Shown: one piece after another, positions 1 to 55,461 of the stretch | Layout of the letters: the number at the start of each line of letters is the position of its first letter | Position numbering within the stretch: position 1 is the stretch's first letter | Assembly: GCA_013140995.1 (NCBI GenBank) | Contig: JABFRX010000079.1 | Coordinates: 1-55,461 of the forward strand | Origin: Alphaproteobacteria bacterium | Lineage (GTDB): Bacteria > Pseudomonadota > Alphaproteobacteria > Micropepsales > Micropepsaceae | Direction: 5' to 3' | Length of the DNA stretch: 55,461 nt | The notes under the pieces: model-generated | What the model saw: only the letters and a program-made list of their open reading frames with translations | Databases searched by the model: none | What the model was told of the DNA's origin: nothing | Program-made: the position numbers and the translations under genes

Positions 1-79
1 CTCCACAGCCAAGCGTAACCTCCGGCGCCATCGCCGCGAAGTCGGCGTTGAACTGCGCGATGTCGAACTCGCGGTTCAT
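1..79 (-). CDS. nuoN: NADH-quinone oxidoreductase subunit N, N-terminal fragment
   Basis: Only the first 26 codons lie in the window; the gene runs off the left edge. The visible start reads [14 protein letters not shown] followed by APEVTLG, which resembles the beginning of the antiporter-like membrane subunit NuoN of complex I. The ATG overlaps the stop codon of nuoM in an ATGA arrangement, which suggests translational coupling. The identification rests mainly on position, since nuoN follows nuoM in this operon type. Confidence 0.85.
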
Positions 80-1574
80 GGCGTCGGCTCCGTGATGGTC
101 TCGGCGGTCTTGAGCTTGCCGTTAATGTTGTCGAGCGTGCCTTCGATGGCAGCGCCCGTCATGTCGAAAAGCGGCTTTGGATAGAAGCCAAAAAACAGAG
201 TGGCAGCGACAAGCGGCGCGAGCACGATGATCTCGCGGCCGTTCATGTCTTCAATGTCGGCGAGCGATTTTTTCTCAAGCTCGCCAAACACCACGCGGCG
301 GTAGAGCCAGAGCGCGTAGGCCGCGCTCAAGATGACGCCCAAGGTTGCGATGATTGCGACGATCGAGTTTGCTTTGTAGGCGCCGACCAGTGCGAGGAAC
401 TCACCCACGAAGCCGCTGGTGCCGGGAAGGCCGACGTTAGCCATCGTGAAGACCATGAAGACCGCGGCATAGAGCGGCATCCGATTGACCAATCCGCCGT
501 AAGCCTTGATCTCGCGCGTGTGCATCCGGTCGTACACGACGCCGACGCACAAGAAGAGTGCGGCGGAAATGAAGCCGTGGCTGATCATCTGGATCACAGC
601 GCCGTCAACGCCTTGCCGGTTCAGCGCGAAGAGACCCATGGTGACGAAGCCCATGTGGGCGACAGACGAGTAGGCGATCAGCTTTTTGATGTCTTCCTGC
701 ATCAACGCGACGAGCGACGTGTAGACGATCGCGATGACCGAGAGCGCGAACATCATCGGCGCGAAATAGAGGCTCGCGTCCGGAAACATCGGCAACGAGA
801 AGCGCAGGAAGCCGTAGCCGCCCATCTTCAAGAGGATGCCGGCGAGGATGACCGATCCGGCCGTTGGGGCCTCGACGTGCGCGTCGGGCAGCCAGGTGTG
901 GACCGGCCACATCGGCAGCTTCACCGCGAAGGAGGCGAGGAAGGCCAGGAACAGCCACATCTGCATGTCGCGCGGGAAGCTGTAGTCGAGCAGTGCCACG
1001 ATGTCGGTGGTGCCCGAGATCACGTACATCGCCATGATGGCGACGAGCATGAGGACGGAGCCGAGCAACGTGTAGAGGAAGAACTTGAACGACGCGTAGA
1101 CGCGTCGCTGGCCGCCCCAGATACCGATGATCAGAAACATCGGGATCAAGCCGCCCTCGAAGAACAGGTAGAAGAGTACGAGATCGAGCGACACGAACAC
1201 GCCGACCATCAGCGTTTCGAGCACTAGGAACGCGATCATGTATTCCTTGATGCGCGTTTCGATCGAGGTCCAACTCGCCAGGATGCAGAGCGGCATCAGG
1301 AACGCGGTCAAGATCACGAACGGCAACGAGATGCCGTCGACGCCGAGGTGGTAGCGGATCGTGCCGCCAAGCCAGGCGTAGTTCTCGACAAGTTGGAACG
1401 ATTTCACCGACGGCTCGAACTCGCTCCACGCCCAAAGGGAGACACCGAACGTGACCAGAGTCGTGAAGAGGGCGATTTGGCGAGTCAACATGTCGCCGTT
1501 CGCACCGCGCGCCATGAACAAGATCATGGCGACGCCGACGAGGGGCAGGAATGTGGTGAGCGAGAGGATCACGT

Positions 1575-1578
<4 letters not shown>
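76..1578 (-). CDS. nuoM: NADH-quinone oxidoreductase subunit M
   Basis: This is a proton-pumping, Mrp-antiporter-like membrane subunit of respiratory complex I, about 500 residues and all transmembrane helices, as is usual for NuoM. The hallmark stretch with the conserved membrane Lys and Glu is visible ([16 protein letters not shown], then [16 protein letters not shown], then [14 protein letters not shown]). The start at [10 protein letters not shown] is chosen because its ATG overlaps the nuoL stop as ATGA. A start eight codons further upstream is open but would run deeper into nuoL. Confidence 0.97.
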
Positions 1579-3518
<1,940 letters not shown>

Positions 3519-3522
3519 GCCC

Positions 3523-3831
3523 TCAACCCTTCATGATGTTGACGTCTTCGACCGCGATCGTGCCGCGGTTGCGGAAGTAGACGACGAGAATCGCAAGGCC
3601 GATCGCGGCTTCCGCTGCCGCGACGGTGAGCACGAGGAGAGCGAAAACCTGGCCGCTCAAATCCCCCAAGAACGCCGAGAACGCGACCAGGTTGATGTTG
3701 ACCGAGAGCAGGATCAGCTCGATCGACATCAGGATGATGATGACGTTCTTTCGGTTCAGGAAGATGCCGAAGATGCCGATCGTGAACAGCGCCGCGGCGA
3801 CGGTCAGATAATGTCCAAGCCCGATGGCCAT
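3523..3831 (-). CDS. nuoK: NADH-quinone oxidoreductase subunit K
   Basis: NuoK is a small three-helix membrane subunit of complex I (102 residues, the usual length). The second helix contains the conserved membrane glutamate in [15 protein letters not shown], and the C-terminal part has the expected [20 protein letters not shown] segment with a second membrane glutamate. It lies 3 bp after nuoJ and 4 bp before nuoL, so it is read as part of one polycistronic message. Confidence 0.98.
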
Positions 3832-3834
3832 GGG

Positions 3835-4437
3835 TTAGAGCCCCTCCCCCGGGCGGACCTTGCGCAGTTCCACGGCCTCGGCGCGGCGGCGGCCGACCTG
3901 GGCCGAGGCGCTCTGGCGCTTCACGCCTTCGCGGTGGCGAAGCGTTAAAACGATCGCGCCGATCATGGCGACGAGAAGCACCATGCCCGCGCCTTGGAAG
4001 ACGTGGACGTAGTTTGTGTACAGAATACGGCCCAGCGCTTCTGTGTTCGTGACACCCGCAGGCGTCGGGTGCGCAACGGTCAGTCCCGGCGAAAAGACCC
4101 AGGCGCTGCCGATGATTGCAAGCTCGCCGAAGAAGACCGCTGCTATTGCCATGCCCAGCGGCGCGTAGTTTAGGAACCCCTGGCGCAGCTCCGTGAAGTC
4201 GATGTCCAGCATCATCACGACGAAGAGGAAGAGCACGGCGACGGCGCCGACATAGACGACGACGAGCACCATCGCCAGGAACTCGGCGCCCAGCAGCACG
4301 AACAGCGCGGCGGCGTTGAAGAAGGCCAGGATCAGAAACAGCACCGAGTGCACGGGATTGCGCGCGCTCACCACAAGAAGCGCGGCGACGATCAGTACGG
4401 TTGCGAAGACGTAGAAGGCGACAGTCGCCAAAATCAC
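3835..4437 (-). CDS. nuoJ: NADH-quinone oxidoreductase subunit J
   Basis: NuoJ is a membrane subunit of complex I near the quinone channel (200 residues, five predicted helices). The motif NPVHSVLFLILAFFNAAALFVLLGAEFLA and the next helix VVYVGAVAVLFLFVVMMLDI are characteristic. A soluble, basic C-terminal tail rich in Arg follows the last helix. It starts 18 bp downstream of nuoI. Confidence 0.97.
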   Translation of the reverse strand: MILATVAFYVFATVLIVAALLVVSARNPVHSVLFLILAFFNAAALFVLLGAEFLAMVLVVVYVGAVAVLFLFVVMMLDIDFTELRQGFLNYAPLGMAIAAVFFGELAIIGSAWVFSPGLTVAHPTPAGVTNTEALGRILYTNYVHVFQGAGMVLLVAMIGAIVLTLRHREGVKRQSASAQVGRRRAEAVELRKVRPGEGL

Positions 4438-4455
4438 GGTCCAAAGTCCTTTGCG

Positions 4456-4932
4456 TCAGCGGTAAGGGGCGTCGAGCTCCAGGTTCTTTGCGATCTCGCG
4501 TTCCCACCGGTCGCCGTTCGCGAGCAGCTTTGCCTTGTCGTAGAGCAGCTCTTCGCGGGTCTCGGTGGCGAACTCGAAGTTCGGCCCTTCGACAATTGCG
4601 TCGACTGGGCACGCCTCTTGGCAGAAACCGCAGTAGATGCATTTGACCATGTCGATGTCGTAGCGCGTCGTACGGCGCGAACCGTCGTCGCGCGGTTCGG
4701 CCTCGATCGTGATCGCCTGCGCGGGGCAAATCGCCTCGCAAAGTTTGCAGGCGATGCAGCGCTCTTCCCCGTTCGAATAGCGGCGCAGCGCATGCTCGCC
4801 GCGGAAGCGGGGCGAGAGCGCGCCTTTCTCGAACGGGTAGTTCAGCGTCTTCTTTGGGCTGACCAGGTACTTCATCGCAAGCCAGAAGCCCTGGAGGAAG
4901 TCGACCATAAAGATCATTCGCAGGAACTGCAT
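4456..4932 (-). CDS. nuoI: NADH-quinone oxidoreductase subunit I, 2x[4Fe-4S] protein
   Basis: NuoI carries the two tetranuclear clusters (N6a, N6b) that lead electrons toward the quinone site. Two ferredoxin motifs are visible: C59[11 protein letters not shown] and C98[11 protein letters not shown], all eight ligands intact. The protein has 158 residues, close to the short alphaproteobacterial/mitochondrial TYKY form. The start ATG lies 4 bp after the nuoH stop. Confidence 0.98.
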
Positions 4933-4936
4933 GGCC

Positions 4937-5998
4937 CTACCCCGGCAACTTATCGAAAGCGATGAGGTAGCCCGCTGTGAGGACGACCCAGAACAGCGAG
5001 ATCGGCAGGAAAAACTTCCAGCCGATGCGCATCAGCTGATCGTAGCGGTAACGCGGCACGATCGCCTTCACCATCGCGAACAGGAAAAAGATCATCCAGA
5101 TTTTGATGATGAACCAGATGACGCCAGGAATCCAAGTGAACGGGGCTATGTCGATAGGCGGGTGCCAGCCGCCCAAGAACATGATCGCCATCATCGCGCA
5201 CATGAGGACGATGGCGACGTATTCGGAAAGCATGAACAGCAGGTACGGCGTCGAGGAGTACTCCACCATGAAGCCGGCTACGAGTTCGGACTCGGCCTCC
5301 GGCAGATCGAACGGCGGGCGGTTCGTTTCGGCCAAGGCCGAGATGAAGAAGACGACCGCCATCGGCAGCAGATGGCTGAACAGGTACCAATGGTGGATGC
5401 CGCCGCCCTGGGCCTCGACGATCTTCGAAAGGTTTAGCGTGCCCGCCGTGAGAAGCACGGTGATCACCACGAAACCGATCGAGACTTCGTAGGAGACCAT
5501 TTGCGCAGCGGACCGGAGCGCGCCCAGGAACGGATATTTCGAGTTCGACGCCCAGCCGCCCATGATGATGCCGTACACGCCAAGCGAGGAGATCGCGAAG
5601 ATGTAGAGGACGCCGACATTGATGTCGGCAAAGACCCAACCGTCCGCGACGGGCACGACCGCCCAAGCGCCGAGCGCGAGCGTCGTCGAGACGAGCGGGG
5701 CTAGGAAGAAGACGCCCTTGTTGGCGCCGGAGGGTATGATGATTTCCTTGAAGACGAATTTGAGCAGGTCCGCGAAAGACTGCAGCAGGCCATAGGGGCC
5801 GACGACATTCGGGCCACGCCGCATTTGCACCGCCGCCCAGACCTTGCGGTCGAACAGCAGGATGAAAGCGATCATGATCAGGAGGCTTGCGATAAAGACG
5901 AACATCAACGCCGCCATGCCAACGAGATCGAGCCAGAACGCGTTCGGCCAATAGAAGTCGAGCAGCGCTTCGTTCCATGAGTTGAGCCACGCGGTCAT
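4937..5998 (-). CDS. nuoH: NADH-quinone oxidoreductase subunit H
   Basis: NuoH/ND1 is the membrane subunit that forms most of the quinone-binding chamber (353 residues). Conserved loops are present: [19 protein letters not shown] near residue 50 and [23 protein letters not shown] with the charged residues of the quinone pocket. About eight transmembrane helices are predicted by eye. It sits 4 bp from both nuoG and nuoI. Confidence 0.98.
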
Positions 5999-6002
5999 CG
6001 CC

Positions 6003-8117
6003 CTACTCCGCCGCAGCGCTTAGGCGCGGTTTGACGAACGTCGTGCTGCACTCTGCCATCACGTTGCTGGCACGGGCGATCGGGTTCGTGAGGTAGAAGT
6101 CTCTGACCGGGTATTCGAACGGCGTTTTGGCGATGGTGCCAACGGCGCCGATATTCGCCCAGATCGCCGCGTCGGCGCCGGTGTTCGCTGGTACGCGGTC
6201 GAGTTCCGCGAAATGCGGTGCGTCTTTTAGCACCGCTTGGCGGAGCGCACCCAGATCGTCGTAGGGCAATCGCTTGCCGAGTGCGTCAGACAGCGCGCGG
6301 ATGATCGCCCAGTCTTCGCGGGCGTCCCCGGGCGGGAACGCGGCACGCCCGGCGCGTTGCACGCGGCCCTCTGTGTTGACGTAGGTGCCGTTCTGTTCGG
6401 TGTAGGCGGCCCCGGGTAGAATGACGTCGGCGCGGTGTGCGCCGGCGTCACCGTGCGAGCCTTGGTAGACGACGAACGCCTGACCCAGCTTCTTCGTGTC
6501 GATCTCATCGGCGCCGAGCAGGTAGACGAAGTCGATGTCCCCGCGTGCGGTGGCATCGAGGATCGCGATGGTATCCTTGCCACCCTTTTGAGGCAGGAAG
6601 CCGAGGTCGAGCGCGCCGACGCGGGCGGCAGCCGTGTGCAACACGTTAAAGCCGTTCCAACCGCCCTCGCCCGCTGGTCCGATCATGCCGGTGTTGCGGG
6701 CAATCTGGGCGGCCGCGTCGAGGATCGCGGCGCCGTCGGGACGGGCGAGTGCGCCTTGGCCGACGATAAGCATTGGGCGCTTTGCGCTTTTGAGAACGTC
6801 GAATGCGCGGTGCTTACCCGCCGCGATGTCGACGAGGTCGGCCGGGTTGTTGTCGAGATCCTGCACCTGATAGGTCAGATCGAAGCGCGAGCCGATGCGC
6901 ATGGTCTTGAGGTCATTGCGCATCCACGCTTTGCGGATGCGCGCGTTGACGATCGGCGCTTCCCAACGCGGGTTGGTTCCGATGAGCAGCAGCGCATCGG
7001 CGTGCTCTATCCCGGCAATCGTGGTGTTGAAGAGATAGCCTTGGCGCGGGCCGTGTCCGATCTTCGCGCCGTCTTGGCGGCAGTCGAGGCTGGCGACGCT
7101 GAGTGCCAGCATCAGGTCTTTGAGAGCTTTGATTGGTTCGGCACTTACGAGATCGCCGACGAGGGCGGCCATTCGCTCAGGCCGCGTCGACTTCACGTGG
7201 CCGGCAATGACCGAGAACGCTTCTTGCCACGACGCCGGTTGCAGTTTGCCGTTGCGGCGGATGTAGGGCTTGTCGAGGCGTTGGCGGCGCAAACCATCCC
7301 ATACGAAGCGAGTCTTATCGGAGATCCACTCCTCGTTGACCTCCTCGTTTATGCGCGGCAGAAAGCGCATGACTTCACTACCCCGGGCATCCACGCGGAT
7401 CGCGGAACCGACAGCGTCCATAACGTCCACGGATTCGGTTTTCGTCAGTTCCCAAGGGCGCGCGTTGAACTTGTACGGCTTCGACGTCAGCGCGCCGACG
7501 GGGCAGAGATCGATCACGTTGCCGGAAAGTTCCGACGACATCGCGTGCTCGAGGTACGTCGTGATCTCCATATCTTCGCCGCGGCCCGTAGCGCCGATTT
7601 CGTCGACACCCGCGACTTCCGCCGCGAAGCGGACGCAACGCGTGCAGTGGATGCAGCGCGTCATGATCGTGTTGACGAGCGGACCCATGTTCTTGTCGGT
7701 AACGGCGCGCTTGTTCTCCTCGAAGCGGGCGAACTTCGCGTGGCCATAGGCCATGGCCTGGTCTTGCAGGTCGCACTCGCCGCCCTGGTCGCAGATCGGG
7801 CAGTCGAGCGGGTGGTTGATGAGCAGGAACTCCATCACCCCTTCGCGCGCCTTTTTCACAAGCGGCGACTTCGTGTTGACCACCGGCGGTTCGTTGTTTG
7901 GGCCCGGGCGGCAGTCGCGCACACCCCAGGCGCAGGAGGCTACCGGCTTCGGCGAACCCTTCAGCTCGACGAGGCACATGCGGCAGTTGCCCGCGATCGA
8001 CAGACGTTCGTGATAGCAAAAGCGCGGGATCTCGGCGCCCGCCGCTTCGCAGGCCTGCAGCAGAGTGTAGTCCGCCGGAACGTCGATTTCCTTGCCGTCG
8101 ATGATAAGTCTGGTCAT
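6003..8117 (-). CDS. nuoG: NADH-quinone oxidoreductase subunit G
   Basis: This is the large iron-sulfur subunit of the peripheral arm. The N-terminal [2Fe-2S] ligands are C34, C45, C48 and C62. The His-Cys3 cluster site follows around H102, C106, C109 and C115, then a [4Fe-4S] set at C155, C158, C161 and C205. The remainder is the molybdopterin-oxidoreductase-like fold without a cofactor role in this family. The start at [10 protein letters not shown] (8117) is preferred because it begins 4 bp after the nuoF stop; an ATG 39 bases upstream would overlap nuoF. Confidence 0.97.
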
Positions 8118-8121
8118 CGCC

Positions 8122-9420
8122 CTACTCCGCCGCGGCCATGGCGGGTTTGCTCGCACGTTTGGCGTTGATGCGGCGTTCGATTTCGGTGCGGAAGTGGCGG
8201 ATTAGGCCTTGGATCGGCCACGCCGCTGCATCGCCAAGCGCGCAGATCGTGTGACCTTCGACTTGGTAGGTCACTTCGAGCAGCAGATCGATCTCCTTGG
8301 GCTCAGCATCGCCGGTGACGAGACGCTCCATTACGCGCCACATCCAGCCGGTGCCTTCGCGGCACGGCGTGCACTGGCCGCAGGATTCGTGCTTGTAAAA
8401 ACGCGCGAGGCGCGCGATCGCCTTCACAATGTCGGTCGAGCGGTCCATGACGATGACGGCCGCTGTGCCGAGGCCCGACCTCACGTCGCGCAGACTGTCG
8501 AAATCCATCAGCACCGTGTCGCAGATCGACTTCGGGATCAGCGGCACGGACGATCCGCCGGGGATGACCGCGAGCAGATTGTCCCAACCGCCGCGCACGC
8601 CACCACAATGTTTGTCGATGAGTTCGCGGAGAGGGATGCCCATCTCCTCTTCGACGTTGCAGGGCTTGTTCACGTGGCCGGAGATGCAGAAGAGCTTCGT
8701 GCCCGTGTTGTTCGGGCGGCCGAGTGCCGAGAACCACGCAGCGCCACGGCGGAGGATTTCCGGCGCGACTGCGATCGACTCGACGTTGTTGACCGTCGTC
8801 GGGCAACCGTAGAGGCCCACGTTCGCGGGGAACGGCGGCTTCAGGCGCGGCATGCCCTTTTTGCCTTCGAGGCTTTCGAGGAGCGCAGTTTCTTCGCCGC
8901 AGATGTAGGCACCGGCACCGTGATGGACGTAGCAATCGAAGTCCCAGCCGGAGCCGGCCGCGTTCTTACCGAACAGGCCCGCCGCGTAACACTCCTCAAT
9001 CGCCGCTTCGAGACGCTTGTATTCGATGCGGAACTCGCCGCGCACGTAGATGTAGCAAGCGTGCGCGTTCATCGCGAAGCTTGCGATCAAGCAGCCTTCC
9101 AACAACGTGTGCGGATCGTGCCGCATGATATCGCGGTCCTTGCACGTGCCGGGTTCGGACTCGTCCGCGTTGACGACGAGGTAGGCCGGGCGGCCGTCCG
9201 ACGCCTTCGGCATGAACGACCATTTGAGGCCGGTTGGGAAGCCCGCGCCGCCGCGGCCGCGCAAGCCCGACTTCTTCATCTCGTCGATGATCCAGTCGCG
9301 GCCCTTTGCGATGATGTCCTTCGTGCCGTCCCAGTTGCCGCGTTTGCGCGCGGCGGGGAGGCGCCAATCATGGACGCCGTAGAGGTTCGTGAAGATGCGG
9401 TCTTTATCGGAAAGCATCAT
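8122..9420 (-). CDS. nuoF: NADH-quinone oxidoreductase subunit F, NADH/FMN-binding
   Basis: NuoF binds NADH and FMN and starts electron transfer. The glycine-rich nucleotide loop [10 protein letters not shown] is at residues 55-64, the NADH/FMN motif [16 protein letters not shown] at 168-183, and the N3 [4Fe-4S] ligands are C347, C350, C353 and C393 ([12 protein letters not shown]). It has 432 residues, a normal length. Two ATGs in tandem open the gene; the first gives the ATGA overlap with nuoE, and a start one codon later (9417) is equally possible. Confidence 0.98.
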
Positions 9421-10037
9421 CCGCCCTTCGTATACAGAGATGCGTCGGTAAGTGTCTGCGGACCGCCTTCGGGTGCCGAGGTTTGGCGGCCGATCTGCGA
9501 GCCCGGCTTCGGCTTACGGCCGGCGCGCAGGTCGTTGATAATCCCTTCGGTACGGGCACCGTCAACGTCTTCGTAGAAGTCGTCGCCGATTTGGATGATC
9601 GGCGCGTTTACGCACGCGCCCAGGCACTCGACTTCCATCCACGACAGCTTGCCGTCGGCGGAGACGGATTCAGCGTGCGGGTGGATGTGCTTCTTGCAGG
9701 CGGCGACCACGGCATCGGAACCGCGCAGCCAGCACGGCGTCGTCGTGCAGACCTGCAGCAGGTGCTGACCCACCGGTTTCAAATTGAACATCGTGTAGAA
9801 CGTCGCGATCTCGAGCACGCGGATCGGCGACATGCCCAGCATTTCGCCGATCACACGCATCATCGGCTCGGTAACGTGGCCGCCGTTCTGCTCCTGCGCG
9901 CGCCACAGCAATGGTGTGACCGCGGAGGCTTGGCGGCCTTCGGGATACTTCTTCATCTGCTTCTGCGCCCACGCGAGATTATCCGGCGTAAACGCGAAGG
10001 ACGCAGGTTGATCGGGCGCGAGGCGGCGGAGGCTCAT
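9417..10037 (-). CDS. nuoE: NADH-quinone oxidoreductase subunit E, [2Fe-2S] protein
   Basis: NuoE is the 24-kDa-type thioredoxin-like subunit with the N1a [2Fe-2S] cluster. The four ligands are C97, C102, C138 and C142 (QVCTTTPCW and [10 protein letters not shown]). The 206 residues include a C-terminal tail of about 35 residues rich in Gly, Pro, Ser and Thr after the fold ends, which looks disordered. Start and stop overlap the neighbouring genes by ATGA. Confidence 0.97.
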
Positions 10038-11221
10038 CTATCAATCTCCCCAAACACGATGTCGAGGGAGCCTAAGATCGCGGAGACGTCGGCGATCATG
10101 TGGCCTTTGCAGAGAAAGTCCATCGCCTGCAAATGCGGAAATCCCGGCGCGCGGATTTTGCAGCGGTAGGGTTTGTTCGAGCCGTCGCTCACCAGGTACA
10201 CACCAAACTCGCCCTTCGGCGCTTCGACGCACGCATACACTTCGCCTTCCGGCACGTGGTAGCCTTCGGTGTAAAGCTTGAAGTGATGGATCAAGGCTTC
10301 CATCGACTGCTTCATCTCCGCGCGCTTCGGCGGGGTGACTTTGCCCGAACCTTCGTGCACCGGACCTTTCGGCATTCTCTCGATGCACTGCTTCATGATC
10401 TTCGTCGACTCGCGCATCTCTTCCATGCGGCAGAGGTAGCGGTCGTAGCAGTCGCCGTTTTTGCCGACGGGGATGTCGAATTCGAGGTCGGAGTAGCACT
10501 CGTAAGGCTGCGCCCGGCGCAGATCCCACGCCATGCCGGATCCGCGCACCATAACGCCGGAGAAGCCCCATGCGAGCGCGACCTCGGGCGTCACGACGCC
10601 GATGTCGACGTTGCGCTGCTTGAAGATGCGGTTTTCGGTCAGCAGCGTCTCGAGGTCGTCGACGACCTTCGGGAACTCCTCGCACCACTTGTAAATGTCG
10701 TCGAGCAGCTTCTGCGGCAGGTCTTGGTGCACGCCGCCGGGCCGCACATAGGCTGCGTGCATCCGCGAACCGCTGGCGCGCTCATAGAAGATCATCAACT
10801 TCTCGCGCTCTTCGAAGCCCCAGACCGGCGGCGTCAAGGCGCCCACGTCCATCGCCTGCGTCGTGGTGTTCAGGATGTGCGAGAGAATTCGGCCGATTTC
10901 GCTGTAGAGGACGCGGATGTATTGCGCGCGCGGCGGCACTGTGATGCCGCAGAGTTTTTCGACGGCGAGCGCGAAGGCGTGCTCCTGATTCATCGGCGCG
11001 ACGTAGTCGAGACGGTCGAAGTACGGCACGGCCTGGAGATACGTTTTGTTTTCGATCAGCTTCTCGGTGCCGCGATGCAGCAGACCGATATGCGGATCGA
11101 CGCGCTCCACGATCTCGCCGTCGAGTTCCAGTACCAAGCGCAACACGCCGTGGGCCGCGGGATGCTGCGGCCCGAAATTCAGGTTCATGTTGCGTATTTT
11201 TGGCTCGGTCGCGGCGGTCAT
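10034..11221 (-). CDS. nuoD: NADH-quinone oxidoreductase subunit D
   Basis: NuoD is the 49-kDa-type subunit related to the large subunit of NiFe hydrogenases and forms the quinone head-group site. Signature stretches [21 protein letters not shown] and [13 protein letters not shown] are near the N terminus, and the C terminus ends in the family-typical DIVFGEIDR. The start at [11 protein letters not shown] (395 residues) overlaps the nuoC stop by ATGA. An upstream ATG 51 bases away would lie within nuoC and is rejected. Confidence 0.98.
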
Positions 11222-11823
11222 TGTTTCGCGGCCTTCTCGTCGCCGGGCAGGATGTGCTTGGCGCCTTCCCACGGCGACATGAAATCGAATTTGCGGAAGT
11301 CTTGGACGAGCTTCACGGGTTCATACACGACGCGCTTCTGCTCGTCATCGTACCGCACTTCGACGAAACCGGTCAGCGGGAAGTCTTTGCGCAGCGGATA
11401 ACCGGTGAAGCCATAGTCCGTTAGGATACGGCGAAGGTCCGGATGATCGGAGAATTGGATGCCGTACATATCGAATGCTTCGCGCTCGAACCAGTTGGCA
11501 GCCGGCCAGACGGCGGCGGCAGAGGGGACCGGCGTCGCTTCGTCGGTTTCAACCTTGATGCGAACGCGCTGGTTCAGGTGCAAACTCAGCAAGTGATAGA
11601 CGACGTCGAACCGCTTCGGCCGATTGGGATAGTCGGCGCCGCAAATGTCTACGAGTTGCGAGAAGCGGCACGCTTGGTCGTCGCGGAGAAAGGTGAGCAG
11701 ACCAACCAACGTGTCCGGCGCGGCGGTCAACGTCAGCTCGCCGTAGACGATCTTCGTGGTGATTCCAAAACCGCCGCGTTGGTTTTGGATGTGGTCGCCA
11801 AGGGCTTTGATCAAATCTGTCAT
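11218..11823 (-). CDS. nuoC: NADH-quinone oxidoreductase subunit C
   Basis: NuoC is the 30-kDa-type subunit of the peripheral arm (201 residues). The family motif [30 protein letters not shown] is intact from about residue 110, followed by [13 protein letters not shown]. It is a separate gene here, unlike the NuoCD fusion of enterobacteria. It starts 7 bp after nuoB. Confidence 0.98.
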
Positions 11824-11830
11824 CTGCCCC

Positions 11831-12382
11831 TCAGCGGAGAATGTTGCCGGTGCGGCGGATCTTCTTTTGCAGAAGCATCACGCCGTAAACCAACGCCTCG
11901 GCTGTCGGCGGACAACCCGGGATGTAGATATCGACCGGCACGACGCGATCGCAACCGCGCACCACTGCATAAGAATAATGGTAGTAGCCGCCGCCGTTCG
12001 CGCACGAGCCCATCGAGATCACGTACCGCGGCTCCGGCATCTGGTCGTAGACCTTGCGCAGTGCCGGGGCCATTTTATTTGTGAGCGTGCCGGCCACGAT
12101 CATCACGTCGGACTGGCGCGGGCTTGCGCGCGGGGCGAAGCCGAAGCGTTCGAGATCGTAACGCGGCATCGAGGCCTGCATCATCTCGACCGCGCAGCAG
12201 GCAAGCCCGAACGTCATCCACATCAGCGAACCCGTACGGGCCCAAGTGATGAGGTCATCGGCGCGGGCGACGAGGAAGCCCTTGTTGTCGAGTTCTTCGC
12301 GGGCGTTCAAGAAGAAGGGATCGTTCGGGTCGATGGGGCGGCTTACCCCCTCGACGCCTGCGCGGGCTGAGGTCACTCCCAT
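11831..12382 (-). CDS. nuoB: NADH-quinone oxidoreductase subunit B, N2 cluster protein
   Basis: NuoB carries the N2 [4Fe-4S] cluster, the last cluster before quinone. The unusual tandem-cysteine ligand pair is visible in [10 protein letters not shown] (C62, C63) with C127 in GSCANGGG and C157 in [10 protein letters not shown] chose the start at MGVTSARAG (183 residues) because an AAGGGG ribosome-binding sequence precedes it; an ATG seven codons upstream lacks one. It overlaps the nuoA end by 10 bp. Confidence 0.97.
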
Positions 12383-12738
12383 TCGAGCGCCCCTTTCTTC
12401 CATTCGTAGATGAAGCCGACGGTCAGGATGCCAAGGAAGGTCACCATCGACCAGAAGCCGAAGAGGCCGGTCTGTTTCAGGGTGATCGCCCAGGGAAACA
12501 GGAACGTCACCTCAAGGTCGAAGATGATGAAGAGAATGGCGACCAGGTAGAAGCGCACGTCGAACTTCATGCGGGCGTCGTCGAACGCGTTGAAACCGCA
12601 CTCGTAGGCCGAGAGTTTTTCAGGGTCGGGTTTCGATGGGGCGACCAGTAGCGGCAGCACCATCAACACGAGGGCCAAGACGCCCGATAGACCCAAGAAG
12701 ATCACGATCGGCAAATAGTCGGCGAGGATGTCCGTCAT
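12373..12738 (-). CDS. nuoA: NADH-quinone oxidoreductase subunit A
   Basis: NuoA is a three-helix membrane subunit (121 residues) and the first gene of the operon. The conserved [32 protein letters not shown] segment is intact, including the loop that carries the quinone-linked cysteine (YECG). About 250 bp separate it from the next gene on its 5' side, so the operon promoter should lie in 12740-12930, but I could not pick a convincing -35/-10 pair there. Confidence 0.98.
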
Positions 12739-12939
12739 CGGTGCCCAAACGGGCCCGCACGGCGTGCGCGCCCTGCCCTCTTTGGTGCCCCGCGGATAGA
12801 CTCACCGCAGGCCACAAATCAGCCCAAATTCCGGGGCGGAAGCTAAAGATTGTGCACCGCAAAGCAAGCGCTTTGGCGTGGCGTTCATGCGACAGATTTG
12901 GAGAGAAGTTTCAGAGGGTTCGGCGTGTGACTGGCTGCC

Positions 12940-12992
12940 CGCCTTCGCCTTGGGCTTCGGTGTGGCACATTCGCTTGCTTTGCAAGCGAATG

Positions 12993-12994
<2 letters not shown>
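12940..12994. repeat. GC-rich head plus perfect hairpin next to tRNA-Asp (REP-like)
   Basis: A head (12940-12966, containing CTTCGCCTTGGGCTTCGG) is followed by a perfect 13-bp inverted repeat with a TTT loop (left arm 12966-12978, right arm 12982-12994). The right arm reaches into the CCA end of tRNA-Asp, and the hairpin lies directly 3' of the tRNA on its own strand. No T-run follows, so it is not a classical terminator. A related head lies beside tRNA-Val at 15718-15744. Confidence 0.6.
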
Positions 12995-13069
<75 letters not shown>

Positions 13070-13165
13070 CGCATAAGGGCAAAACGGCGGCCCAACTGGC
13101 TGGCCGCCGGAAGGCGGTGGGTGTACTGAACGGACCCCTAAGTGTCAAGCAAACCCAAGGGAATC

Positions 13166-13747
13166 ATGGCTGAGACGTTCAAAGAGCCGGATCGGCTACA
13201 GAAATACTTCGCCTCGCTGGAAGCAAATATCGCGACCGCCACTGGCAAGACCGTCGCCCAGTGGGTCAAAATCGCCAAGACTTGCCCCGAGACAAAACCG
13301 CGCGCGCGGCTAAAATGGTTCAAGGACAAGCACGGACTTGGGCAGTCGCGCGCAGGGCTGGTCCTGTGGCGCGCCTTCGGCACCAGCAGCTTGGGCGACG
13401 ATGATCCGAATACGCTGATGAACGCCCTGTTCGTGAAATTCGGCGAGCAGCGAGCGCTCTATGACAAGGTTGCGGCGTTCACAACGAAACTCGGTCCGGG
13501 AACGCTTAGCCCGCGCAAGAGTTACGTCGCGCTCTATCACTTGAAACAGTATGGCGCGATCAAGCCCTCCAAGCAGGGGCTGACGATCGGCCTTGCGATG
13601 CAGAAATATCCAAAGTCGGCGCGGCTGATCGACGTGAAGAACCTCGGCGGCGGCGAGCGCAACAAGAAAGCCGTCGTTCTTGCATCGGCGAAAGAGTTCG
13701 ACGCCGAGGTCAAGGCGTGGGTGAAAGCGGCCTACGACGGGAACTGA
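13166..13747 (+). CDS. DUF4287/DUF5655-type protein, function unknown
   Basis: This is a soluble basic protein of 193 residues. The N-terminal half has the DUF4287 pattern (KYFASLEANIATATGKTVAQW, then a KHGLGQSRA segment). The C-terminal half resembles DUF5655, with SPRKSYVALYHLKQYGAI and a closing helix. Proteins with this pair are common in bacteria but have no established function known to me. I start it at ATG 13166, which has AAGGGA just upstream; a GTG at 13142 is also in frame. It lies 3 bp from the following oxidoreductase gene, so the two are probably co-transcribed. Confidence 0.8.
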   Translation: MAETFKEPDRLQKYFASLEANIATATGKTVAQWVKIAKTCPETKPRARLKWFKDKHGLGQSRAGLVLWRAFGTSSLGDDDPNTLMNALFVKFGEQRALYDKVAAFTTKLGPGTLSPRKSYVALYHLKQYGAIKPSKQGLTIGLAMQKYPKSARLIDVKNLGGGERNKKAVVLASAKEFDAEVKAWVKAAYDGN

Positions 13748-13750
13748 CGC

Positions 13751-15085
13751 GTGGCGCTGTTTCACGCCTCGCAATACGACTGGTCGAAACCCGTCGATAG
13801 TTTTTGGGAAACGGGTCGCGCGCAATTCGACAGCGTCGCCGCCCCTTCGCTGTCGCGCGATGAGACCGCGGACGTCGCCATAATCGGCGGCGGCTACTGC
13901 GGGCTTTCGGCGGCGTACCACTTGGCGCGCGCGGGAATCGACGTGCGCGTTCTGGAGGCCGGTCCGATCGGCTGGGGTGCTTCGGGACGTAACGGCGGAT
14001 TCTGTAGCATCGGCGCGTCGTTTCTGGGTGCGGCGGAACTGAAGACGATTTACGGCGAAGATGAGACGCTCGCGTTCTATCGCGTGCTTGTCGATGCAGT
14101 ACGGCTGGTCGAGACGCTTGCGCAGGACGAGGCGATCGATCTGAAGCGCCATGGCGATGGTGTATGGACGTTCGCACACAAGCCCAGCCGCGTTGGGGAA
14201 TTGCAAGCGCATGCGGAGGTGTTAAGCCGGATTGGCCTTTCCGCGCGGGTCGTGGACACTGCATCGTTCGGGCGTGAAGCGTTCGCGTGCACGGAGCAAT
14301 TCGGCGCGCTGCATGAGAGCGTCGGATTTGCGCTTAACCCCCTCGCCTATTGCTTAGGCCTTGCCCGCGCGGCTGCGGCGCGCGGGGCGCGCATTCATGC
14401 GCAGTCGCGCGTGCTGCAGTGGCGCCGAGAGGGTGAACACCATCGGCTTGTCACCGGCGGCGGCAGCGCCCTCGCCAAGCATGTGATCGTTGCCGCGAAT
14501 GGATGGCTACCCGAGGAACTCGTGCCCGGACTCGCCGGGCGGATGATGCCGGTGCTCTCCAACATCGTGACGACGCGGCCGCTCAGCGATGAGGAATTGC
14601 GCACTCAGGCGTGGCGGACCGACGCGCCTGCGTCGAACACGCGCGCGCATCTAGCATATCTGCGGATGTTGCCCGACAAGCGGCTGCTGTTCGGCGGCCG
14701 AGGCGACACGACGGGTAGCCCCGCCGGGGGTGCCGCCATGCGGGCACTTCTCGAGCGCCGTATCGCGCGGCTTTTCCCAGCGTTTGCAAACATTGAGACC
14801 ACCCATTCTTGGCGTGGATTCATCGCGGCGACACGGCGGCTGACACCGGCCGTCGGCGAACTACCGGACGATCCGAGCGTATCGTTCGCGTTCGGCTGCC
14901 ACGGCAACGGCGTCGCGTTCATGACGTGGGCGGGGCGGGAACTTGCGAAGCGCATCGCCGGCACCGCAACGGCTTTGCCGGCGCCGATTCACGGGCTGCC
15001 GCCGAAGTTTCCTCTGCCCACGTTGCGGCTATGGCAACTGCGTCTCATGCTTGCGCGCGCTTGGGTGGAAGATGCGATCGCTTAG
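13751..15085 (+). CDS. FAD-dependent amine/amino-acid oxidoreductase, DAO (PuuB-like) family
   Basis: A flavoenzyme of 444 residues with the dinucleotide fold VAIIGGGYCGLSAAYHLARA (GxGxxG at 46-51), then WGASGRNGGF, the typical flavin-contact motif of the DadA/PuuB branch of the D-amino-acid oxidase family. Near the C terminus GCHGNGVAFMTWAGRELA closes the FAD site. The closest well-studied relatives oxidise gamma-glutamylputrescine, sarcosine or similar secondary amines; the substrate here is inferred only. It uses a GTG start 3 bp after the upstream gene, and its end overlaps the convergent SRPBCC gene by 4 bp. Confidence 0.88.
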   Translation: MALFHASQYDWSKPVDSFWETGRAQFDSVAAPSLSRDETADVAIIGGGYCGLSAAYHLARAGIDVRVLEAGPIGWGASGRNGGFCSIGASFLGAAELKTIYGEDETLAFYRVLVDAVRLVETLAQDEAIDLKRHGDGVWTFAHKPSRVGELQAHAEVLSRIGLSARVVDTASFGREAFACTEQFGALHESVGFALNPLAYCLGLARAAAARGARIHAQSRVLQWRREGEHHRLVTGGGSALAKHVIVAANGWLPEELVPGLAGRMMPVLSNIVTTRPLSDEELRTQAWRTDAPASNTRAHLAYLRMLPDKRLLFGGRGDTTGSPAGGAAMRALLERRIARLFPAFANIETTHSWRGFIAATRRLTPAVGELPDDPSVSFAFGCHGNGVAFMTWAGRELAKRIAGTATALPAPIHGLPPKFPLPTLRLWQLRLMLARAWVEDAIA

Positions 15086-15612
15086 GGTTTTCCGGTCGAG
15101 GCGAAGTTCACGTAGCGCTTGAACGCTTCGTCGAGGACGCCGTCGACGCCTTTGGCGATGTCTTTGAAGTCTTTCGCGTCGTGGCCGCCAACCGCGTAGG
15201 TCAGCTTCACGTGTGAGCCGGCGCCTTTGGCTTCGATACTCACGATCATGTGGCCGGTGACGCCCATGTAGGCGAGCGGGCCTAACCCGCCGCTAAAGAT
15301 CAGGCGCGTGCCGGGGGCGGCGTGTTCCACCGTCATGTGGCGCACGAAGCCGCCGTCCTTGAGCGTCTCGCACCAGCAGCCGCCGGGTTTAACGTCGATC
15401 GAGATGTTTTTGCCGTCACCAGAGTAGGAGTGCAATTTGGCATTCCACCAGGCGCCCGCTTGGACGAACGCGTCGTAGGCGGCTTTCGGGGTGACCGTGG
15501 TGTCAGCTTCGTACGCGACAGTGAAGCCGGTCGGGGATTGGGAGGTGACGGCGGCTTGTCCAACGGATGCCAACGCGACGCTCGCAATGGCGATAAAGAT
15601 GCGCAGTTTCAT
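15082..15612 (-). CDS. Secreted SRPBCC (START/AHSA1-like) domain protein
   Basis: This 176-residue protein starts with a signal peptide (MKLRIFIAIASVALASVGQA, cleavage likely before AVTSQ). The rest fits a helix-grip SRPBCC fold: a strand and helix ending in AYDAFVQAGAWWN, then HMTVEHAAPGTRLIFSGGLGPLA, and a long C-terminal helix. Such folds bind hydrophobic ligands in a central cavity. Export to the periplasm is unusual for the family as a whole but common in this subfamily. No ligand can be named. It is convergent with the FAD oxidoreductase. Confidence 0.82.
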   Translation of the reverse strand: MKLRIFIAIASVALASVGQAAVTSQSPTGFTVAYEADTTVTPKAAYDAFVQAGAWWNAKLHSYSGDGKNISIDVKPGGCWCETLKDGGFVRHMTVEHAAPGTRLIFSGGLGPLAYMGVTGHMIVSIEAKGAGSHVKLTYAVGGHDAKDFKDIAKGVDGVLDEAFKRYVNFASTGKP

Positions 15613-15642
15613 TTCAGACTCCCCAAGCCAGGTGCACTAAAG

Positions 15643-15744
15643 CCCCCTTTCGCCAAGGCTTCGGGGGGCACTCCTTCGCCTAATTGCCTTCGCGCGCCTT
15701 ACGCCAAGTGGCGTAAGCCACCCGAAGCCGAAGGCGAAGGGTGG
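15643..15744. repeat. Composite palindromic element directly 3' of tRNA-Val (REP-like)
   Basis: Two GC-rich heads in opposite orientation (15643-15669 and 15718-15744, each containing a CGCC-AAGGCTTCGG-like core) flank a perfect 9-bp hairpin at 15698-15717 (CTTACGCCA-AG-TGGCGTAAG). The right head overlaps the tRNA-Val CCA end. The head resembles the one at 12940-12966, while the hairpin sequence differs completely, so head and hairpin look like separate modules. Confidence 0.55.
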
Positions 15745-15817
15745 TGGGCGATGACGGGCTCGAACCGCCGACATCATCGGTGTAAACGATGCGCTCTACC
15801 AACTGAGCTAATCGCCC
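15742..15817 (-). tRNA. tRNA-Val (anticodon TAC)
   Basis: A complete 76-nt cloverleaf on the minus strand. The acceptor stem GGGCGAT pairs with ATCGCCC, the anticodon arm CATCG-TTTACAC-CGATG gives TAC, the T loop is TTCGAGC, the discriminator is A, and CCA is encoded. It lies downstream of hup on the same strand but after the hup terminator, so it probably has its own promoter. Confidence 0.97.
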
Positions 15818-15844
15818 TGAATTGCGGGAATAGCAGACGCCTTA

Positions 15845-15880
15845 CAAAAAACGAAAGGCGCGGATTTTCATCCGCGCCTT
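15845..15880 (-). terminator. Rho-independent terminator of hup
   Basis: On the minus strand a perfect 11-bp stem (AAGGCGCGGAT / ATCCGCGCCTT) with a GAAA loop is followed by TTTCGTTTTTTG. It begins 27 bp after the hup stop codon. Confidence 0.93.
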
Positions 15881-15906
15881 CGGAAATCCGCCGATTGGCG
15901 GAAAAC

Positions 15907-16179
15907 TCAGTTCACCGCGTCTTTGAGCTGTTTGCCAGCACGGAATTTCGGCTGCTTGGACGAGGGGATTTTGATTTCCTCGCCCGTGCGCGGATTGCGG
16001 CCAGTGCCGGCCTTGCGGGTCGTCACCACGAAGGTGCCGAAACCGACCAGGCGCACTTCTTCTCCGCCCTTCAGCGTGTTCGTAATCACTTCGATCGCCG
16101 TGTCGATGATCTTCTCGGCTTCGGCCTTCGGCACGTTCGTCTTTTCGGCGACGGCCGCGACCAGATCGTTCTTGTTCAT
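15907..16179 (-). CDS. hup: DNA-binding protein HU
   Basis: This is a histone-like HU/IHF-family protein of 90 residues that bends and compacts DNA as a dimer. It opens MNKNDLVAAVAEKTNV, and the DNA-binding arm region is VTTRKAGTGRNPRTGEEIKIP with the intercalating-proline motif RNPRTG. The absence of IHF-specific features and the length point to HU. A gene for HU directly next to lon is a common arrangement in proteobacteria. It is monocistronic here, with its own promoter and terminator. Confidence 0.96.
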   Translation of the reverse strand: MNKNDLVAAVAEKTNVPKAEAEKIIDTAIEVITNTLKGGEEVRLVGFGTFVVTTRKAGTGRNPRTGEEIKIPSSKQPKFRAGKQLKDAVN

Positions 16180-16243
16180 GTGTCCTCGCGGGTTTTAGAG
16201 AGATTGACAGAAATGGGCGGTTTTGCCCGGAACTTGGCGGCGG

Positions 16244-16271
16244 AATTTAGGGGTTCAGCGGGCCCTGTCAA
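16244..16271 (-). promoter_or_regulatory. Sigma-70-type promoter of hup
   Basis: On the minus strand TTGACA (16271-16266) and TAAATT (16249-16244) are separated by 16 bp. The predicted start falls about 60 bp upstream of the hup ATG. The -35 element is a perfect consensus. Confidence 0.7.
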
Positions 16272-16311
16272 AGCCAATCCGCAGAAATCCGGGCATAATG
16301 CCGCTGGATAA

Positions 16312-16346
16312 CAAGGAAAAGGCCGCCGGGGTACCCCTCGGCGGCC
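16312..16346 (-). terminator. Rho-independent terminator of lon
   Basis: A minus-strand inverted repeat GGCCGCCG / CGGCGGCC (16321-16346) with a loop around GGGGTACC is followed by TTTTCCTT. It starts 26 bp past the lon stop. Confidence 0.9.
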
Positions 16347-16372
16347 AGATTCTGCCTGGTTTTTAGGCGTGA

Positions 16373-18796
16373 CTAGTGAGCGACCACACCTTCGTGATCC
16401 TCGCCCTCACCTTTGCCGCGGCGGGGCGGCTCGTCTGCGGGCTCCTCCCATTTGATCGGAACGGGCACGCGAACCAGAGCCTTTGCCAACACGTCGTCGA
16501 CGGTAGCTACCGGCACGATGTTGAGGCCCTTGAGCACGTTGTCGGGGATGTCGGCGAGGTCCTTTTCGTTTTCGGACGGGATCAGCACCGTCTTGATGCC
16601 CGCGCGCAAGGCCGCCAGCAGCTTTTCTTTCAAGCCGCCGATCGGCAGGACGCGGCCCCGCAACGTGACTTCACCCGTCATCGCGACGTCGCGCTTGATT
16701 GGGATACCTGTCAGGACCGACACGATGGCCGTCGTCATCGCGACACCGGCGGACGGGCCGTCCTTCGGCGTTGCGCCCTCCGGCACGTGCACGTGGATGT
16801 CGCGCTTGTCGAACGTCGGCGGCGTGATGCCGATGCTCGTCGCCCGCGAGCGGACATACGAGCGGGCAGCGTCGATGGATTCCTTCATGACATCGCCGAG
16901 TTTGCCCGTCGCCTGCATGCGGCCTTTCCCGGGTAGCATGACGGCCTCGATCGTCAGTGTTTCGCCGCCGACTTCCGTCCATGCGAGACCCGTGACGACG
17001 CCGACATTGTCTTCGCCTTCAAGCTCACCGTAACGGAATTTCCGGACGCCCGCATACTTCTCGAGGTTCTTCGGCGTGACCTGAACCGACTTCGCCTTCT
17101 TCGAAACGATCTCGCGCACGGCTTTACGGACCAGGCTCGCCAGCTCGCGCTCAAGGTTGCGCACGCCTGCTTCTCGTGTGTAATAGGGGATCAAGTCGAG
17201 CAAGGCCGCGTCCGTAATCGACCATTCGCCGTCTTTCAGAGCATGCGCCTCCACCTGCTTGGACAGCAAATGGCGTTTCGCGATTTCCACCTTCTCATCT
17301 TCGGTGTAACCGGGGATGCGGATGATCTCCATGCGGTCCATCAGCGGCTGCGGCATGCGCAGGCTATTCGCCGTCGTGATGAACATGACGTCCGAGAGGT
17401 CGAAGTCGACTTCCAGATAATGATCGTTGAACGTCGCATTCTGCTCAGGGTCCAAGACCTCAAGCAGGGCCGACGACGGGTCGCCGCGCCAGTCGGCGCC
17501 AAGCTTGTCGATCTCGTCGAGCAGGAACAGTGGGTTCGCCGACTTCGCCTTTTTCATGCCCTGTATGACCTTGCCGGGCATCGAGCCGATATACGTGCGG
17601 CGGTGGCCCCGGATTTCAGCTTCGTCACGCACACCGCCAAGCGACATGCGCACGAACTCACGGCCGGTTGCCTTGGCAATGGATTTGCCGAGCGAGGTCT
17701 TGCCGACGCCAGGCGGGCCGACGAGGCAGAGGATAGGCCCGCGCAGTTTGCCCGCGCGTTGCTGGACCGCAAGATACTCTAGGATACGTTCCTTGACCTT
17801 CTCGAGCCCGTAGTGATCGTCGTCGAGGACCTTCTCGGCCTCGTCCATGTCGCGCTTGACCTTGCTCTTCTTGCCCCAGGGCAGCGAGAGGATCCAATCG
17901 AGGTAATTGCGCACGACGGTTGCTTCGGCCGACATCGGCGACATCTGGCGCAACTTGCGAAGCTCCGCCATTGCCTTGTCGCTCGCTTCCTTGGACAGCT
18001 TCGTTTTCTTGATGCGGTCTTCCAGTTCGCCAAGCTCGTCGCGCTGCTCTTCGCCCTCGCCCAACTCCTTCTGAATCGCCTTCAGCTGCTCGTTCAAATA
18101 ATACTCGCGCTGTGTCTTCTCCATTTGACGCTTCACGCGCGTGCGGATTTTGCGTTCGACCTGAAGGACGCTCATTTCGCCCTCCATAAAGCCGAACACT
18201 TTCTCCAAACGCTCGGCGACGCTCGTCGTCTCCAACAGCGCTTGCTTGTCGGCGATCTTGACCGTGATATGGGAGGCGATCACGTCTGCCAGTTTCGACG
18301 GGTCGGTGATCTGCTGGACCTCGGACTGCGACTCCGGCGGAATCTTCCGGTTCAGTTTGATGTAGGCCTCAAACTGCGAGGAGGCCGAGCGGGCAATGCC
18401 TTCGACCTCGCGCGGATCTTTCAAATCGTCAGGAATGAGTTCCGCTTCGACTTGGAAGAAGTTCGCGTTCGGCACGAATTTGAGAATACGCGCGCGTTGC
18501 TTGCCTTCGACGAGAACGCGCACGGTTTGATCAGGCAGCTTCAAAAGCTGCACAACGGAAGCGAGCGTACCAACGGTGTAAATGTCGTCTTCCGACGGCT
18601 CGTCCTGCGCCGGGTTCTTTTGCGTGACGAGCAGAATTTGCTTTTCTTCGAGACCGACGTCTTCGAGCGCACGGACCGACTTCTCGCGACCAACGAACAG
18701 CGGAACGATCTTGTGCGGGAAGACGACGATGTCGCGCAGCGGCAGAACGGGGTACACGCCCACCGTCTTCACGGCTTCATCGTCTGCGGTTTTCAT
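16373..18796 (-). CDS. lon: ATP-dependent endopeptidase La (Lon)
   Basis: Lon is a soluble hexameric AAA+ protease that removes misfolded and regulatory proteins. The 807 residues show the N-terminal substrate domain (to about 210), a coiled-coil stretch (about 215-290), Walker [10 protein letters not shown] at 360-368, Walker B LFLLDEID at 423-430, and the protease domain with Ser682 (PKDGPSAG) and Lys725. All catalytic residues are intact. Upstream, CTTGAA at 18917-18912 followed about 15 bp on by CTCCACTT weakly resembles a heat-shock (RpoH) promoter. It lies downstream of clpX on the same strand. Confidence 0.98.
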
Positions 18797-18961
18797 ATCA
18801 ACCTGCCTTTCAGTAGCTTCGGCATTTCCTTACGCGAGCGGTCTGACGGCCCGACTCTGCAAACGCCACAAATCTTAACGAGCAAATGAAGTGGAGGCGA
18901 GATACCCTCCCTTCAAGGGGCCTGTAAAATGCGCGAGGCGGACCGTGAAGACCGCTACGGT

Positions 18962-20224
18962 TTAGGACGCTGACGCCGCTTCTCCACGCTTGTCAGCGTA
19001 GATCAGCAATGGACGCGCCCGTCCTTCGGCCACTTCACCATTGATGACGACTTCCGTTACGCCGCGCATGCCCGGCAAATCGTACATCGTATCGAGGAGA
19101 ATGTTTTCCATGATGGACCGCAAGCCGCGCGCACCCGTCTTACGGGCGATCGCTTTGCGGGAAATCGCCTTCAGCGCGTCATCCGAGAACGTAAGGGAAA
19201 GACCCTCCATCTCGAACAGGCGCGCGTACTGCTTCACCAGCGCGTTCTTCGGTTTGGTGAGAATCGACATCAGCGCGTCGATGTCGAGGTCTTCAAGCGT
19301 TGCCAACACCGGTAGGCGGCCGACGAACTCAGGGATCAGACCGAACTTCAGCAGGTCTTCCGGTTCGATCTCGCGGAATATCGCGCCGGTACCGCGGTCA
19401 TCCGGCGATTGAACGTTCGCGCCGAAGCCGATCGAGGAACCCTTGCCGCGGGCCGAGATGATGCGCTCCAACCCTGCGAATGCGCCGCCGCAGATGAAGA
19501 GGATGTTCGTCGTATCGACTTGCAGGAACTCTTGCTGCGGGTGCTTGCGGCCGCCTTGCGGGGGGACGCTTGCGACCGTGCCTTCCATGATCTTGAGCAG
19601 TGCTTGCTGCACGCCTTCGCCCGACACGTCGCGCGTGATCGATGGGTTGTCGGACTTGCGGCTGATCTTGTCGACCTCGTCGATGTAGACTATGCCGCGC
19701 TGCGCACGCTCGACGTTATAGTCGGCCGACTGCAGCAGCTTCAAAATGATGTTTTCGACGTCTTCGCCGACGTAGCCCGCTTCGGTAAGCGTTGTCGCGT
19801 CGGCCATCGTGAACGGCACGTCGAGAATGCGCGCCAGCGTCTGTGCGAGCAGCGTCTTGCCGCAACCCGTCGGCCCGATCAGCAAGATGTTTGACTTCGC
19901 GATCTCGATGTCGCCGTTCTTCGTCTGATGGTTCAGGCGCTTGTAGTGATTATGGACGGCGACAGCGAGAACCTTCTTCGCGTGATCCTGACCAATCACG
20001 TAGTCGTCGAGAACTTTGCGGATGTCGGACGGCGTGGGAACGCCGTCCCGCGATTTTACCAGCGAGGTCTTGTTCTCTTCACGGATGATGTCCATGCAGA
20101 GTTCGACGCACTCGTCGCAGATGAAGACCGTTGGGCCGGCGATAAGCTTGCGAACTTCGTGTTGGCTCTTGCCGCAGAACGAGCAGTACAGAGTGTTCTT
20201 TGAATCACTGCCGCTCTTACTCAT
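18962..20224 (-). CDS. clpX: ATP-dependent Clp protease ATP-binding subunit ClpX
   Basis: ClpX is the AAA+ unfoldase that feeds proteins to ClpP. The N-terminal zinc-binding domain has C14, C17, C36 and C39. Walker A GPTGCGKT is at 117-124, Walker B IVYIDEVD at 178-185, and the ClpP-docking region is in the usual place (IGFGANVQS, an IGF loop). The 420 residues are the normal length. A strong ribosome-binding sequence (GAGGGAGAAG) precedes the ATG. The 193 bp to clpP contain a possible -10 (TAATAT near 20280) but no convincing -35, so read-through from clpP is likely. Confidence 0.98.
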
Positions 20225-20417
20225 TCTCTTCTCCCTCTAGGAGCCCGCAGACCGTGCCGATTCCGGCCACTTCCCGGGTATATTACCGACAAAGCTAAAC
20301 GCGTGCCGAATCCCCTACGCGCCGCCCTACAGCTCAATTCGAGCATGCTAGGCCGTCACGGATCAAGAATTCATTAATCGCGGGTGTAACTGAGAAACCG
20401 CGCAATCTGCCCGGGAA

Positions 20418-21056
20418 TTAGTCAGTCTTCCCGATCTCCATGCCCGCCGGGCGCTTGGTGAATACCTGATCGATGAGGCCGAAGGTCTTTGCCTCCTCAG
20501 CGGTCAGGAAATAGTCCCGATCCAACGCCTTTTCAATCGCCTCAACCGCCTGTCCAGTATGACGGGCATAGATCTCGTTCAGGCGCCTCTTAAGCTTCAC
20601 GATCTCCTGTGCATGACGCGCGATATCGGTCGCTTGTCCCTGCGCGCCGCCGGATGGTTGATGCAGCATCACTCGCGAATTCGGCAGGGCGAAGCGCTGC
20701 CCCTTTTCGCCGGCGCACAACAACAGCGAGGCTGCCGAAGCGGCCTGGCCGATGCAGAGCGTCGCCACCGGCGGGCGGATATATTGCATCGTGTCGTAGA
20801 TCGCGAGCCCCGCCGTCACCAACCCGCCTGGCGAGTTGATGTACATCGAGACTTCTTTCTTCGGGTTTTCCGCCTCGAGGAACAGAAGCTGGGCGGTGAC
20901 AAGCGTTGCGATCGTGTCTTCGATCGGGCCCGAAACGAAGACGATCCGTTCCTTCAGTAGCCGCGAATAGATGTCGTACGAGCGCTCGCCCCGCGCCGTC
21001 TGCTCGATCACGAAGGGCATATAGTAGTTGGCGTAGGTCTCGCGGGCGTCTTTCAT
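20418..21056 (-). CDS. clpP: ATP-dependent Clp protease proteolytic subunit ClpP
   Basis: ClpP forms the tetradecameric serine-protease chamber. The catalytic triad is visible as Ser107 (GQAASAAS), His132 (MLHQPSGG) and Asp181 (ALDRDYF). The protein has 212 residues, with an N-terminal extension before [14 protein letters not shown] that is probably processed. It sits 41 bp after tig; the gap holds a small GC hairpin (GGCGGC-ACCTGC-GCCGCC) without a T-run. Confidence 0.98.
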
Positions 21057-21097
21057 GGGGCTGCCTCTGGGGCGGCGCAGGTGCCGCCGTTAGTCAC

Positions 21098-22459
21098 TTA
21101 GTTCGCCTTCAGGATTTTGGCCAGGTCGTCGGGGTCCTTAAACAGGTCTTCCCGACTCACTTGCTTGTCCGTGATCTTTACCTGGCCGCACAGGAAATCG
21201 ACGACCTTGTCCTCAAAAATCGGCGCGCGCAGCTGGGCCAGCGCGTCCTGATTGTTGCGGTAGATATCCACGATGCGCTGCTCTTGGCCTGGGTACTGGC
21301 GGGCCTGCATCATCACCGCGCGGCTGAGCTCTTCCTGGGTCACTTGCACGTTGTTCACGCGGCCGAACTCGGACAGCACGAGACCTAAGCGGACGCGGCG
21401 CTCCGCAATCGCGCGGAACTCAGCCTTGAGATCGTCCTCGGACTTGGTTTTATCTTCGTCGGCCAGGTTGCCGGATTTGATGTCCTGCTCGACCTGCGTC
21501 CAGATTTGCTTGAACTCGGCTTCCACCATGCCGGTGGGTAGGTCGAAGCTGTGCGAGCCGTCGAGCGCGTCGAGCAGCGCGCGCTTCAGATGTGCACGGC
21601 TGGCCTGGGTGAATTGGTTCGCGAGTTGCATGCGCGCGGCGTCGCGCAGCTTGTCCAAGCTGTCGAGACCGAGCTTCGTGGCGAGAGTCTCATCTACTTC
21701 GGCTTCGATGCCGCGGCGCACTTCTTTCACCGTCACGTCGAAGTCGGCGTATTTGCCTGCAAGGTTCGCCGCCGGATATTCGGCCGGGAAGGTAACCGCG
21801 ACGACTTTCGCGTCGCCCGCCTTCGAACCTTTAAGTTGCTCCTCGAAGCCCGGAATGAAGCTGCCCGAACCGATGACGAGTTCAGCATTCTCGGCAGTGC
21901 CACCGTCGAACGGTATGCCGTCGATCTTGCCGGTGAAGTCGATCACCAACTGATCGCCATCTTGAGCTTGCGCGTCGTCACCCTTCGGCTCAAACGTGCG
22001 CTGTTGGGCGGCGAGGCGCTTTAGCGACTGCAATACGTCGTCGTCGCTGACTTCGGTGATTGGCCGCATCAGCGCAATCGACGATGCATCCACGAGCTTG
22101 AAGTCGGGCATCAGGTCGATGCCCATCGTGAACACAAGGTCTTCCGCGCCCGCGATCACCTCTTCGACTTTGCTGACGAGCTGAATTTGCGGCGACATCG
22201 CCGGACGCAGCGAACGGTCGTCCACCGCCTTTTGGCTGAACTCGGCGACCGCCTCTTGGACGATTTCGCCCATCATCGATTTGCCGAAAGTCTTGCGCAG
22301 ATGAGCGACCGGCACTTTGCCCGGGCGGAAGCCCTTGAGCTGAACCTGGTCCTTCATCCCCTCAAGCCGCGATAGCAGCTTTGCGTCGAGGTCGCTTGCT
22401 TCGACCGTGATGCGGAATTCGCGGCGAAGGTGGTCGTTGACGGTTTCGGTAATCTGCAT
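21098..22459 (-). CDS. tig: Trigger factor, ribosome-associated chaperone
   Basis: Trigger factor binds the ribosome exit tunnel and folds nascent chains. The ribosome-binding loop motif FRPGKVP appears as KGFRPGKVPVAHLRKTFG near residue 45, followed by the FKBP-type prolyl isomerase domain (about 155-245) and a helical C-terminal chaperone domain. The true start is MQITETVNDHL (453 residues). The frame stays open for 33 more codons upstream, but that part runs into the tRNA-Leu gene. tRNA-Leu lies 57 bp upstream on the same strand. Confidence 0.97.
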   Translation of the reverse strand: MQITETVNDHLRREFRITVEASDLDAKLLSRLEGMKDQVQLKGFRPGKVPVAHLRKTFGKSMMGEIVQEAVAEFSQKAVDDRSLRPAMSPQIQLVSKVEEVIAGAEDLVFTMGIDLMPDFKLVDASSIALMRPITEVSDDDVLQSLKRLAAQQRTFEPKGDDAQAQDGDQLVIDFTGKIDGIPFDGGTAENAELVIGSGSFIPGFEEQLKGSKAGDAKVVAVTFPAEYPAANLAGKYADFDVTVKEVRRGIEAEVDETLATKLGLDSLDKLRDAARMQLANQFTQASRAHLKRALLDALDGSHSFDLPTGMVEAEFKQIWTQVEQDIKSGNLADEDKTKSEDDLKAEFRAIAERRVRLGLVLSEFGRVNNVQVTQEELSRAVMMQARQYPGQEQRIVDIYRNNQDALAQLRAPIFEDKVVDFLCGQVKITDKQVSREDLFKDPDDLAKILKAN

Positions 22460-22516
22460 TGGCTTCTCTAGTCCTGCCTCGGTCGATGGCGACGGCGTGG
22501 GGATAAGGGTGCGCGA

Positions 22517-22601
22517 TGGTGCGGGCGAAGGGATTTGAACCCCCACGACTTTCGTCACTGGAACCTAAATCCAGCGCGTCTACCAGTTCCGCCACGCCCG
22601 C
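22517..22601 (-). tRNA. tRNA-Leu (anticodon TAG)
   Basis: An 85-nt class II tRNA on the minus strand with a long variable arm. The acceptor GCGGGCG pairs with CGCCCGC, the anticodon arm CTGGA-TTTAGGT-TCCAG gives TAG, the T loop is TTCAAAT, the discriminator is A, and the CCA is encoded. With no terminator before tig, the two may share a primary transcript. Confidence 0.97.
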
Positions 22602-22674
22602 TTGGTGCCAGCGTGCGTACCCAAATCCGACGCCGACGTTAAGTGCCGGGTACCTGTTGGAAAACAAGGGGCGC

Positions 22675-22702
22675 TCTATAGCAGGGCGATTCAGAAACTC
22701 AA
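22675..22702 (-). promoter_or_regulatory. Sigma-70-type promoter for tRNA-Leu and possibly tig
   Basis: On the minus strand TTGAGT (22702-22697) and TATAGA (22680-22675) are 16 bp apart. The -35 overlaps the stop codon of the upstream gene. The predicted transcript begins about 65 nt before the tRNA. Confidence 0.65.
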
Positions 22703-24213
22703 AGGCCGGAAACCCCTGGTTTCTGAGCCATTTCGACGGCCCGCGGCAGGTGGTCCGCCAGGTCTTCGGCGATGAGGCCGGGTCCCGCGATTCTGCCGCA
22801 GAGTCCGTGCAGGTAAGCGCCGGTTCGTGCGGCATCGAACGGTGTCATGCCTTGCGCGAGCAAGCCGCCGATGATGCCCGCGAGCACGTCGCCGGAGCCT
22901 GCGGTCGCGAGATCGGGCGGTGCGTTCGTGTTTACAACCGTCGTGCCGTCGGGGTTTGCGATCACGGTATCCGCGCCTTTGAGCAGCACGACAGCCCCTG
23001 CCCTTTGCGCCGCGATGCGGGCGGCTTCGATCTTGTTGGGCGATTGTTTGAGAAGGTTCGGGAAGATGCGCTCGAACTCGCCCTCGTGCGGAGTGAGCAC
23101 GCAGCGTGGCGTGAGCAGTTTGACAAGCGCGTCCGGGGTTTCTGCGAACGACGTCAGCGCGTCGGCGTCGAGTACAGTCGATGCAAGGGACGAAAGCGCG
23201 ACGGCGACACGGTCGCGCGTCGCTTGGCCGACACCGTTGCCGGGGCCGATGACGACGGCGTTGTAGCGCTTGTCTTCGAGCAGCGTATGCAACGCGGCAG
23301 GCATGCTAGTTTCGCGTACCATGATCGCGGTCAACGACGAGCTTAGCACGGGGATTGCGGCCGCTTCGCCGGCGACCGTGACGAGGCCCGCGCCGACGCG
23401 CAGCGCACTGTGCGCGGCGAGCCGGGCGGCGCCGGTGGCGCTTGCGGGTCCGCTGACAACGACACAGTGCCCGCGGTTGTATTTGTGCGCGGCAGGATCG
23501 CGCAGCTTTGGGAGTGGCGGCTCCACGTTTTCGAAGCTGACGGTGCGGCGATGCGTGGCGATGTCGGACAGCGCATTCAGTATTCCGTCCGGGATACCGA
23601 TATCTACGCAAACGATTTCGCCGCAGTGTTTGCGCGATGGATATAGAACGTGCGCGGGTTTCCTGCGGAAGAACGTCACCGTCAGCGCCGCGGTCCAAGG
23701 CTGTCCGCCGTCAATGAACGCCCCGCGATCTCCACAAATGCCGCTCGGCACATCGATGGCGACGGTTGGCACGTCGGCCATTTCGATATCTTCGAAGAGT
23801 TGGCTCAACTCCGGTTCGAGGCCGCGCGAAAGACCTGCGCCGAAGACGGCGTCGACGACGAGTTCGCTGTGAACCGGTTTCGCAGGATCGAAGCGGCGCA
23901 TGGGGCCGGTCCATTCCTTCGCCATCGCGGCGGCGTCGGGTTTGAGCGTGCTGTGATCGCCTACCGTCACGACCTCGACTTTGTAACCGCGCGCTTGCAG
24001 ATGACGCGCGACGACGAAGCCGTCGCCACCGTTGTTGCCGGGGCCGCACAGCACCATTGTCTTACACGCCGGCCAGCGTTTCGCGATTTCGTTCGCGACC
24101 TTGCGGCCGGCATTTTCCATGAGCGTGAGGGTGGTGACGCCAGACGAGACCACGAGGCGATCGACCTCGTTCATCTCGGCGACAGTGAGTATCTCGGGTC
24201 CCGGCGTCCACAT
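22699..24213 (-). CDS. nnr: Bifunctional NAD(P)H-hydrate epimerase / ADP- or ATP-dependent dehydratase
   Basis: This enzyme repairs hydrated NADH and NADPH. The N-terminal epimerase (YjeF-N, to about 215) shows MENAGRKVANEIAKRW, the loop GPGNNGGDGFVVARHL (57-72) and catalytic Asp121 in VDAVFGAGL. The C-terminal dehydratase (YjeF-C, ribokinase-like) shows LTPHEGEFERIFP, LKGADTVIANPDG and the anion-hole motif GSGDVLAGIIGGLLAQG. The 504 residues fit the fused form usual in bacteria. It starts 6 bp after the amidase stop. Confidence 0.95.
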   Translation of the reverse strand: MWTPGPEILTVAEMNEVDRLVVSSGVTTLTLMENAGRKVANEIAKRWPACKTMVLCGPGNNGGDGFVVARHLQARGYKVEVVTVGDHSTLKPDAAAMAKEWTGPMRRFDPAKPVHSELVVDAVFGAGLSRGLEPELSQLFEDIEMADVPTVAIDVPSGICGDRGAFIDGGQPWTAALTVTFFRRKPAHVLYPSRKHCGEIVCVDIGIPDGILNALSDIATHRRTVSFENVEPPLPKLRDPAAHKYNRGHCVVVSGPASATGAARLAAHSALRVGAGLVTVAGEAAAIPVLSSSLTAIMVRETSMPAALHTLLEDKRYNAVVIGPGNGVGQATRDRVAVALSSLASTVLDADALTSFAETPDALVKLLTPRCVLTPHEGEFERIFPNLLKQSPNKIEAARIAAQRAGAVVLLKGADTVIANPDGTTVVNTNAPPDLATAGSGDVLAGIIGGLLAQGMTPFDAARTGAYLHGLCGRIAGPGLIAEDLADHLPRAVEMAQKPGVSGL

Positions 24214-24219
24214 ACGCTT

Positions 24220-25623
24220 TCAGATATCCGATGGGTGACGGTCCGCCAAGCCGAGAAGCTTCTCGAGCGCATGAGCTGCCTGCAAAACGCGCGCGTCGTC
24301 GCCGTGGCGGCCTACGATTTGTATACCGATGGGCAGGCCGCTTTCGGTGAAGCCGCAGGGGACGCTCGCAGCCGGTTGCTGCGTCAGGTTGAAAGGATAG
24401 GTAAATGGGGTCCATTCCATCCACATCCTACCGTTCGGATCGTACGGCGTGACGAGCGGCGTGTCGAAGGGCGGCACGGCGATCATCGGCGTGACGAGGA
24501 AGTCGTAGTCGCGCATGAACGCTTTCACGCCCGCGCCGTAGGCGGCGCGTTTCGCGGTTGCCTGCTGGAACTCCTTACGCGTGATCGCGCGGGACTCTTC
24601 GACGAGCAGGCGCAGGTTTGGGTCGATCAATGCCAGCTTTTCTTCCGGATAGTCGCCGAGCAGAAAACCCGCGCTGGACACGTAGAGCGTTTTGAAGAAC
24701 GACGACGGGTCGCCGCCTGCTGGGTCGGCGTCGGTGACTTGGGCGCCGAGTTCGGTGAAGCGTTTGGCTGTTGCCGCGACGGTAGCCTCGACTTCGCCGT
24801 CGACGCGCTCGACCCAGCCGAGGCGGGGACTGAACGCGATCTTTGCGCCGCGCAAGCTCTTGTCCAGGTTCCAGGAGAAATCGACCTGCGCGAACGGTTG
24901 CTGGTACCAGTCGCGTGCGTCCGGCTCCGCGATGACGTTGAGGAACAGCGCGCTGTCGGCGACGCTGCGCGACATGGGGCCGACGTGGGCCAAGGTCGTG
25001 AACGGGCTCGCAGGCCAGGCAGCGACGCGGCCGAATGTCGGCTTCAGGCCGAACACGCCACAGAAGCTCGCCGGGATTCGGATCGATCCGCCGGCGTCGG
25101 TGCCGAGTGCCAGCGGGCAATAACCGGCAGCGAGCGCTGCGCCTGCACCGCCGCTCGAGCCGCCGGGCGTTTTGCCGAGATTCCACGGGTTACGCGTCAC
25201 ACCGGTCAGCGGGTTGTCGTTAGTGCCCTTCCAGCCGAACTCAGGCGTCGTCGTCTTGCCGATGAAGACGGCGCCGTGTTCGCGCAGGCGTACGACGCTG
25301 GGCGCGTCGTGCTCCGCCGGTTGGTTCGGATCGACGGTTTTCGAGCCGCGCATCGTCGGCCAGCCCTTCGACACGACAAGGTCCTTGATCGCGACGGGCA
25401 CGCCGTCAAGCAGACCTTGCGGTTCCCCTGCCATCCAGCGCTCTTCGGAGGCACGCGCTTGGGCCAGCGTCGTCTCGGCGTCGATGAGACACATCGCGTT
25501 GATGTTCGCGTCAAGCGCTTCGATGCGGCCGAGCAGGTATTCCGCGACTTCGACCGGCGAGAGGTCTTTGCTCCGGTAGGCGGCGACGAGTTCGGTTGCC
25601 GTCATCCAGTGAATGTCGGTCAT
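24220..25623 (-). CDS. Amidase signature family hydrolase
   Basis: This is an amidase of the Ser-cisSer-Lys family (467 residues). The triad is visible: Lys80 in PVAIKD, cis-Ser156 in the signature GGSSGGAGAALAAG, and nucleophile Ser180 in TDAGGSIRIPAS. The absence of gatB/gatC neighbours and the divergence at the C terminus argue against GatA; a general carboxylic or peptide amidase is more likely. The real substrate is not predictable. It lies in a same-strand run of metabolic genes with gaps of about 10 bp. Confidence 0.9.
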   Translation of the reverse strand: MTDIHWMTATELVAAYRSKDLSPVEVAEYLLGRIEALDANINAMCLIDAETTLAQARASEERWMAGEPQGLLDGVPVAIKDLVVSKGWPTMRGSKTVDPNQPAEHDAPSVVRLREHGAVFIGKTTTPEFGWKGTNDNPLTGVTRNPWNLGKTPGGSSGGAGAALAAGYCPLALGTDAGGSIRIPASFCGVFGLKPTFGRVAAWPASPFTTLAHVGPMSRSVADSALFLNVIAEPDARDWYQQPFAQVDFSWNLDKSLRGAKIAFSPRLGWVERVDGEVEATVAATAKRFTELGAQVTDADPAGGDPSSFFKTLYVSSAGFLLGDYPEEKLALIDPNLRLLVEESRAITRKEFQQATAKRAAYGAGVKAFMRDYDFLVTPMIAVPPFDTPLVTPYDPNGRMWMEWTPFTYPFNLTQQPAASVPCGFTESGLPIGIQIVGRHGDDARVLQAAHALEKLLGLADRHPSDI

Positions 25624-25632
25624 TCCGATGTC

Positions 25633-26190
25633 CTATCTGACCGCGGTGTCGGCGGTCTCTCCGAGTTCGACGAGGGCGATCGCGCACCGCTTCGTTTCGA
25701 GTACTGTTATCGACGCGTGCGCGGGCTTGAAGCAGACGACGCGGTCGTCGCCGATCGCGGCGCCGAGCGCGACGTTGATGGCGACGAAGTGCGAGAAGAC
25801 GGCGGTGTCGTCTTGCAGGCTTGCGAGATAAGCGACGACGCCATCGCGCCACGTTTGCAGCGAGGCGTCGGCTGCGCTCCATTCGCCCATCATCAGGTTA
25901 CGCAGCCAATCGCCGCGCTGCGCGAACGGGATGCTGGCGGGCGTTGGGATTTCGGCGACGGCTTCCGCGATCTTCGGATCGACGTTCATCGTGCGGGCGA
26001 GCGGGATCGCCGTTTCACGCGCGCGGCGGAGCGGGCTCGAGACGATCAGCTTCGGCGGCGTTTTGGCGAGGCGTTCCCCCGCGCTTTCGGCTTGGCTGCG
26101 GCCGAGTTCGGTCAGGCCCGGATCGGGGTCGGCCGATTGGCCCCAGGTGCCGGACGGTTCGCCATGGCGGATGAGATAGAGCCGCGCCAT
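25633..26190 (-). CDS. Histidine phosphatase family protein
   Basis: This is a branch-1 histidine phosphatase (phosphoglycerate-mutase-like) of 185 residues. The phosphohistidine motif is LIRHGEP (R8, H9, G10), the second arginine lies in SSPLRRARETA, and the distal catalytic His in FSHFVAINVALG. The short length and lack of insertions suggest a small-molecule or protein phosphatase, not a glycolytic mutase. It begins 2 bp after the thiolase-like gene. Confidence 0.9.
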   Translation of the reverse strand: MARLYLIRHGEPSGTWGQSADPDPGLTELGRSQAESAGERLAKTPPKLIVSSPLRRARETAIPLARTMNVDPKIAEAVAEIPTPASIPFAQRGDWLRNLMMGEWSAADASLQTWRDGVVAYLASLQDDTAVFSHFVAINVALGAAIGDDRVVCFKPAHASITVLETKRCAIALVELGETADTAVR

Positions 26191-26192
26191 CG

Positions 26193-27734
26193 CTATTGCG
26201 GCACGAAGAGGTTGGCCTTGTCGCCGGGCGTGACCGTGCCGCGGCGGCCGAGCGTTTCGCGCTCCATCAAATCGTTCAGCGTCGCGGCATCGTTCGGCGT
26301 CTGCGCGACGAAACGTTTGCCGTTACCAAGGCGGCCGATGACGATACCCATCTTCGGGCCGGTCCGGTCGTGCATGACGGTGTAGGTTTCCACTGTCCCC
26401 TCGCCTTCCGGCTTCGCTTCGACTTGTGGGTGCGCCATCGCATCGATGTCGTGTTGGTAGGCCTTTGGGTCTTCGCGCTTCCACGCGCCCTTCACCGGCG
26501 CCGTCGAATAGATGCCGAGCGAATGCTTCGTCACGTACCAGCCGTTTGCGGTCACGAGGCCGAAGCTGCCTGGCTTGCCGCGGACCCTGTCCATCATCGT
26601 CACGATCGAATGCATGACGTAGTTGTTCCCGGCGCCGCCGAAGTACGGCAAGCCACCGGTGACGGTGAGGCCGCGCGGATCGTCCTCGGCCAACCCCAAT
26701 TCCGCGCAGCCGATTTCGACTGCGGACGGGAAGCAGGAATAGAGGTCGATGAAACTCATGTCCGCGGCCCTCTTCCCCGCCATCGCGAATGCCTTTTGGC
26801 CCATCGTTCGAATCGCGGGCGAGGAATAATAGTTCACGCGCTCGCTAACGTGCCAAATGTCGGTCGCGTCGGCGCAACCGTGGAGGTAAACCCACTTGGA
26901 TTCGGGAACGCCGAGCTCGCGTGCGGTTTTCACGTTCGTCATGACGACGGCGGCCGCCATGTCCACTTGAATAATCGCATTCATGTACTTCGTGTACGGA
27001 AAACCCACGTAGCGGTTATTGTCCGCTTGCGTTGCGATTTCCTCGGGTGTGCGGAACGTGGGGAACCATGCGTACGGATTCGCCGCTGCAACTTTCGAGA
27101 ACGGCGAGAAGAGCTTTCCCAGCGCCAGTTGATGTTCGCGCACCGAGCGCTTCTTGTGGCCGCGAATGCCGTTCTCGAACAACGGATAGGTGTTCACCGG
27201 AAAGTACAGCGCGTGTGCGCGTTCGATGTCGTTCGAACCGCGGCGGCTGTCCCCGATGTGCGTCGGCTCGCCGCCTGCGTCTTCGCCCCATTTGAGCGCG
27301 ATGCCCTTGTTGAGAGCGCCGATCATTGTCGCGAGGTCTTCGGAGCCCGCGAGCACAGCGACCGTGGTTTCGCCGTTGGCGATCTCTTCCGCCGTGCGGT
27401 TGACGAGCCATTGCGGCGTATTGCCGCCAGCGGCCGTGTAGTATTCGCGCTTGGCTTTGGCGCCGATGCGGTTGCCGAGGGAGCGCGGGGCGTTGGTGTA
27501 TTGGCCGATCGGCAAGCGGCCGGCTTCGGACGAGTCCGCGGTGAAGCGCACGACCGAGATGTTGTCAATTAGCGGCGTCAGCTTCTCGCCTGCGCCGGTG
27601 TCGGCGAGCGCACGCTTTGTTGCCTCATGCAAAAGCTGCATGGGGTCGAGGCTTTCCTCGAACTTGTTCTGCTGCGCGGTGCGTTGGGTGATCTGCCCGC
27701 CGCCGATCAAAATCGGCATTCTGTCGTCGGTCAT
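26193..27734 (-). CDS. Thiolase-like protein (TLP1 type), probably not a standard thiolase
   Basis: This 513-residue protein has the thiolase fold in its first 400 residues and a C-terminal extra domain (about 420-510, starting near VEAKPEGEGTVETYTVMHD) like that of thiolase-like protein type 1. The nucleophile-cysteine loop of true thiolases is replaced: VAVLAGSEDLATM has no Cys. The His of the GHP motif is replaced in GGLPYFGGAGNNYVMHS. It is often annotated as acetyl-CoA acetyltransferase, but loss of these residues makes that reaction doubtful. A Cys remains in LYSCFPSAVEI. Confidence 0.85.
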   Translation of the reverse strand: MTDDRMPILIGGGQITQRTAQQNKFEESLDPMQLLHEATKRALADTGAGEKLTPLIDNISVVRFTADSSEAGRLPIGQYTNAPRSLGNRIGAKAKREYYTAAGGNTPQWLVNRTAEEIANGETTVAVLAGSEDLATMIGALNKGIALKWGEDAGGEPTHIGDSRRGSNDIERAHALYFPVNTYPLFENGIRGHKKRSVREHQLALGKLFSPFSKVAAANPYAWFPTFRTPEEIATQADNNRYVGFPYTKYMNAIIQVDMAAAVVMTNVKTARELGVPESKWVYLHGCADATDIWHVSERVNYYSSPAIRTMGQKAFAMAGKRAADMSFIDLYSCFPSAVEIGCAELGLAEDDPRGLTVTGGLPYFGGAGNNYVMHSIVTMMDRVRGKPGSFGLVTANGWYVTKHSLGIYSTAPVKGAWKREDPKAYQHDIDAMAHPQVEAKPEGEGTVETYTVMHDRTGPKMGIVIGRLGNGKRFVAQTPNDAATLNDLMERETLGRRGTVTPGDKANLFVPQ

Positions 27735-27745
27735 GATGCTTCACG

Positions 27746-28909
27746 TTAGTTGCGTTTGAAATGTTCCCTCAAGCGCCGTACCGCGTCTTCCAAAACCGCG
27801 CGCTGTTTGCAAAACGCGAAGCGTACGAGGGTTTGGGGGGCGTCGCTGGTGAAAAAAACGGAGAGTGGGATGGCCGCCACGCGCGCGTGTTCGGTCATGT
27901 GTTTGCAGAAGTCAACGTCGCTGCCATTGAACCGCAACTTCGAGATATCCGTCGTCAGGAAGTAGGTGCCTTGCGCATGCAGCGGCACGAAACCGATTGC
28001 GGCGAGTTCGCGCGCGAGATAGTCGCGGTTGCCCTCCAGCTCCTTCGCCAGGTTCAGATAGTAGTCCTCGAAATTGTTCAGGCCGTGCGCGACAGCGATC
28101 TGCAACGCGGTAGGCGTGGTGAACGTGATGAACTGGTGCGCCTTGGAAACGGCGCCGGTCAGCGCGGCGGGGCCGGTGACCCAACCCACCTTCCAGCCGG
28201 TGAGGGAAAAGATCTTACCGGCAGAGCCCACGCGCACGCAGCGCTCGTACATCCCCGGGAGCGTGGCTAGCGGCGTGTGCTTCAATCCGTCGAACGTCAG
28301 GTGCTCATAAACCTCGTCGCAGATCGCGAGCGCATCGAAGCGCTTCAAGAACGTGGCCAGCAGGCCCAACTCGGCGGTTGAAAACACCTTGCCAGCCGGG
28401 TTCATCGGCGAGTTCAACAGGACCGCCTTTGTCTTAGGCGAGAAGGCGTCGGCAAGGGCTTGTTCGGTTAGCGTCCAGTTCGGCGCGGCTAGACGGATCG
28501 GTTTGGCGACGCCGCCAACTGCTTCCACGATCGGCTTGTAAGAGTCGTATGCGGGTTCGAAGAGGATCACCTCGTCGCCCGGATTTACGAGGCCCATGAT
28601 CGAAGCAGTCAGCGCCTCGGTTCCGCCGGAAGTCACGACGACTTCGCTGCGCCAGTCGTAAATCAGGTCGTAGAAGCGCTTGGCGTGCGCGGCCAGCGCC
28701 TGACGCAACGCCTCTACGCCCATCATTGGGGGATACTGGTTCGGGCCTTCAATCAGGGCTTGTGCGGCGCGTTCGCGCAGCGCGAGGGGGCCGTCGGTGT
28801 CAGGAAACCCTTGGCCCAGGTTGATAGCGCCGTGTTGGTTCGCCAGGCCGGACATAACTGTGAATATCGTGGTTCCGAGCCCGGCAAAGGTCGGATTCAG
28901 CGGCTTCAT
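27746..28909 (-). CDS. PLP-dependent aminotransferase, glutamine transaminase K / YbdL-like
   Basis: A class I/II fold type I aminotransferase of 387 residues. The internal-aldimine lysine is K232 in GSAGKIFSLTGWKVGW, a motif variant typical of kynurenine/glutamine transaminases and methionine aminotransferases. The cofactor-binding SGGTEAL is at 94-100 and the NSPMNPAGK segment at 167-174. The likely reaction is transamination of methionine, glutamine or aromatic amino acids with a 2-oxo acid. The chosen start MKPLNPTF has GAGGCG upstream; the frame is open for 29 more codons, with an alternative ATG at 28924. Confidence 0.9.
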   Translation of the reverse strand: MKPLNPTFAGLGTTIFTVMSGLANQHGAINLGQGFPDTDGPLALRERAAQALIEGPNQYPPMMGVEALRQALAAHAKRFYDLIYDWRSEVVVTSGGTEALTASIMGLVNPGDEVILFEPAYDSYKPIVEAVGGVAKPIRLAAPNWTLTEQALADAFSPKTKAVLLNSPMNPAGKVFSTAELGLLATFLKRFDALAICDEVYEHLTFDGLKHTPLATLPGMYERCVRVGSAGKIFSLTGWKVGWVTGPAALTGAVSKAHQFITFTTPTALQIAVAHGLNNFEDYYLNLAKELEGNRDYLARELAAIGFVPLHAQGTYFLTTDISKLRFNGSDVDFCKHMTEHARVAAIPLSVFFTSDAPQTLVRFAFCKQRAVLEDAVRRLREHFKRN

Positions 28910-29006
28910 GCGGGGGCGCCTCATTCGCGTGGCCGCACCTTGGCAAAGCGCGGTTGCGCTCGCAAGGCGCGGAGGGCATGCCCACAGTTTGTGCACACCT
29001 GCCTAG

Positions 29007-29444
<438 letters not shown>

Positions 29445-29495
29445 CATCCAACGCTCAACACCCCTTTGCGTGGGGACAGTTTAAGGAGAAGAATA

Positions 29496-30905
29496 ATGGC
29501 TAACGCAGATACCGTCCTTAAGAAGATCAAGGACGAAGAGGTCAAATTCGTCGACCTGCGCTTCACCGATCCGCGCGGCAAGTGGCAGCACGTGACGTTC
29601 GACCTGTCGCTGATCGACAAGGATTTGTTCGAGACCGGTACGATGTTCGACGGATCGTCGATCGCCGGTTGGAAGGCGATCAACGAATCCGACATGACGC
29701 TGCTGCCCGACCCATCGACTGCGGTCATCGATCCGTTCTTCGCGCAGAAGACGCTGATCCTGTTTTGCGACGTACTTGAGCCGTCGACGCATCAGCCCTA
29801 TGGCCGCTGCCCGCGCTCGATCGCGAAAGCAGCCGAGAACTACATGAAATCGGCCGGCGTCGGCGACACGGCGATGTTTGGCCCGGAAGCCGAGTTCTTC
29901 ATCTTCGACGACGTCCGTCACTCTGTCTCGATGAACAAGGTCGGTTACGAAATCGACTCCGCCGAAGGTCCCTATAATACGAGCCGCGAATACGACCAGG
30001 GCAACCTTGGCCACCGCCCCCCGGTCAAGGGCGGCTACTTCCCGGTCCCGCCTGTCGATAGCTCACAAGACATCCGCTCCGAAATGCTCTCGATCATGGG
30101 CGACATGGGCATCGAGCCCGAGAAGCACCATCACGAAGTGGCGCCCTCGCAGCACGAACTCGGTTTCAAGTACTCGACGCTGGTGAAAACCGGCGACCGC
30201 ATGCAGATCTACAAATACGTGGTGCACCAGGTCGCGGCCGCCTACGGCAAGTCGGCAACTTTCATGCCCAAGCCGATCAAGGGCGACAACGGCTCGGGCA
30301 TGCACGTGCACCAGTCGATCTGGAAGGGCGGCCAGCCGCTGTTCGCGGGTTCGGGTTATGCCGACCTCAGCGAGATGTGCCTCTATTACATCGGCGGCAT
30401 TATCAAGCACGCCAAGGCGATCAACGCGCTGACCAATCCGCTGACGAACTCTTACAAACGCTTGATCCCGGGCTTCGAAGCGCCGGTGCTGCTCGCTTAC
30501 TCGTCCCGCAACCGTTCTGCGTCGATCCGCATTCCGTTTGGCGCCGGCCCGAAGGCCAAGCGCATCGAAGTGCGCTTCCCCGATCCGGGTGCCAATCCGT
30601 ATCTCGCCTACGCGGCGATGTTGATGGCGGGCCTCGACGGCATCCAGAACAAGATCCATCCGGGCCAGCCGATGGACAAGGACCTCTACGCACTGCCGCC
30701 GGAAGAACTGAAAGACGTGCCGCAGGTTTGCGGATCGTTGCGCGAATCGCTCGACAACCTCGACCGCAACCGCGCGTTCCTAAAGCGCGGCAACGTCTTC
30801 AGCGACGACTTCATCGACAGCTACATCGAACTAAAGATGCAGGAAGTGCACGCCTACGAACACACGCCGCACCCGATCGAGTTCCAGATGTATTATTCGG
30901 TGTAA
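29496..30905 (+). CDS. glnA: Type I glutamine synthetase
   Basis: This enzyme makes glutamine from glutamate, ammonia and ATP as a dodecamer. The 469 residues match GSI-beta. Conserved pieces are [17 protein letters not shown] (51 on), the metal-site EAEFFIFD (131 on), the ATP motif [16 protein letters not shown] (259 on) and the adenylylation site Tyr398 in [11 protein letters not shown]. That tyrosine means activity should be controlled by GlnE, coupled to PII. The start ATG has a strong AAGGAG 7 bp upstream. A clear terminator follows. Confidence 0.98.
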
Positions 30906-30932
30906 GGCGCGAGCCACGTTTCGCAATCACGA

Positions 30933-30962
30933 GGGTCGGGAGAAATTCCGGCCCTTTTTTTT
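30933..30962 (+). terminator. Rho-independent terminator of glnBA
   Basis: Stem GGGTCGG / CCGGCCC (30933-30939 and 30948-30954, one T-G pair) with an 8-nt loop, followed by eight T residues. Confidence 0.95.
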
Positions 30963-31029
30963 GTTGGTGCGGTCTCGTGCTAGGGATCGGCTGCATCGGG
31001 ATCGGCTGCGTGTGCGCGGAGCGAGCAGC

Positions 31030-31245
31030 GTGAACGATGATGTGACTAGGCTGGTTCGATATATCCAACTCACGATCGGCGTGCTTTGGATGTCGCTTAG
31101 CGGGGGCTGTGCCCTCTACTTCTTCAGCATTCTGGGCTCGCAAGCCATCGTGGTCGTCCTTGTGTTTCTGCCCGCCGGCCTCGCTATGGGCTGGGCGGTC
31201 GCAAGACCTGCGTTTCGGGCATTGATGAAGAGCAAAGATGAATAG
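31030..31245 (+). CDS. Small two-helix membrane protein, AtpI-like in shape, unknown function
   Basis: This is a 71-residue protein with a short charged N terminus (VNDDVTRLVRYIQLT), two hydrophobic segments (about 15-35 and 40-60) and a basic end KSKDE. The GTG start is chosen because GGAG lies 8 bp upstream; the frame is open farther 5' into the glnA terminator, which is unlikely to be coding. The layout recalls small ATP-synthase-assembly or transporter-accessory proteins, but there is no motif to support this. It stands alone between glnA and the repeat region. Confidence 0.55.
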   Translation: MNDDVTRLVRYIQLTIGVLWMSLSGGCALYFFSILGSQAIVVVLVFLPAGLAMGWAVARPAFRALMKSKDE

Positions 31246-31348
31246 TTGACGCCGTTCGCGATCACGAAATTCATGAGGTGTTTTGCGATGACGAAGCATC
31301 ACGTGGCTCGGAAGCGCTGAAGCACCCCGCTCTCGCGCAAGAATTCTA

Positions 31349-31377
31349 TTGACTTTCGCGCGGATTTGTTCTATCTT
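31349..31377 (+). promoter_or_regulatory. Strong sigma-70-type promoter with no protein gene behind it
   Basis: TTGACT (31349-31354), a 17-bp spacer and TATCTT (31372-31377) read toward the first repeat cluster. The predicted start is near 31384. The next plus-strand protein gene is over 11 kb away, so it appears to drive a short untranslated or leader-like RNA. Confidence 0.7.
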
Positions 31378-31425
31378 TGTTCTTTCAAATTCGATGCTCG
31401 AAAGCGGAGGCTCGTGAGCGGTTTA

Positions 31426-31558
31426 GGCGTTAGGGCTCTAACGCACGGGGCGTTACATGTAACGCCCCTCGTAACACCGTTGTAACGCCAAAATAGCGGT
31501 CGTCCGCCGATGTAACGGCGTAACGGACGAAATGATGTTGTTTTGCTCCAGACAGCGG
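31426..31558. repeat. Repeat cluster, copy 1 (core TAACG)
   Basis: Eight TAAC-type units occur within 100 bp: an inverted pair GCGTTAG/CTAACGC, a perfect 22-nt palindrome centred on TACATGTA (31447-31468), then direct repeats GTAACA, GTAACG, GTAACGG and GTAACGG around an imperfect GCGG/CCGC hairpin near 31495-31508. It aligns over its full length, including the end TGTTTTGCT, with copy 2 at 31628-31763. Confidence 0.9.
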
Positions 31559-31582
31559 TTCAGGAGGTTGCGTGCTTTTAGT

Positions 31583-31611
31583 CACCACGACTTCATGGTG
31601 TCCCTTTTTTT
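31583..31611 (+). terminator. Probable terminator of the candidate small RNA
   Basis: CACCA (31583-31587) pairs with TGGTG (31596-31600), extended imperfectly inward, and TCCC then seven T residues follow. The stem is short, so efficiency is uncertain. Confidence 0.6.
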
Positions 31612-31627
31612 ATTCACGCTCAACTTT

Positions 31628-31763
31628 GGCCGCTACGCGAGGGAGCATGGGGCCGCTACATGTAGCGGCGAGGTAGCGGCGCTGTAGCGGCAAAAACGGC
31701 GGACGTCCGCCAATGTAGCGGCGTTGCGGCTGAATTGAGTCTGTTTTGCTGCATCAAGCGCCG
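31628..31763. repeat. Repeat cluster, copy 2 (core TAGCG)
   Basis: Seven units on the same layout as copy 1, but with TAGCG in place of TAACG: CGCTACG, the perfect 18-nt palindrome GCCGCTACATGTAGCGGC (31652-31669), then GTAGCGG three times and a degenerate GTTGCGG. It contains the perfect palindrome GGCGGACGTCCGCC. Its last 10 bp overlap the 3' end of the glycosyltransferase gene at 31754. Confidence 0.9.
31692..31711 (-). terminator. Probable terminator of the minus-strand polysaccharide operon
   Basis: On the minus strand GGCGGACGTCCGCC (31711-31698) followed by GTTTTT lies 43 bp past the stop of the WecG-type gene. The same hairpin plus T-run exists in weaker form in copy 1, so it is part of the repeated unit. 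Confidence 0.65.
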
Positions 31764-32518
31764 CACCGGAGCGTTTGCCGAAGCACTTGGCCGCTCGCGA
31801 GGACGGCAAAACGCGGGGCGATAACAAGATAGCGGCGCCAGAGGCGCTTCGGTTCGGAGGTAAGACGATGAAGCCATTCGAGGCCGTTTTTCTGCATCCA
31901 AAGCGGAGCGCGTTTGACACGGCCGTTGTGGAAGTCGAACGCCGCGCCAACGCCGATCAGCGTGATGCCAGGCAACCGCGCGGCGTGATCGGCCATCCAG
32001 CGCTCCTGCTTCGGACAGCCCAGACCCACCCAAACGATGTCGGGTTTGGCGGCGCGGACTTCGTTCACAACCGCTTCGTCTTCGGCCTCGCTCAGCGGGC
32101 GGAACGGCGGACAGTGGGTGCCTGCGATGATCAGCCCCGGGTATTTCGACTTCAGGATTTGCGCGAGTTCGACGGCCACGCCCTCGGCGCCGCCGTAAAA
32201 ATAGTGGCGCCAGCCGCGCGCCTCAGAAGCGGCGCAAACTTCGGTAAGAAGATCGGGGCCGCACACCCGGGACATCGCCTTACGGCCCAGCGCCCTGCCC
32301 GTCCATACCAGCGGCATGCCGTCGGGGGTGACCATCGCGGCGCCGCGCATGCTGTCGCGATGCGCTGCGTTCGTGCGGGTGAGCATGACGCTGTGCACGT
32401 CGGCGACGCAGACGTAGCGGCACTGCGGCTGACCGATCCAACTGGCGAGCCGCGCGATCGCGGTGGGCATGTCGATGGCGCTGACCGGCGCACCCACGAT
32501 TTCGATCGTATCGTCCAT
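31754..32518 (-). CDS. WecG/TagA/CpsF family glycosyltransferase (GT26)
   Basis: A GT26 enzyme that adds N-acetylmannosaminuronate, N-acetylmannosamine or a similar sugar to a lipid-linked intermediate at the inner membrane. The 254 residues show the family core: DVHSVMLTR, the TPDGMPLVW stretch, CGPDLLTEVC, and AAKPDIVWVGLGCPKQERWM. In Caulobacter the holdfast transferase HfsJ belongs to this family. The start at MDDTIEIVG shares one base with the stop of the upstream gene (TGATG). It is the last gene of the operon. Confidence 0.9.
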   Translation of the reverse strand: MDDTIEIVGAPVSAIDMPTAIARLASWIGQPQCRYVCVADVHSVMLTRTNAAHRDSMRGAAMVTPDGMPLVWTGRALGRKAMSRVCGPDLLTEVCAASEARGWRHYFYGGAEGVAVELAQILKSKYPGLIIAGTHCPPFRPLSEAEDEAVVNEVRAAKPDIVWVGLGCPKQERWMADHAARLPGITLIGVGAAFDFHNGRVKRAPLWMQKNGLEWLHRLTSEPKRLWRRYLVIAPRFAVLASGQVLRQTLRCGA

Positions 32519-33468
32519 CAAGCCGCTCTGTTCTTGAGGAACCACTCGTATGTCCGCTCAAGACCTGTGCGCAGGCCGATCGCCGGGGACCAGCCGAGGG
32601 CGCGTAGCCGCCCGGAATCCATCAACTTACGCGGCGTGCCGTCGGGTTTCGCAGTGTCGCGGACAATCTTGCCCCGGAAGCCCACGACATCGGCGATCGT
32701 CTGCGTGAGATCGAAGATCGTGACGTCTTCGCCCGCACCGACGTTCACGTGGCTGTCGCCGGAATAGGATTTCATTAGGTGCACCAAAGCCGCTGCACAG
32801 TCGTCGACGTGAAGGAACTCCCGGCGCGGCGTGCCTGTCCCCCAGATCGCCATCTCCGGCGAATTGACCGCCTTTGCCTCATGGGCTTTGCGGATGAGCG
32901 CCGGGATCACGTGGCTGGATTGCAGGTCGAAGTTGTCGCCGGGACCATAGAGGTTCGTCGGCATCGCCGAGATGAAGTCCGCGCCGTGCTGCTTGCGATA
33001 GGCCTGGCAGAGCTTGATACCCGCAATCTTTGCGATCGCGTACCATTCGTTAGTGGGTTCGAGCGGTCCCGTCAGAAGCGCTTCTTCGGTGATAGGCTGG
33101 GGCGCGAATTTCGGGTAGATGCAACTCGACCCAAGGAACAAGAGCTTCGCGACCTTCGCACGGTGCGCGGCCTCGATGACGTTCGTTTCAATAACCAGAT
33201 TGTCGTAGAGAAAGTCGGCCGGATACGTGTCATTGGCAAGGATGCCGCCGACCTTGGCCGCTGCGAGGAAGACGGCGTCGGGTTTCGCGTCCGCGATCCA
33301 GGCGCGGGTGGCGGTTTGGTCTTTGAGGTCCACGCGCGTACGATCGGCGGTCAGGATCTCGCACCGCTCGCCGGCCAGACGGCGTACGATCGCGGCTCCC
33401 ACCATGCCGTTGTGTCCGGCGACGAGGACCCTCTTGCCCTGAAGGTCGAACGGAGCGTTAAGCGGCAT
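32518..33468 (-). CDS. fcl: GDP-L-fucose synthase
   Basis: This NADPH-dependent epimerase/reductase turns GDP-4-keto-6-deoxymannose into GDP-L-fucose. It is an SDR-type Rossmann protein of 316 residues with GHNGMVG at 18-24, LGSSCIYPK (112-120), and the catalytic pair Tyr143/Lys147 in EWYAIAK. The subfamily markers AAAKVGGI and REFLHVDD are typical of GDP-fucose synthases. It overlaps the end of gmd by 11 bp, so the two steps are encoded together. Confidence 0.95.
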
Positions 33469-34522
33469 GGGCCTTCATGTCCTCGCGCACCATTTCGGCG
33501 ACGAGTTCGCCGAAGCCGGTTTCATGACGCCAGCCAAGCACACGATGGGCCTTCGACGGGTCGCCGAGCAGCAAATCCACCTCGGTCGGGCGGAAGTAGC
33601 GGGGGTCGATCTCGATCAGTGTGCGGCCGGTTTTGGCGTCGCGGCCTTTTTCGGCGGCACCTTCGCCGGACCATTCGATGCGCGTGCCCCCTTCCGCGAA
33701 CGCGCGCTCCACAAACTCGCGCACCGAGCGAGTTTCACCCGTCGCCAGTACGTAATCGTCGGGTTTCGCTTGCTGCATCATAAGCCACATGCCGCGGACG
33801 TAGTCTTTCGCATGGCCCCAGTCGCGGCGCGCGTCGAGATTGCCGAGGTAAAGCTTGTCTTGTTTGCCCGCCTTGATCGCGGCAACGGCGCGCGTGACTT
33901 TGCGGGTGACGAAGGTTTCGCCGCGGATCGGGCTTTCGTGATTGAACAGGATACCGTTCGAGGCGTGCATACCGTACGCCTCGCGGTAGTTCACGACGAT
34001 CCAATAAGCGTAGAGCTTTGCGGCGGCGTAGGGGCTGCGCGGATAGAACGGCGTCGTCTCGCTTTGCGGCGTCTCAAGCGCTTTGCCGTAAAGTTCGGAC
34101 GTCGAGGCCTGATAGAAGCGCGTCTTGTTCGTGAGGCCCAGCAGACGGATCGCCTCAAGAAGGCGCAGTGGGCCTATGCCGTCGGCGTTCGCCGTGTACT
34201 CGGCGGTTTCGAAGCTCACTTGGACGTGCGACTGGGCGGCGAGATTGTAGATCTCGTCCGGCTGCGTTTGCTGCACGATACGGATCAGGTTCGTGGCGTC
34301 TGTCATGTCGCCGTAGTGAAGCACGAAGCGTTGGTTCTCGACATGTGGGTCTTGGTAGAGGTGTTCGATCCGGCCGGTGTTGAACGACGACGAGCGGCGT
34401 TTGATGCCGTGAACGACATAACCTTTCTCAAGCAGGAGTTCGGACAGATAGGCGCCATCTTGGCCGGTAACGCCTGTGATCAAGGCAACCTTGGCGGCGT
34501 CCCGTTTTGTCATGCCCTGCAC
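33458..34522 (-). CDS. gmd: GDP-mannose 4,6-dehydratase
   Basis: It converts GDP-D-mannose to GDP-4-keto-6-deoxy-D-mannose, the first step to GDP-L-fucose or GDP-rhamnose. The 354 residues show [16 protein letters not shown] near the N terminus, [10 protein letters not shown], the YAAAK catalytic pair and [16 protein letters not shown], all markers of the family. Two near-N-terminal ATGs are possible (34522 and 34513). It directly precedes fcl. It begins 42 bp downstream of a polysaccharide deacetylase. Confidence 0.97.
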
Positions 34523-34564
34523 TCCCGTGTTCGCTCAGTTGTTTGTGGAAGGCTTCGGCCCAAG

Positions 34565-35269
34565 TCAAGCAAACCAGTCGCGAAGGCGCTGATAGACGCG
34601 CGGCGGCAGAAGGCTGCGAGCCTTTTGCTTCAGATGGAAGGCGTGGAACGTAGCGGTGCCTGCCAGAAGCTTCTCGAATCGGCGGTCGCTGACGCTGCGC
34701 AACACCGGGACGGTGGGCAACAGCTCGCCCACGCCTTGATCTTTGAGTTCCGGCGCGTAGCCCCAGTCCATCGTGCGGACGAAGCGATAGCCGGTGCGAC
34801 GGGCGGCGGGCAAAGTACGGGCGTCGTAGAGCCCGCCCGGCGGCGCAAACCAGTCGACGCTGCGGCCGCACAGTTCCTGAAGGACATCGCGGGAGCAGCT
34901 CAGTTCTTCGTTCAAGGCCGTGTCGGTGACTTCGGGGAGTTGAGGGTGCGTGACCGTGTGGGAGCCCACGATCTGATCGAGGTCGATCAGGCGCGCCGCA
35001 TCGGTGCGGCGGAGGTAGCCCGGCGTGCCGAGCCGGTTGACCACCAGGAAGAAAACGCCGCGCAGGCCATGATCGGCGAGCACTTCGGCCGCGCGCAAAT
35101 GGTCCGCCGTGCCGTCATCGAACGTGAAGATAACCGGCATCGCCGGCCTGGTTGCCGCCACCTGCCGCACGTGCGCGCGGAACTGCGTCAGCGGCACGTC
35201 GTAAAACGTGGCTACGGCGCCGTCGTCCACGACGCGGTGGTAGGTGAGAATGAGCGACCGGTTCGGCAT
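34565..35269 (-). CDS. Polysaccharide deacetylase (NodB/CE4 family)
   Basis: A metal-dependent deacetylase of 234 residues that removes N- or O-acetyl groups from a surface glycan. The catalytic/metal motif TFDDGTADH (D51, D52) and the zinc-ligand motif HTVTH (H104, H108) are intact, as is FAPPGGLYD. There is no signal peptide, so it may act in the cytoplasm or be held at the membrane face, as is also the case for Caulobacter HfsH. It lies 12 bp after the sugar transferase gene. Confidence 0.9.
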   Translation of the reverse strand: MPNRSLILTYHRVVDDGAVATFYDVPLTQFRAHVRQVAATRPAMPVIFTFDDGTADHLRAAEVLADHGLRGVFFLVVNRLGTPGYLRRTDAARLIDLDQIVGSHTVTHPQLPEVTDTALNEELSCSRDVLQELCGRSVDWFAPPGGLYDARTLPAARRTGYRFVRTMDWGYAPELKDQGVGELLPTVPVLRSVSDRRFEKLLAGTATFHAFHLKQKARSLLPPRVYQRLRDWFA

Positions 35270-35281
35270 CGGAGGCAGCGC

Positions 35282-36811
35282 CTAATGCGCGTTCCTTTGC
35301 CGCAAAACCTCGACGCATGTCAGCAGCAAAATTTTCACATCGAGCGCAAGGCTTGCGTTCTTCGCGTACCAGATGTCGAATTCGACGCGGCGGCGCATTT
35401 GCTCGGGCGACTCCGTCGGGCCGCGCAGGCCGTTGACCTGGGCCCAGCCGGTCATGCCAGGCTTCACATGCTGGCGGACCTCGTAGTTCTCGATCAAGTC
35501 GCCGTAGTGGCGGTCCATCGACATCGCATGCGGACGCGGGCCAACCAACGACATTTCGCCCCGGACGACGTTCAAAAGCTGCGGCAGCTCGTCGATGCTG
35601 AGACGGCGCAGCCACCGGCCGACGCCGGTGATGCGGTTGTCGCCTTGGCGGGCTTGCTTCACGTCGTCGCCGTTCTCGGTGACGGTCATCGTGCGGAATT
35701 TGTAGATAGCAAACGGTGCACCGCGCAGCCCAAGTCGCGTTTGTTTGAAGAGGACGGGTCCCTTCGAGTCCAAACGGACCGCGGCGGCGACGAGCAAGAG
35801 CATCGGCAAGATCGCGATCATGCCGGCCGTGGCGAGCGTTACGTCAAGGGCACGCTTTGCCATCAACTGAAAGGTATTCAACGGTGTGCGTTGCAGCTCG
35901 ATGGCGTAGAGCCCACCGATGCTTCGAACCGGGAAGTGCAGAAACTGTTCGATCGCGGGGCTTGGCACTACGCGCACCGCGCGCGGCACGATCTGCAAGC
36001 CTGCGATGACTTCTCTCAAGCGGTTCTCCGGGAAACCGCCGGCCGCGATGCAGATCTCCCCGTGCACGCCGGTATGCGCGCGCTGGATGACGCGCTCAAT
36101 CACCCGCGACAGTTCCCACTGCCATTCGTGCGCGGCGGCGCTTGCTCTAAACGTAATGACATGCGGCGAGGCGTGCCCCGCCGCTTCCAATTCGCCAAGC
36201 AGAGTGTTTACGGCCGTATCACCTTCGGCGCCGACGACGATCACCTGATGATCCATGAACTTGGAAGAGCGCAGATACTTTGCGGCCATAGCCGGAACGA
36301 AGCTTCGAACTGCAATCACGCCAGCATAACCCAAGACCATGAACGAGAGCATGAAGCCGCGCGAAAGCGTGGCGCCGGCTTTGAAGGAAAATGCGAAGAA
36401 CGTCACCAAAAGGATCGTGACGACCCACACGACCGTTACGTCGCGCATCGCCTCGATGCCCGAGACATTGCGAAACCGTTGGTTGGCCTCGATGCCCCGC
36501 ATGGCGCCACAGAAGAAGATGGCGGAGAGCAAGCCGATCGCCGTCCACAGAACAAGATGCCCTGCGGTGCCGAGAACCAGCCAATGGTAAGCCTCGCCAG
36601 CGAGAATGCTCATGAGGACGATCACGAACGCCTCGGTGACGCCGAGTGCCAATTGCACGGCCGCGGTCGGTTGCGTTTGCTGCGCACGGCGCGGTTCGAG
36701 CGTTGGAACGACATGCAGCTTCAGCCGCTTTTGTTGCGCGGCATCGGCGACGCTCTCGCTTGCTGCGCCGGAACCGATCTCACCGGTGTCGTCGTGCTGA
36801 TGGCTCTTCAC
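35282..36811 (-). CDS. Polyprenyl glycosylphosphotransferase (WcaJ/PssY type, chain priming)
   Basis: This enzyme transfers the first sugar-1-phosphate onto undecaprenyl phosphate. The 509 residues begin with four transmembrane helices (52-77, 83-104, 123-145, 152-175), then a CoA-binding-like Rossmann domain (about 187-290), a fifth helix, and the bacterial sugar-transferase domain from about 318 (KRALDVTLA, YKFRTM, the DELPQLLNVVRGEMSLVGPRP motif). The glucose/galactose preference cannot be read from sequence. It overlaps the start of the wzc gene's stop by ATGA. Confidence 0.95.
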   Translation of the reverse strand: MKSHQHDDTGEIGSGAASESVADAAQQKRLKLHVVPTLEPRRAQQTQPTAAVQLALGVTEAFVIVLMSILAGEAYHWLVLGTAGHLVLWTAIGLLSAIFFCGAMRGIEANQRFRNVSGIEAMRDVTVVWVVTILLVTFFAFSFKAGATLSRGFMLSFMVLGYAGVIAVRSFVPAMAAKYLRSSKFMDHQVIVVGAEGDTAVNTLLGELEAAGHASPHVITFRASAAAHEWQWELSRVIERVIQRAHTGVHGEICIAAGGFPENRLREVIAGLQIVPRAVRVVPSPAIEQFLHFPVRSIGGLYAIELQRTPLNTFQLMAKRALDVTLATAGMIAILPMLLLVAAAVRLDSKGPVLFKQTRLGLRGAPFAIYKFRTMTVTENGDDVKQARQGDNRITGVGRWLRRLSIDELPQLLNVVRGEMSLVGPRPHAMSMDRHYGDLIENYEVRQHVKPGMTGWAQVNGLRGPTESPEQMRRRVEFDIWYAKNASLALDVKILLLTCVEVLRQRNAH

Positions 36812-39024
36812 GACTGCGCACGCCTTTCGGTCTTCGGGTGAATGGAGAATTGGAGCAGGTGGGGTTTGCTGCTGCTGTCGGCTTCATCGCCGATGTAGTC
36901 GCGATATGCCCCACGCGGATCGGCGGCGGAGCGCGTCAACGCCACACCGGCGACCCGGGCGTGCATCGTCCGCAACGCTCTGACCGCCGCAAGTACATCC
37001 TCGCGCGACGTTCGTCCGGCGTGGACCAAGAGAAGCGTCGCATCCGCGATGCGCGTCAGCGGCCAGGTATCGTGCACGGGCAGCAACGGTGCCGCATCGA
37101 CGATGACGAGATCGTATTTGGCTTTTAGGTTAGCTAGCAGCGCTTCCATCGCGCCAGATGCCAGCGTCTCCGAAGGATCGCGCACGGCTTCGTTGCAGGC
37201 AAGAACGCTGACCCCGGGCAAAAGCTCGTCGGTCATCATGCAACGTTCGACCGGGAGGTCGCCCTTCAACGCTTGCGCGATGCCGCCGAAGGCCGTGCTG
37301 ACGTTCATCGCGCGCGCCAAAGACGGGCGCCGGAAGTCCGCTTCCACCAGAGCGACTTTGCGGCCGGTCTTGGCTGCCAAGCGGGCAAGGCTCGCCGCGA
37401 CGACTGTCTTGCCTTCACCGCCGACGGCGGACGTCACCAAGATAACCTTTGGCGGCGATGTGCCGGCATCCATTGTCATAAGGCTCAAATTCAGGCCGCG
37501 GATCGACTCGGTGAACGAAGAGCCTGCCCGGCGCACGACCGCCGCCTGCGGTTCGACGCCGTCTTTCATCTCGGGTACGACGGCGAGCACGCGCAGGCCC
37601 ACACTACGCTCGACTTGGTCGCCGCGGCGGAAGCTCGAATCCATGCCCTCCATGAGGAAGGCGAGCACGAGCCCGAGCGCGAGGCCGGCCGGAATGGCGA
37701 CACCGAACACGGTGCTGAATTTCGGGGACGCAGTCGTTGGCGCGACCGCACGCGATACGATCCGCGTGTCCGGCGCCGCAAAGCCTTCTTGGCCTTGCAC
37801 TTCCTTCAGGCGCGAGAGAAGCGCTTCGTACATCGAACGGCTGGAGGCCGCGATCGACTGCAACCCTTTGAGCTTCGCAGACGCGTTGTTCTGCTGGCCG
37901 AACTGCGACTGTAGCTGCTTGAGGCTAAACTCGAGAGAGGCCACATTCGCGCGGGCGACAGCCACGTCGTTGGCCAGACCTTCTACGACACGGTTGACCT
38001 CAATCCCGATCTTTCCCCTGACGTCGCGCATCTGCGCGCGGAGATCGATCATCTTCGGGTGCTGGGGAAGATAGCGCGCCGTCAGCTCTGCCTCTTGCCC
38101 CGTTAGGTTCGCTTCCTGAATGCGCAGTTGACCGATCAAAGGCGAGGCGACGACTTGCGACGCGTCTGCCGCGCGGCCCGCACGCTTGAGTTCGGCCACA
38201 CGCCCGTAGAGCGCCGCCTTTTGTGCAAGGTCGGCCCTTGCGGTGATCAGCTGGCCGCTGACGTTGGCGGTTTGCTGATCGATGATCGAGCCGCCCGCGG
38301 TCGTATCCACGATGCCGTGCTCAGCCTTGTAGGCTTGAACGGCGATCTCGTCTGCCTGCACCTGCGGCGCAAGCTGACGCACGCGGTTCGCAAGCCACGT
38401 TGCGGTTTGCTGCGTCGCTTCGAACTTCGAGTTCATTTGGTCTTCGAGGTACGCATCCGCCCACGCATTCGTCAGCAACGCCGACTTTTCGGGATTGGTC
38501 GAGCCGATGCTCAGATTGATCGTCGTCGAGACACCGACTTGTTCGACGCTCAAGCGCTTGAGGACGCGATCGATGGTAGCCTCGAATTGAGGGGTACCCG
38601 ACCGCGATCCCGCTGCATCGAGCGCGCCGCGCATCCCAAAGACGCCGAAGAGACCCGCGCTTGTGCTGAACTCCGGATCGTGGTCCAGGCCGAGCTTCGT
38701 GACCACCTGCGCGGCGAGCTTTCGCGAGGCGATGATCTGGAGCTGGTTCTGCATCGAAGCGGTGTCCGTTGGAATACCGCTGAGCACCGCGTTGACGTCG
38801 GCCACGGTGTTCCGCCGCTGATCCAGCATCATGACGGCGGTCGCGTTATAGGTCTTCTGCGTGAAAACGAACCAAACCAGCGTCAACGCCAGCACGGTAG
38901 CCATCGTGCCTGCAACGATGCGCCAGCGTGCGCGCAAAATTCCAATGAGCGCCGGGATGTCGAACGATTGACCATCCACCGCGACCGGTTCCGGGCTCTC
39001 TTGATACTCAAGACGGGTACTCAT
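36808..39024 (-). CDS. Wzc-type chain-length protein with BY-kinase domain
   Basis: An inner-membrane polysaccharide co-polymerase fused to a tyrosine kinase (738 residues). A Wzz domain with its first helix at about 35-55 is followed by a long coiled coil (about 200-410) and a second helix near 450 (VFGVAIPAGLALGLVLAFL). The kinase has Walker A GGEGKT at 535-540, Walker A-prime VALVEADFRRP at 557-567 and Walker B LVIVDAAP at 639-646. The tail has just two tyrosines, Y707 and Y710, so autophosphorylation would be limited to these. It resembles HfsA/ExoP. Confidence 0.95.
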   Translation of the reverse strand: MSTRLEYQESPEPVAVDGQSFDIPALIGILRARWRIVAGTMATVLALTLVWFVFTQKTYNATAVMMLDQRRNTVADVNAVLSGIPTDTASMQNQLQIIASRKLAAQVVTKLGLDHDPEFSTSAGLFGVFGMRGALDAAGSRSGTPQFEATIDRVLKRLSVEQVGVSTTINLSIGSTNPEKSALLTNAWADAYLEDQMNSKFEATQQTATWLANRVRQLAPQVQADEIAVQAYKAEHGIVDTTAGGSIIDQQTANVSGQLITARADLAQKAALYGRVAELKRAGRAADASQVVASPLIGQLRIQEANLTGQEAELTARYLPQHPKMIDLRAQMRDVRGKIGIEVNRVVEGLANDVAVARANVASLEFSLKQLQSQFGQQNNASAKLKGLQSIAASSRSMYEALLSRLKEVQGQEGFAAPDTRIVSRAVAPTTASPKFSTVFGVAIPAGLALGLVLAFLMEGMDSSFRRGDQVERSVGLRVLAVVPEMKDGVEPQAAVVRRAGSSFTESIRGLNLSLMTMDAGTSPPKVILVTSAVGGEGKTVVAASLARLAAKTGRKVALVEADFRRPSLARAMNVSTAFGGIAQALKGDLPVERCMMTDELLPGVSVLACNEAVRDPSETLASGAMEALLANLKAKYDLVIVDAAPLLPVHDTWPLTRIADATLLLVHAGRTSREDVLAAVRALRTMHARVAGVALTRSAADPRGAYRDYIGDEADSSSKPHLLQFSIHPKTERRAQS

Positions 39025-39374
39025 GACTTGACCTTCGCCTCACGCCTCGGCGTTCCGGAGCCATTCACCAGGAGGAGGGCTTCGAGTTGATGCTGCTGGG
39101 AACCACCCGCATCGTGGTGCACGTTTTGGACCATTAGCCGTTTTCCGCTTGAGACGCGGCGCATCGCAGACGTTAACGTCCCAACATCGGACGCGTTGCG
39201 CACCACGCTTCGGCGATGCCAAAGAGCGATGCCGCTGCAAACAGCTAGCACTATAGTAAACCCCAAGTTCCGTCGGCTCTGCACGACCCCAGCTGGGTTG
39301 CATGAGCCTCTATCCAGAAACGCCCAATACTCCGCAAAGTTCCGGCGAAATATCAATGCGGCATTTGAAGTCAT
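39021..39374 (-). CDS. Possible small protein upstream of the wzc-type gene
   Basis: This frame of 117 codons ends with an ATGA overlap on the wzc start, the coupling style used elsewhere in this locus. It has one hydrophobic segment (LGFTIVLAVCSGIALW) and otherwise basic, low-complexity sequence. Base composition is poorer in G+C than that of its neighbours and a TATAGT sequence lies inside it (near 39252), so it may instead be the untranslated leader and promoter region of the operon. I recognise no homologue. Nothing else was seen in 39025-39440. Confidence 0.35.
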   Translation of the reverse strand: MTSNAALIFRRNFAEYWAFLDRGSCNPAGVVQSRRNLGFTIVLAVCSGIALWHRRSVVRNASDVGTLTSAMRRVSSGKRLMVQNVHHDAGGSQQHQLEALLLVNGSGTPRREAKVKS

Positions 39375-39440
39375 GACCCATGCGCCAAGCGCTCTACTAC
39401 TTTCGTATTAGACAAGTTTGCGAGCACGTCCTGCTCAGTT

Positions 39441-40685
39441 TCACGGCACGCCAGCACGCCCTACGCTCAATGCACCGCTGATGAGGTCGATGGCGGCCTC
39501 GACGCGGCGCGGCCAGAGGAACTCCTCCGCACGTTGGCGGGCGCCGGAGGACAGGCGTTCACGGCCAGAGGCATCATCTTGCAGCGCCTTGAGCGTCCGC
39601 CCGAGGGTTGCTGCCGCCGCGTGCGCGCTGAGACCTGCCGTGCTTTGGATCACGCCGCAATCGCTTGTCACGATCTCGGCGGGGCCTCCAAGGTCGAAGC
39701 AAACGACCGGCAACCCGTGGGACAGCGCCTCGATAACAACGTTTCCGCTGGAGTCGTGAAGGCTCGGAAACACGAAGACGTCGTGCGTCGCGTATATGCG
39801 GGCGAGTTCCCGCTGGTCGACCCACGAAACCCAGTCGATCAAGGCATCGACGCCCAGTTGCTTGGCCAAGGCCTCGGCGCGCGAACGTTCAGGCCCTCGC
39901 CCCACAAGCGTGAACCGCCCTACCCCACCCAGCCTGACGAATGCCGCAAACGCGCGAATAGCAAGGGTAATCGCCTTCAAATAGATGAACCCGCCAGCGT
40001 AGAGGAACCGTATCGAGCCGCCCGAGCCGGCAGGTCCCTCCTCCCCCAGCGCGCGAACGCCCAGTTCGAGAAACACCTTGGTTTTGTTCCGCCAGCGCCA
40101 GGGTACAAAGCGCGCGCTTTGCCGCGTCTTCGTGAGGATAAGGTCCGAACGCGCAAACGTCAGCCACATCAGCGGATCGAGGCTGGATATGAGGTTCAGA
40201 ACGTCGCGCAGCCCGTCGCGAAGGTGGCCGGCGAGCGTGTAGTCTTGACGCATTCTTAGCGGCGCGCGCTCGCCCCCGCCGGCAGGGCCGAACACGAACG
40301 GCAAGCCCAGCCGCCACAGAAAGCTTGGCACGCGAATGACGCCGAAGGTGATGTGCCAGACGAGCTCCGGCCGGTGGTGATGTGCAGCTTGGCGCGCCAC
40401 CTTCACACAAAAAATCTGCCAGAACAGGTAGTAGAGTTGGAGTGGCAGCAAGCCTTTGCTCTTGAGCGTCACAAGCCAAGGCGCAAGGTCGAAGTAGACG
40501 AACGCAGGCTGCGCTGCGCCGGGGGTGCTTGCGAAGTAGTCCTCGATACGGGCGCGGTTGTTCGCGCGCGTCAGCACCACAACCTCGTGACCCGCGCGCT
40601 GGAGTTCGATCGCCCACTGCCAGCCGATGCCGGGTTCGGAGCCTTCGTTGGGTTCGCAGGCATAAGCCGACAAGAGAATGCGCAT
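39441..40685 (-). CDS. Glycosyltransferase family 4 protein
   Basis: This is a GT-B fold retaining transferase of 414 residues that would add one sugar during repeat-unit assembly. The N-terminal half starts MRILLSAYACEPNEGSEPGIGW. The donor half has FLYAGGFIYLKAITLAIRAF, LVGRGPERSRAEALA, and the closing motif FPSLHDSSGNVVIEALSHGLPVVCFDLGGPAEIV, with the EX7E pattern of GT4. The ATG at 40685 is preferred to a TTG nine bases upstream. It overlaps the upstream acyltransferase gene stop within a few bases. Confidence 0.92.
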   Translation of the reverse strand: MRILLSAYACEPNEGSEPGIGWQWAIELQRAGHEVVVLTRANNRARIEDYFASTPGAAQPAFVYFDLAPWLVTLKSKGLLPLQLYYLFWQIFCVKVARQAAHHHRPELVWHITFGVIRVPSFLWRLGLPFVFGPAGGGERAPLRMRQDYTLAGHLRDGLRDVLNLISSLDPLMWLTFARSDLILTKTRQSARFVPWRWRNKTKVFLELGVRALGEEGPAGSGGSIRFLYAGGFIYLKAITLAIRAFAAFVRLGGVGRFTLVGRGPERSRAEALAKQLGVDALIDWVSWVDQRELARIYATHDVFVFPSLHDSSGNVVIEALSHGLPVVCFDLGGPAEIVTSDCGVIQSTAGLSAHAAAATLGRTLKALQDDASGRERLSSGARQRAEEFLWPRRVEAAIDLISGALSVGRAGVP

Positions 40686-40690
40686 GGCGC

Positions 40691-41845
40691 TCAACTCTTG
40701 TTCAGGCGGCGGACGAGCCCGCGGCGCAAGCCCTCAGGCAACGCCCGCGAAAGCCGCCGGACCGCGGGAATGACCGTCTCTGTAACCCCGGCCATCACCC
40801 GGCCTTTGAAGCTGAACGACGCGGACATCGTTTCAAGGGTTCGCGTGAGATCGGTCCATTCCATCTTGTAGTCGACGGCCGGCGGCATGAGTTCCAGCAC
40901 CTCGATGCCGCGGTCGATGCAGCTTTCTATCACCATGCCAAGATGCAGGCGGCCCGCGCTAAATTCTGCAAACGCCGGATTCAACGCAGACATGTAAGCG
41001 TAGTAGCGCCTGCCATAGGTGAAACCCCACTGGGCGGAGACGGTTGCATCAGGCGATCTGAGCGCGAACCCGATTAGGCCAGCATCGTCTGCATCCGGCA
41101 GCGCTTGCATGAGCCGCTTGAACCCGTCGTCGCGAAACGCGGGGCTGGTGCGCCCGTGCCGGTGCATCCACTCGAATCTCGTGCCGTACACTTCCTGTAG
41201 CAACGAACGCAAGGCTTCGCGCTCCGTCACGACCGAGTGCAGAACATCGTGAGCGCGTCGCAGGCGGTTTGTCAGATTGCGCATGTTCTTGCGGGTCTTG
41301 GCGCCCACAGTCTGACGAAACTCTTGGAGCGTCTTGTAGGGGCGCAGGTCGACGACAACCGTTTCCTGGCTGGGGACGCCGCGCACGCCGCGTTCGCGCA
41401 ACGCCGTGTGCAGCGCCGATCCGCTCGTCACCGCTTCAAGATGCAACCCGTCCGCCTCGCCCTCCAGGGCCGCCAGAACAACCGCGACGCATTCGCGCGC
41501 ATCAGCGGAGCTGCGGAGAGCGATGCCGGAGAACTGACCGAAAGGATCATCCAGACTCTGCACCAGCCGCGCGACGCCGCGGCGTGCCAACGCAAGCGGC
41601 CAAACACCAACCAGTTCGTCGCCACGCCAAATCGCCGCCACCATCGGCCGAAAATTCGGGGCGGACGCCCGTGCCTCGATCACCTGACGGATCCAAGCAT
41701 AAGACTGGAAGAACGGCGCATCGTGATCGCTTGCGCGCGCGTTCAGCATTTCCCACTGCGGCGCAAGCCGGACGAGGCGGTCCAATCCGGTGACGAACTC
41801 GGCGCGCAGCGCGTTCGATCCGGCACATCTGACGCGCGCGTTCAA
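40691..41845 (-). CDS. CelD/BioF2-like GNAT acyltransferase
   Basis: This 384-residue protein carries a BioF2-type (CelD, FemAB-related) N-acetyltransferase domain in its C-terminal half: FRQTVGAKTRKNMRNLTNRLRR, then a Trp-rich segment around RFEWMHRHGR, then AQWGFTYGRRYYAYMSALNPAFAEFSAGRLHLGMVIE. Such proteins acylate sugars of surface polysaccharides; Caulobacter HfsK is a relative in holdfast synthesis. A TTG start at 41845 with AGAGG 7 bp upstream avoids a long overlap with the upstream gene; an ATG at 41914 is possible. Confidence 0.82.
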   Translation of the reverse strand: MNARVRCAGSNALRAEFVTGLDRLVRLAPQWEMLNARASDHDAPFFQSYAWIRQVIEARASAPNFRPMVAAIWRGDELVGVWPLALARRGVARLVQSLDDPFGQFSGIALRSSADARECVAVVLAALEGEADGLHLEAVTSGSALHTALRERGVRGVPSQETVVVDLRPYKTLQEFRQTVGAKTRKNMRNLTNRLRRAHDVLHSVVTEREALRSLLQEVYGTRFEWMHRHGRTSPAFRDDGFKRLMQALPDADDAGLIGFALRSPDATVSAQWGFTYGRRYYAYMSALNPAFAEFSAGRLHLGMVIESCIDRGIEVLELMPPAVDYKMEWTDLTRTLETMSASFSFKGRVMAGVTETVIPAVRRLSRALPEGLRRGLVRRLNKS

Positions 41846-41849
41846 GCAG

Positions 41850-42800
41850 TCACCTCTGCACTTGATAACCGGGGATCGGCCGGACGCCGCCGGGTGAACG
41901 CGGATCGACGACAAAATCCACGGTCACGACCTTTCGGCGTTTCTTTTGCTGTCCCGTAAACTTGTAGGCTGCGGCGACGCCAAGCTTGGCCCAGTACGTT
42001 GGCCCTGCAATCGACCGCGAAAGGTTTTGCCGGCCAAGCCGCTGACGCAACACACCGTTCGCGTAGTTGACAAAGAACGTGCGCCGGTCGCTTTGGGTAA
42101 AGTGCTCGGTCGTGAACGACACGTTCAAACAGTTGCCGTTCACGATGCGGTGCGGGCAATTGAGCGGCCAATGCAGCATCTGCCCGGGCTCGAGATCGAA
42201 GATCATCGCGTCGGCGTCGAACGCCGGATCGTACGGCATGAACTCGTAGGTTTCGCGAAGCGCGATGCGCTCAAGCGTGGCTTGCGGAAGGAACGGCGCG
42301 CGGTTCGGGTACACGAAAACGCGCTTCTTGCCTCTCACCTGCCACAAAGTCTGTCCGGGGATGTCGCAGTGGTAATACACGTTGACGTTCGGCGATGAGA
42401 TAAGGATGCCCATCTTCTCGCGGCTGGTTTTGAAGCCCGGCACGTGCGCGCGCAGCTCTGCATAAATTTCGTGCACCAGTTCGCGATAGGCAGGGTCCAG
42501 TTTGTCGGTGCCGAGGATCAAGATCCAGATTCGTCCGGTCTTGACCGCCTCAAGCAGATCGTGGCCAGGCAGACTTCCAAGTTCGCCCTCGCGCCAGTTC
42601 CGCAGATCGTGCGAGGCCGTGTCCATCGTGGTGAGTTGATAGTCGTCGCGCCCAAGCCCTTCGAGCAGCCGCGCGAGTGCGCTCTCGGAAAACTCCGGGC
42701 GCGTGTGCATGTTGTGCAAGAGACGCAATGGCGCCTTGCCGAAATCGGCGATGTTCGCCGACGTCCAGTCGATAATCGTTTGGTCTGCGGTCGGCGGCAT
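41850..42800 (-). CDS. Cupin-like (JmjC-type) protein in the polysaccharide locus
   Basis: A 316-residue protein whose central part fits a double-stranded beta-helix like JmjC oxygenases. VYYHCDIPGQTLWQVRGKKRVFVYP holds a candidate HxD metal pair, and HWPLNCPHRIVNG the distal His. If all three bind iron, it would be a 2-oxoglutarate-dependent hydroxylase acting on a sugar, lipid or protein of the pathway. A role for such proteins in polysaccharide loci is not established to my knowledge. It is the first gene of this minus-strand run; the divergent promoter region is 42801-42952. Confidence 0.75.
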   Translation of the reverse strand: MPPTADQTIIDWTSANIADFGKAPLRLLHNMHTRPEFSESALARLLEGLGRDDYQLTTMDTASHDLRNWREGELGSLPGHDLLEAVKTGRIWILILGTDKLDPAYRELVHEIYAELRAHVPGFKTSREKMGILISSPNVNVYYHCDIPGQTLWQVRGKKRVFVYPNRAPFLPQATLERIALRETYEFMPYDPAFDADAMIFDLEPGQMLHWPLNCPHRIVNGNCLNVSFTTEHFTQSDRRTFFVNYANGVLRQRLGRQNLSRSIAGPTYWAKLGVAAAYKFTGQQKKRRKVVTVDFVVDPRSPGGVRPIPGYQVQR

Positions 42801-42952
42801 TGGTAGGAAGGTCCCCGGTCTTGGCGCTTTGGTTACTGCCCGCAGCGATCCAATTCAACGCCCGTGCGGTATCTCATGCTCACGCGCATCCTTCAAAAAG
42901 CGGGCCGCGTGCCGGGGGCGCGACGTTTGAGCCCTGTTAGCCCCGGCAATCC

Positions 42953-44401
42953 TTGATCTTGGCGCCTTTCGCGCTTAACGAACGCCCCTCAACCGGTGTC
43001 GATCTGGTTCGCTTCTTGCAGGCACTTCTCACGAGTTCCAACAGCTTGGTAAAGGAGACTGCCATTCGTGCCCACCTAAGCGCGGCGGTGAGCGGCGACT
43101 CTGCCGTACTGCTCGCGTTCTTCCGCACGTTGGAGGCCGAGTGCATTCCTTACTGCGTTGTCGGCGACGTCGCCGGGCTGCCGCGCATTCCGGCAAACGA
43201 CATCGACATCGTCTGTGCGGCCGAGCATCAGGATCGGATCGGCGCGGCTATCCATGTATTAGCGGAGCGCTTCGGCGGACAGGTTGCGCAGGTTCTGCAG
43301 CACGAAAGCAACGCGTTCTATCGCGTACTGTATCTGCCGGACGGCCTCTATCTGAAGCTGGACGTCTGTTCGGACTATGTGGTTGCCGCGCGCCGGTTGC
43401 TGACGGCTGCATGGCTGCTCGAGGGACGGCGAAAAGTTGGCGGGCGCGCGTTCTTCACCTGCGCGCCGGAACGCGAGTTTGCCTATTATCTTATGAAGAA
43501 AATCAGCAAGGGGTACGCTGCCGATGCTGCGCTTCGTCACCTTGGTGCCCTGTTCGATGAGGCACCGGCACCGTGCCGCGCCGTTCTGACCGCCACTTGG
43601 GCGGCGGACGAAGCGGCCGGTATCGAGCGCGCAGTCCTGGCGCGCGACTGGCAGTTGGTGAAGCCCTCCATCGGCGAACTGCGGCGGCAGATGACGGCGC
43701 GGCACCCCCGGGTTCCATCCGCGTTCTTTGCCGAAGCCCGGCGCGTTGCCGCGCGGGTTCTCCAGCCGAGCGGCTTCACGATTGCGGTTTTGGGGCCGGA
43801 CGGTTCAGGCAAGAGCACGCTGCTTGATGCGCTTCAAGAACGGCTTGCGCCGCTGGGGCGCGGCGTCGCGCGCTTTCACTTGAAACCGCCGCTAACGGCA
43901 ACGGCTCGCGCAGCGGCCGCGCCGGTCGACAACCCGCATGGCCGCGCGCCGCGGGGGCTGTTTCTTTCAACTCTAAAACTTGGCTACTTCGCGGTTGTCT
44001 ATACGGCCGGGTGGCTTTCGACGGTCTGGCTGTTGCGGCGGCGATCGCACGTCGTCTTGTTCGACCGATACTACCACGACATCCTTGCAGACCCGCTGCG
44101 GTATCGTAACGGTGCGCCTGCGTGGACCGTCCGGTTCTTCGCACGCTTCGTACCGCGGCCGGATTTGTTTCTGATTTTGGATGCCAGCCCCAATACGGTC
44201 CGTGCCCGCAAGGCGGAGGTCAGTGCGGCCGAGAGCGAGCGTCAGCATGCGGCCTATCGTGCGTTGGCGCACGAGATTCCCGGTGCTCACCTCGTCGATG
44301 CGAATGCTGCGGCGGAGATCGTGGCCGGCGCCGGCGAGCGCCTCGTCGTGCAAGCTATGGCACAGCGGCTCAGCGAGCGTGGGTTTCGTGGCCAACACTG
44401 A
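42953..44401 (+). CDS. Fusion: nucleotidyltransferase-like domain plus thymidylate-kinase-like P-loop domain
   Basis: A 482-residue protein of two parts. Residues 60-200 resemble a minimal nucleotidyltransferase (DIDIV with D83 and D85, third acid D137 in LKLDVC). Residues 275-480 are a P-loop kinase like thymidylate kinase: GPDGSGKS at 281-288, then FDRYYHDIL. The substrate is unlikely to be dTMP; a sugar, lipid or protein of the pathway is more plausible. The TTG start has no ribosome-binding site; AAGGAG at 43052-43057 lies inside the frame, so the real start may be later. The stop lies about 14 bp inside the next gene. Confidence 0.75.
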   Translation: MILAPFALNERPSTGVDLVRFLQALLTSSNSLVKETAIRAHLSAAVSGDSAVLLAFFRTLEAECIPYCVVGDVAGLPRIPANDIDIVCAAEHQDRIGAAIHVLAERFGGQVAQVLQHESNAFYRVLYLPDGLYLKLDVCSDYVVAARRLLTAAWLLEGRRKVGGRAFFTCAPEREFAYYLMKKISKGYAADAALRHLGALFDEAPAPCRAVLTATWAADEAAGIERAVLARDWQLVKPSIGELRRQMTARHPRVPSAFFAEARRVAARVLQPSGFTIAVLGPDGSGKSTLLDALQERLAPLGRGVARFHLKPPLTATARAAAAPVDNPHGRAPRGLFLSTLKLGYFAVVYTAGWLSTVWLLRRRSHVVLFDRYYHDILADPLRYRNGAPAWTVRFFARFVPRPDLFLILDASPNTVRARKAEVSAAESERQHAAYRALAHEIPGAHLVDANAAAEIVAGAGERLVVQAMAQRLSERGFRGQH

Positions 44402-45464
44402 CCTCGCGCTCGAGCTCATGTCTCGTGTCTTCGGCGCTCCGGCAGTACCGGGTGCGGGCACGCGCTTTGCCGTGCTCGCGGGCGAGACTGGGCTGCGGTG
44501 GATCATTCCAGCCGATCTTGGCGCGGCGAGCCGGGTGCTGTCCGAGTGGGCACCGTACAAGCCTTCGACGCGTATTGGCTGGCGGCTTGCGACGGCCGCT
44601 TCCCGCGCCGGTGCACTGACGGCGATTCCCGGCGTTCGCTCGCTCCGCTTCGATCTCAGCGCCGTTCGCTGGGAGACGTTCGGATGGACGGGGGCGACAC
44701 CCCCCCACGTCGTTTTGTATGTCGGCACGCCGGTGGAGCGGCAGAAGCTCGTTTGCACGTTGATCGACCGGGAAACATTGACCGGCCGGATGATCGTCAA
44801 GTTTCCCCTAGGTGCGACCGCGCGCGAAGGCATGGGCCAGGAGTTTACGGTCCTTCGGGATATTGCGGCCACCGGCCTCGACATCGCGCCGCGCGCGGTT
44901 ATGGCCGGTGACGGCCTGGGATTCACGGCTCAGTCTTATCTTCGCGGGGCGCCCGGCAACGTTAGCCTGAGCCGCCATCACATCGAGTTTCTTGTGCAAC
45001 TGATCGACCCCAAGCAGCCGCTTGAGATGCAGGCGCTGCGTGCGAAACTAGTGGCGCGGCGGGAGGCTGCGCTCGATCTCAGCGCGCCGGTGCGCAACGC
45101 GATCGACCGGGTGTTGAGCCGGGGCCACTGGTCCGGCACCATCCCGAGTGCGCGGGTACACGGCGACTTCGCGCCTTGGAACCTAAAACACTGCGCCGAC
45201 GGACGCCTCCGGGCCGTCGACTGGGAGGACAGCGTGCAAGGCGGCCTGCCCTACGTCGATCTCCATCACTTTCGCCGGTCGTTGGAACGCCTTCGGCGCA
45301 GCAGTTCCGTGCCCTGGCAGGATTATACGGCCGCGATCCGCGGACTTGCGCCGGGGTTTACGGACGAGGTGGCCGCAACCGTGCGCGATCTTGCAGCTAT
45401 CGAGTCGTGGATAGCAGAGACGGATCGCTGGGACGGCGTATTCGATTGCGAGGGTCGTGTATGA
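44388..45464 (+). CDS. APH-like phosphotransferase in the polysaccharide locus
   Basis: This is a kinase of the aminoglycoside/choline phosphotransferase fold (about 358 residues). The catalytic loop VHGDFAPWNLKH and the metal motif AVDWED are intact. The N-terminal half lacks clear nucleotide-loop features, apart from GRMIVKFPLGATAREGMGQEF, which can supply the Lys and Glu. Its substrate is unknown; sugars, choline or lipids are all used by relatives. The GTG start at 44388 is provisional (GTG 44379, ATG 44418). It is overlapped by the upstream fusion gene and ends as ATGA with the O-antigen ligase gene. Confidence 0.78.
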   Translation: MANTDLALELMSRVFGAPAVPGAGTRFAVLAGETGLRWIIPADLGAASRVLSEWAPYKPSTRIGWRLATAASRAGALTAIPGVRSLRFDLSAVRWETFGWTGATPPHVVLYVGTPVERQKLVCTLIDRETLTGRMIVKFPLGATAREGMGQEFTVLRDIAATGLDIAPRAVMAGDGLGFTAQSYLRGAPGNVSLSRHHIEFLVQLIDPKQPLEMQALRAKLVARREAALDLSAPVRNAIDRVLSRGHWSGTIPSARVHGDFAPWNLKHCADGRLRAVDWEDSVQGGLPYVDLHHFRRSLERLRRSSSVPWQDYTAAIRGLAPGFTDEVAATVRDLAAIESWIAETDRWDGVFDCEGRV

Positions 45465-46753
45465 GACCGCCTGTACAGTCAGCAACGGCCGTTCCTGCAC
45501 GACGAGCGTGGTGGCGGTCGATCGACAATCTGGGCTGCGCGTGGGTGCTGTTGATCATCGGCAGCATGTCGTTCAACGAGCCGAACACGACGGCGGCGGC
45601 GCTTTCGGGGCAGCTCAACAGCGCAAATCTCGTTCGCTATGCCTGCGTGATGCTGGCGCTCGCTTGCATCGCGCCGGAGTTGCGGCATCGCATCGCCATC
45701 CGGTTCAATCCCATATGGCTTTTCGCGGGTTACATCGCGGTCTGTTTGATGTCGGCGGTTTGGAGCGTGTCGCCGGTCGTGTCGCTCGGCAAGGCGGTGG
45801 AGCTTGCGGCCGCGACCGCCACGGTACTTTTTGCGGCCAACCGCAACGCGAGCGGAGCGGCGCTCCGGCAACTATTCGAGATCAGTTTCTTTGCCGGTGC
45901 GCTGATCTTGTTGTTCGTCGCGTGCGGATACTATGCCGGTCTCGAAGGGTTCTATACGAACTCCAACGGCGTCATCCGGCGGATGATGGACACCGTTTTC
46001 GTCAGTGCGAACGGCATCGGCTACCTCTCCGCGATAACGGCAACGATCGCGCTCGACCGGATACTGTCGCGGCGGTCGGATTGGCGGTTGATGGCGGCGA
46101 TCTTGGCCCTAACGCTGCTCACCGCACTACCCGCGCAGGGACGAACGGGCCTGTTCTGCATGATCGTTGGCACAGCGACGGTGTTGGCGATCCACCGGCA
46201 GTATGTGGTGTTGCTGGCCGGCGGCTTTGCGGCTCTGTTGCTCGCCGCAGTCTTTGCGCAATCGATCGAGACCTATTTGATCCGCGGCGATCAGCTTGAG
46301 AACATTCAGACCATGAGCGGCCGCTCGGTGATGTGGCAAGCGGCGTGGCAAGCGTTCCTCGACCGTCCGGTATCGGGCTACGGGTTTGGCGTTGGCGGCC
46401 GCTCCTTGTTTCTGGGTCCCCTGGCGGGTTTCGGAGCGCCGATTTCATCGCTGCATAGCGGCTTTATGGAGCTGCTCGTGGGGGTTGGCCTGCTCGGTTT
46501 CGTGCCGTGGGTCATGGCGCTTGTTTGGACCATCAGGAATGCCATTGTGAGCGGCCTTCGCCGCGCCCGTACGCAAGAGGCTGCGATCGTGCTGCCGTTG
46601 CTGGTGATGACGGTGATGTCGACGGGTGCGGGCGGATGGTTCGACACATCCGTCGCCTATTACCTGTGCTGCGCTGCAATCTTAGGTCAGCCGCTCGCGC
46701 GCTCGCTCAGCGCTCCAATACGCGCAACCTCACAAGCGCGTCGTGGTTCGTGA
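45461..46753 (+). CDS. O-antigen ligase / Wzy polymerase family membrane protein
   Basis: A 430-residue polytopic inner-membrane protein with about eleven hydrophobic segments. The large periplasmic loop carries the family signature around SGRSVMWQAAWQAFLDRPVSGYGFGVGG and a following HSGFMELLVGVGLLG. These are the RX3G and HX-type features of the WaaL/Wzy (Wzy_C) superfamily. Ligase and polymerase cannot be told apart by sequence; a Wzy-type polymerase fits the presence of Wzx and Wzc. Its ATG overlaps the stop of the kinase gene. Confidence 0.88.
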   Translation: MRPPVQSATAVPARRAWWRSIDNLGCAWVLLIIGSMSFNEPNTTAAALSGQLNSANLVRYACVMLALACIAPELRHRIAIRFNPIWLFAGYIAVCLMSAVWSVSPVVSLGKAVELAAATATVLFAANRNASGAALRQLFEISFFAGALILLFVACGYYAGLEGFYTNSNGVIRRMMDTVFVSANGIGYLSAITATIALDRILSRRSDWRLMAAILALTLLTALPAQGRTGLFCMIVGTATVLAIHRQYVVLLAGGFAALLLAAVFAQSIETYLIRGDQLENIQTMSGRSVMWQAAWQAFLDRPVSGYGFGVGGRSLFLGPLAGFGAPISSLHSGFMELLVGVGLLGFVPWVMALVWTIRNAIVSGLRRARTQEAAIVLPLLVMTVMSTGAGGWFDTSVAYYLCCAAILGQPLARSLSAPIRATSQARRGS

Positions 46754-47450
46754 GGAACTCGGCGCCATGATCGCCGGCGAGGTGGTTCAGAACTTCACGT
46801 AGCTTGTTCCAAAGGTTCAGTTCCTCGAGCTCCCACGAGTGACCCCAGAGGTGGAAGTATCCGCCCGCAGCCCGGCTTGCCATTGCTAAGCGCTCAACTC
46901 GTTGAGCTAGGTCGCGCGACGACAGCGCCGTCCAAAGCGACTTCAGACGCGCGACACTGACCCCGCCATGGCGAAGCATCTTGGCGTAGGCGAGTGGGGA
47001 ATGGGGATAGAGCTGCAACGTCACAGGGACGCGATACGGATCGCCGGTGAGACCGGCGTTGAGATTCTCCACCGTTCTAGCGTAGGCGTAACCGGCGTTC
47101 CGCACGGCTTCTGTCACGGCCGCGTTGTACCGGCCGCGCACATAGCAGAAGCCTCGCACGGGCGACGTTGTGATACTCTCCAGCCATTGCTTGTTCTCAC
47201 GCACTTGACGATCCAACTCGGAGGGGCTCAAGCCCGTCAGGACAATGTGGTCGATACTGTGGCCGCCGATTTCAAAGCGGCACGAAAGTTCGCGAATTGT
47301 TTCCTCCTGCAAGACAGGCCGCCCCTCGGCGTTGCGTGTGGGGACATAAAACGTACCGGTGGCGCCGCAAGACGCGAGAACCTCGGCGGTTTTCACATCC
47401 GCAGGATAGCCGTCATCCCAAGAGGTCGTGACGATGAGAGGCGTTGTCAT
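46707..47450 (-). CDS. Second polysaccharide deacetylase (NodB/CE4 family)
   Basis: A 247-residue deacetylase: TTSWDDGYPADVK (D12, D13) and the metal motif GGHSIDH (H64, H68) are intact, and FCYVRGRYN follows. It has no signal peptide. Its sequence differs strongly from the enzyme at 34565, so the locus encodes two distinct deacetylation steps or targets. The gene is coupled by ATGA to the flippase and its 3' end overlaps the convergent O-antigen ligase gene by 47 bp. Confidence 0.88.
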   Translation of the reverse strand: MTTPLIVTTSWDDGYPADVKTAEVLASCGATGTFYVPTRNAEGRPVLQEETIRELSCRFEIGGHSIDHIVLTGLSPSELDRQVRENKQWLESITTSPVRGFCYVRGRYNAAVTEAVRNAGYAYARTVENLNAGLTGDPYRVPVTLQLYPHSPLAYAKMLRHGGVSVARLKSLWTALSSRDLAQRVERLAMASRAAGGYFHLWGHSWELEELNLWNKLREVLNHLAGDHGAEFLTNHDALVRLRVLER

Positions 47451-48730
47451 GAAGTGACTTTCGTCCCTCTCGCACGCCGCAGCAATAGCCAGCCGAGCAC
47501 GCCCGCCAACGCCATCCTCACCAACAACAGGACGGACAGGGCGCCCAACGTGCCCCATATGTGGACCGCGATCCAAAGTCCGGCGACGGAGACGGCAGCC
47601 ATGACGACCTGCGTCCAAAACGATGCTCCCACGCCATCTACGGCGCGCAACCCTGCGGTGATTACCATCGTTATAAATACGAAGGCGTGTTGCGCGCCGA
47701 AGATCGCCATGATCGCCAACTGATCGGGAAACGTGCGCCCGTAGACGAGGTGCATGATCGGGTCGGCGAACACCATCGCTGCGGCGATCAGCGTCCCGAT
47801 GAACGCGATACCGCTTATCGACACACGCCGTATGTAATCGAGCAATGCGGTCCCGCCGCCAGTTACGTAGGCCTTGCTCGCGGCGGAAGGTACGAAGTTT
47901 TCGAGCGATTGCAGCAGAAGATTCACGACCACGACCAGCGCCAGGATCGCGCGCGAGGCGCCTAGTTCTTCGGTGCCCAGGGCCGAGCCGATCACCAGAA
48001 GCGCAAAGTTCGTTTCGGAAAACCAAGAGACGAAGTTGCTGCCGACGAGCCAACCGGCCAGCTTGCGGTGCGCCAGCGTGACGGCATCGACGGCGGGCCG
48101 CGCGAACTCGAGGCGCAAAAGGTCCGGCAAAATAACGAGCATTGCCGCGGCGCTCGTCGCGATGATCGTGACCCAAACCCAACCTATGCTGAGTTCGCCC
48201 CCGTAGGCGAGCAGCGCCATCAGCGCGATCCGTCCGCCATAAGCGATGACGTCGCTCAAGCAGGCTTGGGCCGGGCGATCGGTGACGTAGAAGAACCGGC
48301 GGGCCAAATCTTGAAACTGCGTTGCGACGGCGACAGCGCCGATCAACGCGAAATCCGCGGCCGACAACTCCGGGGCGATCCATCCGCGGAGCATCCAGGC
48401 GATCGCGATCACGACGAACATGACAAGCGCAAAGATCGACTGGTGAACGATCACCGCCGAAAGGTAAGCCGCCGGCGTCACCTCGCCGCGTTTTTCGAAA
48501 AGGCTCATCATCGGCGACAGGATGCCGGCCGTCTGCACGCCGGCAAGAAACTGCACGCCGATCATGATCAGGGTATAGATACCGAACTCGTGCAGACCGA
48601 GCGTGCGCACCAGCAAAATCGTCGTCAGAACGCTCACGCCGCTGATCAAAACTTGATCGACCATCGACCATCGGGCGCGGTTCGGAACGCGATCCACCAA
48701 ACCGGCGAGCACGCGAACGGCCTTGTTCAT
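47447..48730 (-). CDS. Lipid-linked oligosaccharide flippase (Wzx-type, MOP superfamily)
   Basis: This is a 427-residue membrane protein with about twelve hydrophobic segments in the Wzx/polysaccharide-transport family. It starts with a short basic N terminus, then LISGVSVLTTILLVRTLGLHEFGIYTLIMIG, a standard opening. It would move the undecaprenyl-linked repeat unit across the inner membrane. The start codon overlaps the stop of the GMC oxidoreductase gene by ATGA, so the oxidoreductase and flippase are co-translated. Confidence 0.9.
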   Translation of the reverse strand: MNKAVRVLAGLVDRVPNRARWSMVDQVLISGVSVLTTILLVRTLGLHEFGIYTLIMIGVQFLAGVQTAGILSPMMSLFEKRGEVTPAAYLSAVIVHQSIFALVMFVVIAIAWMLRGWIAPELSAADFALIGAVAVATQFQDLARRFFYVTDRPAQACLSDVIAYGGRIALMALLAYGGELSIGWVWVTIIATSAAAMLVILPDLLRLEFARPAVDAVTLAHRKLAGWLVGSNFVSWFSETNFALLVIGSALGTEELGASRAILALVVVVNLLLQSLENFVPSAASKAYVTGGGTALLDYIRRVSISGIAFIGTLIAAAMVFADPIMHLVYGRTFPDQLAIMAIFGAQHAFVFITMVITAGLRAVDGVGASFWTQVVMAAVSVAGLWIAVHIWGTLGALSVLLLVRMALAGVLGWLLLRRARGTKVTS

Positions 48731-50406
48731 GACATATGCCGTGCGGCAAGCCGGCCGGTCACTGTATCCGCAACGCGAAGCGCCATCGCGGTAATCAGCA
48801 GCGTGACGCTCATGCAGCTCGACGTTGGAAACGTTGCACTGCCTGCGACGTAGAGATTTGCGATGCCATGAACACGGCAGTGCGCGTCGACCACCCCACG
48901 CTTCGGATCCGTGGAGATGCGCGCGGTTCCGATGTGGTGGCTACCGACGTTGGCTGCGGCGCGCGCCCCGGCGGCAATATCTGTATCTATTGTGCAGTCG
49001 AGCAGACCGTTCGACGCGCGTGCCGCGTCCTGCGCGATGACGGCGTGGTTGGCGACGATACTGTCGATGTCGGCCCCGCTGTAGCGCCAATCGGCGCGCG
49101 CGCGATTGTAGCCGAACGCGTCTTTTGATTGCGCCAGCGTGATGCGGCTATCCGGATTGGGCGTTTGCTCGGCGCTGTAAAGCAAACGGTATTCGCCCTT
49201 CGGGGAATAGCAGCTCACGCCCGGAAGCTTCCGTGCGCTGAGGATGCGTTTGGTCAGCCAATCCCATGAGAATGCCGCCACCGACGGCGCGTCGCGGACC
49301 ACATTCCAAAGGTGCGCTGCCGTCGCCGAAGTACCGGAGACGGCGACGCGGTGCTTCTGCTCCAGACCGCGGCCGGCGAGTTCGACGGGAAGGCGTCGCG
49401 ACATCAACCACTTTGCGAGGAACATCGACGATAGGACGCCACTGCCATGCGAGGGATCGTTGAAGTCGCCGTTCGCTAGGACGGCGCAAAAATTGAGCAA
49501 GCGCCGGTCGCGCTGAACGGCCGCTTCGGGCTTCAGCATATGCTGCACATAGACGCCGTCGCGCGAGCGGTCGAATCCGTGGCGCACAGCCCGCGGATCG
49601 CCGCGATAAGCGATCATCGCTAGCGAACCATAAAGATGCGACTGATAGTGACGTCCGACTTGATCGTGCGTGTTGCCGATACCGTTAGGATGACGGTCGT
49701 GCGAGACCAGCAACAGACGCGCGGTTTCGATGGCACCACAGGCGAGCACGAAACACTTTGCCCTCACCGAAATCGTCTTGCCGGGCTCCGTACCCACAAC
49801 GGCTTCTGCTACACTGCCGCCGCCGTCCGATGTGCGAAGCTCCAGGCAGCTGGCGTGAAGCATCGTTTGGATCGCCTGCGATGCGCGCAGCGTGCGCTGA
49901 TACTTTGTACGCATGTTCGTCGGCAGGCTGTAGCGCCAGACGGCACGGTCGCTGATCTGCTCCCAATCCATGCCCGGGAACGGTTTGGCTTCCTGCGGTT
50001 CATACGAGAACTCGCCCAAGTCCAAATGTGCGCTTGCTTGGGCATAGTATGGACTGAGTTCCGCGTTGCCGAACGGCCAGCCGCTGAGCGGAACCCAATC
50101 GCGCCGCTCGAAGTCGATGTCGTCGTAGGGTGCACAGCGGCCGCCCCACAGATTGCTTCCGCCGCCCAGTTGCCGCACGCGATAGTGATCGAGCGGATGG
50201 TGCACGGCCGGGTCCGCCACTTCCCCCGCGTAGTGCTGCTGTTCCCGCGCCGCATAGCGCTCTCCACCCGCTTCGAGCAGGATCACACGCACGCCGCCCT
50301 TTGCAAGGCGTAGCGCGGCTGGAATCCCTGCCGGGCCCGAGCCGACCACGACCACGTCGCAGGTAAGGACCGTGCCTTGCGGAATTTTGCGCGCGTCGAG
50401 GATCAT
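48727..50406 (-). CDS. GMC-family FAD oxidoreductase with altered active-site motif
   Basis: A 559-residue flavoenzyme of the glucose-methanol-choline family: VVVVGSGPAGIPAALRLA near 18-36, QLGGGSNLWGGRCAPYD, and the C-terminal FAD motif ANLYVAGSATFPTSS. The first active-site histidine region is present (GSHHIGTAR). The canonical second region, usually H/N-A-N-P-T-L-T, reads SSCMSVTLLI here, so the usual catalytic Asn/His is missing. It probably oxidises a sugar or alcohol, with an unusual mechanism or lower activity. It lies 8 bp after the aldo/keto reductase gene. Confidence 0.88.
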   Translation of the reverse strand: MILDARKIPQGTVLTCDVVVVGSGPAGIPAALRLAKGGVRVILLEAGGERYAAREQQHYAGEVADPAVHHPLDHYRVRQLGGGSNLWGGRCAPYDDIDFERRDWVPLSGWPFGNAELSPYYAQASAHLDLGEFSYEPQEAKPFPGMDWEQISDRAVWRYSLPTNMRTKYQRTLRASQAIQTMLHASCLELRTSDGGGSVAEAVVGTEPGKTISVRAKCFVLACGAIETARLLLVSHDRHPNGIGNTHDQVGRHYQSHLYGSLAMIAYRGDPRAVRHGFDRSRDGVYVQHMLKPEAAVQRDRRLLNFCAVLANGDFNDPSHGSGVLSSMFLAKWLMSRRLPVELAGRGLEQKHRVAVSGTSATAAHLWNVVRDAPSVAAFSWDWLTKRILSARKLPGVSCYSPKGEYRLLYSAEQTPNPDSRITLAQSKDAFGYNRARADWRYSGADIDSIVANHAVIAQDAARASNGLLDCTIDTDIAAGARAAANVGSHHIGTARISTDPKRGVVDAHCRVHGIANLYVAGSATFPTSSCMSVTLLITAMALRVADTVTGRLAARHMS

Positions 50407-50414
50407 GCGTACCG

Positions 50415-51257
50415 CTAGCTCACCGTCGCAGAGGCGATCATCTGCGCGTCTTCACGTAGATGGGCGACTTTCGACGTACCGACGAGCACGATGTCGGCAG
50501 CCCGCATCGTCACCCGCAGGCGCTCGCGCACGTCTCCGCCGCCTGCAAAAATCTGCCGCGCAATGACCGCCGGAGCGCCCGGCGTCCGGTGGGGAAACGA
50601 GGATACGCCCGCTTCGCGATCGGGGCCGAGTTGAACAACCTCGACGGCCGACCAGGCGGACCAGCCAGCATACTCCTGCGGTGCGCGCGCCGAAATGCCG
50701 ATAGCACGAATTTTTCCGCTTCGCTTGGCCGCCTGCAAGACTTCGGCCAAACCATCCTTGTCGATCCCTTCCAGAGGCGGATTGTGCAGCATGAAGAGGT
50801 CGATGTAGTCCGTGCGGAGACGGCGCAGACTGGCGTCGATGCAGCTCGCGATATAAGCCGGCGTCACGTTTCCCGTTGCGGGCGGCCGCGAGATGACACT
50901 TGCGCTCCCGCCGCGCAAGCCGCGCGCAATGCGAAGAAGCGGCCGCAGGATGGGCTTCGCAACCGAAGCAAGGCGCGCCTTTGGCGACACCAGCAAGCCC
51001 GCTTTGGTGCTAATGATCGCACGTTCCCTCTGCCCCTTCAGCGCGGCACCAAGCAGACGCTCGCTGTCGCCCTGCCCGTACACGTCAGCTGTATCGAAAA
51101 AATTGACGCCAAGGTCGAGCGCCTGACGGATGAGCGCTTTGGCTTGACCCGGACGGATCGGCGCTTCGATCGATCCGATGCGCCCAAGCCCCAACCCCAG
51201 ACGAGAGACGGGTACATGCGCCCATGGCAGACGAACTTTCGGCATGTCCGCCGCCAT
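50415..51257 (-). CDS. Aldo/keto reductase
   Basis: An NADPH-dependent (beta/alpha)8 oxidoreductase of 280 residues. The catalytic tetrad is visible: Asp and Tyr in FFDTADVYGQGDSERLLG, Lys in AIISTKAG, and His in LFMLHNPP. The C-terminal third is short and lacks part of the usual cofactor-binding end, consistent with a small AKR subfamily. The start at 51257 has AAGGGG about 9 bp upstream; the frame runs farther 5' into the gap. Its pairing with the GMC gene suggests linked redox steps. Confidence 0.88.
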   Translation of the reverse strand: MAADMPKVRLPWAHVPVSRLGLGLGRIGSIEAPIRPGQAKALIRQALDLGVNFFDTADVYGQGDSERLLGAALKGQRERAIISTKAGLLVSPKARLASVAKPILRPLLRIARGLRGGSASVISRPPATGNVTPAYIASCIDASLRRLRTDYIDLFMLHNPPLEGIDKDGLAEVLQAAKRSGKIRAIGISARAPQEYAGWSAWSAVEVVQLGPDREAGVSSFPHRTPGAPAVIARQIFAGGGDVRERLRVTMRAADIVLVGTSKVAHLREDAQMIASATVS

Positions 51258-51379
51258 TGACTCAATCCCCTTGCGATTGTGCCCGCATCGCCCGCGGGGG
51301 TTCTCTATCCCCTCACCCTTCCCGCGGCAACGGCGGCAACCAATCAGAGCAACAGTAACCCTACGATCCGTGCGGCTGG

Positions 51380-51982
51380 CTAAAGCCGCCATTCGGGAAC
51401 ACGGATCACATCGCCCGGCATAATGGCCAGATCGGAGGTGTACTCGTACTCCGTTTCGATCGGGTCGCTGGCGCGGCGGATGAAAACGCGGCCTTTGTTC
51501 GCGCGATAAGTGTGCCCGCCTGCGGTCGCGACGGCCGCGAAGAGCGACATCCCCGGGCGGTAGTCGAACTCGCCCGGTTTCGTTACCTCGCCAAGCACAT
51601 AGAAGCGTCCGTAGGAAATTATGTCCACAGTCACAGGTGCGTTCCGGAAGAGACCGGCTTCCACATAAGACTTCGCGAGCGCACGCGCGGCGTCGTGCGC
51701 CACCACGCCGTTCACGTCCATCGGCTTCAACGGCGGCACGGTCAGCATTCCAGTTTCACTGATCGTGTGTTCGCTTGTTTGAGCGGTGAGGTCGAAGATG
51801 GTGACCCGCACGCGATCGCCCGGCGCCAATTTGTGAACGGTAAGCGATGCCGCCGCTTTGGCGAGCGCGCGTTCATCCGGATCTTTGGGCTGCGCGGCGA
51901 CGAACTGTTCCGACGCGCAACCGCTGACAAAAATGAGCACGGATAGTGCGAACGCGAACGAGAGAGGTTTGATGAACGGCAT
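51380..51982 (-). CDS. Wza/GumB-type polysaccharide export lipoprotein
   Basis: This 200-residue outer-membrane export protein has a lipoprotein signal peptide with lipobox VSGC (Cys22). The poly-export domain (about 55-130, LAPGDRVRVTIFDL) is followed by a SLBB-type domain with YVLGEVTKPGEFDYRPGMSLFAAVATAGG. It is short compared with E. coli Wza and ends with DVIRVPEWRL, so it lacks the membrane-spanning C-terminal helix and probably needs a partner, such as the barrel protein next door. It is the first gene of its run. Confidence 0.9.
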   Translation of the reverse strand: MPFIKPLSFAFALSVLIFVSGCASEQFVAAQPKDPDERALAKAAASLTVHKLAPGDRVRVTIFDLTAQTSEHTISETGMLTVPPLKPMDVNGVVAHDAARALAKSYVEAGLFRNAPVTVDIISYGRFYVLGEVTKPGEFDYRPGMSLFAAVATAGGHTYRANKGRVFIRRASDPIETEYEYTSDLAIMPGDVIRVPEWRL

Positions 51983-52108
51983 GCCCGAAGCCTTTGTCCG
52001 GGCTGCACATTATGCGGCCTCACTTAACGGCTTGTTAACGCCGTTCTCGTTGAATCGGCTGCGGTTTGGAGGCACTGCCGCTCTCTAGCGCGACCGGTAC
52101 TCACGACA

Positions 52109-53383
52109 GTGCGAGAATACTCTACCCGCAATACAGGACGCCGACGGCGACGCGCGATTGCTACCCTTCTGCTTTCCGCGCCGATCACCTGTCTTGCAGC
52201 GTCTGCCGCCGATGAACCTGATGGAGTGAAGGAACGGTTCGATGCACTGCACCGGCAGCCGGGATTCGTTGTCGGCGGCTGGCAGATGCGGCCCTCGCTC
52301 GCACTGAGCGCAGGTTATGACAACAACATCACGCTCGCCAGCGCCGGTGCCGCATCAAGTGCGGCCTTGGGCTTGCGCGGAAATATCGACGCAGTGTTTC
52401 AGGGAGATTTGTACGCTATCGAACTTGGCGCATCGGCCGGTCACACTTGGTATCCATCGTCGTCCGGCAACGACGTCACCGGCATCACACTGCGCGCGTC
52501 GCTTTCGCACGAGTTGGGCGCCGGAGCGAGGATGCGGCTCTCGTCCGGATTCGCGGAAGGGACTGAGCAGGGGCGCAACAGCGGGATTATCATCGACGGC
52601 GTGTTCGAGCCTTATGCAACCCGGCCGGCGTTCAGGCGAATTCCGGTCGAGGCCGCGCTTGAGTTTGCGCGGGGACCGCTCTCGGCTGCGTTATCGGCGC
52701 GGGCCGAGAATAGCGATGTCGATCCGCTTTCCACGCAGTCGGGCCTCGTGCTGCGGCAAGATTTCCGGAACGGCTGGGAGAGCGAGGTGCGGCTTCGCAC
52801 CAGTTACGAATTGCACCCGGAGCTCGAACTCTTCGCCGAAGGCTCGGCGCTTGCACGCCGTTACGACGATGCCGGTGCGGACAACGACGTTTGGCAAGCG
52901 CTCGTAGGCGGACGGTTCGAGCTGACGCGTCTGCTGCTCGGCCAGGTGCACGCCGGCATCGCCGTGCAATCCTTCCCAAATGGTGGGTCGAGTTCCGGTT
53001 TTTCGTTCGGCGCGCGGTTTCGCTGGTTTCCGGACGAGTTGCTGACGATCACGCTTGAAGCCGACCGCGATGCAGGGGCTGAGGTGGAACGGTTCGGGGG
53101 CGTCAGTCTTGCGGTGCCGGTGACCCGCGACAGTCTCAAGATCAGGGCCGAGTTCGAGCCGCTACGCACGCTGATGGTTTTCGGGCAGGCCGGGTTTGAA
53201 GAAGATGTTCGCGACGGCGACGCGCGGCGCGAGAGCGCACTCTCGCTTTCGGCGGGCGCCGCCTATGCGATGACGGCAAACCTCAAGCTACAGGCCGATT
53301 GCGAGTACCTAGCGGGAACTTCCAATTTCGCAGGCGACTTCGATCGCTTCCAGTTCAACCTGGGTGTCACCGCCGCCTATTGA
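52109..53383 (+). CDS. Outer-membrane beta-barrel protein (BBP2_2-like), polysaccharide export
   Basis: A 424-residue protein with a basic N terminus and signal peptide (cleavage likely after CLAASA, near residue 33). The mature part is built of alternating amphipathic strands (SLALSAGYDNNIT, IELGASAGHTWYP, GITLRASLSHELG) and ends in LGVTAAY, an aromatic C terminus as expected for barrel insertion. It matches the putative porin family often found with exopolysaccharide genes. A GTG start is used. It diverges from the Wza gene across 126 bp, which should hold both promoters. Confidence 0.85.
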   Translation: MREYSTRNTGRRRRRAIATLLLSAPITCLAASAADEPDGVKERFDALHRQPGFVVGGWQMRPSLALSAGYDNNITLASAGAASSAALGLRGNIDAVFQGDLYAIELGASAGHTWYPSSSGNDVTGITLRASLSHELGAGARMRLSSGFAEGTEQGRNSGIIIDGVFEPYATRPAFRRIPVEAALEFARGPLSAALSARAENSDVDPLSTQSGLVLRQDFRNGWESEVRLRTSYELHPELELFAEGSALARRYDDAGADNDVWQALVGGRFELTRLLLGQVHAGIAVQSFPNGGSSSGFSFGARFRWFPDELLTITLEADRDAGAEVERFGGVSLAVPVTRDSLKIRAEFEPLRTLMVFGQAGFEEDVRDGDARRESALSLSAGAAYAMTANLKLQADCEYLAGTSNFAGDFDRFQFNLGVTAAY

Positions 53384-53413
53384 AACGAAAAGGGGCAACC
53401 TTGCGATCGCCCC
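53384..53413 (-). terminator. Rho-independent terminator of the rpoA-rplQ operon
   Basis: On the minus strand GGGGCGA pairs with TTGCCCC (53413-53407 with 53398-53392, one G-T pair), 8-nt loop, followed by TTTTCGTT. It lies 30 bp after rplQ and abuts the convergent barrel gene stop. Confidence 0.88.
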
Positions 53414-53443
53414 CGTTGAATTCCGTTCGCGGCCCCGGTGCTT

Positions 53444-53875
53444 CTACGCCGCGGCTTCTTCGTCGGCTTTCTTTTGCACCGGGCCGGAGTCTTTGCCCTT
53501 TGCGGTCACGTCGCGGTCGACGAACTCGATGATCGCCATCGGCGCCGCATCGCCGTGGCGGAAGCCGGCCTTCAGCACGCGCGTGTAGCCGCCTTTGCGG
53601 GAGGCGTAGCGCGGGGCAAGCACGTCGAAGAGCTTCGCCACCATCTTGGTGTCATTCTGCAATTGCGACAGAGCCTGACGGCGCGCGTGCAGATCGGTCT
53701 TGCCGCGTTTGCCCAGCGTGATCAGTTTCTCGACCACCGGGCGAAGGTCTTTGGCCTTCGGAAGCGTGGTCGTGATCTGCTCGTGCTTGATCAGCGCCGA
53801 GGCCATGTTGACCCACAACGCCTTGCGGTGGCTCGGGGTGCGGTTGAGCTTGCGGCCCGAATTGCCGTGGCGCAT
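53444..53875 (-). CDS. rplQ: 50S ribosomal protein L17
   Basis: L17 is a large-subunit protein of 143 residues here, with the conserved N terminus [20 protein letters not shown] and the loop [20 protein letters not shown]. After the fold ends around IIEFVDRD, a C-terminal tail rich in Lys and Ala is added, as in many alphaproteobacteria. It follows rpoA by 37 bp and is the last gene of the operon. Confidence 0.98.
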
Positions 53876-53912
53876 GACTTGATTTCCTATTCCTTAAGCG
53901 AGCGTAACAAGC

Positions 53913-54929
53913 TCAATATTGGTCTTCGAATTTCCGCGCCAAGTCTTCGATGTTTTCTGGCGGCCAGCCCGGCACTTCCATGCCGAGGTGGAGGCCCATC
54001 GAGGCTAGCACTTCCTTGATTTCGTTCAGCGACTTGCGGCCGAAGTTCGGCGTACGGAGCATCTCCGCCTCCGTCTTCTGGATCAGGTCGCCGATGTAGA
54101 CGATGTTGTCGTTCTTCAAGCAGTTCGCCGAACGAACAGACAGTTCGAGCTCGTCGACCTTCTTTAGGAGCGCGGGGTTGAACGGCAGATCGGTCTTCTG
54201 CTCTTCCGTCTTCTTCTCGCGCGGCTCTTCGAAGTTGATGAAGATCGAGAGCTGGTCCTGCAGGATGCGCGCAGCGTAGGCGACCGCGTTCTCCGGCGTG
54301 ATGGCGCCGTTCGTTTCCAGCGTCATCGTCAGCTTGTCGTAGTCGAGGATTTGGCCTTCACGGGTGTTCTCGACGCGGTACGAACACTTCTTTACCGGCG
54401 AGAACAGCGAGTCGACCGGGATCAGTCCGATCGGCGCGTCTTCGGGACGGTTGCGTTCGGCGGCGACGTAGCCCTTACCCGTGTTGACGGTCAGTTCCAT
54501 ACGCACGCGGGCGCCGTGATCCAGGTTACAGATCACGAGGTCCGGGTTGAGGATTTCGAGATCGCCGACTGTGGCGATTTGGCTGGCGCGGACTTCGCCC
54601 GGGCCTTCGGCCTTCAGCACCAGGCGCTTCGGCCCGTCCCCGTGCATTCTTAGCGCGAGCTGTTTGATGTTCAGGACGATGTCGGTGACGTCTTCACGCA
54701 CGCCCGGGATCGACGAGAATTCATGTAACACGCCGTCGATCTGCAGCGACGTGACCGCGCCGCCTTGCAGCGACGACAACAGAATGCGGCGCAGCGCGTT
54801 GCCGAGCGTCAAACCGAAGCCGCGTTCCAGCGGCTCGGCGATGACCACGGCCTGCGTGCGCGCATTGGGCCCAGGCTCAACGTGCAGCTTTTGCGGCTTG
54901 ATCAGTTCCTGCCAGTTCTTCTCAATCAC
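53913..54929 (-). CDS. rpoA: DNA-directed RNA polymerase subunit alpha
   Basis: The alpha subunit dimerises to start RNA polymerase assembly, and its C-terminal domain binds promoters and activators. The 338 residues include the family N terminus [29 protein letters not shown] in the assembly domain and the C-terminal domain [42 protein letters not shown]. The start is GTG at 54929 with AAGGA upstream; the frame stays open for 24 more codons into the rpsK intergenic region. Confidence 0.98.
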
Positions 54930-54970
54930 GGGCTTATCCTTATACGGCGATCGGGGGTTTTTTTGTGCGG

Positions 54971-55363
54971 TTAGACGCGGCGGCGCTTCGGCGGCCGGCA
55001 ACCATTATGTGGTATCGGTGTCACATCGCGGATCGTGGTGATCGTGAAGCCCGCCGCCTGCAAGGCGCGCAGCGCGCTCTCGCGGCCTGAGCCTGGACCC
55101 TTCACTTCGACTTCAAGCGTGCGCACGCCGTGTTCCATCGCCTTCTTCGACGCGTCTTCGGCGGCGACCTGGGCGGCGTACGGCGTCGACTTACGCGAGC
55201 CCTTGAAGCCCATCGTACCCGACGACGACCAAGCAACCGTGTTGCCCTGCGCGTCGGAGATCGTGATCATCGTGTTGTTGAACGTCGCGTTCACGTGGGC
55301 GACGCCCGACGTGATGTTCTTGCGCTCTTTCTTGCGCACGCGCGCTTTCTTTTCGGTGGCCAT
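54971..55363 (-). CDS. rpsK: 30S ribosomal protein S11
   Basis: S11 of 130 residues with its conserved core: [22 protein letters not shown], the [20 protein letters not shown] segment, and the C-terminal [18 protein letters not shown]. It lies 22 bp after rpsM and 41 bp before rpoA, the standard alpha-operon order. Confidence 0.99.
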
Positions 55364-55385
55364 GCCGGCGGTTCCTTCGGATCGA

Positions 55386-55461
55386 TTACTTCGTAACTTG
55401 TTTCTTACCGGCGATCGCCTTGGCCGGCCCCTTGCGGGTGCGGGCGTTCGTATGCGTGCGC
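55386..55461 (-). CDS. rpsM: 30S ribosomal protein S13, C-terminal fragment
   Basis: Only the last 24 codons are in the window. They read [20 protein letters not shown], then QVTK and stop, the expected C-terminal end of S13 with its TNARTRKGP motif. The gene continues past the right edge. Confidence 0.95.

Follow-up and report, generated by a model that had tools for sequence, protein, structure and literature searches.

The two repeat clusters of the window (the whole stretch of DNA that was analysed, 55,461 nt) are, as read from sequence, members of a family of arrays with a rigid framework, distinct core dialects, copies borne by DUF3631 genes, an association with LexA-type boxes and, at some orthologous sites, a switched dialect. 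We consider it likely that these are iteron arrays, the predicted sites of an SOS-controlled, initiator-derived DUF3631 protein, and that the sites change along as its specificity drifts. The tens of scattered arrays are probably landing sites of a replication-initiator-like protein under DNA-damage control, and their recognition letters seem to change together with the DUF3631 protein from species to species. Binding of this protein to the arrays, SOS induction and the role of the arrays are predictions of this reading.

The original prediction described two paralogous clusters aligning over their full length with the parts in the same order, and we saw the same arrangement in the letters (Table 1), the mean column identity being 76% over a stretch slightly wider than both segments. 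The uniform TAAC core claimed for the first copy is present in 8 of 8 units (GTAAC, or GTTAC/GTTAG when inverted), and the copy's single TAGC, near 31494, is part of the inner dyad and lies outside the units. The second copy was likewise described correctly, with TAGC in six of the seven units and GTTGCG as the final one. A LexA-type box near copy 1, GTTCTATCTTTGTTC, was missing from that description; it overlaps the sole promoter-like site detected in 30900-32400. Terminator-like sites are more frequent in the region than in shuffled sequence (5 versus 1.8).

Table 1. Features of the two arrays and their surroundings (positions in the window)
Feature	Position	Strand	Basis
Sigma-70-like promoter TTGACT-N17-TATCTT, directed into copy 1	31349..31377	+	consensus match only
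LexA-type (SOS) box, overlapping the -10 of the promoter	31368..31382	+	sequence match
Array copy 1, GTAACG dialect; A-run and inner dyad near 31495-31508	31426..31558	+	letters, alignment, model match
Copy 1 outer inverted pair CGTTAG / CTAACG	31428..31443	.	letters
Copy 1 left arm L2 CGTTAC (31451-31456) and unit R1 GTAACG (31459-31464), around TACATGTA	31451..31464	.	
Copy 1 units R2 GTAACA (31471-31476) and R3 GTAACG (31482-31487)	31471..31487	+	
Copy 1 units R4 GTAACG (31512-31517) and R5 GTAACG (31520-31525)	31512..31525	+	
Terminator-like hairpin with T run, between copy 1 and copy 2	31583..31610	+	
Array copy 2, GTAGCG dialect	31628..31763	+	letters, alignment, model match
Copy 2 outer left unit L1 CGCTAC	31631..31636	-	
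Copy 2 left arm L2 CGCTAC (31654-31659) and unit R1 GTAGCG (31662-31667)	31654..31667	.	
Copy 2 units R2 GTAGCG (31673-31678) and R3 GTAGCG (31684-31689)	31673..31689	+	
Copy 2 A run and inner dyad GGCGGACGTCCGCC	31692..31712	.	
Copy 2 units R4 GTAGCG (31715-31720) and R5 GTTGCG (31723-31728)	31715..31728	+	

The window's genome (G000) is a MAG of 4.04 Mb in 319 contigs, 94% complete. A DNA search of it found 14 more places on other contigs (E <= 1.7e-6), and a sequence-only model of the first class of arrays, built from 19 copies, gave 28 matches at E <1e-6, including its 19 building sequences and both window copies. With this model, 10 of the 11 genomes of the genus gave matches, among them G004 (64% complete) with three, the best at E 1.6e-9; the exception is G008 (86% complete), with none. 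The family is spread genome-wide, which could not be seen from the window alone. Outside the genus, weak matches occurred in 2 of 50 genomes (E 5e-4 and 0.007), and among 385 genomes drawn from the class under stricter filters, four besides G000 had one match each (E 2e-5 to 6e-5), which we regard as probable chance matches. In the sister genus, genome G027 has two dispersed arrays, L054 and L064, with GTAGCGGT units and without a LexA box. Their framework is looser, and L064 has several GTAGCGGT units at 10-bp steps.

The framework of most arrays is rigid: a left arm CGNNAC is followed by units GTNNCG at 0, +11 and +22, an A/T run, a GGC-N8-GCC dyad and units at +53 and +61, so that R1-R3 and R4-R5 enclose an A/T run of 3-5 and the GC dyad. 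The AT content between and around the unit sets is 0.43-0.53, not clearly raised, and no AT-rich unwinding element was seen at the arrays. Many arrays are missing the left arm (9 of 9 in G001, several in G009 and G010), and the orientation of the arrays relative to GC skew has no bias in G002 (7 of 17). A rival idea is that of a transcribed, structured RNA whose core covaries to keep its hairpins. In its favour, the promoters suggest transcription through the arrays, and the stretch folds better than its shuffles (z -3.24); yet R2-R5 are direct repeats without pairing partners, the left arm is so often absent, and an Rfam search of the stretch gave two matches only, both far under their gathering scores. 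We regard an RNA element as very improbable.

Core letters were tabulated with a core-free spacing template for 98 arrays from nine genomes of the genus, three of which gave one array each. The table is drawn from a fetched subset of the matches to the 19-copy model. Window copy 1 and some other arrays deviate from the template; copy 1 is absent from the 23 template-fitting G000 arrays because its R3-R4 spacing is 30, not 31. The dialects differ between genomes and, in some, within them: GTAGCG, or GTAACG/GTTACG, in G000; GTAGCG in G001; GTTACG with GTAGCG at R2 in G002, plus one GTGAYG array; GTTACG mixed with GTGACG in G007; GTGAYG in G009; GTGATG, or GTTACG/GTTGCG, in G010; and, read separately, GTAACG/GCAACG in G003. 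Five tandem pairs in G000 (the window, L002, L004, L007 and L013) each combine an array of the GTAGCG dialect with one of the GTAACG or GTTACG type. The lone GTGAYG array of G002 (L089) carries a LexA-type box, the other first-class arrays of that genome being GTTACG, and it could be a relic or a newcomer.

For each genome, we compared the agreement of unit cores within arrays with that in 5000 shuffles of the units among arrays. The concerted cores noted in the window exceed chance in G000, where agreement was 0.881 against a shuffle mean of 0.419 and a maximum of 0.529 (23 arrays, 110 units), and agreement was also above chance in G010 (0.735 versus 0.378), the observed value being reached in none of the 5000 shuffles in either genome. 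The test fails in G002 (0.398 versus 0.353, reached in 404 of 5000) and is marginal in G007 (244 of 5000); it says little in G009 (193 of 5000) and G001 (5000 of 5000), each having nearly one dialect. As the original prediction expected, many loci have cores that differ from locus to locus and are mostly uniform within each, an array in the genus usually having a single dialect.

The G002 arrays are patterned by position, with GTAGCG at R2 in 14 of 17 tabulated arrays and GTTACG at R3 in 13 of 16 dispersed ones. Similarly, R3 is GTTGCG in 9 of 15 dispersed arrays of G010, and the R2 unit type is also position-specific in G003. The original prediction had offered the spreading of a repeat unit inside each cluster as one explanation, and this is not supported because homogenisation would erase unit types that recur at the same position across arrays. 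Gene conversion spreading one unit within each cluster would account for the uniform cores in G000 and G010, but the units are moreover only 6 bp long, partly inverted and unevenly spaced, and we hold this explanation to be extremely improbable. The other explanation offered, a sequence-specific reader with two specificities, is supported in its protein version, given the dialects and the link to DUF3631 described below, although the failed test in G002 and the marginal one in G007 count against a simple form of it.

Comparison of flanks revealed homologous genes preceding arrays L010, L035, L072 and L110, and Pfam identified all four proteins as DUF3631 (PF12307) above the curated cut-off. 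A protein search detected DUF3631 in 9 of the 11 genus genomes and in 1 of 26 others; the PF12307 profile hit the genus in 9 of 11 genomes and 4 of 85 others, making 13 of 96 for the order. Fourteen such genes are known from the genus, 1-2 per genome, with none found in the incomplete G004 (64%) and G008 (86%). An array lies at the 3' end of 11 of the 14, the gene ending at or inside it; among the remaining three, the gene of G003 is cut by a contig end, and no array was seen at G001b and the phage-like G010b. A repeat array, without a LexA box, is found at the 3' end of the DUF3631 gene of genome G027, from the sister genus, as well. The original prediction had suggested looking for a co-occurring gene family, and DUF3631 is one, with a 3'-end array usually of the matching dialect. 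Several genes (G000a, G000b, G002a, G010a, G001a and others) terminate on a stop codon that lies in a unit of their own array, TAG, TAA or TGA depending on the dialect.

The cited passages of PMC3218068 identify PF12307/DUF3631 as RepAM, the protein that initiates replication of actinomycete ICEs such as pMEA300. Walker A, judged by eye, is degenerate in 9 of the 14 proteins and intact in 5, and a helicase role therefore cannot be general. A PHROGs scan of four DUF3631 proteins at E 0.1 gave no match, and no HUH or transposase domain was found in the linked proteins, for which Pfam reported DUF3631 only. The AlphaFold model of a G002a-type protein is poor (mean pLDDT 63, residues 1-139 unreliable); its best Foldseek matches are MCM subunits, with the NrS-1 helicase, PriRep1 and AAV Rep40 lower down and TM-scores near 0.25-0.35 on the query. 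The order of helices and strands in the C-terminal part of the model suggests a winged helix. A sequence search of solved structures gave a single hit with E 0.19, which was taken as chance.

The DUF3631 genes G002b, G005 and G006 carry arrays of another kind (NNAACG, the second class). At E<=0.01, a second-class model built solely from these three gene-borne arrays matched the respective genomes 17, 20 and 10 times, gene-borne ones included, which leaves 16, 19 and 9 beyond them. Some of the second-class matches represent parts of a single array or coincide in part with first-class ones (in G000 four of the 20, by reading). The gene-borne array thus announced a dispersed set in all three owning genomes. 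Elsewhere, the model gave 20 matches in G000 and 0, 0, 0, 0, 0, 1 and 2 in seven other genomes, and the three stray matches in non-owning genomes all lie on first-class arrays. Among the ten gene arrays scorable by the similarity of unit letters, the own-genome arrays had the top score for six and shared it for two, a score that is confounded by relatedness; the gene arrays of G007a and G006 are not closest to the arrays of their own genomes. The gene array of G001a agrees with the dialect of its genome, and that of G003 was unscorable.

It is conceivable that another protein reads the arrays and that DUF3631 genes carry one merely as targets. Dialects whose cognate gene was not found speak for this: G000 has its 20 second-class matches with no gene of that clade, G010 its GTTACG/GTTGCG arrays and G002 its GTGAYG array, L089, the MAGs being incomplete. 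Three observations make such a reader distinctly unlikely, namely that the array sits at the 3' end of most DUF3631 genes as it does in SaPI/PICI rep-ori modules, that DUF3631 is the RepAM initiator, and that presence and absence of arrays track the gene.

A LexA-type box, GTTC-N7-GTTC, lies on the same strand within <=250 nt upstream of 46 of the 96 arrays with enough flank (5/23 in G000, 0/9 in G001, 15/17 in G002, 0/1 in G004, 1/1 in G005, 4/7 in G007, 12/22 in G009 and 9/16 in G010). None of the 96 has it within <=250 nt downstream, and one has it reversed upstream. Second-class arrays gave the same picture, with a box upstream of 11 of 22 and downstream of 0 of 22 (27 of the 70 matches examined, three gene-borne and two short-flank ones being left out). 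As background, 375,723 bp around the G002 arrays contain 33 boxes on both strands, the arrays' own included, and the box is found, reversed, upstream of recA in 7 of the 8 genus genomes examined. About half of the arrays outside G001 are without an exact box, and in G001 it is absent from genes and arrays alike.

The promoters of 10 of the 14 DUF3631 genes contain the box (G000a, G000b, G002a, G002b, G003, G005, G006, G007a, G007b and G010a); that of G009 has an imperfect one, and G001a, G001b and G010b have none. Most gene-borne arrays lack a separate box but lie downstream of the box of the DUF3631 gene. The upstream-only position of the boxes, together with the placing of gene-borne arrays behind the gene's box, gave us the idea that transcription into the array may matter. 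We dropped the notion that the arrays are internal deletions of the DUF3631 gene, the box lying over the -10 at dispersed arrays versus between -35 and -10 in the gene promoters printed.

An exact 12-mer, GCTGCRACTTGA, occurs 45-179 nt before 21 of 120 arrays, with 0 downstream and 0 reversed. Its carriers include L092-L097, L099, L111, L178, L181, L182, L275, L279, L284 and L288, and where a LexA box is present, the 12-mer usually lies 29-37 nt past it. A hairpin precedes it in some modules and is not general. We take it to resemble the rolling-circle nick sites of phiX174 and pC194. The passages cited from PMC10378824 name CTTGATA as the nick site of a dso.

Several arrays occupy the same place in different genomes. 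L041 of G000 (GTTACG) and L273 of G005 (CTAACG) have both flanks in common by blastn of the loci and differ in dialect. Both flanks are shared too by L010/L072, and by L152/L183, L274/L276 and L280/L281, the last three having the same or near dialects. One flank is common to L162/L171, L156/L186/L264, L086/L277/L282, L002/L097, L076/L100 and others, which could be separate insertions; between L162 and L171, the alignment runs through the dyad and the units, and the core is altered in the units. Among G002b, G005, G006 and G007a, whose gene loci are orthologous, four dialects occur. At proS, the array is intact in G000 and decayed in G005, and inspection by eye revealed none in the remaining nine genomes of the genus. 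L014 of G000 and L082 of G002 share both flanks and one intergenic region, and the two arrays are oppositely oriented.

A rival explanation is a selfish population of sites, REPIN/RAYT-like, the DUF3631 gene and its array being autonomous and the dispersed arrays tolerated, non-autonomous copies that spread. We rate this as possible, if on the unlikely side. The occurrence of dispersed copies between genes alongside one or two cognate genes, the partial turnover of positions between species, the scattered fate of the proS array and the opposite orientation of L014 and L082 are consistent with it; copying alone, however, does not give a site that kept its place and changed its dialect, as at L041/L273. 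Such a population would also have to do with a protein that has no HUH or transposase domain by Pfam and with LexA promoters aimed at the arrays, and no insertion boundary or target duplication was established. REPIN/REP sequences with their RAYT (TnpA-REP) share with the arrays the dispersed intergenic population, the cognate protein gene and the lineage-specific sequence classes, whereas RAYTs are HUH transposases and we find an initiator-like protein, ordered multi-unit arrays and SOS-type promoters. Readings as integron attC sites or retrons were dropped, the arrays being dispersed and linked to a DUF3631 gene.

Among known replication modules, the SaPI/PICI islands come close: in the cited parts of PMC6092414 and PMC7581432, their origin lies directly 3' of rep and has two iteron sets with a stretch between, and in SaPIs the C-terminal part of Rep reads the iterons. 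The position of the iterons directly 3' of a helicase-like initiator gene is shared by 11 of 14 DUF3631 genes. Unlike what those parts describe, there are here tens of further chromosomal arrays, LexA-type promoters, no island genes seen beside the arrays, no clear AT-rich stretch, and a Walker A lost in most of the proteins. RepAM of the pMEA300-type ICEs belongs to the same Pfam family, but it resides in an integrating conjugative element of Actinobacteria, and dispersed arrays are unmentioned in the cited part of PMC3218068. The bind locus of the pMV158 rolling-circle origin consists, in the cited part of PMC9943647, of three 11-bp direct repeats 84 bp downstream of the nick site; our units also stand at 11-bp steps with a nick-like GCTGCRACTTGA before some arrays, but most arrays are without GCTGCRACTTGA, and DUF3631 is no HUH nuclease by Pfam match. 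The oriV of plasmid RA3, placed at the 3' end of its rep gene and activated by transcription according to the cited part of PMC9455977, is there one plasmid origin and not dispersed. Among the titles listed in searches of open-licence papers, none pointed to such a system. What is new relative to known initiator-iteron pairs is how many chromosomal sites there are, that they have LexA-type promoters and that the dialect changes across a genus.

Under the iteron reading, which we prefer, the arrays would be ordered sets of sites at which a DUF3631 (RepAM-type) protein binds the DNA, a protein that descends from the replication initiator of a mobile element. DNA damage would act through the LexA-type promoters, so that the DUF3631 protein is made and the arrays are transcribed through. 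Several paralogs in one genome would give several dialects side by side: in G000, the gene on contig C214 would be the partner of the GTAGCG arrays and the gene on contig C243 that of the GTAACG/GTTACG arrays, and the window would hold one candidate landing site of each kind, adjacent to each other. As the specificity of the protein drifts, its sites would have to follow, giving the concerted change of the core. The most likely role of an array would be that of an origin-like site at which occupancy and transcription control each other. The full form of this scheme, in which a domesticated plasmid or island initiator has tens of SOS-inducible origin-like sites, damage leads to replication or a protein roadblock at many places, and the code drifts between species with all sites following, appears to us rather doubtful.

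The usual arrangement pairs one initiator with a single origin; here, tens of damage-controlled chromosomal sites seem to belong to one protein. Its code would have changed several times inside one genus, partly at sites that stayed put, offering a natural experiment on how DNA-binding specificity can shift while dozens of sites must change along. The system may also represent a component of the SOS response that has not been described before.

Two smaller observations concern the surroundings of the arrays. A sequence resembling the inner dyad, GGCGGATTTGCGC, is conserved ~85-100 nt before proS in several genomes of the genus (L141, L144-L146, L148); we did not count it as an array remnant, and it sits about where the -35 of proS would be. 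In the window, the arrays are followed on the minus strand by an exopolysaccharide-like gene cluster (31754-39024), named by eye from translations, with WecG-like, sugar transferase and Wzc-like members, GDP-sugar enzymes and a deacetylase. No array was seen by eye beside the wecG of G005 (74% identity), the only copy read, and wecG was detected in 4 of the 11 genus genomes. A small ORF on the plus strand (31035-31245), likely encoding a membrane protein, lies between glnA and the arrays.
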